DNA of 64,000 nucleotides from Janthinobacterium sp. CG3. Lineage in GTDB: Bacteria; Pseudomonadota; Gammaproteobacteria; Burkholderiales; Burkholderiaceae_D. Positions within the stretch are counted from its first letter, which is position 1. The number at the start of each line of letters is the position of its first letter. Made by a program: the position numbers and the translations under genes. The notes beneath the pieces are model-generated. The model was not told the DNA's origin, ran no database searches, and was given only the letters and a program-made list of their open reading frames with translations. Below are positions 1 to 64,000 of this stretch, one piece after another. The DNA is taken from assembly GCF_000344615.1 (NCBI RefSeq), contig NZ_KB467824.1, positions 418,445-482,444 of the forward strand. The letters run 5' to 3'.

Positions 1-571
1 GGCGCGCCAGCGGCAGGTTGATGCGGTTCGAGATGACGGCCGCGCCCAGCAGCGACAGCAGCGACACCAGGCTGGCCCAGCCCAGCCACTGCACCCCGGT
101 CAAGCCGCGGATGCGCTCGCGTTCGAGCATCAGCCAGTATTCGTCGTCGTCGATCTTGAAGCTGACCCAGAAGCCGGGGACGCTGTTGACGCGCGCCGAG
201 AAGCGCGTATCGTTGCCCAGCTTGTCCTTGACCATCGCGACGATTTCGGGCATCAGCCAGTTGTCCGGCGGCGGCTCGACCTTGTCGTCGGGTTCCAGCG
301 GCAGCACGCGGATGCCCTCGTTGCTGACCAGTTCGAACAGCAATTCCTTGCGCAACTCCGGCGCCGAGTGGGTCAGCGCGGCGTGCGTGATGGTGACGAC
401 GGAAATGACCTGGGCCGCAATCTGCTGCGCCTGCGGCTCGCGCTGGACCACGCTGATCATGGCGATCCAGGCGGCCATGCTGAGCGTGGTGAGCACGCTG
501 AGCAGGAAAAAGGTGCGCCAAAACAGGCCGCTTTTCAGGCGCGCCAGACTAATGACGGGAAGGTGCTTCAT
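1..571 (-). CDS. Sensor histidine kinase, EnvZ-like (partial, C-terminus beyond window)
   Basis: Reading from an ATG at 571 gives MKHLPVISLARLK followed by a hydrophobic segment at about residues 13-35, a periplasmic sensor region to about 165, and a second membrane segment just before the window edge, ending NRINLPLAR, which looks like the start of a HAMP domain. This is the layout of EnvZ-type kinases. The phosphoacceptor and ATPase domains lie off the left edge. The gene starts 12 bp after the stop of the OmpR-type regulator on the same strand, so the two form a two-component operon. The sensed signal cannot be read from the sequence. Confidence 0.85.
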   Translation of the reverse strand, partial: MKHLPVISLARLKSGLFWRTFFLLSVLTTLSMAAWIAMISVVQREPQAQQIAAQVISVVTITHAALTHSAPELRKELLFELVSNEGIRVLPLEPDDKVEPPPDNWLMPEIVAMVKDKLGNDTRFSARVNSVPGFWVSFKIDDDEYWLMLERERIRGLTGVQWLGWASLVSLLSLLGAAVISNRINLPLAR

Positions 572-583
572 GCGCGCCGCCGG

Positions 584-1360
584 TCAGCGCGGCTGCCCCT
601 CCGGGATGAAGACGTAGCCGAGGCCCCAGACGGTCTGGATGTACAGCGGGCTGGACGGGTCCGGCTCGATCAGCTTGCGCAGCCGCGAAATCTGCACGTC
701 CAGGCTGCGGTCGAACACCTCGTACTCGCGCCCGCGCGCCAGTTCCATCAGCTTCTCGCGCGACAGCGGCTGGCGCGCGTGGCGCGCGAACACCTTCAGC
801 ACCGAGAATTCGCCGGTGGTCAGCGGCACCGTCTCGCCGCTCTTCTTCAGCGTGCGGGTGCCCAGGTCGAGGATGAAATTGCCGAACTCGAAGGTCTGCG
901 GCGTCTCCGACGGCGCGCCGGGGATTTCGTCGGGACCCTTGCGGCGCAGCACGGCGCCGATGCGCGCCACCAGCTCGCGCGGGTTGAATGGTTTGGGCAG
1001 GTAGTCGTCGGCGCCCATTTCCAGGCCGACGATGCGGTCGACGTCCTCGCCCTTGGCGGTGAGCATGATGATCGGGGTCTGGTCGCCGGCGCCGCGCAGG
1101 CGGCGGCAGATCGACAGGCCGTCCTCGCCCGGCAGCATCAGGTCGAGCACCAGCAGGTCGTAGCGCTCGCGCAGCCACAGCTTGTTCATCGCCGTCGCGC
1201 TTTCCGCGGTGAAGACGTTGAAACCCTGTTCGGTCAGATAGCGGCGCAGCAGATCGCGCAAACGCACGTCGTCGTCAACCACCATAATCTTGGCCTGGTG
1301 GCCATTGCTGGTCTGCGTCGTTGTCAAGTTGGCGGAATTGGTCGTCGAAGTTGTGGTCAT
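584..1360 (-). CDS. ompR: Response regulator, OmpR family
   Basis: 258 aa. An N-terminal receiver domain (about residues 24-138) has the acidic cluster DDD at 29-31, the phosphoacceptor D73 in LVLDLMLPGED, T101 and K123. A winged-helix Trans_reg_C domain follows (about 155-255) with the typical ending TVWGLGYVF. It should bind DNA once phosphorylated by the adjacent kinase. A Ser/Thr/Asn-rich N-terminal extension of about 20 residues precedes the receiver; a start closer to the receiver is possible, but no other start is better placed. The region 1361-1556 upstream separates it from a divergent gene and should hold both promoters. Confidence 0.93.
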   Translation of the reverse strand: MTTTSTTNSANLTTTQTSNGHQAKIMVVDDDVRLRDLLRRYLTEQGFNVFTAESATAMNKLWLRERYDLLVLDLMLPGEDGLSICRRLRGAGDQTPIIMLTAKGEDVDRIVGLEMGADDYLPKPFNPRELVARIGAVLRRKGPDEIPGAPSETPQTFEFGNFILDLGTRTLKKSGETVPLTTGEFSVLKVFARHARQPLSREKLMELARGREYEVFDRSLDVQISRLRKLIEPDPSSPLYIQTVWGLGYVFIPEGQPR

Positions 1361-1556
1361 TTGGTTGTCGTGTTGTCAGATCTAAGTTGCTATGGTAACG
1401 TCTCGGCGCTCGTCGGAGAACGCGCGCGGCGACCCATTACAATGTGTTACAAACTTTACCCATTTGCTCTTACTGCCCCGTGTAAAGCATCATACACTGG
1501 GGCATCAGTGGAATTAAAGCTTATATCTTTACCCGGCATCGCGGAAGAGGAACACA

Positions 1557-1907
1557 ATGAAAATCGAACCCAAAAACAGTCACGCCGCCGCCCGCGCGCT
1601 CTTTTGCGTTCACTCCTCCGTTGCCGCCGTGTTGGTTGCCGCGTCGCTGTTGGGCGGCGGTCTGGCCGGCGCGGCCGGCGATGCTCCCGTCCCGCAGCGC
1701 CGCGACGAAGTCCAGCGCAGTAACAACGACAGCCGCGAGCGCGGCGAGCAGCGCGACGGCCGCGCCGACGAGCAGCGCCGCGCGATGCAGGAACGGGCCG
1801 ACGCTTCGCGTCGCAATGGCCGCCTGACGCCGGACGAGCGGCGCGACCTGCGCCGCCAGATCAACGAAGCCGGCCAGGACATCTACTCGACGCCGCCGCG
1901 CCGCTAG
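1557..1907 (+). CDS. Small Arg-rich secreted protein, unknown function
   Basis: 116 aa. The ATG at 1557 follows GAGGAAC, a usable ribosome-binding site. Residues 1-40 form an export signal (basic start, then VLVAASLLGGGLAGAAG). The mature part is very rich in Arg, Glu, Asp and Gln and ends with LTPDERRDLRRQINEAGQDIY, a helical, highly charged segment. Similar short exported proteins occur in relatives, but I know of no function. It is divergent from the ompR operon. A GCGAGCC/GGCTCGC inverted repeat at 1934-1956 lies just downstream but has no T-run. Confidence 0.7.
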   Translation: MKIEPKNSHAAARALFCVHSSVAAVLVAASLLGGGLAGAAGDAPVPQRRDEVQRSNNDSRERGEQRDGRADEQRRAMQERADASRRNGRLTPDERRDLRRQINEAGQDIYSTPPRR

Positions 1908-2201
1908 CTTGGCCGCGGCGGAACGGGCGGGATGCGAGCCAACGTTGCCGGCTCGCGCCCTGGCGGGTCCACCCGAGCTACGAAAATCGCGCCCACTTGG
2001 CGTGCGCGGCCTTTGACGCGGCGCACGCGCCGCCTGCTTATTCCTTCAATTATTCCCAACGCCATTTGGCTTGCGTGTAAGATTAATTTATTGCGTGCAA
2101 GGTGGTCGTGCGCCGGAATGTTGACCATGGAATCAACTTGTTCGATAAAATTGACAACGTGGCATCGTTATACTCGGCCTGCCTGAACGCGGAGGACGCT
2201 G

Positions 2202-4106
2202 ATGTCGGATGACTCGATCGTGACGGACAGCCGCGCCGTTGGCGCGCCGGGCGGCGTCGGCGTGCTGCCGCCGGGCCTGTTGCGGCGCGGCGACGGCGTG
2301 TATATCGACCCCGCCGTGGCGGCGCCTGCGCTGCTGGCGGCGGTCGGGCAGGTATTCCAGTCGAACCAGTACTTCGCCGGCCTGGACTACGCCGCCTTCA
2401 TCAAGGCGCTCTACAACCACGGCCCGGCGTTGCCGCGCGCGGCCAACGGCGAGGCGCTGATCCGCTTCGCCGACGCGCTGTGCCAGTTCGCGCCGCCGCG
2501 GCGCGCGCTCTACAAGCTCGTCAAGATCCGGCATGGCGTTGCCGAATACTATTTCGAGGCGCAGTTCCTGGAGGCGCTCGAACTGCCCGACGGCAGCAAG
2601 GTGCCGGCGCGCCCGGCCAGCCTCGACTTCGACGAATTCGTCGCCGACATGTGGGGCAAGGGCGTGTGCTTCGGCATCGACGCCGCGGCCGTGCGCGCCA
2701 TCATCGCCTCGGGCAAGGTCGAGCGCATCGTCGTCGCGCGCCGGTTCGAGCCGACGCCGGGGCGCGACGCCGCCATCGTCGAAGTCTCGGCCGACATGCA
2801 CCGCGACGACGCGCCGCGCGAGACGGCCGACGGCCGGCTCGACCTGCTGACCTTCAAGAACCGCTTTCCGCAGGTGAAAAAGAACGCCCGCCTGCTCAAG
2901 AAGGTGCCCAGCGCGCCGGGCTTGCCGGGCTACGAGTTGTCGGGCGAGGCGCTGCCGGCGCCGGCGCCGGCGGAAGTCGAACTGGCGGCGCTGGCCGGCG
3001 AAGGCACGGTACTGGAGCGCGTGCGCGGCGAACAGTTCCTGGTTGCGCTACAGGACGGCTTCGTCAACGTCGACGGCGACGGCGTGATCTCGATCGGCGT
3101 CAAGATCGTCAGCCGCGACGGCGTCAGCAGCCGCACCACCGGCAACCTGAAGCTGCGCGCCGAGTACGAGGAATTCGGCGAGGTGCAGGAGCAGCGCAGC
3201 GTCGACGGCAGCGACATCACGGTGCACGGCGACGTCTTCGGCCATCTGCACTCGCACGGCGGCAGCATCACCTTGCTGAGCAACCTGATCGGCGGCACCG
3301 CCCTCAACGCCCACGGCGACATCGTCGTCAAGGGCGTCGCCTCCGGCTCGGTGCTGCAAACGAGCGACGGCGCGGTGCACGTCGAGCGCGCCGAAAGCTG
3401 CGTCATCTCCGGCAGCCGGGTCGTGGTCGGCCACGCCAGCAATTGCGAAATCATCGCCGACGAGGTGGTGGTGGGCGTCGCCGAGGGCTGCGCCATCGCC
3501 GGGCGCGCCGTGCGGATCGACAGCGCCGGCCCGCGCAAGCAGACCGAAATGCTGGTGTACGCGCTGGTGCCGGACATGGCCAGGCTGGACCGTAAAATCG
3601 CCGAACTGCTGGTGCGCGCGCAGGGCTTCGCCCGCGCCGTCGTCAAGGTCCAGCACGAGATCGACCTGGTCAGCGAGCCGCTCGACGTGCGCAATTATCT
3701 GATGCTGGCCGACAAGGTGCGCAAACACCAACTGCTGCTGCAGCCGGAGCAGGTGCCGCTATTCCACAAGATGGCGCTGACGGTGGCGCCGGCGCTGAAG
3801 TCGATCGCCAAGCTGGGCATCGAACTCAAATTCATGGAGGCGCAGCAGGCGTCGATGCTGGAGCAGGCGGCGCAGGTGGAGCAGCAAAAGCACGCCACCG
3901 CCGGCGAATCGCACTGCCTGGTGCGGGAAGTGGCCGGCGACATCATCGTGCGCAGCGTCGTCTTCAACCCGGAGAGCGGGCGCGTGTACGACAAGCCGCC
4001 GCGCGACATCAAAGCCAAACTGCGCGGCAGCGCGGCCAGCGCCGACATCATCTTCGTCGGCGGCAGCGGCAGCCTGGACTGGACCTATACGCTGCAGCAC
4101 AACTAA
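2202..4106 (+). CDS. FapA family protein (DUF342, flagellar assembly protein A-like)
   Basis: 634 aa, a normal length for DUF342 proteins. The ATG at 2202 follows GGAGGA. Residues about 180-440 carry the beta-helix-like core of the family, with recurrent G-D and H-G-D-I-V repeats (HGDVFGHLHSHGGSI, NAHGDIVVKG), then SGSRVVVGHASNCEI. The C-terminal third is helical with a probable coiled coil around residues 455-570. Family members take part in flagellar or polar localisation functions; no flagellar operon surrounds this copy, so its exact role is unclear. A large inverted repeat follows the stop directly. Confidence 0.85.
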   Translation: MSDDSIVTDSRAVGAPGGVGVLPPGLLRRGDGVYIDPAVAAPALLAAVGQVFQSNQYFAGLDYAAFIKALYNHGPALPRAANGEALIRFADALCQFAPPRRALYKLVKIRHGVAEYYFEAQFLEALELPDGSKVPARPASLDFDEFVADMWGKGVCFGIDAAAVRAIIASGKVERIVVARRFEPTPGRDAAIVEVSADMHRDDAPRETADGRLDLLTFKNRFPQVKKNARLLKKVPSAPGLPGYELSGEALPAPAPAEVELAALAGEGTVLERVRGEQFLVALQDGFVNVDGDGVISIGVKIVSRDGVSSRTTGNLKLRAEYEEFGEVQEQRSVDGSDITVHGDVFGHLHSHGGSITLLSNLIGGTALNAHGDIVVKGVASGSVLQTSDGAVHVERAESCVISGSRVVVGHASNCEIIADEVVVGVAEGCAIAGRAVRIDSAGPRKQTEMLVYALVPDMARLDRKIAELLVRAQGFARAVVKVQHEIDLVSEPLDVRNYLMLADKVRKHQLLLQPEQVPLFHKMALTVAPALKSIAKLGIELKFMEAQQASMLEQAAQVEQQKHATAGESHCLVREVAGDIIVRSVVFNPESGRVYDKPPRDIKAKLRGSAASADIIFVGGSGSLDWTYTLQHN

Positions 4107-4107
4107 C

Positions 4108-4201
4108 GCCGCTAAGTGAAGGCTTTTCGTAGCGTCGGCAGCGGCTCGGCGTCGGATTACGCGTTCCGCCAATCCGACCCACGGAAGCTTCACTTAGCGG
4201 C
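4108..4201. repeat. Nested inverted repeat after the FapA gene
   Basis: The outer arms GCCGCTAAGTGAAGGCTT (4108-4125) and AAGCTTCACTTAGCGGC (4185-4201) are complementary apart from one bulged base. Inside, GTCGGATT (4151-4158) pairs with AATCCGAC (4171-4178). The whole could fold into a long hairpin. There is no T-run, so it is not a standard intrinsic terminator. It resembles short REP/MITE-like intergenic elements; the inner arms are related to the hairpin at 16559-16600. Confidence 0.7.
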
Positions 4202-4205
4202 ATGA

Positions 4206-4235
4206 GGGGCTGACCCCGGCCCTAGCCGCTGGTTT
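4206..4235. repeat. GGGGYYGACCCC-family intergenic repeat, copy 1
   Basis: GGGGCTGACCCCGG is followed by the tail CCCTAGCCGCTGGTTT, matching the pattern seen at 21572, 37361, 39671, 41096 and 46277. It lies just downstream of the minus-strand gene that ends at 4234. Confidence 0.55.
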
Positions 4236-4878
4236 ACTCCACGCTGGTTTGCGTCGCAATAATGGCGCTGATCGCGCCATCCCTGATCTGCGCCTCGACC
4301 CGGTTGCTGACCTCCAGCTGCGGCGCGCCATCCTTGCCCGCCGTGGTGGTTTTCGCCGTGTGCGCGTACGACCAGCGCGCGTCGGCGTTGACCGACGGCT
4401 GGCCGAACGCCTGCGTCACCTTTAGCGACGGCTGTTTCAGCCACAAGTCCTTGTCGAAGCGCGCCGGCAGGAAACGCCGCGGCAGCAGAGGACAGCGCGG
4501 CGAGGGCAGCAGGGCGGGCAATTGCAGCGCGTGCAGCAGCGTCACGCGGTGCTCGGGGCCGCCGAGCGCGCCGTCGGCCACCAGCCACAGGCGCTCCGGC
4601 GCGGCGCCGGTTTGCACCGTATAGCAGAGCCAGGAGCGGCCGTCGCCGGCGCTTTCCTCGATCTTGCCGGCGCCGAGCGCGTCGCGCACCTGCTTGAGCG
4701 TGGTTTTCGCCAAGCTGACGGTGAATCGCCCGAGCGCCAGCCTGGTCGCCGGCTTGACCGGCAGCGCCACCGCCTGCATCGGATCGGGCTTCCAGTCCGG
4801 CGGCGGCACCGGCTCGGCCAGCGCGGCGCCGCACAACGTCGTGGTCAGGAGCGGTGCCAGCAGCGTGCTGCGGTTCAT
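4234..4878 (-). CDS. Secreted protein of unknown function
   Basis: 214 aa from the ATG at 4878, chosen because AAAGGA precedes it and because residues 1-21 (MNRSTLLAPLLTTTLCGAALA) form a clear cleavable signal; the open frame reaches upstream to 4965 without a better start. The mature protein has a repeated theme in which a short exposed segment is followed by a predicted beta strand (TVSLAKTTLKQVRDALGAGKIEE; LKVTQAFGQPSVNADARWSY). This is vaguely like BamE/SmpA-type small outer-membrane lipoproteins, but there is no lipobox. I do not recognise the family. Confidence 0.65.
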   Translation of the reverse strand: MNRSTLLAPLLTTTLCGAALAEPVPPPDWKPDPMQAVALPVKPATRLALGRFTVSLAKTTLKQVRDALGAGKIEESAGDGRSWLCYTVQTGAAPERLWLVADGALGGPEHRVTLLHALQLPALLPSPRCPLLPRRFLPARFDKDLWLKQPSLKVTQAFGQPSVNADARWSYAHTAKTTTAGKDGAPQLEVSNRVEAQIRDGAISAIIATQTSVE

Positions 4879-4995
4879 GGGCTTCCTTTGTCGCCGGCCG
4901 AAGCCGGTCGGAGATCGACGGCTCTGCGGTGCAGATGAGCTATGCTGCCACGGAACAGCCGCCAAAGCAATTTCCGCGCGGCCCTTACAGATCCA

Positions 4996-5742
4996 CTACT
5001 TTGGGATCACGTGCCGGAAGGTCGGCTCGATGTTTTTCGCGTGCAGGAATTTGACGATATCCTCCAGCGTTGCGTCCTTCAGCAGCAAGCCGTCCGCGGT
5101 TGCGGCGTGCGCGGGCGCCTGCGCGCGCAGCACCGGCGCGGCACCGTGCGACTGTTCGAGTCTGGCCAGGGCCTGGCGGAACTGTGCCTCGCTGATGCTG
5201 TGCAAGCCCGTTAGGAAAGCGGCTTGTCCGGCGAAGGGTGGCGCCATCTCCAGCCCCGACTCGTCGGCGAAGGAGGCGCCCATGCCCGGGTGGATAAACG
5301 CCGCCCACTTGCCGGTGCGCTGGTGCAGGCAGGGCGGCAACTCGACCGGCGCGCTCACCGTCTCGGGACGAAGGTCGATGTCCGGGAAGTACGCCCTGCG
5401 CAGCAGTTCGAGGAGCCGTTGCGCCTGGGCCGCTGGAACGGGCGTCTCCAGCGACAGCCAAAGGGCATAACCGTTTGCGCCGGAGATACTCACCGCCGGC
5501 GCCGGAAAGCCGAGTTCGGCCTGGAAGGCATTCGCGACCGCGCACAACAGGCTCCAATGCTGCGCGTCCTCGCTATCGCCCACCTTGTCGAAGGCGATCA
5601 CCATGGCGCGGGTCAGGCCATCGTCCGTTGTCAGATTGACCGCAAGGGTAGTCTGGCCCAGCACGTGCTGCGCCAGCACCTCCGGCGACAAGGTGCCGGC
5701 CGGAAGGTATAACCTGGTCAATTCTGAAATTAGTTTTTGCAT
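4996..5742 (-). CDS. Unknown protein with possible primase-like (AEP) fold
   Basis: 248 aa from the ATG at 5742, preceded by GAGGAAG. The open frame extends to 6024 but that part is low-complexity and would overlap the divergent gene. Residues about 108-170 read SISGANGYALWLSLETPV, then a helix, then LPPCLHQRTGKWAAF, an order that recalls archaeo-eukaryotic primase domains (an SG-x-G-x-H/Y strand and a later L-P-x-x-H-x-x-T-G motif). The usual catalytic D-x-D pair is not evident: VIAFDKVGDSEDA is the nearest acidic stretch. The fold assignment is an inference. The gene is divergent from the JmjC gene, 230 bp away. Confidence 0.5.
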   Translation of the reverse strand: MQKLISELTRLYLPAGTLSPEVLAQHVLGQTTLAVNLTTDDGLTRAMVIAFDKVGDSEDAQHWSLLCAVANAFQAELGFPAPAVSISGANGYALWLSLETPVPAAQAQRLLELLRRAYFPDIDLRPETVSAPVELPPCLHQRTGKWAAFIHPGMGASFADESGLEMAPPFAGQAAFLTGLHSISEAQFRQALARLEQSHGAAPVLRAQAPAHAATADGLLLKDATLEDIVKFLHAKNIEPTFRHVIPK

Positions 5743-5972
5743 GTGCTTCCTCAAAGTCAAACCGGGCGGACCGCGGTTGGTACAACCACGTTGTCGTTGC
5801 CGATATTCTGACACAAGTAGAACGGCTGCTGGATCGATGGCCGGCGCCGGTTCAGCCCCGTCCGCCGCCGCGCCTTCCCAACATCGCTTTTCCGCCTCGG
5901 CAAAGTGGTAAACTAGCGGGTTTTTCGCGCCTGTTTGCCGGTGCGGTAGCAAGGAGAAGATCGTGGAGGTAT

Positions 5973-6566
5973 ATGTCAAAAGAGAAAAATACGGTGGCCG
6001 GTAATCAAGCGCGCGTGTCGCCACGCTTGCCGCCGCCCATACTGGCGCCGGCGTCGACGTCGCCGGAGGATGCCATCGCCAAAAAGCAGGCGCGGGAGCG
6101 CAAGGATGCGCAGGTGCGCGGCGTTACGTCAATCCAGGATATGCGTGCGGCGATCAAGCGCGTCGGCCGTGACACTCCGGCTATTTTCGACGTAACGCGC
6201 ATGGGCAGGCTCGACGCCGCGGCGTTCCGTACCCTTGCCAAAAAAGGCTCGCCATTCCTGATCACCGGGGTGGTCAACCGCTGGCCGCTGTGCGCCCTGA
6301 CACCGCAAACGCTGCGCGAGCGCTTTAGCCACGTGCCGGTGCGCGCGCGCGTGGGCGACTATATCAACACGGCATTCGCGCCCGACCGGGCCATGCAGGA
6401 TATGACAATGCTGGAGTATCTTGAGCTGGTCGCTACCGGTACCGAAGACCTGCCGCCCTACCTGGGCAATCTGGAATTGCGCGAATTGAACAGCATGTGC
6501 CACTGGCCCGCGTATTTTGACAAAATGGGACCGCCGCGATTTTGGCTAGGCCCCGCGGGAACGGTG
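5973..6566 (+). pseudogene. JmjC/cupin_8-like protein, 5' part, interrupted by an IS element
   Basis: The frame begins MSKEKNTVAGNQ at 5973 after GGAGG and runs through a cupin_8 N-terminal half (PFLITGVVNRWPLC, YINTAF, PPYLGNLELRELN, PPRFWLGPAGTV). At 6567 it enters the terminal repeat of an IS4-family element and stops at 6602. The missing half resumes at 7980. Removing the element and one copy of the 10-bp duplication gives a continuous frame (GTV then TPLHCD) of about 314 codons, the length expected for a complete cupin-like hydroxylase. The N-terminal 60 residues are basic and disordered-looking. Confidence 0.85.
6557..6566. repeat. Target site duplication, left copy
   Basis: GGGAACGGTG directly abuts the left end of the insertion element and is repeated exactly at 7970-7979. 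Ten bases is within the range made by IS4-family transposases. Confidence 0.9.
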
Positions 6567-7969
6567 CAATCCACCCAAGTTAGGGATTTTCCAACCTTTT
6601 AACATGGTTTTTGGATCATGTGCTTGTGCGGCTTCGGCCTGGTTTTGCGTGTTTTGGATAGATTTTCCCGATGGATGTGTGTCCGTTTCGCAATCAGGCG
6701 CAGCACCTCGCGCAGTAACTTCGCCACCTTTTTTCCGAGCAGAAGGGCCGGCAACAATGGTTTGAGGGCGGTATGCGCATAGGCGTGGTTGATGCGCTCG
6801 GCTGCGCGCAGGTCGGCGCTGTCGTGGGCTGTCAAGGCCGCCAGGGTTTGCAAGTTATCGCACATGATTTTGGCGGCGACGTCCTGCACCACGGCTTGCT
6901 GGGACAGGCCAGACACATGCTCCAAATTGAGCCGATGCTTGAGCCGCTTGAAGGCTTCCTCGATACGCCAGCGCTTGTGGTAGAGGTCGCCGAAGCCGTC
7001 GGCGGGAAAGCGCGCGCTGTCGAACAAATTGGTCATCAACACCCGCACCTTGCCGTTCGGCGCGACATGGCGGACGAGGCGCACCTGCTGGGGTTCTCGG
7101 GGGCATTCATAATCGTCGGCGTCGCGCCGGTCGGGCGCGCGCAGCATGACGAGCTGCTCGCTCAGACCGGAGCGCAGGAAGTCGCGCACGCAGGGAAAGC
7201 CGCCGTTGCCGGCCTTCTCGACGCGCATGCAGAACGCAATGTGGCGATGTTTGAGCAGCGATACCAGCCATCGGGACGGGTAGCCCCGGTCGAGCAGCAG
7301 AAGATCGGTGCCGGAAAGTCGGTCCAGGTGTTCGACCAGCATTTGCCGCTCGCCGCAGTCCTCGATGCCGTGCAGCGAGGCCGCAAGCATCAATTCCGCG
7401 CCGGGAAGGAACAGGCCGAACAGGATTTGATCGGCCAGCGCGGCGCGCTTGACGTGGCTGGCGCGCAAGCCGAATCGCATGGTCGAAGCATCAGCGGCGA
7501 CCAAACGCAGGCCGCGCCAGCGCGGCACAAATCCGTGGTGCTCGGCGCGTGCGACCAGCCAGTCGTTGAGCAGGGGAATGGCCGTCAGAGACAGCTTGGC
7601 GCGCGCCTGGGCGAACGCCTGCTCAGACACCTTGCGCACCAATTGCGCACGTTGCTGCAGATGGGCGAAGAATACGTCGAGCTCGGCTTGGACGCTCATG
7701 CGCATACCGGTAAGCATCAACGCGACCAGCGCCGGCAACGGCAATTTTCGCTGGCGGGAAAATGCGGCGGGGTGTTCAATATGTCGGGCCGTCAGAAGGA
7801 ATTCGACGGACTGCAAATGCGCGGCAAGATCGTTGAACAGTGCGGCAAGGGACATAGCGGCCAATGAGGTAAAAAATCTCACTGACCGCGCCCTACCTCA
7901 CTGGCATGTCAAGCTTTTTATTGTATTTCGCTCTACTTTTAAAGAAAAATTCTTAACTTGGGTGGATTG
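6567..7969 (-). mobile_element. IS4-family insertion sequence, complete, 1403 bp
   Basis: The left end CAATCCACCCAAGTTAGG (6567-6584) and the right end, read in complement as CAATCCACCCAAGTTAAG (7952-7969), match at 17 of 18 positions. A 10-bp direct repeat flanks the element. It encodes one intact transposase on the minus strand. Intact ends, an exact target duplication and an undamaged transposase point to a recent insertion. The element plus the duplication is 1413 bp, a multiple of three, but an in-frame stop at 6600-6602 still truncates the target gene. Confidence 0.93.
6599..7882 (-). CDS. IS4-family transposase
   Basis: 427 aa from a GTG at 7882; an ATG at 7855 (MSLAALFNDL) is an equally plausible start and neither has a strong ribosome-binding site. 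The DDE catalytic residues appear as D in LRLVAADAST, D in LLLLDRGYPS, and E in the YREK signature Y-x2-R-x3-E-x6-K (YHKRWRIEEAFKRLK), which defines the IS4 family. The C-terminus is basic (KTRKTRPKPHKH). It carries out cut-and-paste movement of the surrounding element. Confidence 0.93.
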   Translation of the reverse strand: MRFFTSLAAMSLAALFNDLAAHLQSVEFLLTARHIEHPAAFSRQRKLPLPALVALMLTGMRMSVQAELDVFFAHLQQRAQLVRKVSEQAFAQARAKLSLTAIPLLNDWLVARAEHHGFVPRWRGLRLVAADASTMRFGLRASHVKRAALADQILFGLFLPGAELMLAASLHGIEDCGERQMLVEHLDRLSGTDLLLLDRGYPSRWLVSLLKHRHIAFCMRVEKAGNGGFPCVRDFLRSGLSEQLVMLRAPDRRDADDYECPREPQQVRLVRHVAPNGKVRVLMTNLFDSARFPADGFGDLYHKRWRIEEAFKRLKHRLNLEHVSGLSQQAVVQDVAAKIMCDNLQTLAALTAHDSADLRAAERINHAYAHTALKPLLPALLLGKKVAKLLREVLRLIAKRTHIHRENLSKTRKTRPKPHKHMIQKPC

Positions 7970-7979
7970 GGGAACGGTG
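7970..7979. repeat. Target site duplication, right copy
   Basis: GGGAACGGTG, identical to 6557-6566, follows the right terminal repeat of the insertion element. Confidence 0.9.
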
Positions 7980-8330
7980 ACGCCGCTGCATTGCGACTAT
8001 GACGACAATATCTTCGCGCAGATATGGGGCAGCAAACGTATTTTCCTGTCGCCGCCGCACCACGACGAATTCCTCTACCCCAGCGAGGCGAATGCCATCC
8101 TGTTCGGCTCGCCGTTCAACCCCGAGGCGCCGGATTTCGAGAAGTTTCCCCTTGCGCGCCGGGCGGCCATGATCGAATGCACCGTCAATTCCGGCGATCT
8201 CCTGTATGTGCCTGCCGGGTGGTACCACTATGTCCGCTCGCTGACGTTTTCGCTTTCCTCCAACCGGTGGGCCAGGGCCATGCCGTTTGCCTTGAACGGC
8301 GACCCGTCGCTGCAGCGCGCCGAAAAATAA
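7980..8330 (+). pseudogene. JmjC/cupin_8-like protein, 3' part
   Basis: In the frame that continues the gene from 6566 this half reads TPLHCDYDDNIFAQIWG, with the His and Asp of the Fe(II)-binding triad, then GDLLYVPAGWYHYVRSL with the distal His, and ends at 8330. These are the catalytic residues of 2-oxoglutarate-dependent JmjC/cupin_8 oxygenases, so the ancestral gene was probably active. The half now lacks its own start; the open frame upstream of 7970 lies within the insertion element. Confidence 0.85.
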
Positions 8331-8450
8331 GCAAACGCCCGCGCTGAAACGAGCCGCTTTGTCTGCTGTGTAGGGATGTTTAGCTCAGTGCAGCCGGCAC
8401 CAACAACAGCTCCAACCGTTCCATGCTGTGTATCTGAGCGTATTACTACT

Positions 8451-9704
8451 TCATTCGTTCAGAAATCGCCATACTGTCAAGCCATATGCAGATCCAAGGT
8501 TGCTCATGACCTCGCCCTGTTCAAATCGCCGGGTTTGCGGTGGAATGTCAAGCGCTTGCCACTGGCCGGTTTTCGGGCAGGCTTCGCCAGCGTGTGCGCG
8601 CAACTCCAACGGTTCGTGCGCCGGTGCGGCGGCATCCACGTCCTCGTCTTTGCGGCTCTGACGCAGCTCGGCGCTTGGCCAGTCGCTGTCGGTGTCGAAG
8701 CGCCGCACCCAGCGCAACTCGTCGGCGTTGGTAAAGCGTTCGTTGGGGTCGCCGTCCCATTGGCCGAAGCCCAGCAGGCCCATGTGGTCATGGCGGATTG
8801 GCCTGAGAAGCTTGTTGAGCAACACCGGTAATTCGGGTACTCCGTCCTCGACTGGGTAGAGGGACGGTTCTTCGCCCAGTTCGATCCACAGACCGATGTT
8901 GAGCTCGTCGATGCGAATCTGCGGATGGTGCAGGGTAGTCTTGACTTGCTCACGGCTGATGTCCAGTTTTTCGCGCCAAAAGTCCGAGAGAAGGAAGCCC
9001 CAGGTTGGGGGGCGGATTCCTGTTGTTAATTCATGACGGCTTGAAAATTGATAATCGATATCCAAACCAAAGAATCGCGGTGTCAGTGCGCGCTCCCAAA
9101 CCGTCACCTCCGATCGCGAACCGAACGCCAACGGGTTGGCCATAGCAAAACCGCTGTAAACCTGGTCGGCTTTCAACTTTTCCATAGTCAATAAAATAAA
9201 TTCTTTCCAGTCGTTCTTATTTTTGCGCCACCATGACCAGCGGTAGTAGAATTGAATCGACGAATATATTTTATTTGAAAAATTTTCTTTGTCGTTCATG
9301 TAATCCCTGGTTTTCCAAAAATATCCGGCAGTCGAGGGAGATGAGTTATGATTTTTTTGATCAGAAAAATCGAAAATGAACGCTTGATTACTTTTCCTCT
9401 TGCGCGAAAAATCCCGCAAATCAGGGATGCGCTTGGACCCGTAAGGATGCGGCCGTTCAGAATCTGGATGCGTGGCGACAAGGTAAGGCTTTCCCGTTAA
9501 GCGCTCAAACTCTTCATGAATGTCCACCATAAGCAGCGATGTATTTAACGATTGCTTGGTGTCGTATAAAAAATAGAAAGTAATAAAAGGAGAGACGCCT
9601 AAATCTTGATTGCCATCGTCACACGACATGTTTGGCCATTCCTTGAGATCTTTAACCATTCCTTCTACGTCTTCAGCACTAAAAAATCGTTCCGTAGTGC
9701 TCAT
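8451..9704 (-). CDS. Type VI immunity family protein (DUF3396)
   Basis: 417 aa from the ATG at 9704, with GAGGAA just upstream. The central part (VWERALTPRFFGLDIDYQF; GIRPPTWGFLLSDFWREKL) and the segment GLWIELGEEPSLYPVEDG are typical of DUF3396 immunity proteins. The last 60 residues have the CPKTGQW, F-E-Q-G-E-V-M and Y-G-x-T-V-W elements that these proteins share. It overlaps the effector stop by ATGA, so the two are translationally coupled. It should sit in the cytoplasm and neutralise the upstream effector. The 5' half (about 9000-9704) is strikingly AT-rich, while the 3' half is as GC-rich as the chromosome. Confidence 0.8.
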   Translation of the reverse strand: MSTTERFFSAEDVEGMVKDLKEWPNMSCDDGNQDLGVSPFITFYFLYDTKQSLNTSLLMVDIHEEFERLTGKPYLVATHPDSERPHPYGSKRIPDLRDFSRKRKSNQAFIFDFSDQKNHNSSPSTAGYFWKTRDYMNDKENFSNKIYSSIQFYYRWSWWRKNKNDWKEFILLTMEKLKADQVYSGFAMANPLAFGSRSEVTVWERALTPRFFGLDIDYQFSSRHELTTGIRPPTWGFLLSDFWREKLDISREQVKTTLHHPQIRIDELNIGLWIELGEEPSLYPVEDGVPELPVLLNKLLRPIRHDHMGLLGFGQWDGDPNERFTNADELRWVRRFDTDSDWPSAELRQSRKDEDVDAAAPAHEPLELRAHAGEACPKTGQWQALDIPPQTRRFEQGEVMSNLGSAYGLTVWRFLNE

Positions 9705-10591
9705 CTTCTATTCCTCGTTGTGGTTGCCTGTTTCTGCTTCTTCTCATGAGGCTTGTCTGCAACGACAGCAGTGCAGTCTTCTGGTACGCGCATTAGTGCG
9801 ACTCGCTCGTGGCCAATTTTATCTCTATGTAATCCGGTCTTCGGTGTCATCAAATCAACATAGTCGTCCATTTGAATCTTTTTCACCCAGTCATTTGGAA
9901 ACTTGATCTCCACTGCTGCAAACACGTTGTCGATCTCCCACGGCTTCTGTCGGTACTCCGGAATGACCAGATCGGGCGCCAAACTTCCACGCGGCCGGGG
10001 CCAGAACGGGAATATGCTGCTAATCCGGTGCGGGCGCGTCGGCGGGGTGCCGAGATACCCTTTTTGCGTTGCCCGATTGTAGTTCGGTTCGGCTTTTAGC
10101 GGGCTCTTCCAATCGAGCATCAGGTCGATGGTTTCGAACATCAGCGACGCCGTGGTTTGTTTCAGTGTGACTTCAATCGTACCTTCGGGAATCTCGCCGC
10201 CTATTTTTTTGCGGATACGCCGGGGTACTTTGATCGGTGCCTCCAGCGCCAGCTTGCACACGATGCTGATCGCGGGGCGGAAAGGGATCTTGCGCTCGAT
10301 GTATTCCTTCCACTCGAAGTTTTCATTGCCCCGGCGCGAGACGGTGCTTTTTCCGCCGGGGTCGACCAGTGCGAAGGTCGAGCATTTGACCTCGATTTCC
10401 TGCGACATGCTTTCGATGACGCCGCGAATTTTGTGCTTGATCAGTTCCTTGCTCTGGGCGATCGACTTGGCCATCTCGGCGGCCTCCAGCGCTGTCTGGG
10501 CCGTGTCATAGGCGCGATAGCCGCGCCAAGCCCACACGCCGGCTTGCAGTGCAATTTCTCCCAGCGCAATAATAATGAGTGGAACCGGCAT
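9701..10591 (-). CDS. Probable T6SS nuclease effector, VRR-NUC/PD-(D/E)xK type
   Basis: 296 aa from the ATG at 10591, which overlaps the vgrG stop as TAATG. Residues 1-60 hold a hydrophobic start and a helix. The C-terminal domain has P206-D207 in LAPDLVIPE, then E228-x-K230 in AAVEIKFPND, Q240 and Y244 in QMDDYVDL: the D...ExK...Q...Y order of VRR-NUC nucleases, several of which are antibacterial type VI effectors. Position directly after vgrG and before a DUF3396 immunity gene supports delivery on the VgrG spike. DNA cleavage is inferred from the motif and not shown. Confidence 0.72.
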   Translation of the reverse strand: MPVPLIIIALGEIALQAGVWAWRGYRAYDTAQTALEAAEMAKSIAQSKELIKHKIRGVIESMSQEIEVKCSTFALVDPGGKSTVSRRGNENFEWKEYIERKIPFRPAISIVCKLALEAPIKVPRRIRKKIGGEIPEGTIEVTLKQTTASLMFETIDLMLDWKSPLKAEPNYNRATQKGYLGTPPTRPHRISSIFPFWPRPRGSLAPDLVIPEYRQKPWEIDNVFAAVEIKFPNDWVKKIQMDDYVDLMTPKTGLHRDKIGHERVALMRVPEDCTAVVADKPHEKKQKQATTTRNRR

Positions 10592-13500
10592 TAGGCGTCC
10601 TCCCCATATTGGTCGAGATAATCGTCGGGCAGCGGCTCCGCGGCGCCGCCGGTGTTGGCGGGGTTGCCGTCGGCGGCGCGGTCCAGCGCCGCCGCCCATT
10701 GTTCGTCGATTTTTTGGTCGTCCCGCATGATGGTTTTGTAGATTTTCACTTGGCTGCGTTGCTCGGTGTCGATGAAGGCGGTGCGACCGGCCTTATCGGT
10801 CTTGCCTTCCGCCAGTAGCTGTTTGTTGGATTCGATCTTGTATCGATATCCTTGGAACGCGTTGTCGAGATTCTTGCTTAGGGTGTAGCGGCCCGTGTAG
10901 GAGCCGGCGGCATTGACGGAGGCCATCGCGGAGAGGCTGGGAAGCGCCGCCAGTTGCGCGTCGCTGCTGGCCGGTCCGGTCAACTCCTTCATGCTGGCCT
11001 TGAAGTCCATCGTTCCCGGCCCGTGAACCATGATGTTGCCGCCTTCGAGCTTCAAATAAGCGCCCTGCGCCGTCATCAGCACGTGCTCTTTCGCGGCGAT
11101 GTTGACGCTCTGGGTGACGCTGGCCACGGTGACGGCCTTGTCGGCGGTGATGCTGGTCTTGTCCGACTGGCTCTGGCTGCTGACCTTGCCGGTCGCCGCG
11201 TGCAGTTTGATGCCGGTTTCCTGGTTCGGCTTGTCTTTGTTGCCGGCCTTGCCGTAGGTGAACAAACTGATGCCCGCCTTCACCAGATAGTAGCTGTTGC
11301 CTTGCGCGGCGAAGTTGATGTCCTGCCCGGCGGTGACGCTGCCGGTGTTGCCGGCGGCAAGGATGGCGTTCGTCGGCGTGGTCGCGGCGATGCCGGCCGC
11401 GCTAGACAGTTGCAACTGCGCCTCCGTGTAGGCCGTCACCGGAGTCTGCCCGCCGCCGCCGTTCGTGCCCTTGAGCACCTCGACGCTGTTGACCATCTGG
11501 GCGATTGCCGGCAATGTGTCCGGTGCCGGCTCGGCCTGGCCCTTGTCGTCCTTGATGCCGGCGTTGTGCTTTTGCGCGGTGCCGGCCATGCTCAGTTGCA
11601 GTTCGTGGCTGCGCTCGATCTGCGCCTGCGCCTCCTTCGAGTCGAGCTGGCTGCCGCTGGCGCCGTTGCGGGCGTCGCTCGACAGCAGCATCCCTTGGCC
11701 GGCGCGCAGCGCGGCGGCGTGCTCGGTTTTCAATTCGGCGCCGAAGCCGGCTTTGGCCAGGCGCTGGTTGTCGCTCTGGTGGCGCAGGTGGCCCAGGTTC
11801 AGCTCGTCGTTGCCGCGGTGCGCCTTGGCGTGGCGCTGCAGCGACAGCCGTGGCTGGCCGGGGCTGTCGTCGAACACCAACTGGTTGTAGGCGCCGGCGC
11901 CGCTCTGGCTGCTGGCCATCGCCTGCGATTTCAAGCCCGACAGCACGGCCGGGTGGGCGTGGCCGCCGCCCTCGCCGGGGAACCAGGCCGGGGCGTTGCC
12001 GGTGGCCGCGCCGGCGCCCTTGAACGCCTGGTTGTGCTGCGCGTCGGGCTGGCCCTTGCCGTTGTAGACGGCGCCGATGACGACGGGACGGTCGATGTTA
12101 CCTTCAAAGAAGTCCACCAGCACTTCCTGGCCGACGCGGGGTAGCGCGTTGGCGCCCCAGTTGGCGCCCGCCACCGGGGCGATCGGCGTGGCCACGCGCA
12201 CCCAGGTGCCGGCGCGGTGGTCGGCCGGCGCGCCGCTGTGGCCGTCCGGCGCCGGGTGGTCGAGGCGGCTGTGGCTGCCGGCGCCGCGCTGCCAGTGCAT
12301 CTGCACCAGGATGCGGTGGTCGCGGTCGGTGTGGATAACGCTGCCGGGCGGGCCGACGACGATGGCCGTTTGCTGGCCGTGCACGGTCGGGCGCGGGTGC
12401 AGCAGGTGGCCGTGGCCGTCCACGCCGCTGCTGCGGTAGGGCGTGGCGCGGCCGATGGCGTCGAGGCGGCAGCGGTACAGCGGCCGTTCGCCGATGTGCC
12501 TGCCGCTGGCGTGCAGGCTGTGCGCTTGCTCCTTTTCGTTGGCGGCGGCCAGCGCGCCCTGGCCCAGTTCGCGCACGATGCCGGCGCGCATCTCGGCGCT
12601 CAGGTTGTTGTGCGCCAGGTGCACGGCGCGCACGATCAGGAAGCTGCGGCCGTCGTCGTCGCGGGCGCCGTCGAACCGGTGGTGGCCGCGCAGGGTGAAG
12701 GTGGTGCGGGCGCGGGCGGTGCGCACGGTGCCGGCGGCGGTGTGGATTTCCCTGCCCGCCTCGAACGCCTGCAGCTGGTTGTCGGCGATGCGCTGGCCCT
12801 GCGCGCGGCTCTGGTAGGCGTAGGCGCCGGGGGCGTCGCGGCTGAGCAGGCGCACGCCGTCGCCGATGTCGCCGTAGGCACCGACCGGGTTGTCGCGGCA
12901 GGAGCGGTAGTCCCAGGAACTCAGTTCGATGGCGTTGGTCCGCTGCGTCAGCGTGGTGCGCCAGCGGTCCAGGCTATCCGCCTTCATCACCGCGCCGGGC
13001 TGGGTGAACGCAATGTCGGCCTGGACGTTGGCTTGGAAGCTGCCGTTGTGGTCGGCCACGACCAGGGTGTGCCCGCCCAGGCCGGGGCCGTCGCCGGCGC
13101 TGTGTTCGTAGTAGTAGAACAGGCCTTCCTCGCTCATCAGGCGCAGGATGAAGGCGAGGTCGCTTTCCTGGTATTGGGTGGTCAGGCTGCGGCGCGGGTA
13201 GATGTCGCGCTCGGCGATGTCGAAGCGCCACGCCGGCATCAGGCGGCCCTGGCCCAAGTAGGGGGCGAAGACGGCGTCGAGGATGTCGCACACCGTCATG
13301 TCCTGGAAGACGCGGCTGTCCTGGTTCAACGCCAGGAAGGCGGTCCATGGTTCGATGGTCAGCGCGTAGCGCGCGAAGCCGCCGTTCGCCTCGGTCATTT
13401 CCACCGCCGTGATGTGGCCGTGGAAGGGGCGCCGGGCGCCGGCGGCGCTGGTGAGCAGGTCGACGCGGGCGGGCTGGCCGACCAGCGATTTCAGGGGGAT

Positions 13501-13698
13501 GCGGGCGTCAGTGGACAGCGCCGCGACCTTGAGCGAGTAGCCCTGGCTCAGGCCTTCCTCGCCGCGCAGGCATTCGACCAGTAATTTGTCGGGGCCGAGC
13601 GGTGTCGTCAGTTGCAGCAGGCGGGTGCTTTGCGTGAAGCCGGCAAGCATGGCTTGGAGGCTGGACGCAAGGGGCTGGGAATCGGTCTTCTGTGGCAT
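10591..13698 (-). CDS. vgrG: Type VI secretion system spike protein VgrG
   Basis: 1035 aa from the ATG at 13698, preceded by CGGGAG; a GTG at 13719 lacks a ribosome-binding site. The N-terminal two thirds is the VgrG gp27/gp5-like core (GPDKLLVECLRGEEGLSQGY; YQESDLAFILRLMSEEGLFYYYEH; WVRVATPIAP; VDFFEGNIDRPVVIGAVYNG). A DUF2345 beta-rich needle follows (AGQDINFAAQGNSYYLVKAG). The last 120 residues (SYTGRYTLSKNL, then DKAGRTAFID) form an extension like the transthyretin-type adaptor domains that carry cargo effectors. No other type VI genes are in the window, so this is an orphan vgrG island served by an apparatus encoded elsewhere. Confidence 0.95.
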   Translation of the reverse strand: MPQKTDSQPLASSLQAMLAGFTQSTRLLQLTTPLGPDKLLVECLRGEEGLSQGYSLKVAALSTDARIPLKSLVGQPARVDLLTSAAGARRPFHGHITAVEMTEANGGFARYALTIEPWTAFLALNQDSRVFQDMTVCDILDAVFAPYLGQGRLMPAWRFDIAERDIYPRRSLTTQYQESDLAFILRLMSEEGLFYYYEHSAGDGPGLGGHTLVVADHNGSFQANVQADIAFTQPGAVMKADSLDRWRTTLTQRTNAIELSSWDYRSCRDNPVGAYGDIGDGVRLLSRDAPGAYAYQSRAQGQRIADNQLQAFEAGREIHTAAGTVRTARARTTFTLRGHHRFDGARDDDGRSFLIVRAVHLAHNNLSAEMRAGIVRELGQGALAAANEKEQAHSLHASGRHIGERPLYRCRLDAIGRATPYRSSGVDGHGHLLHPRPTVHGQQTAIVVGPPGSVIHTDRDHRILVQMHWQRGAGSHSRLDHPAPDGHSGAPADHRAGTWVRVATPIAPVAGANWGANALPRVGQEVLVDFFEGNIDRPVVIGAVYNGKGQPDAQHNQAFKGAGAATGNAPAWFPGEGGGHAHPAVLSGLKSQAMASSQSGAGAYNQLVFDDSPGQPRLSLQRHAKAHRGNDELNLGHLRHQSDNQRLAKAGFGAELKTEHAAALRAGQGMLLSSDARNGASGSQLDSKEAQAQIERSHELQLSMAGTAQKHNAGIKDDKGQAEPAPDTLPAIAQMVNSVEVLKGTNGGGGQTPVTAYTEAQLQLSSAAGIAATTPTNAILAAGNTGSVTAGQDINFAAQGNSYYLVKAGISLFTYGKAGNKDKPNQETGIKLHAATGKVSSQSQSDKTSITADKAVTVASVTQSVNIAAKEHVLMTAQGAYLKLEGGNIMVHGPGTMDFKASMKELTGPASSDAQLAALPSLSAMASVNAAGSYTGRYTLSKNLDNAFQGYRYKIESNKQLLAEGKTDKAGRTAFIDTEQRSQVKIYKTIMRDDQKIDEQWAAALDRAADGNPANTGGAAEPLPDDYLDQYGEDA

Positions 13699-13866
13699 GT
13701 TGCATGGCTCCCGTGGCACGCATATAAATATTGATTGTGCAATGTTTATAATGCGAAATTACGCACGGGAAGTTGCGTTGGCACAAGGAGTGTTCGTTAA
13801 CATTCCATCGAATTTTCGTATTTAGCAGGCTGTGCGGACTTGATACGTCCGTCTCGCCGAGTGCAG

Positions 13867-14262
13867 TTAGCCGCTGACCTTGCCGCGCAACTGCTTCTGC
13901 AACCCGTGGGTGCTCTTGCTGTCGAGCCGGCGGCGCTGCGAGCCGCGGGTCGGTTTGGTGGCGCGCCGCACCGTCGGCAGGATGGTGATGCTGTCGATCA
14001 ACTCCTGCAGCCGGCGGATCGCCTCTTCCTTGTTCTGCTCCTGGCTGCGCGACTGCTGCGCCTTCAGCACGATGACGCCGTCCTTGGTGATGCGCTGGTC
14101 GCGCAGCGCCAACAAGCGCTCCTTGTACGCGTCCGGCAGCGACGAGTTGGCGACGTCGAAGCGCAGGTGGATGGCGCTGGAGACTTTGTTGACGTTCTGG
14201 CCGCCCGGACCCTGGGCACGGATGGCGCTGAACTCGACTTCGGTGGTGTTAACGATATACAT
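13867..14262 (-). CDS. arfB: Alternative ribosome-rescue factor ArfB (peptidyl-tRNA hydrolase)
   Basis: 131 aa from the ATG at 14262 (MYIVNTTEVEFSAI); a longer frame from 14304 would overlap the upstream gene. The catalytic GGQ is at residues 20-22 in RAQGPGGQNVNK, and the basic C-terminal tail (RRATKPTRGSQRRRLDSK...GLQKQLRGK) is the part that inserts into the empty mRNA channel. It releases nascent chains from ribosomes stalled without a stop codon. It starts 13 bp after the CoA-transferase stop on the same strand. Confidence 0.93.
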   Translation of the reverse strand: MYIVNTTEVEFSAIRAQGPGGQNVNKVSSAIHLRFDVANSSLPDAYKERLLALRDQRITKDGVIVLKAQQSRSQEQNKEEAIRRLQELIDSITILPTVRRATKPTRGSQRRRLDSKSTHGLQKQLRGKVSG

Positions 14263-14275
14263 CAGCTTAAATACA

Positions 14276-15373
14276 TCAGGTTTCAAATTTGATCGGGTGC
14301 GCAACGGCCCAGTATACCCCCTCGGTGGGGTGGCGCTCTTGCGACACCATGCGGCGCGCCTGGAACAGCGGGTGGCGCAGCGCCTCGGCGCTGGTCAATA
14401 TCGGCGTGACGCAGCAGTCGCTGGCGGCGAAGGTCTCGGTCCACTGCGCCAAGCTGCGACCGGCAAAGATGGCGTCCAGCTCGGCCTTGACGGCCAGCGC
14501 GTCGGCGCCGCCGACCTGCTGTCCCAATTGCCAGTGGCGCGCCTTCAGGTCGGGGCGTTGCAGCACGTCGCAGCACAGTTGCCAGAACTTCAGTTCGAGC
14601 GCGCCGACCGCCATGAAGCGCGCGTCGGCGGTGCGGTAGACGTTGTAGCAGGGCACGCCACCGGTCAGCAGGTCGCGCGCCGGCGCCGCCTCGGCGCCGT
14701 TGTTGACGGCCACCAGCGGCATGATGTTGTGGGCCAGCACGGCGTCGCTCATCGAGATGTCGACAAAGCGGCCCGGGCCGCCCATCTTGACGGCCAGCAG
14801 CGCCGCCAGGATGCCTTGCAGCGCGCTCTGGGCGCCGCCCAGCAGGTCGCCCACCTGCAGGTTGGGCAGCGCCGGCGTACCGTCCGGGCCGGCGTTGTTG
14901 GCCAGCATGCCGGCGTAGCCGATGTAGTTGATGTCGTGGCCGGCCAGTTGCGCGAACGGGCCATCCTGGCCGTAGCCGGAGATGGCGCACATCACCAGCG
15001 TCGGCTTGCGCCGGCGCAGCACGTCCCAGCCCAGGCCGAGTTTGGCCATGACGCCGGGGCGGAAGCTTTCCACCAGCACGTCGGCGTCCTCGACCAGGGC
15101 CAGCAGTTGCTCGCGCTGGGCCGGGTCCTTCAGGTCCAGGCGCAGGAAGCGCTTGCCGCGGTTGACGGCGACGAAAAATTGCGAGACCTCGGCGCGCACC
15201 GGCCCCATCGCGCGCGCGTAGTCGCCGGCGCCGGGGTCTTCGATCTTCAGCACGTCGGCGCCCATGTCGGCCAGCTGCATCGTCGCGACCGGGCCGGGCA
15301 GCAGCCGGGTCAGGTCGAGTACGCGGATGCCGGCCAGCGGCGGGGCGGCGGCGTCGTTGCCGGCCCCGCTCAT
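14276..15373 (-). CDS. CaiB/BaiF CoA-transferase family, alpha-methylacyl-CoA racemase-like
   Basis: 365 aa. It opens with the family signature GIRVLDLTRLLPGPVATMQLADMGADVLKIE. H146 (GHDINY) and D176 (QVGDLLGG) lie exactly 30 residues apart, like the catalytic H126/D156 pair of alpha-methylacyl-CoA racemase, so epimerisation of 2-methyl-branched acyl-CoA is more likely than CoA transfer. The start overlaps the upstream HDOD gene stop by ATGA, so the two are co-transcribed. The substrate is inferred from the family. Confidence 0.88.
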   Translation of the reverse strand: MSGAGNDAAAPPLAGIRVLDLTRLLPGPVATMQLADMGADVLKIEDPGAGDYARAMGPVRAEVSQFFVAVNRGKRFLRLDLKDPAQREQLLALVEDADVLVESFRPGVMAKLGLGWDVLRRRKPTLVMCAISGYGQDGPFAQLAGHDINYIGYAGMLANNAGPDGTPALPNLQVGDLLGGAQSALQGILAALLAVKMGGPGRFVDISMSDAVLAHNIMPLVAVNNGAEAAPARDLLTGGVPCYNVYRTADARFMAVGALELKFWQLCCDVLQRPDLKARHWQLGQQVGGADALAVKAELDAIFAGRSLAQWTETFAASDCCVTPILTSAEALRHPLFQARRMVSQERHPTEGVYWAVAHPIKFET

Positions 15374-16449
15374 GGCGCGCCGGCGGCGATGGCCGCCTCG
15401 ACCGCGTCGAGCGCGCCGAGTTCGTCGTAGCAGGCGCGCGCGTGCGGCGGCAGGCCGTTGAACAGGCCGGACTGGTTTTCATCGAGGCGCGCGTTTTCCA
15501 CCAAAATTTTTACCTTGCTCAGATAGTCGGTCATCGCCAGCAATTGTCCCAGCGGCGATATGGCGGCGCGCTTGTGCATGCTCAGTTGCTCGCGGATGGC
15601 CAGGGTGACCGCTTCGGGAAAGTTCCATTCCTGGCCGATGCTGCACGACAGCAGGCGGGCGTTGCGCAGCAGGCCGGCGCAGAACAAGGTCGAGCCGAGT
15701 TCGGCCGGGTCCTTGGCGAGTTGGTCCATCATGCGCAGCGACACCAGCAGGCCGACGTTTTGCACCACGCCCGCCAGGAAGGCGAGGAAGGGATCGATGC
15801 CTTGTTGCTCGGCGAAGACGCGGCTGGCCACGGCGCAGCGTTCGGACTGGTCCCAGATGCGCGGCGCCAGCAGGCGCGTGAAGTGGCCGGAGTTCAAGTC
15901 GATGATGGGGTGGAAGGCGACCGCCGTGACGAGTTGGCGCAAGCCTTCCTGGCCGATGACGATGACGGCGTGCTCGACGCTGGTAATACGCTGCGCGCGG
16001 TGTTGGCTGGCGTTGTTGGCGAGGCGGATCACGGCCGCCACCAGCACCACGTCGCTGGAAATCTTGCGGGCGATTTCGGCGCCTGAAAAATGCTCGGTGC
16101 GCAGGCTTTGCAGCACCTGCGGGATCAGGCCGGGCAGGCGCCGCACCAGGTCGGTGCCGGATTGCTTCGATGTCATGATGGCTTCGAGCGCGTCGAGCAC
16201 CTGGGTTTCCTGCGGCGTGACGTCGAGGTCGCCGTCGTCGCGCGCGCCGAACAGCCAGGCGTGGTAGTTGGTGTTGACGTTGTCTTTTTGCTCGAAGGAG
16301 ACCCCGGCCGGCGGCGCGGCGCGGGCCACGGCGACGCCGTCGGACAGCGGCGCGGATGGCGCCGGCATGACGGGCGCGGCCAGCGGCGGCGCCGTTGGCG
16401 GGCGCGCTTCGGCGGGCCGGGAAAACACACGCTGCAGCCAGTGGAACAT
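15370..16449 (-). CDS. HDOD domain-containing protein
   Basis: 359 aa from the ATG at 16449, preceded by AGGTAATCACC; the frame is open to 16581 but that part is not protein-like. Residues 1-10 (MFHWLQRVFS) and a Pro/Ala-rich linker lead to an HDOD domain from about residue 95 (LVRRLPGLIPQVLQSLRTEHFSGAEIARKISSDVVLVAAVIRLANNA) to about 300. HDOD proteins are catalytically dead relatives of HD hydrolases found in chemotaxis and c-di-GMP networks. Next to it, divergently, lies cheW, which suits a signalling role. Confidence 0.88.
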   Translation of the reverse strand: MFHWLQRVFSRPAEARPPTAPPLAAPVMPAPSAPLSDGVAVARAAPPAGVSFEQKDNVNTNYHAWLFGARDDGDLDVTPQETQVLDALEAIMTSKQSGTDLVRRLPGLIPQVLQSLRTEHFSGAEIARKISSDVVLVAAVIRLANNASQHRAQRITSVEHAVIVIGQEGLRQLVTAVAFHPIIDLNSGHFTRLLAPRIWDQSERCAVASRVFAEQQGIDPFLAFLAGVVQNVGLLVSLRMMDQLAKDPAELGSTLFCAGLLRNARLLSCSIGQEWNFPEAVTLAIREQLSMHKRAAISPLGQLLAMTDYLSKVKILVENARLDENQSGLFNGLPPHARACYDELGALDAVEAAIAAGAP

Positions 16450-16801
16450 GGTGATTACCTGTGTCGATGAAGTGGCTGGTGGAGCGCCGGTGGCTGCGAT
16501 TAACAGCAACAGCAAGGGCGTGAATCCGCGGCCAGACCCGAATGCCGTTGATAGCGCGTCGTAGGTCGGGTTGGCCGGCACGGCGTAACCCGATCTACGA
16601 CACGCTCACGGCATGTGGGAAAGCCCTGGGCGGTCTTATTGTAGCGCCTTCTTTATGCTTTGCAAGAATCACCGGCGCCGGCGTTGTTGCGGCGCCCGCC
16701 GCTAGCAATGTTGATGTCGCTCAACGCCGCGCGGGTGGAGTCTGGTTAGCATGGGTATTCGCGGCTCCTCGCGGCAGCCACCCCCGGACGAAAGGAACCC
16801 C
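16450..16801. other. Divergent intergenic region between the HDOD gene and cheW
   Basis: About 350 bp with no convincing gene. It must hold both promoters. It contains the hairpin element at 16559-16600; the stretch around 16635-16670 is locally less GC-rich. No operator was recognised. Confidence 0.5.
16559..16600. repeat. Intergenic hairpin element (TCGTAGGTCGGGTT arms)
   Basis: TCGTAGGTCGGGTT (16559-16572) pairs with AACCCGATCTACGA (16587-16600) with one mismatch, loop of 14 bases. The arm is related to the inner GTCGGATT/AATCCGAC arms at 4151-4178. Such GTAGGTCGGRTTA hairpins are dispersed in many proteobacterial genomes. Confidence 0.7.
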
Positions 16802-17311
16802 ATGCAGCCAATGACTACGCGCTTTGCCGATGCCGCCCGTATCGGCAAGGTGGACGAATCGCAGCGGCAATATCTGAGTTTCCGCCTCGGCGGCCTGGAG
16901 TACGGCCTCGACTTCGACCGGGTGCAGGAGCTGCGCCCGTTCAAGGAGCTGGACCGTTTCGCCTCCGATGGCGAGATCATCGGCGGTGTCGCCGTCTCGC
17001 GCGGGGTCATCATGCCGCTGGTCGACATGCGCATCGCTTTCAGCGACAGGCCGGTGCTGACCGATCCGATGACCGACGTGATCATTCTGAAATTGTCGAA
17101 TTGCGTGATGGGTATGGTGGTCGACGGCGTGACCGACATCGTTACGCTGTGCAACAGCGACATCCACCCGATTCCCGGCGCGGAAGCGCAGAACGAGGTG
17201 GACTATTTGCTGGGTTTGGGGGAGATCGGCGGGCGCCGCCTGATTCTGGTGGATATCGACAAGTTGATGTCGATCCGCCGGGTCGGCGCCGGCGCCAGGC
17301 AGGCCGCCTGA
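16802..17311 (+). CDS. cheW: Chemotaxis coupling protein CheW
   Basis: 169 aa from the ATG at 16802 after AAAGGA. A single CheW domain starts at about residue 22 (QYLSFRLGGLEYGLDFDRVQEL) and includes GGVAVSRGVIMPLVDMRIAF, VVDGVTDIV and LGEIGGRRLILVDIDKLM. CheW couples methyl-accepting receptors to the CheA kinase at the membrane. No cheA, receptor or cheY is nearby, so this is a stand-alone copy that must work with arrays encoded elsewhere. Confidence 0.95.
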   Translation: MQPMTTRFADAARIGKVDESQRQYLSFRLGGLEYGLDFDRVQELRPFKELDRFASDGEIIGGVAVSRGVIMPLVDMRIAFSDRPVLTDPMTDVIILKLSNCVMGMVVDGVTDIVTLCNSDIHPIPGAEAQNEVDYLLGLGEIGGRRLILVDIDKLMSIRRVGAGARQAA

Positions 17312-17348
17312 GGCGACCCGCCCGCGCTGGCGTAACGGGTTGGCGTGA

Positions 17349-19343
17349 CTAAACCGCCAGCGCTTCCAGCTGTTCCTGCAAGGCCAGCCATTCCGCTTCC
17401 AACTGTGCCAGGTCCTTGGTGAAGAAGGTCTGGTCGGCCAGTAATTGCTTCAGCTTGGCCTTGTTGGCGGCGTCGTAGATGCCCGGCTCGCCGAGCTTGG
17501 CGTCGACTTCCTCTTTTTGCACGTTGCGCTTGGCGATCTGCTCTTCCTGGCGCTTGATCTTGTTCTCGATCGGCTTGCGCAGCGCGGTCAGGCGCTGGCG
17601 CTCTTCGGCGTCGACGCGTTTCTGGTCGCGCTTGTCGACCGCAGGGGCGGCCGCGGCCACCGTCGGGGCGACCGGGAAGTCGGTCTTGTTGTCCTTGCCG
17701 GCGGCCGGCAGCACGGTGGTGCCCTTGCCCAGCTTGGTCTTGAACAGCCAATCCTTGTAGTCGTCCAAATCGCCGTCGAAGGGCTGCAGCTTGCCGTCGG
17801 CGACGATGATGAACTGGTCGGTGGTGGCGCGCAGCAAATGCCGGTCATGCGAGACGACCACCAGCGTGCCTTCGAACTGCGCCAGCGCCATCGTCAGCGC
17901 CTCGCGCGTTTCCAGGTCCAAATGGTTGGTCGGCTCATCGAGCAGCAGCAGGTTGGGGCGCTGCCAGACGATCAGGGCCAGCGCCAAGCGCGCCTTCTCG
18001 CCGCCGGAGAAGGGGCGGATCGAGCTGGTCACCATGGTGCCCGGGAAGTTGAAGCCGCCCAGGAAGTTGCGCAGTTCCTGCTCGCGCACGCCGGGGGCGA
18101 TTTTGCCCAGATGCCACAGCGGCGATTCGTCGTGGCGCAGCATTTCCACCTGGTGCTGGGCGAAGTAGCCGATCGACAAGCCTTTGCCGATGACGGCGTC
18201 GCCGGTCAGCGGGCCGATTTCGCCGGCGATGGTTTTGATCAGCGTCGACTTACCGGCGCCGTTCACGCCCAGCAAGCCGATGCGCTGGCCGATTTGCAGC
18301 GAGAAGTTGATGCCGTTGACGATTTTCTTTTGCGTCACGACGCCGGTCTCGGGGTTCTCGATGTTGTAGCCGGCGTCGACGTCTTCCAGCACCAGCAGCG
18401 GGTTCGGCGCGTTCAGCGGCTCGCGGAATTCAAACGAGAATTCCGCGGCGGCGCGCAGCGGCGCCAGTTCTTCCATTTTCGCCAGCGCCTTCATGCGGCT
18501 CTGCGCCTGGCGCGCCTTCGAGGCCTGGGCCTTGAAGCGGTTGACGAACGATTCCAGATGGGCGCGTTGGCGGGTTTGCTTTTCCAGCGCGCCGGCGGCC
18601 AGGATCAGTTGCGCGTTGCGTTGGCGTTCGAAGCCGGAGTAGTTGCCCGAGTAGCGTTTGAGCTTGCGCTCGTCGATGTGCACGACGACGTTGACGACCT
18701 CGTCGAGGAAGTCGCGGTCATGCGAAATAATGATCAGGGTGCCGGGGTAGCGCTTGAGCCAGTCTTCCAGCCAGATGATCGCGTCCAAATCCAAATGGTT
18801 GGTCGGTTCATCGAGCAGCAGCAGGTCGGACGGGCACATCAGCGCCTGCGCCAAATTCAGGCGCATGCGCCAGCCGCCGGAGAAGCTGGCCACCGGCAAT
18901 TGCATCTGGTCCAGCGTGAAGCCCAGGCCCAGCAGCAATTGTTCGCCGCGCGACTGCACGGTGTAGGCGTCGGCGTCGGCCAGCGCGCTGTACATATTAC
19001 CGATGGCGATGCCGTTTTCGGTCGTTTCAGGCTCCGATTCCAGGCGCGCCAGTTCGCTTTCCAGCTTGCGCAGCGTGACGTCGCCGTCGATCGCGTAGTC
19101 GAGCGCGGCGCGGTCCAGCGCCGGGGTTTCCTGCGCCACGTAAGCCATGCGCCACTTGGCCGGGAAGTCGATCTCGCCCTGGTCCGGGTGCAACTCGCCG
19201 CGCAGCAGGCCGAACAGGCTCGATTTGCCGGCGCCGTTGGCGCCGATCAAGCCGATCTTGTCGCCCGGGTTCAGGGTGACGTCGACTTGCTCCAACAACG
19301 GTTTGATGCCGCGCATCAGGCTTACTTGTAGAAAACGTATCAT
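17349..19343 (-). CDS. yheS: ABC-F family ATPase, YheS-like
   Basis: 664 aa. Two ABC ATPase domains lie in tandem: Walker A GANGAGKSS at residues 34-42 and GVNGAGKST near 345, with signatures SFSGGWRMRL and PFSGGEKARL and Walker B LLLLDEPTNHLDL in both. No membrane segment is present, as expected for the translation-associated ABC-F class. The start MIRFLQVSLMRGIKPLL and the C-terminal coiled coil (about 585-655) match the YheS subgroup. ABC-F proteins act at the ribosomal exit site to relieve stalled peptide bonds. Confidence 0.92.
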   Translation of the reverse strand: MIRFLQVSLMRGIKPLLEQVDVTLNPGDKIGLIGANGAGKSSLFGLLRGELHPDQGEIDFPAKWRMAYVAQETPALDRAALDYAIDGDVTLRKLESELARLESEPETTENGIAIGNMYSALADADAYTVQSRGEQLLLGLGFTLDQMQLPVASFSGGWRMRLNLAQALMCPSDLLLLDEPTNHLDLDAIIWLEDWLKRYPGTLIIISHDRDFLDEVVNVVVHIDERKLKRYSGNYSGFERQRNAQLILAAGALEKQTRQRAHLESFVNRFKAQASKARQAQSRMKALAKMEELAPLRAAAEFSFEFREPLNAPNPLLVLEDVDAGYNIENPETGVVTQKKIVNGINFSLQIGQRIGLLGVNGAGKSTLIKTIAGEIGPLTGDAVIGKGLSIGYFAQHQVEMLRHDESPLWHLGKIAPGVREQELRNFLGGFNFPGTMVTSSIRPFSGGEKARLALALIVWQRPNLLLLDEPTNHLDLETREALTMALAQFEGTLVVVSHDRHLLRATTDQFIIVADGKLQPFDGDLDDYKDWLFKTKLGKGTTVLPAAGKDNKTDFPVAPTVAAAAPAVDKRDQKRVDAEERQRLTALRKPIENKIKRQEEQIAKRNVQKEEVDAKLGEPGIYDAANKAKLKQLLADQTFFTKDLAQLEAEWLALQEQLEALAV

Positions 19344-19472
19344 TTTTATGCTTTGTTATGGGGTGAAGAACACAACCCCGGTCTCGCTGGGAATGCAGTT
19401 CAGGTAATGCCAATGTGTAAACCAGAGGCGTGCATCCGGCGGCGGAGCCGCCGGCGCCCCGGCTTCATGCTA

Positions 19473-20363
19473 TTAGTTCAAACGCAACTGGTCGGCGGTC
19501 AGCAGGAACACCATGTCGTCGCCGGCGCTGGTGGTCAGCCAGGTCAGGCCCAGCGCGCCAAAGGCGGCTTCGGCGAATGCGCGCTCGTTGCCGATTTCAA
19601 CCATCAAAATGCCGTCGTCGGTCAGGCGCTCGGCGGCGCCGGCGACGATCTTGCGCACCAGGTCCATGCCGTCGCTGCCGCCGTCGAGGGCGATCCGCGG
19701 CTCGCACAGGTACTCCTGCGGCAACTTGCCCATCGACGTAGAGTTCACGTACGGCGGATTGGTGATGATCAAATCGTATTTCTTGTCCGGCACGTTCTGG
19801 TACAGGTCGCTCTCGATCAGCGTCACGCGCGACTCCAGCTTGTAGTCGGAGACGTTGCGGCGCGCCACGGCCAGCGCGTCCGGCGAGATGTCGACGGCGT
19901 CGACCGTGGCGTTCTGGAAGGCGTCGGCCAGCATGATCGCCAGGCAGCCGGAACCGGTGCACAGTTCCAGGATGTTTTCCACGCCCTCGGGATCGGGTAC
20001 CCACGGCGAGAAGAAGTCCGGCACCAGCTCGGCGATGAAGGAGCGCGGCACGATGACGCGTTCGTCGACGTAGAAATTGTACGTGCCGAGCCAGCCTTCC
20101 TTGGTGATATAGGCGGCCGGCACGCGCTCGACGCTGCGGCGCTCGATGACGGCCAGCACGGCGGCCACTTCGTCGGCCAGCAATTTGGCGTCCAGGAAGG
20201 GTTCCAGCTTGTCCAGCGGCAGCTTGAGCGTGTGCAGGATCAGGTAGGCCGCCTCGTCGAACGCTTCGGCGCTGCCGTGGCCAAAAAACAACTTGGCGCT
20301 GTTGAAGCGGGTCACGGCGTAGCGCAGCAAGTCGCGCGGCGTGGTGAAAGAGGTCGGGCTCAT
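19473..20363 (-). CDS. prmB: Ribosomal protein uL3 N5-glutamine methyltransferase
   Basis: 296 aa. The SAM-binding motif is ILELCTGSGC (131-140) and the glutamine-binding NPPY is at 202-205 in LIITNPPYVNS. The N-terminal helical domain with YAVTRFNSAKLFFGHG distinguishes PrmB from PrmC. It methylates a glutamine of ribosomal protein L3. It lies downstream of dapE on the same strand, separated by an intrinsic terminator. Confidence 0.94.
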   Translation of the reverse strand: MSPTSFTTPRDLLRYAVTRFNSAKLFFGHGSAEAFDEAAYLILHTLKLPLDKLEPFLDAKLLADEVAAVLAVIERRSVERVPAAYITKEGWLGTYNFYVDERVIVPRSFIAELVPDFFSPWVPDPEGVENILELCTGSGCLAIMLADAFQNATVDAVDISPDALAVARRNVSDYKLESRVTLIESDLYQNVPDKKYDLIITNPPYVNSTSMGKLPQEYLCEPRIALDGGSDGMDLVRKIVAGAAERLTDDGILMVEIGNERAFAEAAFGALGLTWLTTSAGDDMVFLLTADQLRLN

Positions 20364-20373
20364 GGGCGCTCTC

Positions 20374-20400
20374 GAAAAAAAGGCGGCCCGCGAGCGGGCC
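20374..20400 (-). terminator. Rho-independent terminator of dapE
   Basis: Read on the minus strand, GGCCCGC-TC-GCGGGCC (20400-20385) forms a strong hairpin followed by GCC and a run of seven or more T (20381-20374). It lies 12 bp past the dapE stop and just upstream of prmB, so prmB is probably read partly from its own promoter or by readthrough. Confidence 0.85.
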
Positions 20401-20412
20401 TGGATATTGGGG

Positions 20413-21552
<1,140 letters not shown>

Positions 21553-21571
21553 TTATTATGGAGGTGCGGCC

Positions 21572-21606
21572 GGGGCCAGACCCCGGGGGGCTGGCCCCGG
21601 GGTTAC
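21572..21606. repeat. GGGGYYGACCCC-family intergenic repeat, copy 2
   Basis: GGGGCCAGACCCCGG and the imperfect complement CTGGCCCCGGGGTTAC form a GC-rich hairpin between dapE and the ArsC-like gene. The tail GGGGTTAC matches copies at 37361 and 39671. Confidence 0.7.
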
Positions 21607-21627
21607 AGGAGTTGCTTGGTTGACAGT

Positions 21628-21981
21628 CTACAGCCCAAAAATCGCGCGGTACTGCGCGTCCGAAAACGCGACATGGAACTGTTGTCCATCATGCAGCACC
21701 GGCCGCTTGATCACCGACGGCGACTCCAGCATCAGTTCCAGCGCGCTGTCGGCGTCGACCACGGCGGCCTTGCGTTCCTCGCTCAGATTGCGCCAGGTGG
21801 TGCCCTTGCGGTTCACCAGCGCCTCCCATTGCAGATGTTGCAGCCATTGCGCGACGGTGGCGCGCTCCAGGCCCTGCTTTTTGAAATCGTGGAAGGTAAA
21901 CGCTTGCTGCTGGTCGGCGAGCCAGACGCGGGCTTTTTTGACCGTGTCGCAGTTCGGGATGCCATATAAGGTTATTGTCAT
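21628..21981 (-). CDS. ArsC/Spx-family reductase (YffB-like)
   Basis: 117 aa. The N-terminus MTITLYGIPNCDTVKKARVWL has the single conserved Cys (C11) of the ArsC/YffB subgroup, and the C-terminal SVIKRPVL is the family signature. Members have a thioredoxin-like fold; YffB relatives are not proven arsenate reductases and their substrate is unknown. In related genomes the gene commonly precedes dapE, as here, so the order is ancestral rather than tied to arsenic resistance. Confidence 0.88.
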   Translation of the reverse strand: MTITLYGIPNCDTVKKARVWLADQQQAFTFHDFKKQGLERATVAQWLQHLQWEALVNRKGTTWRNLSEERKAAVVDADSALELMLESPSVIKRPVLHDGQQFHVAFSDAQYRAIFGL

Positions 21982-22156
21982 GAGAAATCGGGGGCTGGCA
22001 GGGTTGATCGGGCCAAAGTGTCCGCTCGAAGGGCGCTAGAATACCATGGCTGCGGTGGCCGGCGCGCCACGCCGCGGCGCAATCGCCGCTCTTTTGCGCC
22101 ACCGCGGCGGGCTTTCGGCATACAATCCCATAGAAAGATAATTCCTTGAGGAAATT

Positions 22157-23560
22157 GTGCGCCGGAACGGACCGCCCCTTCCCGGCGCCGCCATGCCGTT
22201 TCCCCAGTCGCCACCACGCCGCCGCCAAGCCGCCACCGCAGCCATGACCGACCAGACCAGCGCCACCCACGTACCGCAGCCCCGCGCTTCCGGCGACTCG
22301 CTGGTACGGCGCCTGACGCGGCTGAACCTGCTGGTGCTGAGCGCAACCATGTTGCTGACGTTCACGCTGATCGCCACGGCGACCTGGTTCGTCGCGCGCG
22401 CGCGCCAGGCGCAAAGCGCCGAACTGGGCGCGCAGCTGCTGGCCAACAGCGTCGCGCCGATGCTGGTGTTCGTCGACGCCGCCGCCGCGCGCAACGAGCT
22501 GGCTTCGTTCTCGCGCCGCAGCGACCTGCTCGAAGTGCAGGTGCAAACCAACCAGAACGTGCTGTTCGCCCACTGGCAGGCCGAGCCCGGCGCGGCGCTG
22601 GCGCGGCTGGCGCCGCCGCGCCAACTGGCCACGCGCGCCAGCGTCACCAGCACCTCGGCGCAGGCGCTGGAGGTGTGGGTGCCGGTGCGCCTGAAGGGCG
22701 AGCGGGTCGGCGCGCTGGTGGTGCGCGAAAGCCTGCAAAGCCTGCACCGCACCCTGCTGCAACTGTCCGGCCTGGCCGGAACCTTGATCGCGCTGGCGAT
22801 CTGGGTCGCGGCGCGCGGCCTGCGCGCGGTGCAGCGGCGGGCGCTGGCGCCCATCGTCGACCTGTCCGACCTGGCCGAGCGCGTCTCGCGCGACCACAAC
22901 TACAGCCGCCGCGCCACCGTGCACCGGCGCGACGAGGTGGGGCGCTTGACCGAACGCTTCAACGAGATGTTGAAACGCATCGAGATCTGGCAGGCCGATT
23001 TGCACCAGCAACTGGAACAGGAACAAGTGGCCGGCCGGCAGATGCAGCGGCTGGCGCACCGCGACAGCCTGACCGCGTTGCCGAACCGGCTGTTCTTCCA
23101 GGGCGAGTTGCAGCGCCACCTGGTGCACAGCGCCCACGCCGCCGAGCTGATGGCGCTGATGTTCATCGACCTGGACAATTTCAAGGTCGTCAACGACGAG
23201 CACGGCCACGAGGCCGGCGACGCCGTGCTGTGCGAAGTGGCGCAGCGCATGGCCGGCGCGGTGCGCGCGCGCGACGTGTTGTGCCGGCTCGGCGGCGACG
23301 AGTTCGCGCTGATCTTGCCGGCGCTGCCGGACCAGGCCGCCGCCGAGCAGTTGGCGCGCCGCGTCATCGAGGCGGTGCGCGCGCCGCTGCACGTCGCCGG
23401 CCGGTTGATGCCGGTCGGCGCCACCATCGGGCTGGCCTTCTACCCGCTCGACGCGGGCGACCCGAGCGCCTTGCTGAACGCCTCCGACCGCGCCATGTAC
23501 GCGGCCAAGCGGGCTGGCAAAAACACCTTCAGGAGGGCCGGCGATGCGCAGTCCGAGTAG
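22157..23560 (+). CDS. Membrane diguanylate cyclase, YfiN/TpbB-like (HAMP-GGDEF)
   Basis: 467 aa from a GTG at 22157, chosen because GAGGAAAT lies directly before it; ATGs at 22193 and 22244 have no ribosome-binding site. A membrane segment at about residues 55-78, a periplasmic sensor domain (79-190), a second membrane segment (about 195-215) and a HAMP region (to about 270) precede the GGDEF domain. The active-site motif GGDEF is at 379-383, with a product-inhibition site R-A-R-D five residues upstream. It should make c-di-GMP. It overlaps the TonB-receptor gene by 17 bp, and a YfiR gene follows, which points to periplasmic control. Confidence 0.9.
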   Translation: MRRNGPPLPGAAMPFPQSPPRRRQAATAAMTDQTSATHVPQPRASGDSLVRRLTRLNLLVLSATMLLTFTLIATATWFVARARQAQSAELGAQLLANSVAPMLVFVDAAAARNELASFSRRSDLLEVQVQTNQNVLFAHWQAEPGAALARLAPPRQLATRASVTSTSAQALEVWVPVRLKGERVGALVVRESLQSLHRTLLQLSGLAGTLIALAIWVAARGLRAVQRRALAPIVDLSDLAERVSRDHNYSRRATVHRRDEVGRLTERFNEMLKRIEIWQADLHQQLEQEQVAGRQMQRLAHRDSLTALPNRLFFQGELQRHLVHSAHAAELMALMFIDLDNFKVVNDEHGHEAGDAVLCEVAQRMAGAVRARDVLCRLGGDEFALILPALPDQAAAEQLARRVIEAVRAPLHVAGRLMPVGATIGLAFYPLDAGDPSALLNASDRAMYAAKRAGKNTFRRAGDAQSE

Positions 23561-25583
23561 GCGCCGCGGCGCCGCGCTGCGGCTGGCGCTGGCCGCGGCG
23601 TGCTGCTGGCCGGCGCTGCAACAGGCGCAAGCGCAAGCGCAAGCTCAAGTGCCAGTCCCGGCCCCGGCCCCGGCCCAGCCCCCCGCCAGCGCCGCCCAGC
23701 CTACGCTGGAGCAGTTGCTGCGCCAGCCGCTGAGCGAGGTGCCGCGCGAGGTCGAAGTGTCGACCTCGTCGCGCTACGCCGAAAGCGCGGCGCAGGCGCC
23801 GTCTGTCACCTACGTCGTCACCGACGCCGACATCGCCCGCTACGGCCTGCGCAACATGGCCGACGTCATGCGCAGCATGCCGGGCCTGTTCGTCAGCGGC
23901 GACGGCGAATTCGTCTACGTCGGCGCGCGCGGCCTGGGCCGGCCGGGCGACCTGAACTCGCGCCTGTTGTTCCTGGTCGACGGCATCCGCGTCAACGAGA
24001 ACATCTACGACGCCGGCGTGCTGGGGCCGGAGTTCCCGGTCGACGTCGGGCTGATCGAGCGGGTTGAATTCGCGCCCGGCCCCGGCTCCGCGCTGTACGG
24101 CAACAACGCCTTCCTCGGCGTGGTGAACGTCATTACCAAGGGCAGCGACAAATTGCGCGGCGCGCAGGTGAGCGCCGCCGTCGACTCGGACCGGCTGCGC
24201 CAGCTGCGCGCCAGCTGGGGCCACCGCTCCGAACGCGGCTGGGAGGGCTGGCTGGCGCTGAGCGCGTTCCGCCAGGACCGCATCGCCTCGGCGGTCGAGG
24301 TGGCGCCGGCCGAGCGCGACCTTGCCGCCGAGCGCAACTGGGACCGCGGCGAGCGCGTGCTGGGCATGGCGCGCGCCGGCGGCTGGACCTTGCGCGGCGG
24401 CGTCAGCCAGCGCGAGCGCGGCTTCCCCAGCGCGCTGGGGGCCGAGCCTGGCCACAACTTCGGCCAGGCCCGCGCCGTCGTCAACGGCAGCTTCGCCGCG
24501 CTGGCGTACGAGCGCGCGCTGGGCGACGACTGGACCTTGTTCGGCGCCGTCTCGGCCAAGCGCAGCGAGTACCGCTACATTGAACCGTATCTGCGCGATG
24601 ACGCGCTGGAACGCGAATACGCCACCGTCTCGCTGGGGCGCTGGGTCAACGCCGACCTGCGCCTGAGCACGCGGCGCTGGCGCGACCACGACTTGATGGC
24701 GGGCGTCGAATACCAGGGCGACCGCGAGCAAAAAATCAGCGCCGGCACCGTCGGCGAGCCGGTGCTGGCCGAGTTTTTCGGCAACAACCGGCGCCGCGGC
24801 CTGTTCGTGCAGGACGCCTGGCGCCTCAACGACGCGCACCGCCTGATCCTCGGATGGCGCCGCGACCAGGCCACGGCCGGCGGCGGCAGCAGCAATCCGC
24901 GCCTGGCCTGGGTCTGGAGCGGCGTCGCCGACGCGACGCTGAAGTTGATGTACGGCAGCGCCTTCCGCGCCGCCAACCTGTACGAGTTCCAGGTCAACGC
25001 GCCGTTCCAGGTGGCCGTTCCGGCGCCGGAGCGGATACGCACGCTGGAACTGGCGTGGGAGCACGCGCCCACGCCGCGCCTGCAATACCGGCTGTCGCTC
25101 TACGCTTCGCGCTTGCGCGACCTGATCGGCGTGAACCAGCAAACCGGCTTCGTCGAGAACAGCGGCCCGATCCGCAACGCCGGCGCCGAGCTGGGGCTGG
25201 AGCGGCGCTGGGACGGCGGCCGGCAATTGCGCGCCGCCGTGTCGCTGCAGGACAGCAAGGACGCGCACGGCCAGGGCTTGAGCAATTCGCCGCGCACGCT
25301 GGTCAAACTCCTGTTCAGCCAGCCGCTGGCGGGCGACGCGCTGCGGCTGTCGTGGCAGGCGCTCGGCACCAGCCGGCGCCGCACCGACGCGCAGGACTTG
25401 CCCGGCTACGCGCTGGTCAACGCGGTACTGCTGTGGCGCCCGGGCGCCGAGGCGGAGTGGTCGCTGGGACTCTACAACCTGGCCAACAAGCGCTATGCCG
25501 ACCGGCCCTGGACGCCGGGCGTGTCGCTGCTGCAAGAGGGGCGGGTGCTGCGGCTGTCGCTGACGCGGCGTTTCCTTCCATGA
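23544..25583 (+). CDS. TonB-dependent outer-membrane receptor
   Basis: 679 aa. The ATG at 23544 follows AGGAGG inside the end of the cyclase gene. A signal peptide (to about residue 31, ending AQAQAQ) and a Pro/Ala-rich linker lead to a plug domain (VTYVVTDADIARYGLRNMADVMRSMPG; RLLFLVDGIRVNE; ALYGNNAFLGVVNVITKG) and a 22-strand barrel ending in LSLTRRFLP with the C-terminal aromatic expected of outer-membrane proteins. The ligand is unknown. Placement between a cyclase and YfiR suggests a signalling input rather than nutrient uptake alone. Confidence 0.92.
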   Translation: MRSPSRRRGAALRLALAAACCWPALQQAQAQAQAQVPVPAPAPAQPPASAAQPTLEQLLRQPLSEVPREVEVSTSSRYAESAAQAPSVTYVVTDADIARYGLRNMADVMRSMPGLFVSGDGEFVYVGARGLGRPGDLNSRLLFLVDGIRVNENIYDAGVLGPEFPVDVGLIERVEFAPGPGSALYGNNAFLGVVNVITKGSDKLRGAQVSAAVDSDRLRQLRASWGHRSERGWEGWLALSAFRQDRIASAVEVAPAERDLAAERNWDRGERVLGMARAGGWTLRGGVSQRERGFPSALGAEPGHNFGQARAVVNGSFAALAYERALGDDWTLFGAVSAKRSEYRYIEPYLRDDALEREYATVSLGRWVNADLRLSTRRWRDHDLMAGVEYQGDREQKISAGTVGEPVLAEFFGNNRRRGLFVQDAWRLNDAHRLILGWRRDQATAGGGSSNPRLAWVWSGVADATLKLMYGSAFRAANLYEFQVNAPFQVAVPAPERIRTLELAWEHAPTPRLQYRLSLYASRLRDLIGVNQQTGFVENSGPIRNAGAELGLERRWDGGRQLRAAVSLQDSKDAHGQGLSNSPRTLVKLLFSQPLAGDALRLSWQALGTSRRRTDAQDLPGYALVNAVLLWRPGAEAEWSLGLYNLANKRYADRPWTPGVSLLQEGRVLRLSLTRRFLP

Positions 25584-26089
25584 GGCGCCGCTGTTGGCTG
25601 GCCGCGCTGTGCTGGCTGGGCCTGGCCGCGCCGGCGTGGGCCGGCCCGGACGAGGTGCAACTGAAGGCGGCCTTCATCTACCGCTTCGCGCAACTGACCG
25701 AATGGCCGCCGGCGCCGCCGCGCGAATTCACCTACTGCGTGGCCGGCGACGCGCCGTTGCAGGAAGCCTTGCGCGGGCTGACGCAGGGCGCGCCCGGGGC
25801 GGCGCCGGTGCGCCTGTTGTACCTGAGCGAACCGCAAGCGGTGCCGCAGTGCCAGTTGCTGGTGCTGGGAATGAAAGGGCGGGCCGAGCTGCAGCGCTGG
25901 CGCGAGTTGCTGGCCGACGGCCCGGTGCTGATCGTCGGCGACAGCGCCGAATCGTTTCGCAGCGGCGCCGTGATCGGCCTGGTACTGGAGCCGAACGGCT
26001 TGGCGTTCCGCATCAACCAGACCGAGGCGAAGCGGCGCGGACTGGTGCTGAGCTACCAAATGCTGAAACTGGCGCGCGAAGTGAAATAG
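25580..26089 (+). CDS. YfiR family protein (DUF4154), periplasmic
   Basis: 169 aa. The ATG at 25580 overlaps the receptor stop (ATGA). Signal peptide MRRRCWLAALCWLGLAAPAWA, then the DUF4154 core: VQLKAAFIYRFAQLTEWP, YCVAGDAPLQEALRGL, CQLLVLG, and GPVLIVGDSAESFRSGAVIGLVLEPNGLAFRINQTEAKRRGLVLSYQMLKLA. YfiR in Pseudomonas is a periplasmic repressor of the cyclase YfiN; two Cys remain in the mature part. By analogy it should hold the cyclase at 22157 inactive until a signal, probably through the receptor, releases it. That link is inferred. Confidence 0.9.
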   Translation: MRRRCWLAALCWLGLAAPAWAGPDEVQLKAAFIYRFAQLTEWPPAPPREFTYCVAGDAPLQEALRGLTQGAPGAAPVRLLYLSEPQAVPQCQLLVLGMKGRAELQRWRELLADGPVLIVGDSAESFRSGAVIGLVLEPNGLAFRINQTEAKRRGLVLSYQMLKLAREVK

Positions 26090-26113
26090 GGCGAGCGGAG
26101 GCGGCTGGGCGCC

Positions 26114-27253
26114 TCAGGTGTTCAGCGTAAACTCGGTAAACGACGCCTCGGTGCTGGCCTTGGCTTCCGGCTCGGCCTGGGCGCTCTTGCTGTCCGGCCC
26201 GTTGTTAAGCAGCCACAATAAATTGGTGGCCGAATCGGCGTTGGCCAGCGCCTCCTCCTGGCTGATGATGCCGTCCTTGACCAATTGCAGCAGCGCCAGC
26301 TCGAACGACTGCGAGCCCGGCGACATGCTTTTCTCGATCGCCTCCTTGATCTGGTTGATGTCGCCTCGTTCGATCAAGTCGGAGATGTGGCGGGTGTTGA
26401 CCATGATCTCGACGGCCGCCGTGCGGGTGCCGCCGTTGATCGAGCGCACCAGGCGCTGCGACACGATGGCCTTGACCGTCGACGACAGGTCTTGCAGCAG
26501 CGACGCGCGGTTCTCGATCGGATAGAAACTGATAATGCGGTTCAGCGCGTTGTAACTGTTGTTGGCGTGCAGCGTGGCCAGCACCAGGTGGCCGGACTGG
26601 GCGTAGGCCAGCGCGGCGGCCATGGTTTCCTTGTCGCGGATTTCACCGATCAGGATGCAGTCGGGCGCCTGGCGCATCGAATTGCGCAGCGCGGTGTAGA
26701 AGTCCTTGGCGTCGCTGCCGATCTCGCGCTGGTTGACGATCGACCGCTTGTTCTTGAACAGGTACTCGATCGGGTCTTCCAAGGTCAGGATATGGCCGGA
26801 GCGCAACTCGTTGCGGTGGTCCAGCATCGACGCGATGGTGGTCGACTTGCCCGAGCCGGTCGAGCCGACGATCAGCATCAGGCCGCGCTTTTCCATGATC
26901 AGCTCGGCGAGCGCGCTCGGCAGGCCGAGGTCGGCCAGCGCCGGGATGTTGGCGGGCACGTAGCGGAACACGGCGGAGATGCTGCCGCGCTGGCGGAACG
27001 CCGACAGGCGGAAGCGGCCCAAGTTGGGCACCGAGATGCCCATGTTGAGTTCGTTCTCGCGTTCCAGCTCGGCCACTTGTTCGGGCGTGCAGATTTCAGA
27101 GAGCAGCGAGCCGATGTTGTCCGGCTCCAGCTTTTGTTGATTGATGGGAATCAGATTGCCGTTGATCTTCAGGTGGACCGGGGAATTGACCGCGAAAAAC
27201 ATGTCCGACGCGTTCTTTTCCTTCATCAACTGGAATAAGCGTTCCATGGCCAT
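26114..27253 (-). CDS. Type IV pilus retraction ATPase, PilU-like
   Basis: 379 aa from the ATG at 27253 (MAMERLFQLMKE), preceded by AAGGGG; an ATG at 27268 is possible. Walker A is GSTGSGKST near residue 133, followed by the Asp box (LTLEDPIEYLFKNKRSIVNQREIG), Walker B (CILIGEIRDKETM) and the His box (GHLVLATLHANNS). The C-terminal acidic Ala/Glu tail is typical of PilU rather than PilT. It powers pilus retraction together with PilT. It follows dapC-dapD on the same strand without other pilus genes. Confidence 0.88.
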   Translation of the reverse strand: MAMERLFQLMKEKNASDMFFAVNSPVHLKINGNLIPINQQKLEPDNIGSLLSEICTPEQVAELERENELNMGISVPNLGRFRLSAFRQRGSISAVFRYVPANIPALADLGLPSALAELIMEKRGLMLIVGSTGSGKSTTIASMLDHRNELRSGHILTLEDPIEYLFKNKRSIVNQREIGSDAKDFYTALRNSMRQAPDCILIGEIRDKETMAAALAYAQSGHLVLATLHANNSYNALNRIISFYPIENRASLLQDLSSTVKAIVSQRLVRSINGGTRTAAVEIMVNTRHISDLIERGDINQIKEAIEKSMSPGSQSFELALLQLVKDGIISQEEALANADSATNLLWLLNNGPDSKSAQAEPEAKASTEASFTEFTLNT

Positions 27254-27274
27254 CGTGTACCCCTTCATCAGTTT

Positions 27275-27329
27275 GGGGACAGACCACGTTTTCCGAGAAA
27301 GTATTTCTCGGAAAACGTGGTCTGTCCCC
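27275..27329. repeat. Perfect 26-bp-arm palindrome between dapD and pilU
   Basis: Arms 27275-27300 (beginning GGGGACAGACCACG) and 27304-27329 (ending CGTGGTCTGTCCCC) are exactly complementary, with the 3-base loop GTA. It resembles the GGGGACAGACC palindromes recognised by REP-associated tyrosine transposases in proteobacteria. No T-run follows, although it may still slow transcription between dapD and pilU. Confidence 0.88.
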
Positions 27330-27341
27330 GGTGTGGCTGAA

Positions 27342-28193
27342 TTAAATCCCGCGCAGCAACTCGTTGATGCCGGTCTTGGCGCGGGTTTTGGCGTCGACGC
27401 GCTTGACGATGACGGCGCAGTACAGGCTGTACTTGCCGTCGTCCGACGGCAGGTTGCCCGACACCACGACGGAGCCGGCCGGCACGCGGCCGTAGCTCAC
27501 TTCGCCGGTGGCGCGGTCGTAGATCTTGGTCGACTGGCCGATGTAGACGCCCATCGAAATCACCGAGTTCTCTTCGACGATGACGCCTTCGACGATTTCC
27601 GAGCGGGCGCCGATGAAGCAGTTGTCCTCGATGATGGTCGGGTTCGCTTGCATCGGTTCCAGCACGCCGCCGATGCCGACGCCGCCGGACAGGTGGACGT
27701 TCTTGCCGATCTGCGCGCAGGAGCCGACGGTGGCCCAGGCGTCGACCATGGTGCCTTCGTCGACGTAGGCGCCGATGTTGACGAACGACGGCATCATGAC
27801 GACGTTCTTGCCGATGAAGCTGCCGCGGCGGGCGACGGCCGGCGGCACCACGCGGAAGCCGCCTTTGACGAAGTCGGCTTCGGTGTAGTTGGCGAACTTG
27901 GTCGGTACCTTGTCGTAGAACTGCATGGTGCCGTCGCCGCTCATCACGACGTTGTTTTCCAGGCGGAACGACAGCAGCACGGCTTTCTTGACCCACTGGT
28001 TGACGACCCAGTCGGCGCCGGTTTTTTGCGCGACGCGGATGCTGCCGTCGTCGAGGCCGGCGATAACGTGGCCGACCGCGTCACGCAGCTCGGCGGCGCC
28101 GTTGGCCGGGGTGATCTCGGCGCGGTTTTCCCACGCCTGCTCGATGATTTGCTCTAATTGTTGGCTCATGATGTTCTTTGGTTGGGGGTTCAA
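27342..28193 (-). CDS. dapD: Tetrahydrodipicolinate N-succinyltransferase
   Basis: 283 aa, full length. The N-terminal helical domain is followed by a left-handed beta-helix with hexapeptide repeats ([41 protein letters not shown] is the family hallmark, residues about 125-165) and the C-terminal SGNLP...[14 protein letters not shown]. It succinylates tetrahydrodipicolinate in lysine and diaminopimelate synthesis. The start overlaps the dapC stop by ATGA. Confidence 0.96.
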
Positions 28194-29407
28194 GATGCTG
28201 ATAAGGAATGGCAGAACTGGACGATGCGGCGCGCCGCCTCCAAGCCTTCCTCGGCCTCGGCGACCAGCGCCATGCGGACCCGGTTGCTGCCTGGATTGAT
28301 GCCGTGCGCGTCGCGCGCCAGGTAACTGCCAGGCAATACCGTGACATTATATTCGGCGTACAGGCGCTGCGCGAATTGCGTGTCCGACAGGCCGGTGCGG
28401 CTGACGTCGGCCCACAGGTAAAAGCCGGCGTCCGGCAGTTCCACTTGCAGCACGCCCTGCAACAGCGGCGTGATGGCGGCGAACTTGGCGCGGTACTTTG
28501 CGCGATTCTCTTCGACGTGGGTTTCGTCGTTCCAGGCCGCGACGGAGGCCGCCTGCACGGTGGGGCTCATGGCGCCGCCGTGGTAGGTTCGGTAGAGCAG
28601 GAATTTTTTCAACACCTCGGCGTCGCCGGCGACGAAGCCCGAGCGCATGCCCGGCACGTTGGAGCGCTTCGACAGGCTGGAGAACACCACCAGGCGCGCG
28701 TACGGGCGCGGGGCGCCGGCCAGGCCGAGCGTGTGGGCCGCCTCCAGCGCGCCCAGCGGCGGCTGGTCGCCGTGGTAGATCTCGGAATAGCACTCGTCGG
28801 CGGCGATGACGAAGTTGTAGCGCTCGGACAGCGCGAACAGGTGCTCCCAGTCGGTCAGGGTCAGCGTGGCGCCGGTCGGGTTGCCGGGCGAGCAGACGAA
28901 CAGCAGCGCGACGCGCTCCCAGACGGCGGCCGGAATGCTGTCGTAATCGCAGCCGAAATTACGCGCCGGATCGGAATTGACGAAATACGGCTCGGCGCCG
29001 GCCAGGTAGGCGGCGCCCTCGTAGATCTGGTAGAACGGGTTCGGGCTGACCACCAGCGACTTGGCGGCCGGGTCGATGACCGTTTGCGCCAGCGCGAACA
29101 GCGCCTCGCGCGAACCGTTGACCGGCAACACCTGCGTGGCCGGGTCCAGCGGCGCGATGCCGTAGCGGCGTTCGAGCCAGTTGGCGATGGCCACGCGCAG
29201 CGCCTGCGAACCGATCGTGGTCGGGTAGCTGGCCAGTCCGGCGACGTTGTCGGCCAGCGCCTGCTGGATGAACGGCGGGGTTGGGTGCTTCGGCTCGCCC
29301 ATGCCCAGGCTGATGGCGGAATAGTCCGGATTGACGCTTACCTTGGCAAATAATTGGCGCAGTTTTTCAAACGGATACGATTGCAGTTTGTCGAGATGTG
29401 GATTCAC
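28190..29407 (-). CDS. dapC: Succinyldiaminopimelate transaminase
   Basis: 405 aa, class I/II PLP aminotransferase. It has the substrate-side motif [23 protein letters not shown], the [13 protein letters not shown] loop, DECYSEIY, and the PLP lysine in [17 protein letters not shown]-terminal [10 protein letters not shown] contains the carboxylate-binding Arg. It is the middle step between DapD and DapE and forms an operon with dapD. About 230 bp upstream (29408-29639) separate it from the MerR gene. Confidence 0.94.
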
Positions 29408-29639
29408 GTAGCGGACCAGAGCGGAAGAGCGGTTGGGGAGGGCGGCCGGATGGCCGCGGTCAAGCCCAACTATTATAACGTTGTTGGCCTGCCCACGTGC
29501 CCGCCGCCCTTGGGGGGGGCGAGCCGAATGCCGTGAGCGCGATTTTCGCAGGTCGGTCCAGCCGCGACGGCGTCACCCGACAACGTTGGCCCGGAGCGGC
29601 GCGCCGGATTACGCGTCGACCATCCGCGTCAATGTCGTT

Positions 29640-30041
29640 TCACAACAACACCGCCATATCGAGACTTGAGCCCGGAAGTGTTGGCGGGCTCAGCGGGCAG
29701 GCGGCCATGTTGTCGTCGAGGCGGCGCGCCAGTTCGCCGCGCAGGCCGTGCAGCCCGGCGATGCGGACGTCGATGTCGGCCAGTTTGCGCGCCAGCGCGG
29801 CGCGCAGTTGCGGCGCTGACGCCTCCGGCGCGTTCAGCAGCGGCAAGTCGGCTTCGATTTCGGCCAGGGTGAAGCCCAGGCTTTGGGCGATGCGGATGTA
29901 GCGCAGCCAGTCGAGCGCCTCGGGCGGGTAGTCGCGGTAGCCGTTGCCGGCGCGGCGCGCGCGCAGCAGGCCGCGTTTCTCGTAATAGCGCAGCGTGTCG
30001 CGGCTAAGCCCGGTGGCCGCGGCCATTTCCCCTATTTGCAT
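29640..30041 (-). CDS. MerR family transcriptional regulator
   Basis: 133 aa. The N-terminal winged helix is classical (MQIGEMAAATGLSRDTLRYYEKRGLL...GYRDYPPEALDWLRYIRIAQSLGFTLAEI), followed by a dimerisation coiled coil (about 70-110). The C-terminus has a single Cys and no CxxC metal motif, so it is more like the NmlR/AdhR type than metal sensors. It is divergent from a small membrane protein gene, with a MerR-type promoter between them. Confidence 0.9.
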   Translation of the reverse strand: MQIGEMAAATGLSRDTLRYYEKRGLLRARRAGNGYRDYPPEALDWLRYIRIAQSLGFTLAEIEADLPLLNAPEASAPQLRAALARKLADIDVRIAGLHGLRGELARRLDDNMAACPLSPPTLPGSSLDMAVLL

Positions 30042-30059
30042 GCATCGCCTCCATTGCGC

Positions 30060-30090
30060 TTGACCTTGGAGTGTACTCTAGGCTTTAGCA
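30060..30090 (+). promoter_or_regulatory. Predicted MerR-type promoter/operator
   Basis: A -35 box TTGACC (30060-30065) and a -10-like TTAGCA (30085-30090) are separated by 19 bp, the overlong spacer of MerR-controlled promoters. The spacer carries the dyad CTTGGAGT-GT-ACTCTAGG, with two mismatches between arms, typical of a MerR dimer site. It faces the gene at 30121 and likely is controlled by the adjacent regulator. Confidence 0.7.
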
Positions 30091-30120
30091 TTGCCGTATT
30101 ACTTTTCTGGGAGTGTGAAG

Positions 30121-30537
30121 ATGATGCCGTCCGTGTCGCCGTCCGATTTTCGCCACATCGTGCGCGCCAGCGCGCTCTATGATGTGCTGCTGACCGCGCC
30201 TTTCGCCACGCCGTGGAGCTTCGCGCTGGTGCGCGAGCAACTGTCGAACGTGAACGTGTTGCTGGGCGGCGCCGCCCTGCCGGCGTTCGAACCCTTCCAC
30301 GTGCTTATTTGCTGTTTGCTCGGGAGCATTGTGCTGGTCTGGTCGGCGTTGCGCGTGCGCGACCCGCAGCCGCGCCTCGGCCGTTACGACGCCGCGGCGC
30401 GGCTGCTCTTTTCGACGTGGATGGTGTGGGCGCTGCTGGCCACCGGCGCGCCGGTGCTGTGGCTGTTCTTGCTGCCGGAGTTCGCCTGGGGGCTGGCGCA
30501 GCTGTTGCCGCTCCGGCCATTATTAAAAAAAACATAA
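30121..30537 (+). CDS. Small four-helix membrane protein, unknown
   Basis: 138 aa from the ATG at 30121, seven bases after GGGAG. Four hydrophobic segments can be seen (about residues 20-35, 55-78, 95-113, 115-130; e.g. FHVLICCLLGSIVLVWSAL and WMVWALLATGAPVLWLFLLPEFAWGL). The layout is like DoxX-type or other small inner-membrane proteins, but I cannot assign a family. It is the probable target of the divergent MerR regulator. Confidence 0.7.
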   Translation: MMPSVSPSDFRHIVRASALYDVLLTAPFATPWSFALVREQLSNVNVLLGGAALPAFEPFHVLICCLLGSIVLVWSALRVRDPQPRLGRYDAAARLLFSTWMVWALLATGAPVLWLFLLPEFAWGLAQLLPLRPLLKKT

Positions 30538-30586
30538 CGAGGTGCGATCATGGCGGCGCTCGTACTTATTGAGACAGGACTGCCGC

Positions 30587-31363
30587 ATGTCGCACACGCC
30601 CGCCGCGAAAGACACCTTCACGCTCGACACGGTGGCGACGCCGAGGGTGGCGGCCGCGCGCCTGGCGGTCGGGCTGTTGCAGGGCGCGCTGCTGTATCTG
30701 TTGTATCTGGCGAAAGCGGACCAGTTGTGGCCGGCCACCCAGCCCTATCTGTTCGCGCCGCTGGTGTTGCTCGGCGTGCTGTCGCCGATGTTGCTCACCA
30801 GCCTGGGGCATCTGGCGCCGCGCCGCGCCGCCGCCTGGATGCTGGCGGCGGCGCTGGTGGTCGTCGCGCTGGCGCCGTACGACATCTGGCGCCTCGACGG
30901 CGCGCCGGCTTGGCGGGATGACGCTGGCGCCGGCGCGCGCGTCGATCCGATGCCGTCGACCTTGCTGTTCGTGTTCTGCGGCGTCGGCCTGTACATCGCC
31001 CACGCGCTGGTGCTGGCCGGCGCGCTGGAGCGTCGCCTCGTGGCGCGCTATCCGAGCTATTTCGACGCCGCCTGGAAACTGGCGATCCAGTTGCTGTTTT
31101 CCGCCTTCTTCGTCGGCGCGCTGTGGCCGGTAGGCGCCGACGTCGCGCGCACGGTCGCCGTCAGCGCGCGCGTGGCGGCGATGCTGTTGTTGCCGATCTG
31201 GGCCAACGGCGTGTACGCGCTGGGCCTGCGGGTCAACGACTATGGCTGGTCGTCGGAGCGCATCATCGGCGCCGCCTGCCTGCTGGTGGTGGGCTGCTAC
31301 GCGATGCGCAGGCTTGGACCTGTCCGCCGGCCCCCTAGGGCGCGCTTCGGCCCGGCGGCCTAG
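30587..31363 (+). CDS. Shortened DUF4153-type membrane protein
   Basis: 258 aa from the ATG at 30587 (MSHTPAAKDTF), with AGGA upstream. It has several membrane helices and the DUF4153 sequences LAVGLLQGALLYLLYLA and RYPSYFDAAWKLAIQLLFSAFFVGALW, then directly LRVNDYGWSSERIIGA. Family members are usually near 550-600 aa, with about 200 residues between these blocks and more at the end. Here the middle is missing in frame and the tail is replaced by MRRLGPVRRPPRARFGPAA. It is probably a decayed or internally deleted copy. Its stop overlaps the convergent motA end. Confidence 0.6.
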   Translation: MSHTPAAKDTFTLDTVATPRVAAARLAVGLLQGALLYLLYLAKADQLWPATQPYLFAPLVLLGVLSPMLLTSLGHLAPRRAAAWMLAAALVVVALAPYDIWRLDGAPAWRDDAGAGARVDPMPSTLLFVFCGVGLYIAHALVLAGALERRLVARYPSYFDAAWKLAIQLLFSAFFVGALWPVGADVARTVAVSARVAAMLLLPIWANGVYALGLRVNDYGWSSERIIGAACLLVVGCYAMRRLGPVRRPPRARFGPAA

Positions 31364-32223
31364 TTCTTGTATCTGACCTGGCGCACGTGCTTTTCCAGTT
31401 CGTCGAACGAGGGCCGTTCGGTGTTGGAGATGACCTTGCGGCCGAATTCCACCGCCAGCGCCGGCGCGTAGCCGTTCAGGCTGGCCAGCAGTGTCACCTT
31501 GATACACTGCAGCATCTTTTGCGATTCGTGGTGCTTGCGCCGCAGCAGGCTGGCGACCGGCGAGACGAAGCCGTAGGCCAGCAGGATGCCGACGAAGGTG
31601 CCGACCAGCGCGTTGGCGATCAGCACGCCCAGCTCGGCCGGCGGCAGCCCGACCGAGGCCATCGTATGCACCACGCCCATCACGGCGGCGACGATGCCGA
31701 ACGCCGGCATCGCGTCGGCCAGTTGCGCAATGGTTTGGATCGGCATTTCGCCGTCTTCGTGGTGGGTTTCAATTTCGTTGTCCATCAGATTTTCGATTTG
31801 GAACGCGTCCATATTGCCCGACACCATCAACCGCAGGTAGTCGGTGATGAATTCGAGGATGTGCGGGTCGGACATGGTGCGTGGATACTGGAGGAAGATC
31901 GCGCTGCCGTAGGGATTGTCGATATCGTCTTCCAGCGACATCAAGCCTTCCTTGCGGATCTTGGTGAGCACTTCGAAAAGCAAGCCCATCAACTCCATAT
32001 ACAGCGACTTGGTGTATTTCGAGCCGTGCATCAGCGACGGCAACGCCGCCATGGTGGCCTTGATCGCCTTCGAGTCGTTGCCGACCACGAAAGTGCCGAT
32101 GGCCGCGCCGCCTATCATCAGCAACTCGGTCGGTTGGAAGAGGGCGCCCAAGTGCCCGCCCTGCAGGGCGAAGCCGCCAAAAATGGAGAGCAGAACGACG
32201 ATGAATCCGATAATCACTAACAA
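31360..32223 (-). CDS. motA: Flagellar motor stator protein MotA
   Basis: 287 aa, full length, from a TTG at 32223 that has GGGGTAT upstream; no ATG is available near by. Four membrane segments are present, with the large cytoplasmic loop between helices 2 and 3 and the conserved MPAFGIVAAVMGVVHTMASVG and NALVGTFVGILLAYGFVSPVAS. It forms the proton-conducting stator with MotB. motB normally follows directly; here the next sequence is a convergent, shortened DUF4153 gene, and flhDC is not upstream either. Confidence 0.93.
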   Translation of the reverse strand: MLVIIGFIVVLLSIFGGFALQGGHLGALFQPTELLMIGGAAIGTFVVGNDSKAIKATMAALPSLMHGSKYTKSLYMELMGLLFEVLTKIRKEGLMSLEDDIDNPYGSAIFLQYPRTMSDPHILEFITDYLRLMVSGNMDAFQIENLMDNEIETHHEDGEMPIQTIAQLADAMPAFGIVAAVMGVVHTMASVGLPPAELGVLIANALVGTFVGILLAYGFVSPVASLLRRKHHESQKMLQCIKVTLLASLNGYAPALAVEFGRKVISNTERPSFDELEKHVRQVRYKN

Positions 32224-32332
32224 CTTATACCCCAGCTAACATTTCCATCTCGCAATATTAACTGATTTGGCACACGGCGTCGCCGTTTGCGCGATAAATG
32301 CCGGCCCGACAGCGGCGCCGGCCGGGCCGGGC

Positions 32333-33229
32333 TCAGGCTTTGAGCGCGCCGACCAGCGCGCGGGCGTGGGCCGACAAGTCGTCGTGGCGGCGCACGCAGA
32401 CCAGCAAATGGCGCATGGCCCAGGGGTCGGTCAAGCGCCGCTGCCGGATCGCCAGCATTTTTTCATAGCGCCGCGCCGCCGCCGCCGGAATGATGGCGAT
32501 GCCGGCGCCGCTTTCGACGACCCGGCAAATGGCGTCGAAGCTGCGCAGGCGCAGGCGGTAGCGCAGGCGCTGCCCGAGTTTCGCCGCGTGTTCGCTCAGG
32601 TGCTGTTGCAGCGCGCTGTCGGCGGCCAGGCCGACGAAGTCGTAGGCCAGCGTTTGCGCGAACGCGATGTCGCCGCCGCCGCCGCCCGGCCCGGCGAGTA
32701 GCGGGTGCGCCGGCGCCGCCACGACAACCAGCGGGTCGTCGCGGAAAGGGAAGGTTTGCAGGCCATCGCTGTTGGCGCTGTCGGCCACGATGCCGATGTC
32801 GGCGACGCCGTCGAACAGCGCCTGGACGATGTCGCCGCTGCGCCTTTCCTCGACCTCGACGTGGACCTGCGGATGCGCGCGCAGGTAGTCGGCCAAGGCT
32901 TGCGGCAGGAATTCGCTGAGCGCCGAGGTGTTGCACAACAGGCGTATCTGGCCCTTCAGGCCTTGCGCATAGTCGCCGAGGTCGCCGCGCATTTTCTCCA
33001 CTTGCCCCAGGATCACCCGGGCGTGGTGCAACAGCGTACGCCCGGCCTCGGTGGCGTCGACGCCGCGGCGTTTGCGCAGCAGCAGCGGCACGCCCAGCAA
33101 GTCTTCCATGCCGCGCAGGCGCGCGCTGGCCGACGCCAGCGCCAGGTGCGCGCGCTCGGCGCCGGCGGTGATGCTGCCCGCCTCCACGACGTGGCGGAAG
33201 AGTTGCAGGTCGGTCAAATCAAAGCGCAT
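32333..33229 (-). CDS. LysR family transcriptional regulator
   Basis: 298 aa. The N-terminal winged helix (LTDLQLFRHVVEAGSITAGAERAHLALASASARLRGMEDLLGVPLLLRKRRGVDATEAGRTLLHHA, residues 4-68) and the periplasmic-binding-like effector domain (about 90-295) are complete. It is divergent from a TauE/SafE-type exporter with about 110 bp between the starts, the common layout for a LysR regulator and its target. Confidence 0.92.
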   Translation of the reverse strand: MRFDLTDLQLFRHVVEAGSITAGAERAHLALASASARLRGMEDLLGVPLLLRKRRGVDATEAGRTLLHHARVILGQVEKMRGDLGDYAQGLKGQIRLLCNTSALSEFLPQALADYLRAHPQVHVEVEERRSGDIVQALFDGVADIGIVADSANSDGLQTFPFRDDPLVVVAAPAHPLLAGPGGGGGDIAFAQTLAYDFVGLAADSALQQHLSEHAAKLGQRLRYRLRLRSFDAICRVVESGAGIAIIPAAAARRYEKMLAIRQRRLTDPWAMRHLLVCVRRHDDLSAHARALVGALKA

Positions 33230-33339
33230 GGTCGGGTCGTGTCAGGTCGTCGAATCCAGCGTCGGCCTATGGCTGCGCCGAAGGCTGGCTCAGTGTATCC
33301 CACATTTCCATGCGCCGCCTTTGCCGGCAGACTGGGCGC

Positions 33340-34074
33340 ATGGAAAATATATTGTTGATCGCGGCGACCTTCTGGCTGGCCGGCACCGTCAAGGGCGCGG
33401 TTGGGCTGGGTCTGCCGACCGTCGCCATCGCTTTGCTGAGCCTGCTAATGACGCCGATGGAGGCGGCCGCCTTGTTGTTACTGCCTTCGTTGCTGACGAA
33501 TCTATGGCAACTGGCCGCCGGGCCGGATTGCACGCCGTTGCTGCGTCGGCTGTGGCCGCTGTTGCTGGGGGTGTGCGCCGGCACCGCCGCCGGGGCCGCG
33601 CTGGCGCAGCGGCTGCGCGCCGATTGGGCCGGCGGCGCCTTGGGGTTGGCCTTGATGGTCTACGCGGCGCTGGGGCTGGTGGCGGTGAGCTGGAGCGTGT
33701 CGGCCCGGCTCGAGCGCTGGCTGGCGCCGCTGGTCGGCGCGGCGACCGGCGTCGTCAGCGCCGCGACCGGGGTGTTCGTATTGCCCGCCGTGGCTTACTT
33801 GCAGGCGCTCGGGCTGGGGCGGGACCAGTTGGTCCAGGCCATGGGGCTGGCCTTTACCGTGTCGACGCTGGCGCTGGCGCTGCAGTTGGCGTGGTCCGGC
33901 GCGCTGCACTGGCGCGGCGCCGGCGCGTCGGCGCTGGCCTTGTTGCCGGCCCTGGCCGGCATGGCGACCGGGCAATGGCTGCGCCGCAAGATGCCGCAGG
34001 CGCTGTTCCGGCGCTGCTTTTTCACCGCGCTGATGGCGCTGGGCGGCCAGTTGTTGCTGCGCGCGGCGGGCTGA
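33340..34074 (+). CDS. TauE/SafE family anion exporter
   Basis: 244 aa from the ATG at 33340 (MENILLIAATFWLAGTVKGAVGLGLPTVAIALL). Eight or so membrane helices and the two inverted-repeat family motifs (GTVKGAVGLGLPTV; GAATGVVSAATGVFVLPAVAYLQALGL) identify the TauE/SafE fold. It likely exports a sulfonate or other organic anion under control of the divergent LysR regulator. The substrate is unknown. Confidence 0.87.
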   Translation: MENILLIAATFWLAGTVKGAVGLGLPTVAIALLSLLMTPMEAAALLLLPSLLTNLWQLAAGPDCTPLLRRLWPLLLGVCAGTAAGAALAQRLRADWAGGALGLALMVYAALGLVAVSWSVSARLERWLAPLVGAATGVVSAATGVFVLPAVAYLQALGLGRDQLVQAMGLAFTVSTLALALQLAWSGALHWRGAGASALALLPALAGMATGQWLRRKMPQALFRRCFFTALMALGGQLLLRAAG

Positions 34075-34220
34075 GTAAAACCGTGCCGGATTGGCAATTT
34101 TAATAAATATGCAGAATGCGCGGGTCCTATGCGCGATACCGCACTGATATCCACCGCCTATCTCAGTAAAGTGGGCCTGTAGCGTTCGACTTCCGGCCGC
34201 TGCGCAAAGGGAGAGATGAG

Positions 34221-36722
34221 ATGGGTATGTGGATGCTGGCGGCTGTCGTCGCAACTGTGGCGCTGATGTTGTTCCAGGCCGCTGGCGCCTTGTGGGTCGC
34301 GGCAATCGCGCTGTGGATCGTCGTCGGTTACGCCGGCGACGTCATTGACGCGCTCGCCGCCGCGGTCCTGCTGGTGGTGCTGGGCGCGCCGGCGGTGCTG
34401 CTGGCCAGCAAGTCGCTGCGCCGCAGCCTGGTCAGTCCGCATCTGTTGGCCCTGTTTAAACGCATCCTGCCGAGCATGTCCGAGACCGAGCGCGACGCGC
34501 TGGAGGCGGGCACCACCTGGTGGGACGCCGACTTGTTCTCCGGCAAGCCCGACTGGAATAAACTGCTCAGCCTGCCGGCGCCGTCGCTGAGCGACGAAGA
34601 GCAAGCCTTCCTCGGCAACGAGGTCAACCAATTGTGCGCCCTGGTGGACGATTGGGAAAGCACCCAGCTGTGGCAGGGCTTGTCGCCGCAGGCATGGCAG
34701 TTCGCCCGCGACCGCGGCTTCCTCGGCATGATCATCCCGAAACAATACGGCGGCAAGCAATTCTCGGCCTATATGCATTCGCAAGTGGTGATGAAGTTGT
34801 CGACGCGCTGCTCGGCGCTGGCGGTGCAGGTGATGGTGCCAAATTCCCTCGGGCCGGCCGAATTGCTGCTGCACTACGGCACCGACGCGCAAAAAGACTA
34901 TTACCTGCCGCGCCTGGCGGCCGGCACCGAGGTGCCGTGCTTCGCCTTGACCAGCCCGTACGCCGGCTCGGACGCCGCCGCCATTCCCGACACCGGCGTG
35001 GTCTGCATGGGCCAGTTCGAGGGCCGCGAAACGCTGGGGCTGCGCGTCAGCTGGACCAAGCGCTATATCACGCTGGGGCCGGTGGCGACGCTGCTGGGCC
35101 TGGCGTTTCGCGCCGTCGACCCCGACAAGCTGCTGCCGCCCGGCGTCGAGCCGGGCATCAGCTGCGCGTTGATCCCGACCACCCACGCGGGCGTGGTCAT
35201 CGGCCGGCGCCACTGGCCGCTGAACGCGGTGTTCCAGAACGGCCCGACCTCCGGCAGCGACGTCTTCATCCCGATGCAGTGGGTGATCGGCGGCCAGCCG
35301 CAGATCGGCAAGGGCTGGCGCATGCTGATGGAATGCCTGGCGGCGGGACGGGCGATTTCGCTGCCGTCGGCCAGCGTCGGCACCGCCAAGCTGGCCGTGC
35401 GCGGCACCAGCGCCTACGCCGCCATCCGCCGCCAGTTCAAGACCGCCATCGGCAAGTTCGAAGGGGTGCAGGAGGCGCTGGCGCGCATGGGCGGCAACCT
35501 GTACATGATGGACGCGACGCGCAAGCTGTCGGCGCTGGCGGTCGACCTGGGCGAAAAGCCGGCGGTGATCTCGGCCATCGCCAAATACCACGTCACCGAG
35601 CGCGCCCGCGCGGTCGTCAACGACGGCATGGACGTCCTGGGCGGCAAGGGCATCTGCATGGGGCCGAGCAACTTCCTGGCGCGCGCCTACCAGCAAATTC
35701 CCATCGCCGTCACGGTCGAGGGCGCCAACATCCTGACGCGTTGCCTGATCATCTTCGGCCAGGGCGCTATCCGCGCGCATCCTTACGTGCTCAAGGAAAT
35801 GCACGCCAGCACCGAAACCGACGGCCGCAAAGCCCTGCTGGACTTCGACGACGCCTTCTTCGGCCATGTCGGCTTCGTGTGCGCCAACGCGGCGCGGGCA
35901 CTGTGCTACGGCTTGACCGGCGCGCTGCTCAAGCCCGAAGTGCGCGCCGCCGCCGAAGACATGCTGCGCTACTACCGCGCGGTCGACCGCCTGTCGACGG
36001 CGTTCGCGCTGATGACCGACTTCGCCATGTTCGTGCTGGGCGGTTCGCTGAAGCGGCGCGAGCGCATATCGGCGCGCCTGGGCGACATCCTGTCGCAGAT
36101 GTATTTGATTTCCGCCACGCTGAAACGCTTCGAGGACGACGGCCGGCCGCAAGCCGACGCGCCGTACGTGCACTGGTCGGTGCAGGACGCGCTGGCGCGC
36201 GCCCAGAACGCGCTGATCGGCGTGCTCGACAACTTCCCGAACCGCGCGCTGGCGCTGGCGTTGCGGCTGCTGGTGTTCCCCTTCGGCCTGCCTTACCGCG
36301 AACCGTCCGACGCGCTCGGCGGCGAGGTGGCCGAGGCGATGCAAACGGCCGGCCCGGGCCGCGAACGGCTGCTGGCCGACTGCTTCGTCGCCGACGACTT
36401 CGGCGACCCGATTGCCTGCGGCGAATTGGCCTTCGCGCTGCTGCCGCAGGTCGAGGCGATCGAGCACCGCTTCAAACCGGCGGTCCACTCCGGCGCGCTG
36501 GCGGCGATTCCGCAAAGCCTGGTGGAGATGCGCGAATGGGTGGCCGACGCCGCCGCCAGCGGGCTGATCACGGCCGAAGAACGCCACGTGCTATCGGATT
36601 TTGCGCGCTACGCCGACATCTCGATCCAGGTCGACGACTTTTCCGCGGACCTCAACGCCGCGGCCGACGTCGGCCGGCGCCAAGCCATGACCGAGCGGCG
36701 CAAGGAAATGGCGGAAGCGTAA
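34221..36722 (+). CDS. fadE: Acyl-CoA dehydrogenase FadE
   Basis: 833 aa, the length of gammaproteobacterial-type FadE. The ATG at 34221 follows GGGAGAGATGAG. Two membrane helices lie in the first 55 residues. The dehydrogenase core includes GFLGMIIPKQYGGKQFS, ALTSPYAGSDAAAIPD, and MDVLGGKGICMGPSN. The extended C-terminal DUF1974 domain follows to the end. It carries out the first oxidation of fatty-acid beta-oxidation at the inner membrane. It is monocistronic in this window. Confidence 0.96.
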   Translation: MGMWMLAAVVATVALMLFQAAGALWVAAIALWIVVGYAGDVIDALAAAVLLVVLGAPAVLLASKSLRRSLVSPHLLALFKRILPSMSETERDALEAGTTWWDADLFSGKPDWNKLLSLPAPSLSDEEQAFLGNEVNQLCALVDDWESTQLWQGLSPQAWQFARDRGFLGMIIPKQYGGKQFSAYMHSQVVMKLSTRCSALAVQVMVPNSLGPAELLLHYGTDAQKDYYLPRLAAGTEVPCFALTSPYAGSDAAAIPDTGVVCMGQFEGRETLGLRVSWTKRYITLGPVATLLGLAFRAVDPDKLLPPGVEPGISCALIPTTHAGVVIGRRHWPLNAVFQNGPTSGSDVFIPMQWVIGGQPQIGKGWRMLMECLAAGRAISLPSASVGTAKLAVRGTSAYAAIRRQFKTAIGKFEGVQEALARMGGNLYMMDATRKLSALAVDLGEKPAVISAIAKYHVTERARAVVNDGMDVLGGKGICMGPSNFLARAYQQIPIAVTVEGANILTRCLIIFGQGAIRAHPYVLKEMHASTETDGRKALLDFDDAFFGHVGFVCANAARALCYGLTGALLKPEVRAAAEDMLRYYRAVDRLSTAFALMTDFAMFVLGGSLKRRERISARLGDILSQMYLISATLKRFEDDGRPQADAPYVHWSVQDALARAQNALIGVLDNFPNRALALALRLLVFPFGLPYREPSDALGGEVAEAMQTAGPGRERLLADCFVADDFGDPIACGELAFALLPQVEAIEHRFKPAVHSGALAAIPQSLVEMREWVADAAASGLITAEERHVLSDFARYADISIQVDDFSADLNAAADVGRRQAMTERRKEMAEA

Positions 36723-36743
36723 GCGGAATAGTTGCGCATCAAC

Positions 36744-37307
36744 TTACTTGGCCGCCTCGAAAGTAACGATGAGCGCCTCGGCCGTCGTGCGGATGCCGGT
36801 CGGGACGAATTGGACGCCGGCGTAGCGCAGCTCTTCCGGCCGGAAGTTATACAAGGGCACCTCGCCGGCGATTTGCTGCGCCACCAGATTGGCCGCCTTG
36901 GCGAGCTGGCGCTGCACGCCCGCGTCGACGCCGTCGACTGTAAATTGATCAACCCTGGCCTCGCGCAGGAAGACGGCGTTGCGGCTGGCGTCGACCAGCA
37001 GCCGGCCCGACATCGCCATGCCGCCGCGCCAGGATTGCTTGGTGAACGGCGGCGCGATCTTTGCCTCCAACGCCAGGCCGATACGGTCGTCGGGCAACAG
37101 CGCCAACCGCGGGCGGGTCAGTTCGACGTGCAGCAGCGCCATCATGCGGTTTTCCAGCGGAAAGCGGCGCTCCAGCCCTTGCTGCAGCTTGGCCAGCGGC
37201 AGCTCCAACTGGCGCTGGCCGATCAGGCTGGCGCAGGAACAGAGCAGGGCGCACGCCAGCGGCGGCAGGGCGACCCGCGCCATGCGTCGCGTGATATTCG
37301 ATGTCAT
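36744..37307 (-). CDS. DUF1439 family lipoprotein (YceB-like)
   Basis: 187 aa. A lipoprotein signal peptide ends in LLCSC with the acylated Cys at about residue 25. The mature part has the DUF1439 pattern: QLELPLAKLQQGLERRFPLENRMMALLHVELTRPRLALLPDDRIGLALEAKI, then GRLLVDASRNAVFLREARVDQFTVDGVD and IAGEVPLYNF. E. coli YceB is a member; the fold is of the lipid-binding TULIP type but the role is unproven. It is convergent with fadE, 22 bp away. Confidence 0.82.
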   Translation of the reverse strand: MTSNITRRMARVALPPLACALLCSCASLIGQRQLELPLAKLQQGLERRFPLENRMMALLHVELTRPRLALLPDDRIGLALEAKIAPPFTKQSWRGGMAMSGRLLVDASRNAVFLREARVDQFTVDGVDAGVQRQLAKAANLVAQQIAGEVPLYNFRPEELRYAGVQFVPTGIRTTAEALIVTFEAAK

Positions 37308-37360
37308 GTTTTCTTAAAGTAAAGAGCCGGAGACGCCGATAGTAAACCAACGGCGCGGAG

Positions 37361-37411
37361 CCGAGGTCAGACCCTAGGTCTGACCTCGGGGTTAGGCCTG
37401 TGGTGTTGATT
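37361..37411. repeat. GGGGYYGACCCC-family intergenic repeat, copy 4
   Basis: CCGAGGTCAGACC (37361-37373) and GGTCTGACCTCGG (37377-37389) are perfect complements around the loop CTA. The tail GGTTAGGCCTGTGGTGTTG resembles the tails of the other copies. Confidence 0.85.
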
Positions 37412-37421
37412 GTTCCAACGC

Positions 37422-37847
37422 TCACACCGCCAGCTTGGTGCCGGCCCGCATGCGCTCTTCCTGCAGCTTCAAATCCGGCGTCAGGGCGGCGCCGAAATCC
37501 TCGCTCTCGAACACCTGGCGGATTTCAATTTCCGAATCGCCCGGCATCGGGTTCGGGCAGCGCTTGACCCATTTGATCGCTTCCTCCTTCGACTCGACTT
37601 TGATCAGCCAGAAGCCGGCGACCAAGTCCTGTGTATTGCCGAACGGGCCATCCACGACGGTTCGGTCGCTGCCGGAAAATATGACGCGGGCGCCCATCGC
37701 GCTGGGATGCAGACCCTCGCCGGCCAGCAGCACGCCGGCCTTGGACAATTCCTCGTTGAAATTTCCCATGTCTGTCAGCAATTGCTCACTCGGCATGACG
37801 CCGGCTTCGGATTGCGCGCTGGCTTTCACTATGATCATGAAACGCAT
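37422..37847 (-). CDS. YciI family protein
   Basis: 141 aa. MRFMIIVKAS opens a ferredoxin-like YciI/DGPF domain, with the signature V-D-G-P-F at TVVDGPFGNTQDLVAGFWLIKVES. The function is unknown for most members; in this subfamily they often accompany a VOC protein or an ECF sigma factor. Here the VOC protein gene lies 11 bp upstream on the same strand, and no sigma factor follows. Confidence 0.88.
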   Translation of the reverse strand: MRFMIIVKASAQSEAGVMPSEQLLTDMGNFNEELSKAGVLLAGEGLHPSAMGARVIFSGSDRTVVDGPFGNTQDLVAGFWLIKVESKEEAIKWVKRCPNPMPGDSEIEIRQVFESEDFGAALTPDLKLQEERMRAGTKLAV

Positions 37848-37858
37848 GGCCGGCCCCT

Positions 37859-38341
37859 TTATGTTTGCGATGCGTCGACGCAGCCTTGCATGGCCGCCTT
37901 GTGCATCTCTTCCGGGCTGACGTCGCGCACATGGGTGGCCAGCGACCAGTTATGGCCGAACGGATCTTGCAGCACGCCGTAACGGTCGCCCCAGAACATG
38001 TCTTGCAGCGGCATGGCGACGGTCGCGCCGGCGTCCAGCGCCCGCGCGAAGGCGGCGTCGACGTCGTTCACATACATGTGGATCGTGACGGGCGAGCCTT
38101 TCAGCGACTTCGGCCCGAAGCTGCCCCATTCGGGGAATTCGTCGACCAGCATCAGGTGCGAGTCGCCGATCTGCAACATCGCGTGCATCAGCTTGCCGTC
38201 GGCGCCGGCTATGCGGCCACCCTCGGTCGCGCCGAACGCCTTCTTGTAAAACTCGATCGCATCGGCCGCGCCGGCGCACACCAGGTGCGGGGTGAGCGTG
38301 TGCATTCCTTCGGGGATAGGTTTCACTTGTGCTTGGTTCAT
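37859..38341 (-). CDS. VOC (glyoxalase/bleomycin resistance, PhnB-like) protein
   Basis: 160 aa. The PhnB-type double beta-alpha-beta3 fold can be followed: HTLTPHLVCAGAADAIEFYKKAFGA, MLQIGDSHLMLVDE, and WGDRYGVLQDPFGHNWSLATHVRDVS, the last being the typical ending of this subgroup. Enzymatic role not determined. It is the first gene of a two-gene operon with the YciI protein. Confidence 0.88.
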   Translation of the reverse strand: MNQAQVKPIPEGMHTLTPHLVCAGAADAIEFYKKAFGATEGGRIAGADGKLMHAMLQIGDSHLMLVDEFPEWGSFGPKSLKGSPVTIHMYVNDVDAAFARALDAGATVAMPLQDMFWGDRYGVLQDPFGHNWSLATHVRDVSPEEMHKAAMQGCVDASQT

Positions 38342-38545
38342 ATTGCTCTCCTATTAAATTGAAAGGCAGTGCATGATTACTCCAACGTCGGTGGCAGAAG
38401 AAATTCGCGGACAAACGCGCGTCGCAAAGTGCCCGCACCAACGATTCTTGAGGATTTACAAAGGCGCCAATGGCCGGCTGAACGTCTGAAAATCAGTCGC
38501 AAAGGCATACTGGCGATATTCCGATTCACATTTCATATATTCAAC

Positions 38546-39619
38546 ATGACTAATTTGCTACAGGGCCTATTGTGCGCTTTTTTCGTCGCCGCGTCGCTAC
38601 CGGCGGCGGCCACCGGTGACGCCGCTCAGATCGCGGCGCGCGCCGGGGTCTGGAGCGGTAGCGTCGGCAAGCAGCAAGTGCTGGCTTGCTTCGACCGATC
38701 GGACGACGCCAAGTATTACTACCTGAAGCATTCCAACACCATCCCGCTGAGCGCCGTCGACGGCAAGAACCTTGCCTGGACCGAGGGCCGCGGCGACGGC
38801 GCCACCGGCCGCTGGCGTGTGCGCGCCGTCGCGCCGGACCGGCTGGAAGGGGAGTGGAGCGGTCCGAAGGGCCAGCGCAAGGCGCCGATAGTATTAACGC
38901 GCAGCTATGCGGACGCTGACGGCAAGGGCAATTGCGACGACGCCGGCAACGCGCTGTCCGACGCCTTCAACGGCCCGCGGCTGGACGCCCAGAAGGTGAC
39001 GCGGCAAGCGGCCGTGTTCGGGCGGCGCGCGTACGCGAAGCTGTCGACGCTGGGCGGCTCGATCCAGTCGCTGGCTTTCCCGCCGGCGCTGCCAGGCATG
39101 GCCGGCGTCAACAAATTGATCGACCGGTTCGCGCGCGCCGCTATGCAGCAGTACTTCGACTGCGCGGCGCCGGGCCAGGACTACAATTCCTCGATGACCA
39201 TCACATACTGGAGCAAGAACTGGCTGTCCATTGGCCAGCATAGGGAAGGCTTTTGCGGCGGCGCGTATCCGTTTCACCAACTCCAGCAGCGCACCGTCGA
39301 CATTGCCGGCGGCACGGAGGTCGACCTGTGGATGTGGTTCAAGCATGACGGCAAGGGCGATAGCCAGGCGACGCCGGCGCTGCAAAAGCTGATCCTCTCC
39401 GGTGACGGCGCCGACACCAGCGACCCGGAGTGCGGCCCCTTGCTGACCGCGGCGCGCTACTACCAACTATCGCTGGGCGACAAGGGCATGGTGTTCTCCA
39501 CCACCTTCCCGCACGTCGCGCAGGCGTGCGACATGGACATCGTCGTACCATACGCCAAGCTGGCGCCTTTCCTCAGCGAGTCCGGCAAGGCCGCGCTGCA
39601 GACGGTGCAGGCGCCCTGA
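38546..39619 (+). CDS. Secreted protein of unknown function
   Basis: 357 aa from the ATG at 38546 (MTNLLQGLLCAFFVAASLPAAATG), which gives a clean signal peptide; the open frame starts at 38369 but the extra part is not signal-like. The first domain (about 30-130) has GVWSGSVGKQQVLACFD and DRLEGEWSGPKGQRKAPIVL, a beta-rich pattern seen in periplasmic proteins. The second half (SMTITYWSKNWLSIGQHREGFCGGAYPFHQLQQRTVDIAGG) resembles the RsiV/DUF3298-type C-terminal domain. Function unknown. Confidence 0.72.
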   Translation: MTNLLQGLLCAFFVAASLPAAATGDAAQIAARAGVWSGSVGKQQVLACFDRSDDAKYYYLKHSNTIPLSAVDGKNLAWTEGRGDGATGRWRVRAVAPDRLEGEWSGPKGQRKAPIVLTRSYADADGKGNCDDAGNALSDAFNGPRLDAQKVTRQAAVFGRRAYAKLSTLGGSIQSLAFPPALPGMAGVNKLIDRFARAAMQQYFDCAAPGQDYNSSMTITYWSKNWLSIGQHREGFCGGAYPFHQLQQRTVDIAGGTEVDLWMWFKHDGKGDSQATPALQKLILSGDGADTSDPECGPLLTAARYYQLSLGDKGMVFSTTFPHVAQACDMDIVVPYAKLAPFLSESGKAALQTVQAP

Positions 39620-39670
39620 GGCGGCGAACTTAGCCGGCCGGCAACGCTAAAAAAAGCCCCTGGCGCCCAG

Positions 39671-39722
39671 CCGGGGTCGGCCCGCGGGGTCCGACCCCGG
39701 GGTTACGCCCGTGGTTTTGATT
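39671..39722. repeat. GGGGYYGACCCC-family intergenic repeat, copy 5
   Basis: CCGGGGTCGG (39671-39680) pairs exactly with CCGACCCCGG (39691-39700). The tail GGTTACGCCCGTGGTTTTGA is the best conserved version of the family tail. It lies between a secreted-protein gene and the helicase gene. Confidence 0.82.
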
Positions 39723-39815
39723 TATACTATCGTCCTTGCACCTCTCAACCGGCATGGCGCCAGCGTTTTGCTGCGCAGCCAGCCAATCCCACACTTTCGA
39801 ATGCTAAGGCCCGAT

Positions 39816-41066
39816 ATGCCATTTTCCTCACTGGGTCTGATTCCCTCACTCGTGCGCGCCGCCGGCAAAGTCGGCTACAACGCGCCGACCGCGATCCAGG
39901 CCGGCGCGATTCCCGTGATCTTGCGCGGCGGCGACCTGCTGGGCGCGGCCCAGACCGGCTCCGGCAAGACGGCCGCGTTCGCGCTGCCGCTGCTGCAGGC
40001 GATGCTGGCGCCGGCCAGCGGCCCGCGCCGAGTGCGCGCGCTGGTGCTGGTGCCGACGCGCGAACTGGCGGCCCAGGTGGGCGAGGCGATCCGCAAGCTG
40101 GCCAAGCACCTGCCGGTGCCGCTGAAGACCGCCATCGTGTTTGGCGGCGTGTCGATCAATCCGCAGATGATGGACCTGCGCGGCGGCGCCGACATCGTCG
40201 TCGCCACGCCGGGCCGCCTGCTCGACCTGATCGACCACAACGCGCTGACACTGTCGGGCGTGTCCATGCTGGTGCTGGACGAGGCCGACCGCTTGCTCGA
40301 CCTGGGTTTCAGCGACGAAATCGGCCGCCTGCTGGGCATGATGCCGGCGCAGCGCCAAACCCTGTTCTTTTCGGCCACCTTCCCGGACGAGGTGCAGGCG
40401 TTGGCCGACACGCTGCTGCGCGCGCCGGTGCGCATCGAAGTCGAATCGGCGCCGCAGGACGCGCCCGACATCTTGCAGCGCGCCATCGCCGTCGACGCGT
40501 CGCGCCGCACCATGCTGCTCAAGCACTTGATCCTGGAACAGAAATGGGAGCGCGTGCTGGTGTTCGTCGCCACCAAATACGCCGCCGAGCACGTGGCCGA
40601 GAAGCTGCAGCGCAACGGCATCAAGGCCGACCCCTTCCACGGCGAGTTCAGCCAGGGCGCGCGCAGCCAGGTGCTGTCCGACTTCAAGGCCAGCCGCATC
40701 CAGGTGCTGGTGGCAACCGATGTTGCCGCGCGCGGCATCGACATCGCGCAATTGCCGGCGGTGGTCAACTACGACCTGCCGCGCTCGGCGGTCGACTACA
40801 CCCACCGCATCGGCCGCACCGGCCGCGCCGGCCACAGCGGCGTCGCGGTCAGCTTCGTCAGCGCCGACACCGAGGCGCATTTCCGGCTGATCGAAAAGCG
40901 CCAGAACGTGCTGCTGGCGCGCGAAATCATCGCCGGCTTCGAGCCGGTCGAGCCGGCCGCCGTCATCGTCGAGCACGCCGCGACCGACACCGTCAACGGC
41001 GGCGTCAAGGGCGCGCGCAAGAGTAAAAAAGACAAGCTGCGCGAAGCGGCCGCCAAAGCCGAATAA
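39816..41066 (+). CDS. DEAD-box RNA helicase, RhlE-like
   Basis: 416 aa from the ATG at 39816 (MPFSSLGLIPSLVRAAGKVGYNAPTAIQ), after TAAGG; the frame extends upstream into the repeat. Motifs in order: Q motif, Walker A AQTGSGKT (45-52), PTRELAAQ, TPGRLLDLI, DEAD (155-158), SAT (187-189), and HRIGRTGRAG. The short basic C-terminal tail (KGARKSKKDKLREAAAKAE) fits RhlE-type helicases that act in ribosome assembly and RNA turnover. Confidence 0.92.
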   Translation: MPFSSLGLIPSLVRAAGKVGYNAPTAIQAGAIPVILRGGDLLGAAQTGSGKTAAFALPLLQAMLAPASGPRRVRALVLVPTRELAAQVGEAIRKLAKHLPVPLKTAIVFGGVSINPQMMDLRGGADIVVATPGRLLDLIDHNALTLSGVSMLVLDEADRLLDLGFSDEIGRLLGMMPAQRQTLFFSATFPDEVQALADTLLRAPVRIEVESAPQDAPDILQRAIAVDASRRTMLLKHLILEQKWERVLVFVATKYAAEHVAEKLQRNGIKADPFHGEFSQGARSQVLSDFKASRIQVLVATDVAARGIDIAQLPAVVNYDLPRSAVDYTHRIGRTGRAGHSGVAVSFVSADTEAHFRLIEKRQNVLLAREIIAGFEPVEPAAVIVEHAATDTVNGGVKGARKSKKDKLREAAAKAE

Positions 41067-41095
41067 GGCGCGACAAAAGCCCGCGGCCCAAACAT

Positions 41096-41160
41096 GGGGT
41101 CGCGGACCCTCGGCGCCAAGGCGGGAAGGCCCAACCCCGGCCCTTGCCCTTGGTTTTCAT
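41096..41160. repeat. GGGGYYGACCCC-family intergenic repeat, copy 6 (degenerate)
   Basis: GGGGTCGCGGACCC is followed after about 30 bases by AACCCCGGCCCTTGCCCTTGGTTTTC, the family tail. The arms no longer pair well. Confidence 0.5.
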
Positions 41161-41283
41161 GCGCTCGCCACGCCGCGTGACTTTCCCTTGAGTAATCGTA
41201 AATTCCATTCCCAGCAAATTGCTATCCTTTAATTCGAAGGCGGGTTTCCGCACGTCTGCCGACAGCATCAAAGGAGAACTTCC

Positions 41284-41862
41284 ATGCCGCACCGCTTGGC
41301 ACAAACGCTTGGCTGCGTTGGCTTGACACTGCTATTGGCTACGCTCGGCGGATGCCGGGGCGGCAGCGAAATATGGAAAGAGGAGGTGCAGCTAAGCGAC
41401 GGCCGTATTATCGTCATCGAGCGCGAGACCGTATTCGAGCAAGGCAGCGAATGGGCGCATAACGATCGCGTCGGCAAGCCAAAGAGGCAACGAATTCGGC
41501 TTGAGCCGGCGAACGGATCGAAGAAAATGATCGTTTGGAACACCACCAAAAAATCCCCGGATGGCTTGCCCGAAGTACCGTTGATTTTTGATGTCGAGGA
41601 CGGCGCACCGGTGGTAATGTCCAGCGTCGAGCTTACGGCGGGGTGCGAAATGTACTCGAAATACGTCTACTGGAACGGCATCTGGGTGGAAGAACGGCTG
41701 CCCGACACTTTCACGCGGCGCTCGACGAACCTGCTGGTCCGGGACGGCGCGGACCTGCCGCAACTCGTCGGTTTGCGGGAAAAGCAAGCTGGCGGCGCCC
41801 GTATGGGGAAACGGCCCGCGCTCAGGCAGGTGGGGCCGGTCCTGACGGTGTGCGACAACTAG
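41284..41862 (+). CDS. Lipoprotein of unknown function, paralogue A
   Basis: 192 aa; AAGGAGAAC precedes the ATG. The signal peptide ends in the lipobox LGGC (Cys about residue 24). The mature part contains IWKEEVQLSDGRIIVIERET, an Ala-His stretch SEWAHN, KPKRQRIRL, and the tail YVYWNGIWVEERLPDTF. It is closely similar along its whole length to the protein at 42278, so the two arose by tandem duplication. No known family recognised. Confidence 0.75.
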   Translation: MPHRLAQTLGCVGLTLLLATLGGCRGGSEIWKEEVQLSDGRIIVIERETVFEQGSEWAHNDRVGKPKRQRIRLEPANGSKKMIVWNTTKKSPDGLPEVPLIFDVEDGAPVVMSSVELTAGCEMYSKYVYWNGIWVEERLPDTFTRRSTNLLVRDGADLPQLVGLREKQAGGARMGKRPALRQVGPVLTVCDN

Positions 41863-42128
41863 CGTCTTGAATTGTGCCTGCCCGCCATTCCAACCAGGTA
41901 TACGGTGCCTGTCGCTCGCCGATTCCACCACATCTCTTTGTCAATCACCATTACTCGCTCAGCACACTCATGCCTTGAGTGACGAATCGCGCAAGCGCCC
42001 ATGCGTACCGATCCTCAGCGCTAACCAATCCGTCCCCGAACACCAGACTGGCCACGCGCGGACGTTGCGGCGCTCTGCCGTTCAAGTACCGCGACATCGA
42101 ACTTTTTTGTGAGATTCTTTAGGAACCA
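41863..42128. other. Intergenic region between the tandem lipoprotein genes
   Basis: No convincing coding sequence. Codon pattern and composition drift to lower GC towards 42110-42200, where a short ORF begins. I see no clear promoter or terminator. Confidence 0.4.
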
Positions 42129-42302
42129 GTGACTAAAACCAATTCGCACTATTTCAAAAATACTATTATCATTTTCATTTTATTGGTCGCGTGGTTGCCT
42201 GTCGAACCCGGCGGCGCCACTGACCAGCCGCAATTGCCGCAGGCCGTCCCGGCGTTGATCTTCGATAGGAGTATCTCATGTGTGACGAAAATTCTTGCTT
42301 AA
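42129..42302 (+). CDS. Short exported peptide or gene remnant
   Basis: 57 codons from a GTG at 42129 that follows TTTAGGAA. The product has a strong signal-type segment, NTIIIIFILLVAWLPVEPGGA, then a Pro/Gln-rich end. It overlaps the next gene start by 25 bp in another frame, so it may couple its translation. It could equally be the remnant of a third copy of the neighbouring lipoproteins or a leftover N-terminus. Too short to decide. Confidence 0.35.
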   Translation: MTKTNSHYFKNTIIIFILLVAWLPVEPGGATDQPQLPQAVPALIFDRSISCVTKILA

Positions 42303-42865
42303 AGACGATCATTGCCGTCGGTTTGATTTTTTTCATGGTGGTTAGTATGAGCGCGTGCGTGGGCGGTAGCGAAAAATGGAAAGAGGAGGTGCAATTGAGT
42401 GATGGCAGAGTCATCGTTGTTGAGCGGGAAACGATACGTGCGCGTGGCGGTGACGAGTGGGCCCATAACCGTAGCGGGACAAAGCCAAAGGAGCATCGAA
42501 TTCGATTTGCGTCTGCGGACGGGGCTACGTCGGTGATCGAATGGAAAACCACGAAATTATCGCCGAGCACCTGGCCGGAAATACCGTTGATTTTCGACCT
42601 AGAGGCGGGACAGGCAATGATCGTGGCCAGCGTCCACGTCTCGGCGGGGTGCGAGATCTATACGAAATATGTTTACAGAAATCGCACGTGGATTGAAGAA
42701 AGACTTCCCGATAAATTCGAACGGCGCATAACAAATCTACTTATTCGAGATGGTATTGATATGCCGGAGTTCGTCAGTTTGAAGGAAAAACAGCGTGAAA
42801 ATGCGAACTTGGGCTACCGAATCGCGCTCCGGCAAGTCGGGCCAGTTCGCATGGTTTGCGGTTAG
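42278..42865 (+). CDS. Lipoprotein of unknown function, paralogue B
   Basis: 195 aa. The signal peptide (LKTIIAVGLIFFMVVSMSAC) ends in the lipobox MSAC. The mature protein repeats the pattern of paralogue A: KWKEEVQLSDGRVIVVERETI, DEWAHN, KPKEHRIRF, GCEIYTKYVYRNRTWIEERLPDKF, NLLIRDGIDMPEFVSL, ALRQVGPVRMVCG. It is lower in GC than paralogue A and the chromosome, which suggests separate acquisition or faster decay. Role unknown. Confidence 0.75.
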   Translation: MCDENSCLKTIIAVGLIFFMVVSMSACVGGSEKWKEEVQLSDGRVIVVERETIRARGGDEWAHNRSGTKPKEHRIRFASADGATSVIEWKTTKLSPSTWPEIPLIFDLEAGQAMIVASVHVSAGCEIYTKYVYRNRTWIEERLPDKFERRITNLLIRDGIDMPEFVSLKEKQRENANLGYRIALRQVGPVRMVCG

Positions 42866-42912
42866 TTACGTGATTTATAAACTAAGAACCATAAATTATC
42901 CGGAGGTATGTC

Positions 42913-43630
42913 ATGCCAAGCGCGTTTGAATACATGCAGCTTGCGACTATTATTTATGCTGCTTCCGATGAAAATAGGATCGATATCCCCACCGGTTGGA
43001 GTCAACTCGACTGGGAACTTGACATATGGACGGGCTTCTCGGCAGGTGCATATAGGAATAATGGAACAAACGACATTGTTATTTCTTATGCCGGCACTAA
43101 CGACGGCGTTGCCGATCCACTGAACTGGACGGCGGGCATGGGCTGCCGCTGCCGCAGATATTTCAGGCCATGGTCTATTATTTTGCATTTAAGGCAGAGA
43201 ACCCACAGAGTACCAGTTGACCCTCAAGGATTGGTACCTCGGCGTGGACAAGCACAGCGTCGCCAGCTTGCAATTGCTGATCGAGGGCACGGCGGATTAC
43301 AACGCGGCGTCGCCCAGCCAGTTGAACAACCGGAAAGTCGAGCATTTCAGTTTCGACGGCCTGGCGGCGGCATTCGACCAGGCGCGCGCGGCCAACCCGT
43401 CGTTGAGCAGTTGGGCGCTGTCGTCGTCGCTGCTGAGTTTTCACCTCGGCGGCAGCGACACGGCGGCCATTGGCGCCGACCTGGCCTATCAGTATGCCAA
43501 ATACGGCGGCCTGTCGAACATCTCGCTAACGCCGGTCCAGGCGATGATGGCCGATGCCGCGTTTGGCGCGGCCAGCCAGACCCTCTGCGGTGGCGTCGGC
43601 TTGCAGGACTTGTCGGCGCGGCTGATGTAG
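42913..43630 (+). pseudogene. Collapsed RTX-type lipase: lipase N-terminus fused to RTX C-terminus
   Basis: The frame from the ATG at 42913 (MPSAFEYMQLATIIYAASDENRIDIPTGW; DIVISYAGTN) is the start of a lipase-like protein. Near 43140 one base is lost: the next frame continues naturally as LPLPQIFQAMVYYFAFKAENPQ to about 43205. There a deletion joins it to a third frame, YQLTLKDWYLGVDKHSVASLQLL, running to 43630. That last part is the characteristic C-terminal region of large RTX calcium-binding proteins in this family of bacteria. The GHSLGG nucleophile elbow and the glycine-rich repeats are gone, so no active enzyme can be made. Confidence 0.75.
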
Positions 43631-43643
43631 CGGCCGGGCGGCG

Positions 43644-44327
43644 TCAGGGCGTCGTTGCGGCGCCCTGCACCAGGTCCATGCGCCGGCGCAGGCGCTGCGC
43701 CTCTTGCGCGTCGCCGGCCTTGTCGGCGCGCAGCGCCTGCACGCCGAGCCAGGCCAGCAGCGGGCGGCGCCAGCCTTGCGCCGACGCCGTCTCGACCGCG
43801 GTGGCCAGCAGCGCCGGGCTGGCGCGCCCGGCGCGCAGCAGTACGCCCGCCGCCACCAGTTGCGACAGCGGCTCGCCCATGCCGGCCACCGCCGCGGCGG
43901 CGGCGGCGTCGGTGGCGGCGCCGGCGGCGTCGCGGTGGGCGGCCGGCAGCAAGGCTATCTGGTCCGGTTTGGCCGTCCCCGCCAGATAGGCGGCGTAGGC
44001 CCGTTCCGACGCGGCCGCGTCCTGGCGCAGCGGCGCGAAGCCGGCGCATTCCTCGAACACCAGGCTGGCCACGCGGGTGGCGCAGCGCAGCAGTTCGACG
44101 CGCGCCAGCAGGTCGACCTTGCCGGTGGCGGCGACTTGCTGGCGCGCCCGGGCGAACTCGGCGGCCTCGACCCGCGCGTTGCCGTCCAGGTAGGCCGATT
44201 CGAAGCGGGCGATGGCGCTTTGCGCGTTCATTTGCCAATCCGGCACCGGCGGGCCGCCGGCGCAGGCGGCCAGGCTCGCCAGCAGGCTGGCCGCCAGCAG
44301 GCGGCGGGGCAGGGCGTTCAATGTCAT
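43644..44327 (-). CDS. Lipoprotein associated with an MCE operon
   Basis: 227 aa from the ATG at 44327, which overlaps the MCE gene stop. The signal peptide MTLNALPRRLLAASLLASLAAC ends in the lipobox LAAC. The rest is an Ala-rich helical protein with two Cys (LLRCATRVASLVFEECAGFAPL). Its place as third gene after an MlaE permease and an MCE protein suggests an outer-membrane partner of a lipid transporter, as with PqiC or MlaA, though the sequence is unlike both. Confidence 0.72.
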   Translation of the reverse strand: MTLNALPRRLLAASLLASLAACAGGPPVPDWQMNAQSAIARFESAYLDGNARVEAAEFARARQQVAATGKVDLLARVELLRCATRVASLVFEECAGFAPLRQDAAASERAYAAYLAGTAKPDQIALLPAAHRDAAGAATDAAAAAAVAGMGEPLSQLVAAGVLLRAGRASPALLATAVETASAQGWRRPLLAWLGVQALRADKAGDAQEAQRLRRRMDLVQGAATTP

Positions 44328-45337
44328 GGCAGTTTGATCTCCGTGTCGCGTTTGAACGGCCATTTTCGGTTCAGTTCGTTTACCAGTTGTTCGACCTTGC
44401 GCAGGTTGCTTTCGACGTCGGCGCGCAGCGGCGCCAGGTCGGCGGTGGCGGCCTTGGCGTTGGCGCCGACGGCCTGCGCCTCGACCAGCACGGCGTCTAG
44501 TTTCTTCAGGCTGCTGCGGGTGTCGGCCAGCAGCGCGTTCAGTTGCACCACGGTGGCCTGGGCGTCGGTCATCACGCCGCCCTTGCCGAACACGCGGCTG
44601 TCGGCGTTGCCGATCAGGCTGTCGGCTTTCTGCGCCACCTTGTCGACCGTGAGCAGCAGCGCGTTGGCGCGCGCCACCAGTTGCTGCGTGTTCTTGTCGT
44701 CGCCGCCGATCAGGCCCATCGCGCCGGCCGGGCCGTTGAGTTTGGTGGTCACTCCCTGCACGTTGCGCAGCGCCACGTCGAGCGAGGAGTCGGCCGCGGT
44801 CAGCGTCGTCAGGTTTTGCAGCAGATCCTTGGCGGCGGCCAGCAGGCGCGGGATTTCGGCGCCGGCGTCGCCCACCAGCAGGTCGCGCGCGGCGCCGTCG
44901 GGCAGCTCGGGGTCGGCCGGGATGCCGCTGAAGGCGCGCAGCTTGGCGCCGCCGACCAGGCCGCGTTCGAGCGTGAAGATGCTGCTGCTGCGCAGCCAGT
45001 GCGCCTGCGAGCGCGGCACGTCGACGATGACCCGGGCCTTGCCGTCGGCGCCCAGTTCGATGCGGCGCACGCGCCCCACCGGGAAGCCGGAAAAGGTGAC
45101 GTCCATGCCGACCACGACGCCGTCGGAGTCGTCGGCTTTCAGCACCAGTTGCTGGGTCGCCTCGAAGGCGCCGCGCGCGTACATCAGGTACAACACCGAG
45201 CCTGCCACCAGGGCGAACATCAGCACCAGCAGCAGGGCCGCCTTGAATTCGGCGTTGCGCACCGGCGGCGTGCTTGGCAGCGGCGCGTCGGGCGCCAGTT
45301 CGGCGTCGGCGCCGGCGTTGGGAGTCGGTTCGGTCAT
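44324..45337 (-). CDS. MCE/MlaD family lipid-binding protein
   Basis: 337 aa. A short cytoplasmic start, one membrane helix (FKAALLLVLMFALVAGSVLYLMYARGAF, about residues 30-58), then one MCE domain (VLKADDSDGVVVGMDVTFSGFPVGRVRRIELGADGKARVIVDV). A long helical C-terminal region (about 160-330), likely a tube or coiled coil, resembles the MCE proteins of the YrbD/PqiB type. It binds lipid in the periplasm for transport between membranes. It starts 16 bp after the MlaE-type permease gene. Confidence 0.88.
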   Translation of the reverse strand: MTEPTPNAGADAELAPDAPLPSTPPVRNAEFKAALLLVLMFALVAGSVLYLMYARGAFEATQQLVLKADDSDGVVVGMDVTFSGFPVGRVRRIELGADGKARVIVDVPRSQAHWLRSSSIFTLERGLVGGAKLRAFSGIPADPELPDGAARDLLVGDAGAEIPRLLAAAKDLLQNLTTLTAADSSLDVALRNVQGVTTKLNGPAGAMGLIGGDDKNTQQLVARANALLLTVDKVAQKADSLIGNADSRVFGKGGVMTDAQATVVQLNALLADTRSSLKKLDAVLVEAQAVGANAKAATADLAPLRADVESNLRKVEQLVNELNRKWPFKRDTEIKLP

Positions 45338-45353
45338 GGGTGGCTTGTTGTTA

Positions 45354-46172
45354 TTAATAGTAGTTGCCCATCAGGGAGGCGATTTCAATTAGCAGGATGA
45401 CCGAGAACAGGCGCAGCATTTCGGACAGGCCGTGCACGCTGCGCAGGCGCATGATGCGGCGCCCGGCCGCGCTGTCGTCGTTGAACGACGAGGCCAGCGG
45501 GATCAGGCCGACGGCAAAGCTGAAGAAGACGATCTTGAGCATCAGGATCAGCGTCACGGCCGGGTTGAAGACCTGGCCGACCGTGCGCGTGTAGCCTTGC
45601 AGCGCCCACGGCGTGAAGCCGTAGATGGTCAGGTAGGCCAGCACCAGCGAGAGTACGCAGCTGACCGCGGCGAGCATCCAGACGGCGAACACGCCGGCCG
45701 CCACGCGCGGGAAGAATTCGCGGTGCAGCAGGTCGGCGCCCTCGCGCTGCATGGCGTCGAGGGTGCCGCGGGCGCGCAGTTGGGCGAACTCGATGCCGTC
45801 GGGCAGGGTGATGCGCAGCGCCACGAACAGCGCCGCCGTCAGCGGGATCAGTTCAAGCACCAACACGCGCACCACCATTTCAAGCGCGAAGCGCGACAGC
45901 CCGTAGCTGAGCGCTGTGACGACGACGATGCGGATCAGCACCAGGCTGATGAGCGCCGACAGCACGGTGAACCACATCAGGTTGGGCGCGGTGGCCAGCA
46001 CCAGTTGGCGCGCCAGCGCGGGCCGGTGGGCGCGGCCGTAGGTGGATGGCGACAGCGCCAGTGAAAAAAACAGGACGGCGAAATGCAGCAGGCGCCACCA
46101 ACTGCTCAGCCACGCCATGGCGGAGCGGTGCAGTCGCCTGAAGCCGGAGGAAAGTGATGCTTGTGAAGTCAT
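45354..46172 (-). CDS. MlaE-type ABC transporter permease
   Basis: 272 aa, five or six membrane helices. The MlaE signature region is present: VVRVLVLELIPLTAALFVALRI, EFAQLRARGTLDAMQREGADLL, and FNPAVTLILMLKIVFFSFAVGLIPLA. It opens an operon with the MCE protein and a lipoprotein. The ATPase (MlaF) that normally powers this permease is not encoded beside it. Confidence 0.85.
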   Translation of the reverse strand: MTSQASLSSGFRRLHRSAMAWLSSWWRLLHFAVLFFSLALSPSTYGRAHRPALARQLVLATAPNLMWFTVLSALISLVLIRIVVVTALSYGLSRFALEMVVRVLVLELIPLTAALFVALRITLPDGIEFAQLRARGTLDAMQREGADLLHREFFPRVAAGVFAVWMLAAVSCVLSLVLAYLTIYGFTPWALQGYTRTVGQVFNPAVTLILMLKIVFFSFAVGLIPLASSFNDDSAAGRRIMRLRSVHGLSEMLRLFSVILLIEIASLMGNYY

Positions 46173-46276
46173 GCTGTTATCTTAGCATCGGCGCCGCGGC
46201 GGCGCGGCGGATTCGCGACAAATTCGGGCGGCGGGGGGCAAGCATACCCGCGTTCAGCGGCTTCGCCGTTGAATTC

Positions 46277-46349
46277 ATCAAAACCAAGGGCGTGACGCCG
46301 GGGCAGACCCTGAAGGTCTGACCCCGGTTTTTTGCCTCGGGTTGATTTT
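46277..46349. repeat. GGGGYYGACCCC-family intergenic repeat, copy 7 (both tails)
   Basis: CCGGGGCAGACC (46298-46309) pairs with GGTCTGACCCCGG (46315-46327) except for one missing base. The left tail ATCAAAACCAAGGGCGTGA is the complement of the tail seen on the right of the other copies, and a shorter right tail ends GGGTTGATTT. This copy shows that the full unit is an inverted repeat of about 70 bp. Confidence 0.85.
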
Positions 46350-46377
46350 CAGCGTTGCCGGCTCGCTGGCGGTGGGG

Positions 46378-47031
46378 TTAGCTCGCTTCGCGGCTGCGCC
46401 ACTCGATCATTTCGGCGATGGTCAGGATCGGCATGCCGTGCAGTTCGGCGAAGCGTTCGATGGCGTCGCCGCGCATCATGCTGCCGTCCGGGTTCATCAG
46501 CTCGCACAGCACCGCGGCCGGGTTCAGGCCGGCCATGATGGCCAGGTCGATCGAGCCTTCGGTGTGGCCGGCGCGCGCCAGCACGCCGCCGGGCGTGGCG
46601 CGCAGCGGGAACACGTGGCCCGGGCTGACCAGGTCGTGCGGCTTGGCCGCGCGGGCGACGGCGGCGCGCACGGTGGTGACGCGGTCGGCCGCCGAGACAC
46701 CGGTGGTGACGCCCTCGCGCGCCTCGATCGACACCGTGAACGGGGTGCCGTAGCGGCTGCCGTTTTCCGGCGCCATCGGCGCCAGTTCGAGCGCGCGCAC
46801 GGTGTCGGCCTGCAGGCACAGGCAGACGATGCCGCTGCATTCGCGGATCAGCAGCGCCATCGTTTCGACGCTGAGCTTGTCGGTGGCGACGATCAGGTCG
46901 GCCTCGTTCTCGCGGTCGAAATCGTCGAGCAGGATCACCGGGACGCCGGCGCGCATGGCCTCCAGCGCCGCGTGGATGCGACCCTCAAGGTCAAGGTGGG
47001 GGGAGGTCAGGGAAAAGTGATTGACTAACAT
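46378..47031 (-). CDS. ribB: 3,4-dihydroxy-2-butanone 4-phosphate synthase
   Basis: 217 aa from the ATG at 47031, preceded by GAGGAGC. Family motifs are complete: [74 protein letters not shown] and [11 protein letters not shown]. It lacks the GTP cyclohydrolase II half, so it is the monofunctional form. It makes the four-carbon unit of riboflavin from ribulose 5-phosphate, and is controlled by the FMN riboswitch upstream. Confidence 0.95.
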
Positions 47032-47130
47032 GGGAAACGCTCCTCGCACAAATGGCGAAAAACGCTCCAGGGCAAGCGGATAGGCACAGCCACCCGCGTC
47101 GATCGCTCGACACGGGACTGCGGATACCGC

Positions 47131-47264
47131 ACATCTTCTTTCATCCGGACTATACCGTCGGCTCTGGAGTCACACCAGATCTGCTGACCTTGCTTGCGCA
47201 AGCGCTCGCGGGCTTCACCGTTGCCGGTTTTACCGCCGGTGGGGAATCGCACCCCGCCCCGAAG
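47131..47264 (-). promoter_or_regulatory. FMN riboswitch (RFN element) of ribB
   Basis: On the minus strand the conserved blocks run in order: GGGGCGGGGTGCGATTCCCC then ACCGGCGGTAA (47258-47228), GCCCGCGAGC, GATCTGGTGTGACTCCAGAG then CCGACGGTATAGTCCGGATG and AAAGAAGATG (47184-47132). This matches the FMN aptamer throughout. A GC-rich hairpin and a sequestering region follow before the GAGGAGC ribosome-binding site at about 47046, so control of either transcription or translation is possible. Confidence 0.95.
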
Positions 47265-47442
47265 ACGTATTGTTACCGGCAAAATTGCCGGCGCGCCAAG
47301 TGTAGCAGAAGTTCCCCGGCGCCGCGGCGCGGTGCGCGGGCCGCGGCGCCGGGCTGTATTTTTTTCGCCGGCGCGCGCGAATCAAGCCCAAGCGCGGCGA
47401 ATCGGTGTACCTTACGAAAATTCTTTCCTTACCTCGGCAAAA

Positions 47443-50253
47443 ATGAACCTGTACCCTTTGCGAATTATTTCCGGCGCGGCCATGCTGGCCTTGTCCTTCC
47501 TGGCGCACGCCGCCATTACACTGGGCGACCCGCTGCCGGTCGGACCGCAGGTGCAGGTCGGCAAGCTGGCCAACGGCCTGACCTACTACATTCAAAAGAA
47601 CGGCAAACCGGCCAACAAGGTCGAGCTGCGCCTGGTCGTCAAGGCCGGCTCGATGCTGGAGGACGACGACCAGCAGGGGCTGGCCCATTTCACCGAGCAC
47701 ATGGCGTTTAACGGCTCGACCAATTTCAAGAAAAGCGCGCTGATCTCGTATCTGCAATCGATCGGCGTCAAGTTCGGCGCCGACCTGAACGCCTACACCA
47801 GTTTCGACGAGACCGTCTACATCCTGCCGATTCCCACCGACAAGCAGGACAATATCGACAAGGGCTTCCTGGTGCTGGAAGACTGGGCCCACGGCCTGGC
47901 CTTGGACGACGCGGCCATCGACAGCGAGCGCGGCATCGTGCTTGAGGAACTGCGCCTGGGCAAGGGCGCCGACGACCGCATGAACAAGGTGTTGTTGCCG
48001 AAACTGTTCAACGACTCGCGCTACGGCAAGCGTTTGCCGATCGGCAAGGAAGCCATTCTGAAGCACTTCAAGTACGACGCGCTGCGGCGTTTCTACCGCG
48101 ACTGGTACCGGCCCGACCTGATGGCCGTGGTGGTGGTCGGCGACATCGAGCCGGCCGAGGCGGAACAGATGATCCACAAGCACTTCGACAAGCTGAAAAA
48201 CCCGGCCAACGCGCGCCCGCGGGTGTACGCCAAGGTGGCCACGCGCGCCCGCGACGAGGCACTGGTGGTGACCGACAAGGAGGCCCCCAACAATACCTTG
48301 TTGATCCGCTATCCGGTGCGGCCGATACGCACCGACGGGACCTTCGGCGGCTACCGCGAAAAGATGATTGAAAGCCTGTACGGCGAGATGCTCGCGGCGC
48401 GCATGCAGGAACTGACCCAGCAGGCCGAGCCGCCGTTCATCCAGGGCGGCAGCGGCATGGGCAAGCTGGTGCGCGGTTACCAGTCGTTCAGCGCCTACGC
48501 GCTGCTGGGCAAGGGCGGCGTGGCGCCGGCCGCCAACGCGCTGATACAGGCGGGCGAGCGGGTGCGCCGCTTCGGCTTTAGCGCCGTCGAGTTCGAACGT
48601 AGCCGCAAGAATATGTTGCGCAACTACGAGCGCAGCTACAAGGAACGCGACAAGTCCGACTCGGCCGGCTACACGGCCGAGTACATACGCAATTTCCTCG
48701 AACAGGAAGCGATTCCCGGCATCGAGAACGAGTACCGCTATGTGCAAGAGTTGCTGCCGCTGATCACGCTCGACGAGGTCAACCGGGCGGTGCGCGAGGC
48801 CTTGCCGCGGGACCAGAAAAAGCTGGTGGTGTTTATGGGTTCGGACCGCGGCGTGGTCGTGCCGACCGCCGCGGCCCTGCTGAAGGCGGTCGCCGCGGCG
48901 GAAAAGCTGGAGGTCAAGCCGCAGCAGGAGCGCGTGCTGGGCAGCACCGTGATGGACGCGCCGCCGCCGGCCGGCGGCATCGTCGCCGAACGGCGCGACG
49001 CGGCGCTGGGCCTGACCGAGTTGACGCTGAGCAACGGCGTGCGGGTGGTGCTGAAGCCGACCGACTTCAAGAACGACCAGGTGTTAATGGGCGCGACCCG
49101 CTTCGGCGGCCAGTCGCTGTTCAGCGACGCCGACGTGTTCAACGCCCGCTACGCCAGCGCCATCGTCGGCCAGATGGGCTTGAAGACTTACACGCCGACG
49201 GATTTGCAGAAAATCCTGGCCGGCAAGACCGTCAGCGTCGGCGCCTTTTTGGGCAACCTGAACGAGGGCGTCGCCGGCAGTTCCAGCACCGCCGACCTGG
49301 AAACCATGCTGCAACTGGTCTACCTGCGCTACACCGACGCGCGCCAGGACGACGCGCTCTACCAGTCCTTCATCGGCAAGCAGCAGGACCTGGCGAAGAA
49401 CACGATGTTGCGGCCGGAGTCGGTGTTCGTCGACACGGTGCAGACGACGATGTATCACCACCATCCGCGCCTGGCGCGGGCGGCGCGGCCCGAGGATTTC
49501 GACAAGATCACGCTGGCGCGCGTGCTGGAGATTTACCGCGAGCGGTTTGCCAGCGCCCGCGGCACCACCTTTTTCCTGGTCGGCAGCTTCGACGTGGAGC
49601 AGATCAAGCCCTTGATCGCCACTTATCTCGCCAGTCTGCCGGCCGGCGAGGTGACGGCGGTCTACAAGGACCTGGGCGTGCGCCCGGTCAGCGGCGTGGT
49701 CAAGAAGGAGGTGCGCAAGGGCAGCGAGGCGAAGAGCACCATTTCAATCACCTTCAGCGGCGACGCCGAGTACACCGACGCCGGGCAGATGCAGGTGCAG
49801 GCGCTGGTGGAGGTGTTGAACATCAAGCTGACCGAGGTGCTGCGCGAGAAGATGGGCCTGATTTATGGCGGCGGCTTTCAGGGCGGGCTGAACAAGCTGC
49901 CCTACGGCAGCTATTCGCTGAGCGCCGGCTTGCCGACGGCGCCGGAAAATGTCGACAAGGTGATTGCCGCGACGTTCGCCGAGATCGAAAGGATGAAGCA
50001 GGACGGCCCGCTGGCGAGCGACTTGGCCAAGGTGCAGGAGAATTGGATCAAGAACCACCAGAAATCGATGCGCGAGAACAGCTACTGGCTGGGCCGCTTG
50101 CAGACGGCGCTGCTGCAGGGCAGCGACCCGGCCGCCATTCTCAGCTACGAGGAACGGGTCAAGGCGCTCCAGCCGGCCGAGTTGCAGGCGGTCGCCAAGC
50201 GCTACTTCAACATGGACAATTACGTCCAGGTGGTGTTGTACCCCGAGAAATAA
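47443..50253 (+). CDS. M16 family zinc metalloprotease, PqqL-like
   Basis: 936 aa from the ATG at 47443 (MNLYPLRIISGAAMLALSFLAHAA), which gives a signal peptide; a frame open to 47194 runs into the riboswitch. The inverted zinc motif HxxEH is at residues 82-86 in LAHFTEHMAFNGSTNF, with the downstream E in the SERGIVLEELR segment. Two peptidase_M16 halves are present, the second inactive (about 505-936), as in PqqL/insulinase-type periplasmic enzymes. It likely degrades peptides in the periplasm. Confidence 0.93.
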   Translation: MNLYPLRIISGAAMLALSFLAHAAITLGDPLPVGPQVQVGKLANGLTYYIQKNGKPANKVELRLVVKAGSMLEDDDQQGLAHFTEHMAFNGSTNFKKSALISYLQSIGVKFGADLNAYTSFDETVYILPIPTDKQDNIDKGFLVLEDWAHGLALDDAAIDSERGIVLEELRLGKGADDRMNKVLLPKLFNDSRYGKRLPIGKEAILKHFKYDALRRFYRDWYRPDLMAVVVVGDIEPAEAEQMIHKHFDKLKNPANARPRVYAKVATRARDEALVVTDKEAPNNTLLIRYPVRPIRTDGTFGGYREKMIESLYGEMLAARMQELTQQAEPPFIQGGSGMGKLVRGYQSFSAYALLGKGGVAPAANALIQAGERVRRFGFSAVEFERSRKNMLRNYERSYKERDKSDSAGYTAEYIRNFLEQEAIPGIENEYRYVQELLPLITLDEVNRAVREALPRDQKKLVVFMGSDRGVVVPTAAALLKAVAAAEKLEVKPQQERVLGSTVMDAPPPAGGIVAERRDAALGLTELTLSNGVRVVLKPTDFKNDQVLMGATRFGGQSLFSDADVFNARYASAIVGQMGLKTYTPTDLQKILAGKTVSVGAFLGNLNEGVAGSSSTADLETMLQLVYLRYTDARQDDALYQSFIGKQQDLAKNTMLRPESVFVDTVQTTMYHHHPRLARAARPEDFDKITLARVLEIYRERFASARGTTFFLVGSFDVEQIKPLIATYLASLPAGEVTAVYKDLGVRPVSGVVKKEVRKGSEAKSTISITFSGDAEYTDAGQMQVQALVEVLNIKLTEVLREKMGLIYGGGFQGGLNKLPYGSYSLSAGLPTAPENVDKVIAATFAEIERMKQDGPLASDLAKVQENWIKNHQKSMRENSYWLGRLQTALLQGSDPAAILSYEERVKALQPAELQAVAKRYFNMDNYVQVVLYPEK

Positions 50254-50371
50254 GCGCGGGCGCCCTTGTTTTCCGCCTTGCTCGGCCCCGGCGTGGTTTC
50301 CCGTCCGGCCTATGCTGTTAAACTAGCGGCGCAGCACTGAATCATTGACACACCACGCATAGGGCAACAAG

Positions 50372-50572
50372 ATGGCAAAGAAGAACGAAGAGTTGGATCC
50401 GGAAACACTGGCGTTGATACATTGGTGTATCGAAGTCGAAGGCTTCCTGGTGGCGGGCGGCGCAACGCAGGCCCAGGCCCAGGAGCATATTGAAGAGCAG
50501 GTTGAATGGTTCACCGACCAGTTCTATGACGGCTTGACGCCGGAAGAGGCGGCCAAGGAAGCGCTGGCGTAA
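50372..50572 (+). CDS. Small acidic conserved protein, unknown
   Basis: 66 aa, ATG at 50372. It is acidic and helical: MAKKNEELDPETLALIHWCIEVEGFLVAGG, then TQAQAQEHIEEQVEWFTDQFYDG, then LTPEEAAKEALA. No signal peptide or membrane segment. It has good codon structure in the high-GC style of its neighbours. No family is known to me. A GC-rich hairpin without T-run lies at about 50579-50605. Confidence 0.65.
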   Translation: MAKKNEELDPETLALIHWCIEVEGFLVAGGATQAQAQEHIEEQVEWFTDQFYDGLTPEEAAKEALA

Positions 50573-50658
50573 GCCGGCGCCCCGTCGCGCTGCGCTGCGG
50601 GGCGAACGGCACCGCCAGGATCAGCAGCCTGTACGGCGGTTATCCGCGGGTCCATTCG

Positions 50659-51276
50659 TCAACGCGCCATCGGCGCCAGCGCCAGCGTCAGGCCGAGGCC
50701 GACCAGGACCGCGCCGATCCCCTTGTTGAGTACGTTTTGCCCGCGCAGCATCGCGCCGCGCAGGCGCTGGTCCGAAAAAAACAGCGCAACCAGGCTGAAC
50801 CAAAGCCAGTGCGCCAGCGACATGAACAGGCCGTAGCCAAATTGCGCGGCCGTGGCGGTGTCGGCGCCGACCACCTGGGTGTAGGTGCTGAGCACGAACA
50901 AGGTGGTTTTCGGGTTGAGGGCGTTGGTCATGAAACCGCTGCGCAAGGCCGCCAACGCGCTGCCGGCGGGCTGGGCCGACAGGTCGGGTTGCAGTACCGC
51001 CTTGGCGACGAAGGTGCGGTAGCCGATGTAGACCAGGTAGGCCGCGCCGACCAGCTTGATGGCCAGGAACAGGCTGGGCGTGTGGGCGATCAGCAGTCCC
51101 ACCCCGAGCATGGTGTAGAACACGTGCACTTGCACGCCGAGCGCGATGCCGGCGGCGGCCAGCAGCCCGGCGCGGCGGCCGTGCAGGTAACTGTTGCGCG
51201 TGACCATGGCAAAGTCGGCGCCGGGGCTGATCACGGCCAGGATGGTGATCACGGCTACTGCGAGCAATTCGGTCAT
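50659..51276 (-). CDS. LysE/RhtB family amino acid exporter
   Basis: 205 aa from the ATG at 51276, preceded by AAGGAAA; the frame is open to 52020 only as a shadow of the divergent gene. The family start is clear (MTELLAVAVITILAVISPGADFAMVTRNSYLHGRRAGLLAAAGIALGVQVH), with six membrane helices and NPKTTLFVLSTY. It exports amino acids or homoserine lactone-type compounds. It is divergent from a LysR regulator. Confidence 0.92.
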   Translation of the reverse strand: MTELLAVAVITILAVISPGADFAMVTRNSYLHGRRAGLLAAAGIALGVQVHVFYTMLGVGLLIAHTPSLFLAIKLVGAAYLVYIGYRTFVAKAVLQPDLSAQPAGSALAALRSGFMTNALNPKTTLFVLSTYTQVVGADTATAAQFGYGLFMSLAHWLWFSLVALFFSDQRLRGAMLRGQNVLNKGIGAVLVGLGLTLALAPMAR

Positions 51277-51385
51277 GGCGTTTCCTTGTGGTGAGCCCGG
51301 CGTGCCGGGAAAACCCATTTTTGCCGAATTCGGGTGGGGTGAAAATCGATGTATACTCAAGCAAATACTTGAGGAAAAATCACAG

Positions 51386-52279
51386 ATGGCATTGCATGCC
51401 CCATCCTTGAACGCGGTGCGCATGTTCGCGGTCGCGGCCCGCCACCTGAGTTTTGTGCGCGCCGCCGACGAGTTGCACCTGACGCACGGCGCCGTCAGCC
51501 GCCAGATCAAGCTACTCGAGGAGACGCTCGGCGTAGCCTTGTTCGAGCGCCGCAATCGGGCAGTTTTTCTCACGCGCGAGGGCGCCGCCTTCAAGCTCAC
51601 CTGCGACGACGTGATGGCGCGCCTGGCCGAGGGCGTGCGCGCCATCCAGCAAGCCGCGCCGCAGCGGCCGCTGGTGTTGTCGTGCGAGCCGACGCTGGCG
51701 ATGCGCTGGCTGATTCCGCGCCTGGGCGCTTTCCGCGCCACCTTCCCGCAGATCGAGCTGCACCTGTTCGCCGCCGGCGGCCCGGTGCAATTCCAGCGCG
51801 GCCATGTCGACCTGGCGCTGCGGCGCAACGACTTCGCCTGGGGCGCCGGCTGCCACGCCGAGCCGGTGGCGCGGGAGTGGACCGCGCCGGTGTGCGCGCC
51901 GGCGTTGTTGCAGGGCGGACAGTTGCATCTGGAGCGACAGGGCCTGCTGCACACGCAGTCGCGACCGGACGCCTGGCAGCGCTGGGGCGCGGCGAGCGGG
52001 CGCCCGGTCGCGGCGGCCACGGCGGCGCGCTACGAGCATTTTTATCTGAGCCTGCAGGCGGCCGGCGCCGGCCTGGGCGTGGCCATCGGCTCGGTCTACA
52101 TGGTCGAGGAGGAACTGGCCAGCGCGCGCCTGGTGGCGCCGCCGGGCGGTTTCGTCGAGGACGGTTCGGTGTATTTCCTGCTCTCGCCGACGCCTTTCGA
52201 GGGCGACGAGCGGCGCCAGACGGTGCTCGGCTGGCTGCGGCGCGAGCTGGCGGCGACGTTGGCGGCCGTCGTGCGTTAA
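51386..52279 (+). CDS. LysR family transcriptional regulator (GcvA-like)
   Basis: 297 aa from the ATG at 51386, after GAGGAAAA. The helix-turn-helix LNAVRMFAVAARHLSFVRAADELHLTHGAVSRQIKLLEETLGVALFERRNRAVFLTREG is of the GcvA type, and LALRRNDFAWGAGCHAEPV, the fold around the effector site, supports this. It probably controls the divergent exporter 109 bp away. Confidence 0.92.
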   Translation: MALHAPSLNAVRMFAVAARHLSFVRAADELHLTHGAVSRQIKLLEETLGVALFERRNRAVFLTREGAAFKLTCDDVMARLAEGVRAIQQAAPQRPLVLSCEPTLAMRWLIPRLGAFRATFPQIELHLFAAGGPVQFQRGHVDLALRRNDFAWGAGCHAEPVAREWTAPVCAPALLQGGQLHLERQGLLHTQSRPDAWQRWGAASGRPVAAATAARYEHFYLSLQAAGAGLGVAIGSVYMVEEELASARLVAPPGGFVEDGSVYFLLSPTPFEGDERRQTVLGWLRRELAATLAAVVR

Positions 52280-52372
52280 ATAAACTGTTTTTTTGCGGAA
52301 CTTTTTACCTGGGCCGTTGATCCAATCTCCTTAGAGCCGCTGGCAAGCTCGGCTGTAATCAAGGAGGTGAAC

Positions 52373-53242
52373 ATGACAGGCAGTTTTTCTTACCGCGACG
52401 CTTTCTCGCGCAACATCGGCTGGGTCACGCCGGCCGAGCAAGAGCAGTTGCGCCACAAGCGCGTCGCCATCGCCGGCATGGGCGGGGTCGGCGGGGTGCA
52501 CCTGCTGACCTTGGCCAGGCTCGGCATCGGCGCCTTCCACATCGCCGATTTCGACCATTTCGACATCGCCAACTTCAACCGCCAGGTCGGCGCGACGATG
52601 TCGACCCTGGGCCGGCCGAAGGTCGACGTGCTGGCCGAGATGGCCAGCGACATCAATCCCGAGATGGCGATCACGCGCTTTCCCGACGGCGTCAACGGCG
52701 CCAACCTGGAAGATTTTTTCGCCGGCGTCGACCTGTACGTCGACGGCCTGGATTTTTTCGCCTTCCGCGCCCGCCAGGCGACCTTCGCCATGTGCGCCCG
52801 GCTCGGCATTCCCGCGATCACGGCGGCGCCGCTGGGGATGGGCACGGCCTTGCTCAATTTCATGCCGGGCCGAATGACGTTCGAGCAATACTTCGGCTGG
52901 GGCGAGCTGCCCGACGCCGAGAAGGCGCTGCGCTTCCTGGTCGGCTTGGCGCCGGCGGGCCTGCACGGCGCCTACCTGGTCGACCCCTCGGCCATCAACC
53001 TGAAGGAGCAGCGCGGGCCGTCGACCATCATGGGGTGCCAGTTGTGCGCCGGCGCCGCCGCCACCGAGGCGCTGAAGATCCTGTTGCGACGAGGAAAAGT
53101 GCTTGCCGCGCCGCATGGCGTGCACTTCGATGCCTTCCGCAACAAGCTGGTGCGCACCTGGCGCCCGGGCGGCAACCGCCATCCGCTGCAGCGCCTGGCG
53201 ATGATGATAATCAAGCGCCGCAGAGCGGCGGAAAGGCCATGA
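52373..53242 (+). CDS. ThiF/E1-like adenylyltransferase
   Basis: 289 aa from the ATG at 52373, right after AAGGAGG. The nucleotide-binding loop GMGGVGG is at 35-41, D59 in HIADFDHFD, the Arg finger R70 (NFNRQ), K83 and D124 (VDGLD) follow; these are the ATP-handling residues of MoeB/ThiF. Only one CxxC (C222, C225) of the usual two is present. It should adenylate a carboxylate, either a C-terminal GG of a small carrier or a small molecule. It overlaps the nitroreductase gene by ATGA. The pair matches the two halves of the mycobacterial fusion protein MoeY. Confidence 0.85.
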   Translation: MTGSFSYRDAFSRNIGWVTPAEQEQLRHKRVAIAGMGGVGGVHLLTLARLGIGAFHIADFDHFDIANFNRQVGATMSTLGRPKVDVLAEMASDINPEMAITRFPDGVNGANLEDFFAGVDLYVDGLDFFAFRARQATFAMCARLGIPAITAAPLGMGTALLNFMPGRMTFEQYFGWGELPDAEKALRFLVGLAPAGLHGAYLVDPSAINLKEQRGPSTIMGCQLCAGAAATEALKILLRRGKVLAAPHGVHFDAFRNKLVRTWRPGGNRHPLQRLAMMIIKRRRAAERP

Positions 53243-54366
53243 CCATGCTGCTCGACGGCACCCTGGAACGCATCCTCGACCTGGCGCGCTGGGCGCCCAG
53301 CGGCGACAACACCCAACCCTGGCGCTTTGAAATCGTCGACGAGCGCCACATCGTCGTGCACGGCTTCGACACGCGCGCGCACTGCGTCTACGACCTCGAC
53401 GGCCACCCCAGCCAGATCTCGCTCGGCGCCTTGCTTGAGACCATGGCGATCGCCGCCAGCGGCTACGGCCTGCGGTTACGCGCCCAGCGGCGCGGCGGCG
53501 CCCCCGAGCACTTGCCGACCTTCGACGTCGCGTTCGAGGCCGCGCCGCGCCAGCCCGCCGATCCGCTGTCCGGCTACATCCAGCGCCGCAGCGTGCAGCG
53601 CCGGCCGCTGCGCACGCGCGCGCTGAGCGCGGTGGAAAAAAGCGCGCTGGCCGCCGCCTTGCCCGAGGGCTACCAGATCGTCTGGCTGGAGGGCTTCGGC
53701 AAGCGCCTGGCGGCGGCGCGGCTGATGTTTGCCAACGCCAAGCTGCGCCTGACCATGCCCGAGGCGCACCAGGTGCACCGCGCGGTGATCGAATGGAACG
53801 CCCGTTACAGCGAGGACCGCATTCCCGACCAGGCGCTGGGGGTCGATCCGATGACGAGCAAACTGATGCGTTGGATCATGCAGAGCTGGCGCCGGGTCGA
53901 ATTTTTCAACACCTTCCTGGCCGGCACGGTGGCGCCGCGCATCCAGATGGACTTGATTCCCGGCCTGGCCTGCGCCGCCCATTTCGCGCTGGTCGCCACC
54001 AAGCAGCCGCGCTCGATCGACGACTACGTGGCGGCGGGGCGGGCGATGCAGCGCTTCTGGCTGACCGCGACCCTGCTCGAACTGCAACTGCAACCGGAAC
54101 TGACGCCGCTGATCTTCGCGCGCTACGTGCGCGAGGGCAGGATGTTCTCGCGCGTGCCCGGCATGCAGGAACACGCCGGCGCGTTGGCCGCGCGCTGCGC
54201 CGCGCTCATCGGCGAGGACTGCGGCCAGCGCGCCGTGTTCATGGGACGCATCGGCGCGGGCGCCGCGGCGCGGGCGCGCTCGACGCGCCGGCCGCTCCAG
54301 GATTTGTTGGTACAGGGCGGGGGCAGGGGCGGGGGCGGAGCCGGTTCCGGCAGACGCCATGCGTGA
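53239..54366 (+). CDS. Nitroreductase family flavoprotein
   Basis: 375 aa. The FMN-binding start ILDLARWAPSGDNTQPWRFEIVDE (residues 12-35) is typical of the Acg/nitroreductase superfamily, and a further flavin-side motif lies in PGLACAAHFALVATKQPRS. It is longer than the usual 200-220 aa, with an extra helical insertion at about 150-240, as in the C-terminal half of MoeY. The last 40 residues are Arg/Gly-rich. It is coupled to the ThiF gene upstream and overlaps the acyltransferase gene by 8 bp, so the three work in one pathway, substrate unknown. Confidence 0.85.
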   Translation: MTMLLDGTLERILDLARWAPSGDNTQPWRFEIVDERHIVVHGFDTRAHCVYDLDGHPSQISLGALLETMAIAASGYGLRLRAQRRGGAPEHLPTFDVAFEAAPRQPADPLSGYIQRRSVQRRPLRTRALSAVEKSALAAALPEGYQIVWLEGFGKRLAAARLMFANAKLRLTMPEAHQVHRAVIEWNARYSEDRIPDQALGVDPMTSKLMRWIMQSWRRVEFFNTFLAGTVAPRIQMDLIPGLACAAHFALVATKQPRSIDDYVAAGRAMQRFWLTATLLELQLQPELTPLIFARYVREGRMFSRVPGMQEHAGALAARCAALIGEDCGQRAVFMGRIGAGAAARARSTRRPLQDLLVQGGGRGGGGAGSGRRHA

Positions 54367-55033
54367 GATCAAGGCAAGCCAGATCCTGTTTTTCCTGTTG
54401 CTGCTGGCGCTGGTGTTGGCGCTGGCGCTGGCCAGCACCGCGTGCTTGTTCGGCGACCTGCCGCTCGGCGACTTCCGGGGCGTGGCGCTGGTCGCCGCCG
54501 CCGTGCTGCTGAACTATCTGTACGCGTTTGCCGTCTACCGCTTGTTCCTGTGCTGGCTGCCGCTGTTGGACGGCGACGTGGCGCCGGACTCGCGCGCCGA
54601 GTTCATCGCCAACGTCAACATCCTGTTTTACCTGATATTGTTTAATTCGTTGATCCGCACCCATGCGCTGCCGGTGCCGCTGATGCGCCTGGTCTACCTG
54701 GCGCTCGGCGCCCGGCTGGGCGGCAACACCTACAGCGCCGGCGCGATCCTCGATCCGCCGCTGACGCGGATCGGCAAGAACACCATCATTGGCCACGACG
54801 CGGTGATCTTTGCGCATGTGATCGAGGGCGCGCGGCTGGAGTTGAAAACGGTACACATCGGCGACGGCGTGACGATCGGCGCGTCGGCGGTGGTGATGGC
54901 CGGCGTGCGCATCGGCGACGGCGCGATCGTCTCGGCCGGCGCCGTCGTCACCAAGGATAGCCAGATCGGTCCCGGCGAGGTGTGGGGCGGGATTCCGGCG
55001 CGCCTGCTGAAACGCGGCGGGCCGCCCGGCTGA
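54359..55033 (+). CDS. Membrane-anchored hexapeptide-repeat acyltransferase
   Basis: 224 aa. Residues 1-110 hold three or so membrane helices (ILFFLLLLALVLALALASTACLF; VALVAAAVLLNYLYAFAVYRLFLC; VNILFYLILFNSLI). Residues about 120-215 are a left-handed beta-helix (GARLGGNTYSAGAIL, RIGKNTIIGHDAVIFAHVI, VHIGDGVTIGASAVVMAGVRIGDGAIVSAGAVVTKDSQIGPGEVWGGIPARLLK), like sugar or amino acid acetyltransferases. It is the last gene of the ThiF-nitroreductase operon; probably a lipid-linked or membrane-presented product is acylated. Confidence 0.85.
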   Translation: MREIKASQILFFLLLLALVLALALASTACLFGDLPLGDFRGVALVAAAVLLNYLYAFAVYRLFLCWLPLLDGDVAPDSRAEFIANVNILFYLILFNSLIRTHALPVPLMRLVYLALGARLGGNTYSAGAILDPPLTRIGKNTIIGHDAVIFAHVIEGARLELKTVHIGDGVTIGASAVVMAGVRIGDGAIVSAGAVVTKDSQIGPGEVWGGIPARLLKRGGPPG

Positions 55034-55058
55034 GGCGGGCCGGCCCGGGCGTATGTGC

Positions 55059-56048
55059 CTATGCCGCCGGGCGCGCGCCGCGGCGGCCGCCGAGGCACAG
55101 GCCGGCCAGCCCCAGCCCCAGCAAGGCCAGCGTGCCCGGCTCCGGCACTTGCTGCGTGATGACCAGGTCGACGCTTTCTATCGTATTCAAGGTCAGCGTA
55201 TAGTTGCCGGCGCTTAAGGGAGTGGTCAGCGCGGCGAACGCGGCGCCGCAAGCGGTCGAGGTGCCGGTGCCGGTCGGTACGGGGCAGGGACTCGGGTTGA
55301 AGGTAAACGGCGTGCCCTTGGTCAGGGTACTGGTCGACAGGTTGGTGTTCAGGTTGGCCCCGTCGGCGCTCTCGGCGCCGCCGAAGATGCCCGAGCCGAG
55401 CACGCCATCCGGGGTCCAGTTGAAGACGTTGACCCCGGCCGCGTTGGTGATGCTGAACGACACCACCAGGTTGGCGGTCGCGGTGGAGCCGAGACCGGCC
55501 ATCGCGTCCAGAAACACCGCCATGTAGGGATCGGCACTGAAGTTGAAGGACAGCGTCGCGGTTGGCGAGGCAACCGAGAACAGCACGGAAAGACCGGTGG
55601 TGGAGCCGTTGCGCCCGGACGCGTCGGCGGTGCCGGCGCCCGCCAGGAAGGCTTCGGCGACGTTGGCCTTGTGGGTGCTGGTGGCGCCGGGCGGAAAGGG
55701 CCGGAATTGCGTGCTGATGATCTGGGCGTCGCCGCGCGAGTACGACGGGCCGCCCTGGCCTTGCGGAGTGAAATTGTTCTCGCCCTTGGTGACGGCGCCG
55801 AGCGCCGACTGCGGCGCGTCGAGGAAGCCGGCGCCGCCGCGGATGACGCTGGCGGCGCCCAGCGTCGCCGTCGAGCGCGAGACGGTGGTGACGCCGGCCA
55901 CGCTGACCACGCCGGTGGGATTGTTAATGATCAGGCCGAATACATTGTTGTAGGAGTAGCCGTAGGCGGCCGCGCTGGCGTTGCCGGTGGCGCACAGCAG
56001 GGCGATGGCGGCGGCGGCCGGGATCAGTTTCAGGGACGACAGTTTCAT
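55059..56048 (-). CDS. PEP-CTERM sorting domain protein, copy 1
   Basis: 329 aa. A signal peptide (to about residue 25) and a Ser/Thr/Asn/Gly-rich, beta-type body (SYNNVFGLIINNPTGVVSVAG; GNYTLTLNTIESVDLV) lead to the C-terminal sorting signal VPEPGTLALLGLGLAGLCLGG then RRG. The domain is recognised by exosortase for export and processing at the cell surface, commonly with exopolysaccharide. It is a paralogue of the protein at 56478. Confidence 0.9.
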   Translation of the reverse strand: MKLSSLKLIPAAAAIALLCATGNASAAAYGYSYNNVFGLIINNPTGVVSVAGVTTVSRSTATLGAASVIRGGAGFLDAPQSALGAVTKGENNFTPQGQGGPSYSRGDAQIISTQFRPFPPGATSTHKANVAEAFLAGAGTADASGRNGSTTGLSVLFSVASPTATLSFNFSADPYMAVFLDAMAGLGSTATANLVVSFSITNAAGVNVFNWTPDGVLGSGIFGGAESADGANLNTNLSTSTLTKGTPFTFNPSPCPVPTGTGTSTACGAAFAALTTPLSAGNYTLTLNTIESVDLVITQQVPEPGTLALLGLGLAGLCLGGRRGARPAA

Positions 56049-56477
56049 TTTAGATGCCTCGCATGGTCGGGTGGGTCAAAAGGAACATCGCTGGGCCCCT
56101 GATTGGCGGGACTTACATATGACTATGCAAGTTTCCTGCCAGGATAGATATGTGCATGAAAATCAACAACTTAGTGTTTTAGCATCCTCGATGCTGGACG
56201 TATTTTCATTAAGATGTAAAGAAGGCTGACGGCAATTCGACGCTGCCTGAATCGGGCGTGGCTGCCGCTTCCGTTGCCGGCACAGCGTCGTAATAAGCAC
56301 GCCGTGGAATGTGCTCTGTGATACACAGGGCCCGCAAATGCGGACGCAAAAAAAGGCGGGGGAGTTCCCCGCCTTGTTGCTCAAGTGCCGTCGCGCGGAT
56401 GCCGGGCCGCGGCGGCCAGCGTAATCCGACCGATGAAAAGCGTGCCAATTTAACGGCTGGGGAGTTCCCCGACTTGT
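56049..56477. other. Intergenic region between the two PEP-CTERM genes
   Basis: About 430 bp, lower in GC than the genes. It holds the promoter of the downstream copy, the terminator at 56348-56373, and a half-site of the GCGTAATCCGAC element near 56420. GGGGAGTTCCCCG plus CTTGTT occurs twice, in the terminator and again at 56461-56477. I see no gene. Confidence 0.5.
56348..56373 (-). terminator. Rho-independent terminator after PEP-CTERM copy 2
   Basis: On the minus strand GGCGGGG-AACTC-CCCCGCC (56373-56355) is followed by seven T (56354-56348). It lies about 105 bp past the end of the gene at 56478 and ahead of copy 1, so the copies are probably transcribed separately. Confidence 0.82.
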
Positions 56478-57449
56478 TTAGGCCTTGCGGCGCTTGCTGA
56501 CGCACAAGCCGGCCAGGCCCAGTCCCAGCAGGGCCAGCGTGCCAGGCTCCGGCACCGCCGTCTTGACCAGATCGACGCTTTCCACCGCGTTCAGGGTCAA
56601 GGTGTAGTTGCCCGCCTCCAAGGCGTTGGTCAGTGCCGTGTAGGCGCCGCCGCAACCGGTGCCGGTGCCTGGCGCCACCGGTACGGGGCAGCCCGTTGGA
56701 TTGTAGGTAAACAACGAGCCGCGGGTGAGGAAGTTGGTCGACAGATTGGTGTTCAGACTGGCCGCGTCGGCGGTTTCGACGCCGCCCGTGATGCCGGAGC
56801 CGACCACGCCGTCCGGCGCCCAGACGAAGATGATGGCGCCGGCGGCGTCGGTGATGGTGAAGGTCGCCACCAGGTTGGCGGCGGCCGACGAACCGGGGCC
56901 GGCCAGGGTTTGCAGGAATACCTGCATGAAGGGATCGGCCTGGAAGTTGAACCGCAGCGTCGCCGTTGGCGAGCCAACGACGAAATTGACGGAGAAACCG
57001 GTGGTCGAGCCGTTGCGGCCGGACGCGTCGGCCGTGCCGGCGAAGTCCAGGTGGGCCTCGGCCACGTTCACCGCCTGGGTGCTGGTGGCGCCGGGCGGGA
57101 AGGGCGGGAACTGCGTGCTGACGATCTGGGCATCGCCGCGCGAGTAGGTGCCGACCGGGCCTTGCTGCTGGAAATTGTTTTGGCCGAGCGCGACGGCGCC
57201 CACCGCGGCTTGCGGCGCGTCGAGCATGCCGGAGCCGCCGGTGATGACGCTGGTACCGTTCAGCGTCGCCGTGGCGCGGGAAATGTTGGTGGTGCCGGCA
57301 ACCGATACCACGCCGGTCGGATTGGTGACGGTCAGGCCGAAAATATTGTCGTAGGAGTAGCCATACGCGCCCGCACTGGCGCTGCCGGCCGCACTCATCA
57401 ACACCAGGGCGGCTGCCACCGGGATGAGTTTCAGTTTAAACAGTTTCAT
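56478..57449 (-). CDS. PEP-CTERM sorting domain protein, copy 2
   Basis: 323 aa, co-linear with the protein at 55059: the signal peptide (MKLFKLKLIPVAAALVLMSAAGSASA), then YGYSYDNIFGLTVTNPTGVVSVAG, QAAVGAVALGQNNF, YSRGDAQIVSTQFPPFPPGATST, SGRNGSTTGFSVNF, NYTLTLNAVESVDLV, and the sorting signal VPEPGTLALLGLGLAGLCVSKRR. Two copies in tandem suggest an expanded surface-protein family. Confidence 0.9.
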   Translation of the reverse strand: MKLFKLKLIPVAAALVLMSAAGSASAGAYGYSYDNIFGLTVTNPTGVVSVAGTTNISRATATLNGTSVITGGSGMLDAPQAAVGAVALGQNNFQQQGPVGTYSRGDAQIVSTQFPPFPPGATSTQAVNVAEAHLDFAGTADASGRNGSTTGFSVNFVVGSPTATLRFNFQADPFMQVFLQTLAGPGSSAAANLVATFTITDAAGAIIFVWAPDGVVGSGITGGVETADAASLNTNLSTNFLTRGSLFTYNPTGCPVPVAPGTGTGCGGAYTALTNALEAGNYTLTLNAVESVDLVKTAVPEPGTLALLGLGLAGLCVSKRRKA

Positions 57450-57933
57450 AACGATACCTCACTGATAGTCTGGTTGATTGACGTTCATTGTTTTGCGCCG
57501 CCTGGTAGAACGAGCCGCACAGCCAGTACGCAGCGAAATTCGTGCCAGAGTGAAGAATGCCAACAAAATCAAACGCTTACGCGCGTTTTCCGGAGCGGCC
57601 CGGCGTTGCGCTCGAGGCGGCTGTAAAGAAAGCCGACGGCTGCGCGGCAGAAGGCGAGCATTTCCCGGCTCTCTTTGATCGAGCCGATCATCGACTCCGC
57701 AAGGGTGCGGCGACTGCCAATAAGGTTAACTGCGTTGATTGGTGGTGTCGCCGCGTCCGGCAAGCCGCCGCCGCCGCGCTGGGCGCCACGCGATCGGCAG
57801 CCATCTCCGGCATTTTCGCTGGTGGTGCAGGCCTTGCGCTACGACGAACCAGCGACCGCTTCCACGACGCGGTGAGGTGCATCTTCGCCGAAAAAACGCT
57901 CGGGGTGGCGGGGGAAGGGGGGGGGGGGCGCCC
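57450..57933. other. Intergenic region upstream of PEP-CTERM copy 2
   Basis: About 480 bp. Several short open frames exist on both strands but none has a good start, ribosome-binding site or recognisable protein. It must carry the promoter of the gene at 57449 and ends in a G12 run next to the convergent glycosyltransferase stop. It may hold a gene remnant that I cannot identify. Confidence 0.45.
57917..57928. repeat. Homopolymeric G12 tract
   Basis: Twelve consecutive G bases, five bases downstream of the glycosyltransferase stop. Such tracts are slippery in replication and sequencing. Confidence 0.85.
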
Positions 57934-59142
57934 TCATCTGGCGGCCGGCAGCGTATCGAGCAGCGCCGTCAGGCGCGTGCCGGGCTGGTAGGCGCGAAAC
58001 TGGCGCGCGACGGTCTTGGCCGCCGCCGCCGCGCCGGCGTCGTTCAGCATGGCCTCGGCGCAGCCGCGTAGCGCCCGCTCGCTGAAACGGTCGGCGCGCA
58101 GCAGCGTGCCGGCGCCGGCGGCGACGACGCCATGCATGTTCAGGAACTGGTCCAGATTGCTGGCGATGCCGATCACCGGCACGCCGGCGGCCAGCGCCTG
58201 CTGGCTGGTCGGGCTGCCGCCGTTGCATAGCACCAGGCGGGCGCGGCCGGCCGCTTCGGCGCCGGGCAGGAACGGCGCGACGAAGGCGTTGGCGGGGATG
58301 TTGTCGAGTTCGATATTGCCGGCCGTCGCGGCCAGCACCGTGACCGGCAGCGGCGCCAGCGCGCGCAGCACTTGTGGCAGCAGCTGGCCCTGGCCGGAAC
58401 TGCCCAAGGTCACGTACAGCACCGGCTTGTCTTGCGGCAGGTCGTTCCACCACTCCGGCGTCGACAGCGGCGGCGACCAGATTACCGCTCCCAAATAGGA
58501 GTGGCTGGCGGGCAGCCCGCGCGCGGGAAACAGCTCGGGGATGTCGGCGTAAACGGTATGGTCGGCGTCGGTATAGACCCGGCGCAGATCGGGGCCCAGC
58601 GAGGCCAGTCCGTGTCGACGCCGCAGCCGGTTCAGCGGCACGGTGTGGCTGGCGAAGGCCAGCGGGCGCACCATGCGAAACAGTGCGTTGGCCAAGGGGA
58701 TCGGCAAGGCTTTGGTCAGCGGAAGATTGGGTACTTCGTAGTGCTGCCGCACGTACGGACTCCAGTAGGCGTTGCTCAGCGCCACGTAGGGCAGCCTGGC
58801 CAGACGCGCGCTGACCGACAGCGACAGTCGAAAGTCGCCCAGCACCACGTCCGGCCGCACCTCCTTGAGTAGTCGCAGGTCGTCGTCGACGTACTGCGAC
58901 AGCGTCGCTTCACTGTAGACGGGTTTGCCTTTCGCCAAAGCCTGCAGGAACTGGGCGCTGGAAATACTGTCGATGCGCCAACGCGTGAAGCCGCTGTCCT
59001 TGAAACAAAAGTCGTACCCGTCGGCGCAGGCGAAATGGATGTCGAAACGCTGCGGATCGAGCATGTGCGCCAGGGCGAGCGGCCTGCCGACATGCGCCAG
59101 CGTAACCGCCTCGGCAACAAAAAGAATCCTCTTTCGCTCCAT
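57934..59142 (-). CDS. MGT-type glycosyltransferase
   Basis: 402 aa from the ATG at 59142, after GGAGG; the longer open frame to 59349 is not protein-like. The GT-B N-terminal half starts MERKRILFVAEAVTLAHVGRPLALAHML, and the UDP-sugar-binding half has VLYVTLGSSGQGQLLPQVL and LVLCNGGSPTSQQALAAGVPVIGIASNLDQFLNM. The usual H of the HGGxGT motif is N here, as in a subset of these enzymes. It probably transfers a sugar to a lipid or small molecule. No biosynthetic partner is beside it. Confidence 0.87.
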   Translation of the reverse strand: MERKRILFVAEAVTLAHVGRPLALAHMLDPQRFDIHFACADGYDFCFKDSGFTRWRIDSISSAQFLQALAKGKPVYSEATLSQYVDDDLRLLKEVRPDVVLGDFRLSLSVSARLARLPYVALSNAYWSPYVRQHYEVPNLPLTKALPIPLANALFRMVRPLAFASHTVPLNRLRRRHGLASLGPDLRRVYTDADHTVYADIPELFPARGLPASHSYLGAVIWSPPLSTPEWWNDLPQDKPVLYVTLGSSGQGQLLPQVLRALAPLPVTVLAATAGNIELDNIPANAFVAPFLPGAEAAGRARLVLCNGGSPTSQQALAAGVPVIGIASNLDQFLNMHGVVAAGAGTLLRADRFSERALRGCAEAMLNDAGAAAAAKTVARQFRAYQPGTRLTALLDTLPAAR

Positions 59143-59399
59143 ACTCGGCACCTCCGGGTGAACCGATTGTACGGCCCGATCTGGTCGCCAGCAAACATGA
59201 CCGAAGGTATCGAATCGCCGGCGCGGGTGTGGCCGCGCGCGCAACGCTGCGCCAGTCGCCGCCACTTGCGGGTAGTCTGATGGAAGGGCGCGGCACGCTG
59301 TCGTGCGCGCCACCGGCCTTGATCGCGCACAAACGCGCCGCTCGGGCACTCGCTAACATGGCTTTTGCGCAGTTTGCACTAGGCTGAACTGGAGGGACT

Positions 59400-59597
59400 A
59401 TGACAACACAGACCAATATCGGCACGGGCGGCGGCGACGGCGGCGTCGCCAGACGGGCGCATTCGACGCCGGAACCGGAAATTCCGCCACCGGACAAGGA
59501 TCCCGAGCACAGCCCGGTTCCCGAGGAAGATCCGATCCCCGAGCCGGTGCCGGTAAAAGAGCCGACGCCGCCGCAGGCGCCCATCAAGGCGTGGTAG
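59400..59597 (+). CDS. Small Pro/Glu-rich protein, unknown
   Basis: 65 aa; the ATG at 59400 follows GGAGGG. After MTTQTNIGTGGGDGGVA the sequence is Pro/Glu-rich (EPEIPPPDKDPEHSPVPEEDPIPEPVPVKEPTPPQAPIKAW), clearly disordered. Overlaps the convergent small gene at 59584 by 14 bp. Function unknown. Confidence 0.6.
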   Translation: MTTQTNIGTGGGDGGVARRAHSTPEPEIPPPDKDPEHSPVPEEDPIPEPVPVKEPTPPQAPIKAW

Positions 59598-59796
59598 CGT
59601 TTCCCGCCCGGCGTTTCCGGCCGGGCGGGGCGGCGTCGTCCTTGCCGCGCGGACGCGTCTCCGGTAGCGGCGGAATCTGTTTGATGATCTCTTCCGTGTC
59701 TTTTTGCCCCGGGGTTTTTTCGCCGCTGCCAATGTCCGGTTCGTCCCACAGATGCTCGCCCCGCTCCGGGCCTGGCCGCCCGCTGGTCTGGTTCAT
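59584..59796 (-). CDS. Small Pro/Gly-rich charged protein, unknown
   Basis: 70 aa; the ATG at 59796 follows GGAGGGG, a strong ribosome-binding site. The sequence (SGRPGPERGEHLWDEPDIGSGEKTPGQKDTEEIIKQIPPLPETRPRGKDD) is hydrophilic and likely disordered. The next downstream stretch, 59797-60081, is non-coding with little visible structure. Function unknown. Confidence 0.55.
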   Translation of the reverse strand: MNQTSGRPGPERGEHLWDEPDIGSGEKTPGQKDTEEIIKQIPPLPETRPRGKDDAAPPGRKRRAGNATTP

Positions 59797-60081
59797 CGTG
59801 TCCCCTCCTGTGCATGAACGCGGCCGCAGGGAAAATCGCTACCCGGGAAAGCCGCTGCGGCGCGCGACTGCCTGCGTCCATCCTAGCAGCGCCCGGCGGC
59901 GCGCGGCGCGCGATATGGGCGGCCCTGCCATCGCGCGGGAATGATTTCAGAAGCACATTTTTGCGCCCGAATATGTTGCTCGGTAGCTACACAGTTGACT
60001 GTATCTGCGGTGCGTCACGCGGCCGTCATGAAACTGTTCATATAATAAGACATCACCATCATTCTTGTAGCGGAGACCAGC

Positions 60082-60222
60082 ATGGGCAGTTCCTTACACA
60101 ATAAGATTTATCTTGGCAGGCGCGCCCGGGCGTTCAATTCCAGAGGCGTCGCGGCGCTGGTTTTCCTGGCCTTGCTGGTGTGCTCGGGGCTGTTTTGGGC
60201 CGGCATGCACGCGCTGGCATAA
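60082..60222 (+). CDS. Small single-pass membrane peptide, unknown
   Basis: 46 aa from the ATG at 60082, preceded by CGGAGACC. MGSSLHNKIYLGRRARAFNSR is a basic start and VAALVFLALLVCSGLFWAGM a single membrane helix. A TATAAT box lies at 60041-60046, about 36 bp upstream of the start. A good box and ribosome-binding site support expression, but the length makes it uncertain. Confidence 0.5.
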   Translation: MGSSLHNKIYLGRRARAFNSRGVAALVFLALLVCSGLFWAGMHALA

Positions 60223-60337
60223 GCGTAGCGCACGCCGCGTGCGCCCGTCGTGCGCGGCGTAAATGAATTGCCTGTTGCCGATGCGCTGCCGGGCGCGTAC
60301 CATGGGGGCCGAATTGGCTGTCCCTTATGGAAATGTA

Positions 60338-60706
60338 ATGAAGAACGAGAAACTCACAACAGACGAATATGACGCGCTCGAGCAGGTTGCGGCCGGCATC
60401 AAGACCGAACGCGTCAGTGCCTGCGTGGCGCGCAACACCAAGCGCCTGTCCGGCCTGAAGCTGCTTAGCTTCCGCGGCGACGGCCGCCTGTCGATCACCG
60501 ACAAGGCCCAGCAACTGCTGTTCGTGCGGCGCTGTATCAACGGCCTGCGCGCCATCGCCGCCGACCCGCTGGCGCCGCTGGAAAAGGACGTCGCCTACTT
60601 CCTCGGCAAAAAAGCCCACATCATCGCGCGCGAAGCGGGCGCAGGCTACGACATCAGCGACAAAGGCCGCGAATCGCTGGTCGACATCGGCACCCTCGGA
60701 ATGTAA
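60338..60706 (+). CDS. Conserved hypothetical protein
   Basis: 122 aa from the ATG at 60338 (MKNEKLTTDEYDALEQVAAGIKTERVSACVARNTKRLSGLKLLSFRGDGRLSITDKAQQLLFVRRCINGLRAIAADPL). A short helix-turn-helix-like N-terminal part is possible (winged-helix spacing around KLLSFRGDGRLSITDKA), but the DNA-binding assignment is weak. An upstream in-frame start at 60263 exists. It is separate from the thioesterase gene that follows 64 bp on. Confidence 0.65.
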   Translation: MKNEKLTTDEYDALEQVAAGIKTERVSACVARNTKRLSGLKLLSFRGDGRLSITDKAQQLLFVRRCINGLRAIAADPLAPLEKDVAYFLGKKAHIIAREAGAGYDISDKGRESLVDIGTLGM

Positions 60707-60770
60707 GAATCGGCAAGAAGTAAACGGCGCGGCGCCATGCCGGCGCGCGCCATCCACATGGAGAGTTCGC

Positions 60771-61247
60771 TTGGACAATGCAATGAACTGGTCGGCGCAC
60801 GAGCTGACCATGACGGTTCTGATGACGCCCGACATGGCGAATTTCTCCGGCAACGTACACGGCGGCACCATCCTGAAATACCTCGACAGCGTCGCCTACG
60901 CCTGCGCCAGCCGCTATTCCGGCAGCTACGTCGTCACGCTGTCGGTCGACCAGGTCATGTTCCTGCAGCCTATCCACGTCGGCGAACTGGTGACGTTCCT
61001 GGCGTCGATCAACTATACCGGCACCACGTCGATGGAAGTGGGTATCCGCGTCGTCACCGAAAACATCCAGCAGCGCCTGGTGCGCCACGCCAACAGCTGC
61101 TACTTCACGATGGTGGCGGTGGACGCCGAGCGCAAGCCGGTCGCCGTGCCGGCGCTGGAACTGGTGACGCCCGAGCAGGTGGCGCGCTTCGAGCAGGCGC
61201 AATTGCGCAAACTGTCGCGCAAGAAAGTCTCCGGCGCTAAAAAGTAA
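60771..61247 (+). CDS. Acyl-CoA thioesterase, YciA-like hotdog protein
   Basis: 158 aa from a TTG at 60771 (GGAGAG at 60760-60765); an ATG at 60783 (MNWSAHELTMTVLMTPDMANFSGNVHGG) is equally possible. The hotdog-fold signature is clear: ANFSGNVHGGTILKYLDSVAYACASRYSGSYVVTLSVDQVMFLQPIHVGELV, with the catalytic-type D and G-G-x-x-L-x-x-x-D pattern. It hydrolyses acyl-CoA to free acid and CoA. Basic C-terminus (RKLSRKKVSGAKK). Confidence 0.9.
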   Translation: MDNAMNWSAHELTMTVLMTPDMANFSGNVHGGTILKYLDSVAYACASRYSGSYVVTLSVDQVMFLQPIHVGELVTFLASINYTGTTSMEVGIRVVTENIQQRLVRHANSCYFTMVAVDAERKPVAVPALELVTPEQVARFEQAQLRKLSRKKVSGAKK

Positions 61248-61284
61248 ACCAGGGTAATAACGCACCATCGGGCCAAGAAGAGTT

Positions 61285-62283
61285 TTGTTGAGATCACTGT
61301 TACTGTTGACTGCGTTTGCGTCCGTCTTTACCACGCTGGGCGCAGCCGCCGCCGCCGCTGCGCCCGCGCCCCGCCCGGCGCCGTTGGCGCCCGACGCGCT
61401 GACGCCGGCCCAGCGCGCCTTGCCGGTCGGCCCCGGCGCCAAGGGCGCCAACGTGTTGCGCGCGCGCATATTGCTGGACCGCGCGCACTATTCATCCGGC
61501 GAGCTGGGCGCTTCCTACGACGGCAATGTGCGCCAGGCCATCCGCGGCTTTCAAAAACTGAAGCAATTGCCGGTCACCGGCGTGATCGATAGCGCGACCT
61601 GGGCGCGGCTCAACGCCGACACCGCGCCGTTGCTGGTCGCCTACACGGTCAGCGCGCGGGACGCCGCCGGCCCGTACGCGCCGGTGCCGGCCGGCATGGC
61701 GGCGAAAGCCAAGCTCGGCGCGCTGGCCTACGCCAACGCGGTCGAGGCGCTCGGCGAAAAATTCCATTGCAGTCCGGCCTTGCTGAAGCGGCTCAACCCC
61801 GGCAAGGTGCTGGGCCGCGCCGGAGAAACGCTGGCGGTGCCGAACGTGGCTGCCGCGGCGCCGTTGCCGAAGGCGGCGACAATCCTGGTCGACCAGTCCG
61901 ACGGCACGCTGACGCTGCTCGACGGCACCGGCATGCCGTTCGCGCAATTCCCGGCCAGCACCGGCAGCGCGCACGACCCCCTGCCGTTCGGCCAGTGGCA
62001 AGTGCGCGGCGTGGCCCGCAATCCGGTCTATCAATACAATCCGAAACTGTTCTGGGACGCCAAGCCGGGCGAGCTCAAGGCGAAGATCGCCGCCGGCCCG
62101 AACAACCCGGTGGGCGCCGCCTGGATCGAGTTGAGCAAGCCGCATTACGGCATCCACGGCACGCCGGAGCCGGGCAACATCGCCAAGACGCAATCGCACG
62201 GCTGTATCCGCCTGACCAACTGGGACGTGCTGGCGCTGGCGAAAGTGGTGGTGCGCGGCGCCGTGGTGCTGTTGCAGGAATAG
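61285..62283 (+). CDS. L,D-transpeptidase with peptidoglycan-binding domain
   Basis: 332 aa from a TTG at 61285 (the next codon is also TTG). The signal peptide (to about residue 25) is followed by a PG_binding_1 domain (YDGNVRQAIRGFQKLKQLPVTGVIDSATWARLN) and a LysM-like segment, then the YkuD domain with HGTPEP (H291) and the nucleophile C307 in SHGCIRLTN. It forms 3-3 cross-links or attaches proteins to peptidoglycan in the periplasm. It ends 7 bp from the convergent EAL gene. Confidence 0.92.
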   Translation: MLRSLLLLTAFASVFTTLGAAAAAAAPAPRPAPLAPDALTPAQRALPVGPGAKGANVLRARILLDRAHYSSGELGASYDGNVRQAIRGFQKLKQLPVTGVIDSATWARLNADTAPLLVAYTVSARDAAGPYAPVPAGMAAKAKLGALAYANAVEALGEKFHCSPALLKRLNPGKVLGRAGETLAVPNVAAAAPLPKAATILVDQSDGTLTLLDGTGMPFAQFPASTGSAHDPLPFGQWQVRGVARNPVYQYNPKLFWDAKPGELKAKIAAGPNNPVGAAWIELSKPHYGIHGTPEPGNIAKTQSHGCIRLTNWDVLALAKVVVRGAVVLLQE

Positions 62284-62290
62284 CCGCGCG

Positions 62291-64000
62291 CTAACGCGTC
62301 ACCAGGCGCGGCTGCGGCAACGCCGGCGCCGGCGCCAGCCGCAGGCCCTGGCGCAGCATCTGTTCGAACTGTTCCGGCGGCAGCGGCCGGCTGAAATAAT
62401 ATCCCTGCATTTCGTCGCAGCCGTGCTGGCGCAGGTAGTCGAGCTGGGCCTCGGTTTCGACGCCCTCGGCGATGACGCGCAGCTTCAGGTTGTGGGCCAG
62501 CGCGATGATCGAGTCGACGATGGCGGCGTCGTCGGCGTCGTTGGCGATGTCGTTGACGAAGGTGCGGTCGATCTTCAGCACGTCGATCGGGAAGCGCCGC
62601 AGGTAGGAAAAGCTGGAATAGCCGGTGCCGAAGTCGTCGATCGACAGTTGCACCCCCAGCGCCTTCATCGCGTGCAACTGGTCGACCGCCACGCCGATGT
62701 CGTGCATGAACAGGCTCTCGGTCAGTTCCAACTCCAGGCAGGCCGGCGCCAGGCCGGTCTCGGCCAGCACGGCGGCGATCGAGGCCACCAGGTTGGCCTC
62801 GCTGAACTGGCGCGCCGACAGGTTCACGGCGATGCGCAACTGCCCCAGGCCGGCCTGCCGCCAAGCTTGGTTCTGGGCGCAGGCGGTGCGCATGACCCAG
62901 GCGCCGATCGGCACGATCAGGCCGGTTTCCTCGGCCAGCGCGATGAAGCGGCTCGGCGCCACCACGCCCAGCTCCGGGTGCTGCCAGCGCAGCAGCGCCT
63001 CGACGCCGACGATCAGGCCGCTCTTCAGGTCCAGCTGCGGCTGGTAGTGCAGCACGAACTCGTCGCGTTCGAGGGCGCTGCGCAGCGCCCCCTCGATGCG
63101 CATGCGCTCCTGCGCCGCCTCGTTCATCTGCGGGGCGTAGAACTGGAAGTTGTTGCGGCCCTGTTTCTTGGCGCAGTACATGGCGATGTCGGCCTGCTCG
63201 ATCAGGTTTTGCTGGCCGCCGCCGGCGCCCGGGTAGACCGCCACGCCGATGCTGCAGGAGACGAACACTTCCTTGCCCTCCAGCGTAACCGGCTGCGCCA
63301 CCTGGTCCATCAGGCGCTGCACCACCTCGCCGGCCAGCGCCTGCTCCGGGCGCTGGCCGAGGATGGCGACGAACTCGTCGCCCGACAGGCGCGCCACCGT
63401 GTCGCTTTCGCGCAGGCCGGCCTTCAGGCGCGCCGCCACGGTTTTCAGCAGCAGGTCGCCGGCCTTGTGGCCGAGGCTGTCGTTGATGAACTTGAAGCGG
63501 TCCAGGTCGATCAGCAGCACCCACAGCGGTTCGCCGCCCTGGTCGACGGCGGCGATCGCCTGGCCGAGGCGCTCGCGCAGCAGCGCGCGGTTGGGCAGGC
63601 CGGTGAGCACGTCGTGGTGGGCGATGTGGTGGATGCGCTGCTCCGACAGCTTGCGCTCGGTGATCTCGGCGCCGGTGCCGCGGTAGCCCTCGAAGTTGCC
63701 CTTGTCGTCGAACAGCGGCTCGCCATTGATGCTGAACCAGCGCATCTGGCCGTGCCGGTCGGCCATCGGGTACTCCAGGTCGGCGAACGGCTGGTGCGCC
63801 TTGACGGCGGCGATGTGCGCCTGGCCCCACTCGGACTCGCGCATCTCGGCGTTGTTGTCCCAGCGCGTCAGGCCGATGAAGCGTTCCAGCGGCATCTGCG
63901 ACTTGTCGGCGAAGCCGCTGGTGATGTTGGTGAAGCGAAACTGCGCGTCCTGCTCCCAGTACCAGTCCGAGGACAGCGCCAGCAGGCGGCGGAAGCGCTT
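62291..64000 (-). CDS. PAS-GGDEF-EAL protein (partial, N-terminus beyond window)
   Basis: 569 codons visible to the window edge, starting within a PAS domain (LLALSSDWYWEQDAQFRFTNITSGF and the PAC-type GAEITERKLSEQRI). The GGDEF domain begins HDVLTGLPNRALLRERL, but its active site reads SGDEF (ARLSGDEFVAIL), which lowers or abolishes cyclase activity in many proteins. The EAL domain has EALLRWQHPELG and the catalytic ELTESLF, DDFGTGYSSFSYL and KIDRTFV, so it is probably an active c-di-GMP phosphodiesterase. Confidence 0.93.
   Translation of the reverse strand, partial: KRFRRLLALSSDWYWEQDAQFRFTNITSGFADKSQMPLERFIGLTRWDNNAEMRESEWGQAHIAAVKAHQPFADLEYPMADRHGQMRWFSINGEPLFDDKGNFEGYRGTGAEITERKLSEQRIHHIAHHDVLTGLPNRALLRERLGQAIAAVDQGGEPLWVLLIDLDRFKFINDSLGHKAGDLLLKTVAARLKAGLRESDTVARLSGDEFVAILGQRPEQALAGEVVQRLMDQVAQPVTLEGKEVFVSCSIGVAVYPGAGGGQQNLIEQADIAMYCAKKQGRNNFQFYAPQMNEAAQERMRIEGALRSALERDEFVLHYQPQLDLKSGLIVGVEALLRWQHPELGVVAPSRFIALAEETGLIVPIGAWVMRTACAQNQAWRQAGLGQLRIAVNLSARQFSEANLVASIAAVLAETGLAPACLELELTESLFMHDIGVAVDQLHAMKALGVQLSIDDFGTGYSSFSYLRRFPIDVLKIDRTFVNDIANDADDAAIVDSIIALAHNLKLRVIAEGVETEAQLDYLRQHGCDEMQGYYFSRPLPPEQFEQMLRQGLRLAPAPALPQPRLVTR

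What the first reader, a model, noticed from the sequence alone, without database searches (positions are those of the whole stretch)
52373..55033. Undescribed pathway: ThiF E1 enzyme, nitroreductase and membrane acyltransferase
Three genes overlap (ATGA, 8 bp), so they are co-translated. The first two match the halves of mycobacterial MoeY, which is a single fused protein of unknown function. No ubiquitin-like carrier (ThiS/MoaD) or cysteine desulfurase is close by, so the E1 enzyme may adenylate a small molecule. A membrane hexapeptide acyltransferase is added. A flavin-dependent oxidation with adenylation and acylation suggests a natural product, perhaps amino acid- or lipid-derived.
Basis: partly seen in the sequence, partly recalled or inferred. 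Interest (0 to 1): 0.7.

Follow-up and report, generated by a model that had tools for sequence, protein, structure and literature searches.

The report
Split oxazolone-lipid operon with tailoring genes
The gene pair is the bacterial version of a known enzyme duo that rings and desaturates fatty-acylated amino acids, and in this group of bacteria it travels with a sugar-transferring enzyme, a membrane acyltransferase and surface proteins not yet connected to this chemistry in the papers I could search.

Summary
The three overlapping genes are real. The first two look like a split oxazolone (azlactone) synthetase: a ThiF-type cyclase with all checked nucleotide-site residues intact, and a flavin-dependent desaturase of the nitroreductase superfamily. 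The N-acyl amino acid synthase is not the third gene: a FeeM-type synthase lies 0.81 Mb away beside exopolysaccharide-type genes, and 50 of 51 relatives with this ThiF carry a FeeM homologue. What I found no report of is a tailoring module: a natural-product-type GT-B glycosyltransferase (57934-59142) and the membrane hexapeptide acyltransferase. In 369 class-wide genomes the glycosyltransferase occurs in 10, 9 of them ThiF-positive (31 of 359 others; Fisher 8e-9; on one contig in 3 of the 9), and the acyltransferase in 8, 7 of them glycosyltransferase-positive (5e-12). PEP-CTERM surface-protein genes sit between or beside them. Best reading: an N-acyl dehydrotyrosine/oxazolone lipid, probably glycosylated and O-acylated in some species, linked to the exosortase matrix. 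Core assignment strong; tailoring, sugar, acyl group and biology are inferred.

The parts
52361..52372 (+). Shine-Dalgarno-like sequence AAGGAGGTGAAC directly before the ThiF start
   Evidence: one exact match in the window, 0 in 100 shuffles
52373..53242 (+). ThiF/E1-like cyclase (NF006077 PRK08223, 456.6 bits, cut-off 266), counterpart of TyzB and of the ThiF half of OxzB/TrzS
   Evidence: glycine-rich loop, D61, R70, K83 and D127 invariant in 12 sequences
53239..54366 (+). Flavin-dependent oxidase/desaturase of the nitroreductase superfamily (PF00881; second half of Rv1355c and PRK14851), counterpart of TyzC
   Evidence: R17-W-A-P-S-G-D-N24, Q26, W28 invariant in 12 sequences
54359..55033 (+). 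Membrane left-handed beta-helix (hexapeptide) O-acyltransferase; N-terminal hydrophobic helices, then the LbH domain; H146 and H153 invariant in 16 sequences
   Evidence: present in 12 of 100 relatives and 8 of 369 class genomes
55059..56048 (-). EDSAP-1 family PEP-CTERM surface protein (NF041538, 220.9 bits, cut-off 100)
56478..57449 (-). EDSAP-1 family PEP-CTERM surface protein (NF041538, 255.6 bits, cut-off 100)
57934..59142 (-). GT-B glycosyltransferase of the natural-product type (EryCIII-like C-terminal domain; nearest solved structure CalG1), conserved partner of the ThiF-NTR pair; start codon chosen by me within a longer frame

Best explanation
The operon encodes a split oxazolone synthetase plus a tailoring enzyme. 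A FeeM-type synthase encoded elsewhere, beside exosortase/exopolysaccharide-type genes, joins a fatty acyl chain to an aromatic amino acid, probably tyrosine (inferred). ThiF adenylates the carboxylate of the N-acyl amino acid and closes the 5-oxazolone ring (inferred from TyzB/TrzS). The nitroreductase-type flavoenzyme desaturates the alpha-beta bond with O2 (inferred from TyzC/TrzS). The result is an N-acyl tyrazolone or, after ring opening, an N-acyl 2,3-dehydrotyrosine like the kyonggic acids of Massilia. In this lineage the glycosyltransferase at 57934-59142 probably glycosylates the product, perhaps on the phenol, and the membrane hexapeptide enzyme acylates an OH, perhaps of the sugar. 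Recurrent PEP-CTERM neighbours tie the product to the exosortase/exopolysaccharide matrix. Shown: gene content, conserved residues, co-occurrence and linkage. Not shown: any product, substrate or order of steps.
For: Family matches and published enzymes of the same pairing (PMC10404671, PMC12856293, PMC12479983). Own-genome FeeM hit at 185 bits, matching the solved FeeM 2g0b. Among 100 relatives 50 of 51 ThiF-positive genomes carry this synthase versus 3 of 49 ThiF-negative ones; outside the genus 13 of 13 versus 3 of 47 (Fisher 1e-10). NAS-ThiF-NTR-GT on one strand in seven loci named Massilia or Telluria (L067, L069, L072, L074-L077), in L042, and with ThiF-NTR fused in L041. GT: 31 of 100 relatives have a hit below 1e-100, all ThiF- and NTR-positive, in 30 of 31 within about 6 kb of NTR (G024 is split over contigs). 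GT loci sought without reference to ThiF: NTR within the held flank in 54 of 58, ThiF in 51 of 58. Class-wide: GT in 10 of 369, 9 of 10 with ThiF; acyltransferase in 8 of 369, 7 of 8 with GT. GT model (pLDDT 91.8) is nearest to small-molecule glycosyltransferases.
Against: In this genome the synthase is 0.81 Mb away, so the pathway is not one operon. The GT is absent (no hit below 1e-100) from 11 of the 38 ThiF-positive genomes of the genus, so tailoring is not obligatory. In the class sample GT and ThiF are on one contig in only 3 of 9 genomes (own, G120, G341); in five the drafts leave linkage open (G169, G180, G299, G409, G413) and in G376 they lie on two large contigs. One GT genome (G385, 85% complete) has no ThiF match, and two distant GT loci (L109, L114) show none of the partners in their held flanks. 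In G091 the GT and a good NTR have no ThiF beside them, only a divergent one (42%) about 8 kb off. The GT-PEP-CTERM linkage is as tight as the GT-ThiF one, so the GT might serve the surface protein. Sequence cannot tell oxazolone from ring-opened acid; no acyl-oxazolone was observed in the kyonggic acid, thalassotalic acid or stieleriacine families (PMC12479983, section 6). Most linkage counts come from one bacterial family.
Confidence: 0.72

Rival explanations
1. The ThiF-NTR pair makes an untailored oxazolone or N-acyl dehydrotyrosine, and the GT and the hexapeptide acyltransferase belong to a separate PEP-CTERM protein or exopolysaccharide module that is merely a neighbour. The GT would glycosylate the surface protein or a carrier lipid.
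For: 52 of 58 GT loci have a PEP-CTERM ORF within 5 kb, 69 such ORFs in all, against 0 in the 247,730 bases held upstream beyond 5 kb. GT-acyltransferase-PEP-CTERM occurs without ThiF nearby in G376 and G385. In the class sample GT and ThiF share a contig in only 3 of 9 genomes, whereas acyltransferase and GT lie within 3 kb in 6 of 7. In 8 of 10 GT-lacking Janthinobacterium loci the pattern found a PEP-CTERM ORF beside ThiF-NTR too.
Against: Nine of 10 class-wide GT genomes carry ThiF. The GT follows NTR on the same strand within 150 bases in 9 of 58 loci and converges on it within 65 bases in 2 more. Its listed structural matches are small-molecule glycosyltransferases.
Confidence: 0.27
2. 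Sulfur-carrier or ubiquitin-like E1: the ThiF protein activates a small carrier protein (MoaD/ThiS type) or a ubiquitin-like defence protein.
For: E1 fold and motifs; weaker similarity to ThiF, MoeB, Cap2 and E1-E2 models.
Against: Scores for MoeB, ThiF and TcdA models are far below cut-off, and the genome has two other ThiF-fold proteins that match MoeB (307 bits, cut-off 266) and TcdA (288 bits, just under its cut-off of 304). The 289-aa protein aligns only to the E1 part of E1-E2 models. The conserved partner is a flavin desaturase, not a carrier.
Confidence: 0.03
3. A TOMM/azoline-type peptide maturation system, in which an E1-like protein and a nitroreductase-type dehydrogenase modify a ribosomal peptide.
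For: Such systems also pair an E1-like protein with a nitroreductase-superfamily dehydrogenase (recalled).
Against: The ThiF and NTR match the Rv1355c/PRK14851/PRK08223 group and co-occur with FeeM synthases. I recognised no YcaO-like gene among the neighbouring ORFs, but made no search for YcaO or for precursor peptides.
Confidence: 0.02

Closest known systems
OxzAB of Pseudoalteromonas rubra (oxazolone synthetase; de Rond et al. 2021, not held, title recalled, known here through passages of PMC12856293)
   Same: ThiF-like cyclase and flavin oxidase with an N-acyltransferase; fused forms occur in relatives here (G049, G090, G341 and others)
   Different: Here cyclase and oxidase are two overlapping genes, the synthase is unlinked, and a glycosyltransferase and a membrane acyltransferase are near
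TyzABC and TrzAS of Mycobacterium tuberculosis (PMC10404671, PMC12856293)
   Different: A FeeM-type synthase here. 'glycosyl' occurs in neither paper; 'hexapeptide' does not occur in PMC12856293 and was not looked for in the other
Kyonggic acid, thalassotalic acid and stieleriacine clusters (PMC12479983)
   Same: NAS + ThiF + nitroreductase; Massilia is a close relative, and seven Massilia/Telluria loci seen here are NAS-ThiF-NTR-GT
   Different: The terms glycosyl, hexapeptide, acetyltransferase, exosortase, PEP-CTERM and Janthinobacterium do not occur in its main text
FeeM-type N-acyl amino acid synthases linked to PEP-CTERM/exosortase (Craig et al. 2011, not held; cited in PMC7293339 and PMC11072679)
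   Same: The synthase of this genome lies among exosortase/EPS-type genes (TPR protein, chain-length determinant, export protein, by eye)
   Different: The link as cited is of the synthase; here the modifying enzymes also sit with PEP-CTERM genes, away from that locus

Membership tests
Oxazolone / N-acyl dehydroamino acid pathway (Oxz, Tyz, Trz, kyonggic acid type) | ThiF-like cyclase of the PRK08223/PRK14851/Rv1355c group with intact ATP site | tested here: met
   NF006077 456.6 bits; GxGGxG, D61, R70, K83, D127 invariant in 12. Their catalytic roles are recalled
Oxazolone / N-acyl dehydroamino acid pathway (Oxz, Tyz, Trz, kyonggic acid type) | Flavin-dependent oxidase of the nitroreductase superfamily adjacent or fused | tested here: met
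   ATGA overlap; second halves of PRK07877 and PRK14851; on the same contig in 48 of 51 ThiF-positive relatives, 3 of these weak; fused in G049, G090
Oxazolone / N-acyl dehydroamino acid pathway (Oxz, Tyz, Trz, kyonggic acid type) | N-acyl amino acid synthase in the genome | tested here: met
   PF21926 FeeM 185 bits at G000:C1:1281272; 50 of 51 ThiF-positive relatives
Oxazolone / N-acyl dehydroamino acid pathway (Oxz, Tyz, Trz, kyonggic acid type) | Synthase gene adjacent to ThiF-NTR | tested here: not met
   0.81 Mb apart in this genome; adjacent in Massilia-type loci and in several other genera. An arrangement, not a chemical feature
Oxazolone / N-acyl dehydroamino acid pathway (Oxz, Tyz, Trz, kyonggic acid type) | Product is an oxazolone or N-acyl dehydroamino acid | not testable with these tools
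   needs mass spectrometry
MoeB/ThiF sulfur-carrier E1 | Scores above the curated MoeB or ThiF cut-off | tested here: not met
   TIGR02356 87 of 275 bits, PRK05690 81.5 of 266
Bacterial ubiquitin-like E1 defence (Cap2, BubCD, E1-E2) | E1 joined to or beside an E2-like domain and a ubiquitin-like protein | tested here: not met
   289-aa protein covers only the E1 part of PADLOC E1-E2 models (best 52 bits), NTR and acyltransferase match no PADLOC model; neighbours typed are other families. No search for a small ubiquitin-like gene was made
GT-B (GT1-like) small-molecule glycosyltransferase | GT-B fold with a natural-product GT C-terminal domain | tested here: met
   PF06722 38.8 bits over cut-off 31.7; Foldseek CalG1 E 1.6e-24; the macrolide subfamily TIGR01426 cut-off is not reached (67 of 260)
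Azoline/TOMM maturation | YcaO protein and precursor peptide | not tested
   no genome search for YcaO was made

The most novel reading that the evidence does not exclude
These bacteria make a glycosylated and O-acylated N-acyl dehydrotyrosine (or tyrazolone) lipid, a product class I did not find reported in the papers searched, built by NAS-ThiF-NTR-GT-LbH and deposited in the PEP-CTERM/exosortase matrix. The boldest form: the oxazolone is an activated electrophile that couples the lipid to a matrix component or to the PEP-CTERM proteins encoded beside it.
Probability: 0.3. Interest if true: 0.75.

Novelty: new variant of a known kind. Interest (0 to 1): 0.5.

Why it matters
It moves a gene pair annotated as hypothetical or molybdopterin-like into a named chemistry and predicts concrete masses to look for. 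The glycosyltransferase and acyltransferase point to unreported glycolipid forms of oxazolone/dehydrotyrosine lipids in Janthinobacterium, Duganella, Rugamonas and Massilia. The repeated PEP-CTERM neighbours bear on the open question of why N-acyl amino acid synthases sit with the exosortase system.

Tried and rejected
A MoeB/ThiF sulfur-transfer role was rejected on family scores and because separate genes match MoeB and TcdA. A defence role was considered and rejected. The idea that the third gene is the amide-forming acyltransferase was rejected: FeeM is elsewhere, and of the 51 ThiF-positive relatives only 11 have the third gene anywhere. Two further FeeM-like hits of the own genome were set aside: L056:10935-11702 is mainly Acetyltransf_5 (119.9 bits versus 27.1 for FeeM); the one at 809804 (37.9 bits) was fetched (L055) but not examined. 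The LysR and LysE genes upstream were typed but not taken as parts: in seven sibling loci a chemotaxis-receptor-like ORF (by eye) lies upstream of ThiF instead. Promoter and terminator scan: 0 promoter-like sites, and terminator-like sites no more than in shuffles. The solved Acg structure was too weak a match to use (E 0.0054). The TIGR03694 search of the own genome gave only sub-cut-off hits.

Limits: the PEP-CTERM count uses a pattern of my own, checked on the two window proteins; it missed a PEL variant in L033 and can miss others. Its background covers only sequence upstream of the GT beyond 5 kb. Fisher tests treat genomes as independent, which they are not; the class sample has 7 GT-positive families, 6 with ThiF. 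Of the 51 ThiF-positive relatives I fetched wider flanks for 33 (own window, 20, 12); of the 40 class-wide ThiF-positive genomes I fetched stretches for 9 besides G385 (8 plus own), chosen because they have the GT. The value printed for G000 in the gap list is not meaningful (wrong ends entered); the own overlap is read. One search's heading 'same-strand' for 11 loci was not tested in the script, 9 are same-strand and L102 and L107 are convergent.
Full report
OBSERVATION. The ORFs are as described: ThiF 52373-53242, nitroreductase-like 53239-54366 (ATGA overlap), hexapeptide acyltransferase 54359-55033 (8-base overlap). A strong ribosome-binding-like sequence precedes ThiF. Pairwise comparison with two Janthinobacterium loci gives dN 0.06-0.19 against dS 0.33-0.76 (ThiF, NTR and GT with both, acyltransferase with one), so all four are under purifying selection. 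The window belongs to the Janthinobacterium group: genome G023, same genus by kinship, has a contig of the same length (1,335,786 bases) as the named J. fluminis record.

WHAT THE FIRST TWO GENES ARE. ThiF scores 456.6 bits for NF006077 (cut-off 266) and matches the ThiF parts of PRK14851 and PRK14852; NTR matches the second half of PRK07877 (Rv1355c) and of PRK14851. The glycine-rich loop, D61, R70, K83 and D127 of ThiF are invariant in 12 sequences down to 42% identity; the aligned residues are shared with E. coli ThiF (their roles are recalled). The NTR keeps RWAPSGDN, Q26 and W28 invariant in 12. Published enzymes with this pairing convert N-acyl amino acids into oxazolones: TyzA acylates Tyr/Phe, TyzC desaturates with O2, TyzB cyclises with ATP (PMC10404671, abstract and section 5); TrzS is Rv1355c (PMC12856293, passages). 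In Massilia kyonggiensis, NAS, ThiF and nitroreductase genes are proposed for kyonggic acids (PMC12479983, abstract and sections 4 and 6).

CO-OCCURRENCE OF THE PAIR. In 100 relatives ThiF occurs in 51 and NTR in 48, all 48 on the ThiF contig; three of these NTRs are only 25-27% identical.

THE MISSING SYNTHASE. The own genome has three FeeM matches over the cut-off, one of them strong (185 bits, C1:1281272; the others 37.9 and 27). The strong one is related to the solved FeeM. By eye its neighbours look like an exosortase/exopolysaccharide locus (TPR protein, chain-length determinant, export lipoprotein). In 100 relatives the synthase occurs in 53; 50 of 51 ThiF-positive genomes have it (G030 lacks it) against 3 of 49 others; outside the genus 13 of 13 against 3 of 47. 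Within the genus the synthase lies beside ThiF only in the divergent G001 and, as a second copy beside a second ThiF, in G034; in most of the 13 other ThiF-positive genomes it is beside or within a few kb.

THE TAILORING MODULE. The gene at 57934-59142 is a GT-B glycosyltransferase, modelled at pLDDT 91.8, nearest to CalG1 and other small-molecule glycosyltransferases. In 100 relatives 33 have a hit; 31 are below 1e-100 (27 in the genus, plus G072, G086, G090, G091), all ThiF- and NTR-positive, and in 30 of 31 the GT is within about 6 kb of NTR. Eleven of 38 ThiF-positive genomes of the genus lack it. A search of named genomes with the GT alone returned 58 loci; NTR lies in the held flank in 54, ThiF in 51, the acyltransferase in 28, the synthase in 11. 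Seven Massilia/Telluria loci have NAS-ThiF-NTR-GT on one strand. In 369 class-wide genomes GT occurs in 10 and ThiF in 40; 9 of 10 GT genomes have ThiF, 31 of 359 others do, but the two share a contig in only 3 of the 9 (own, G120, G341). The acyltransferase occurs in 8 of 369; 7 are GT-positive (the eighth, G165, 31% identical, is ThiF-positive), and in 6 of these 7, own included, it lies within 3 kb of the GT; in G413 it is near ThiF instead. Its model has N-terminal hydrophobic helices and a beta-helix domain; the best matches are sugar O-acetyltransferases, with modest TM-scores.

PEP-CTERM NEIGHBOURS. Two EDSAP-1 family proteins lie between the acyltransferase and the GT. The genome has 35 PEP-CTERM matches in 6.27 Mb. 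Around the 58 GTs, 52 loci have a PEP-CTERM ORF within 5 kb, 69 ORFs in all, none in 247,730 bases held upstream beyond 5 kb. In 10 of the 11 GT-lacking genomes of the genus I tested the locus with the pattern; 8 of 10 have a PEP-CTERM ORF next to ThiF-NTR, typed in one of them as PepA; L033 has a PEL variant, L029 gave none, and the eleventh (G001, L047, not in that script) shows a VPEP-ending ORF between ThiF and NTR. PepA overexpression rescues flocculation in an Aquincola mutant (PMC9850573, passages); a PEP-CTERM gene is also in a stieleriacine cluster (PMC7293339, passages); an exosortase-linked NAS was one of three genes disrupted in a methanotroph polysaccharide study (PMC11072679, passages).

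NOVELTY. The core is known. 'glycosyl' does not occur in the three core papers. Searches for the GT link listed no paper that, from title and abstract start, describes it (only the first 20, 20 and 10 entries were shown); the library lacks most subscription journals, and de Rond 2021, Craig 2011 and Steinmetz 2024 were not read.

VERDICT. A split oxazolone/N-acyl dehydroamino acid synthetase with a co-occurring tailoring module: new variant of a known kind.

Noticed in passing
L108 12593-13618, L111 12365-13396, L117 14277-15347; L082 2106-5100: Three GT loci (two Rugamonas, one Duganella) keep NTR but show no ThiF in the held flank; L082 keeps GT, PEP-CTERM and acyltransferase but neither ThiF nor NTR. 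Natural variants that could separate cyclisation from desaturation.
   Followed up: partly
L039 14069-17584 (G091): Synthase-NTR-GT in a row without ThiF; a divergent ThiF (42%) with its own weak NTR lies about 8 kb away.
   Followed up: no
L144 5558-11326 (G341): Fused ThiF-NTR, then a 776-aa MMPL-like exporter (by eye), then GT, with a TIGR03694 exosortase acyltransferase (281 bits) upstream. Recalls the mmpL9 gene near tyz.
   Followed up: no
L142 9370-14432, L143 9082-14141: Between GT and the acyltransferase lie a GMC-like oxidoreductase (545-597 aa) and a short-chain dehydrogenase, then a second acyltransferase copy (assignments by eye).
   Followed up: no
L040, L042, L145, L146, L150, L152, L153: MacB/FtsX-like permease genes and ABC ATPases recur near ThiF-NTR or GT in other families, suggesting export (by eye).
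   Followed up: no
window 57934-59142, residues 307-310 of the protein: The C-terminal-domain motif reads N-G-G-S, invariant in 17 sequences, where related glycosyltransferases usually have His first (recalled). Could mark a distinct donor or mechanism.
   Followed up: no
L054 9117-9860 and NF011425: The own synthase matches positions 99-213 of PRK14852 (46 bits) and the ThiF matches 314-586, so the uncharacterised PRK14852 looks like a synthase-ThiF-NTR triple fusion.
   Followed up: no
L154-L161, L033, L047: Genus-mates without the GT mostly carry another PEP-CTERM gene beside ThiF-NTR (277 aa and PepA type in L154); in L033 its motif reads PEL.
   Followed up: partly
L056 10935-11702 (about 6 kb beyond the window end): A GNAT acyltransferase (Acetyltransf_5, 119.9 bits) with only borderline FeeM similarity.
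   Followed up: partly
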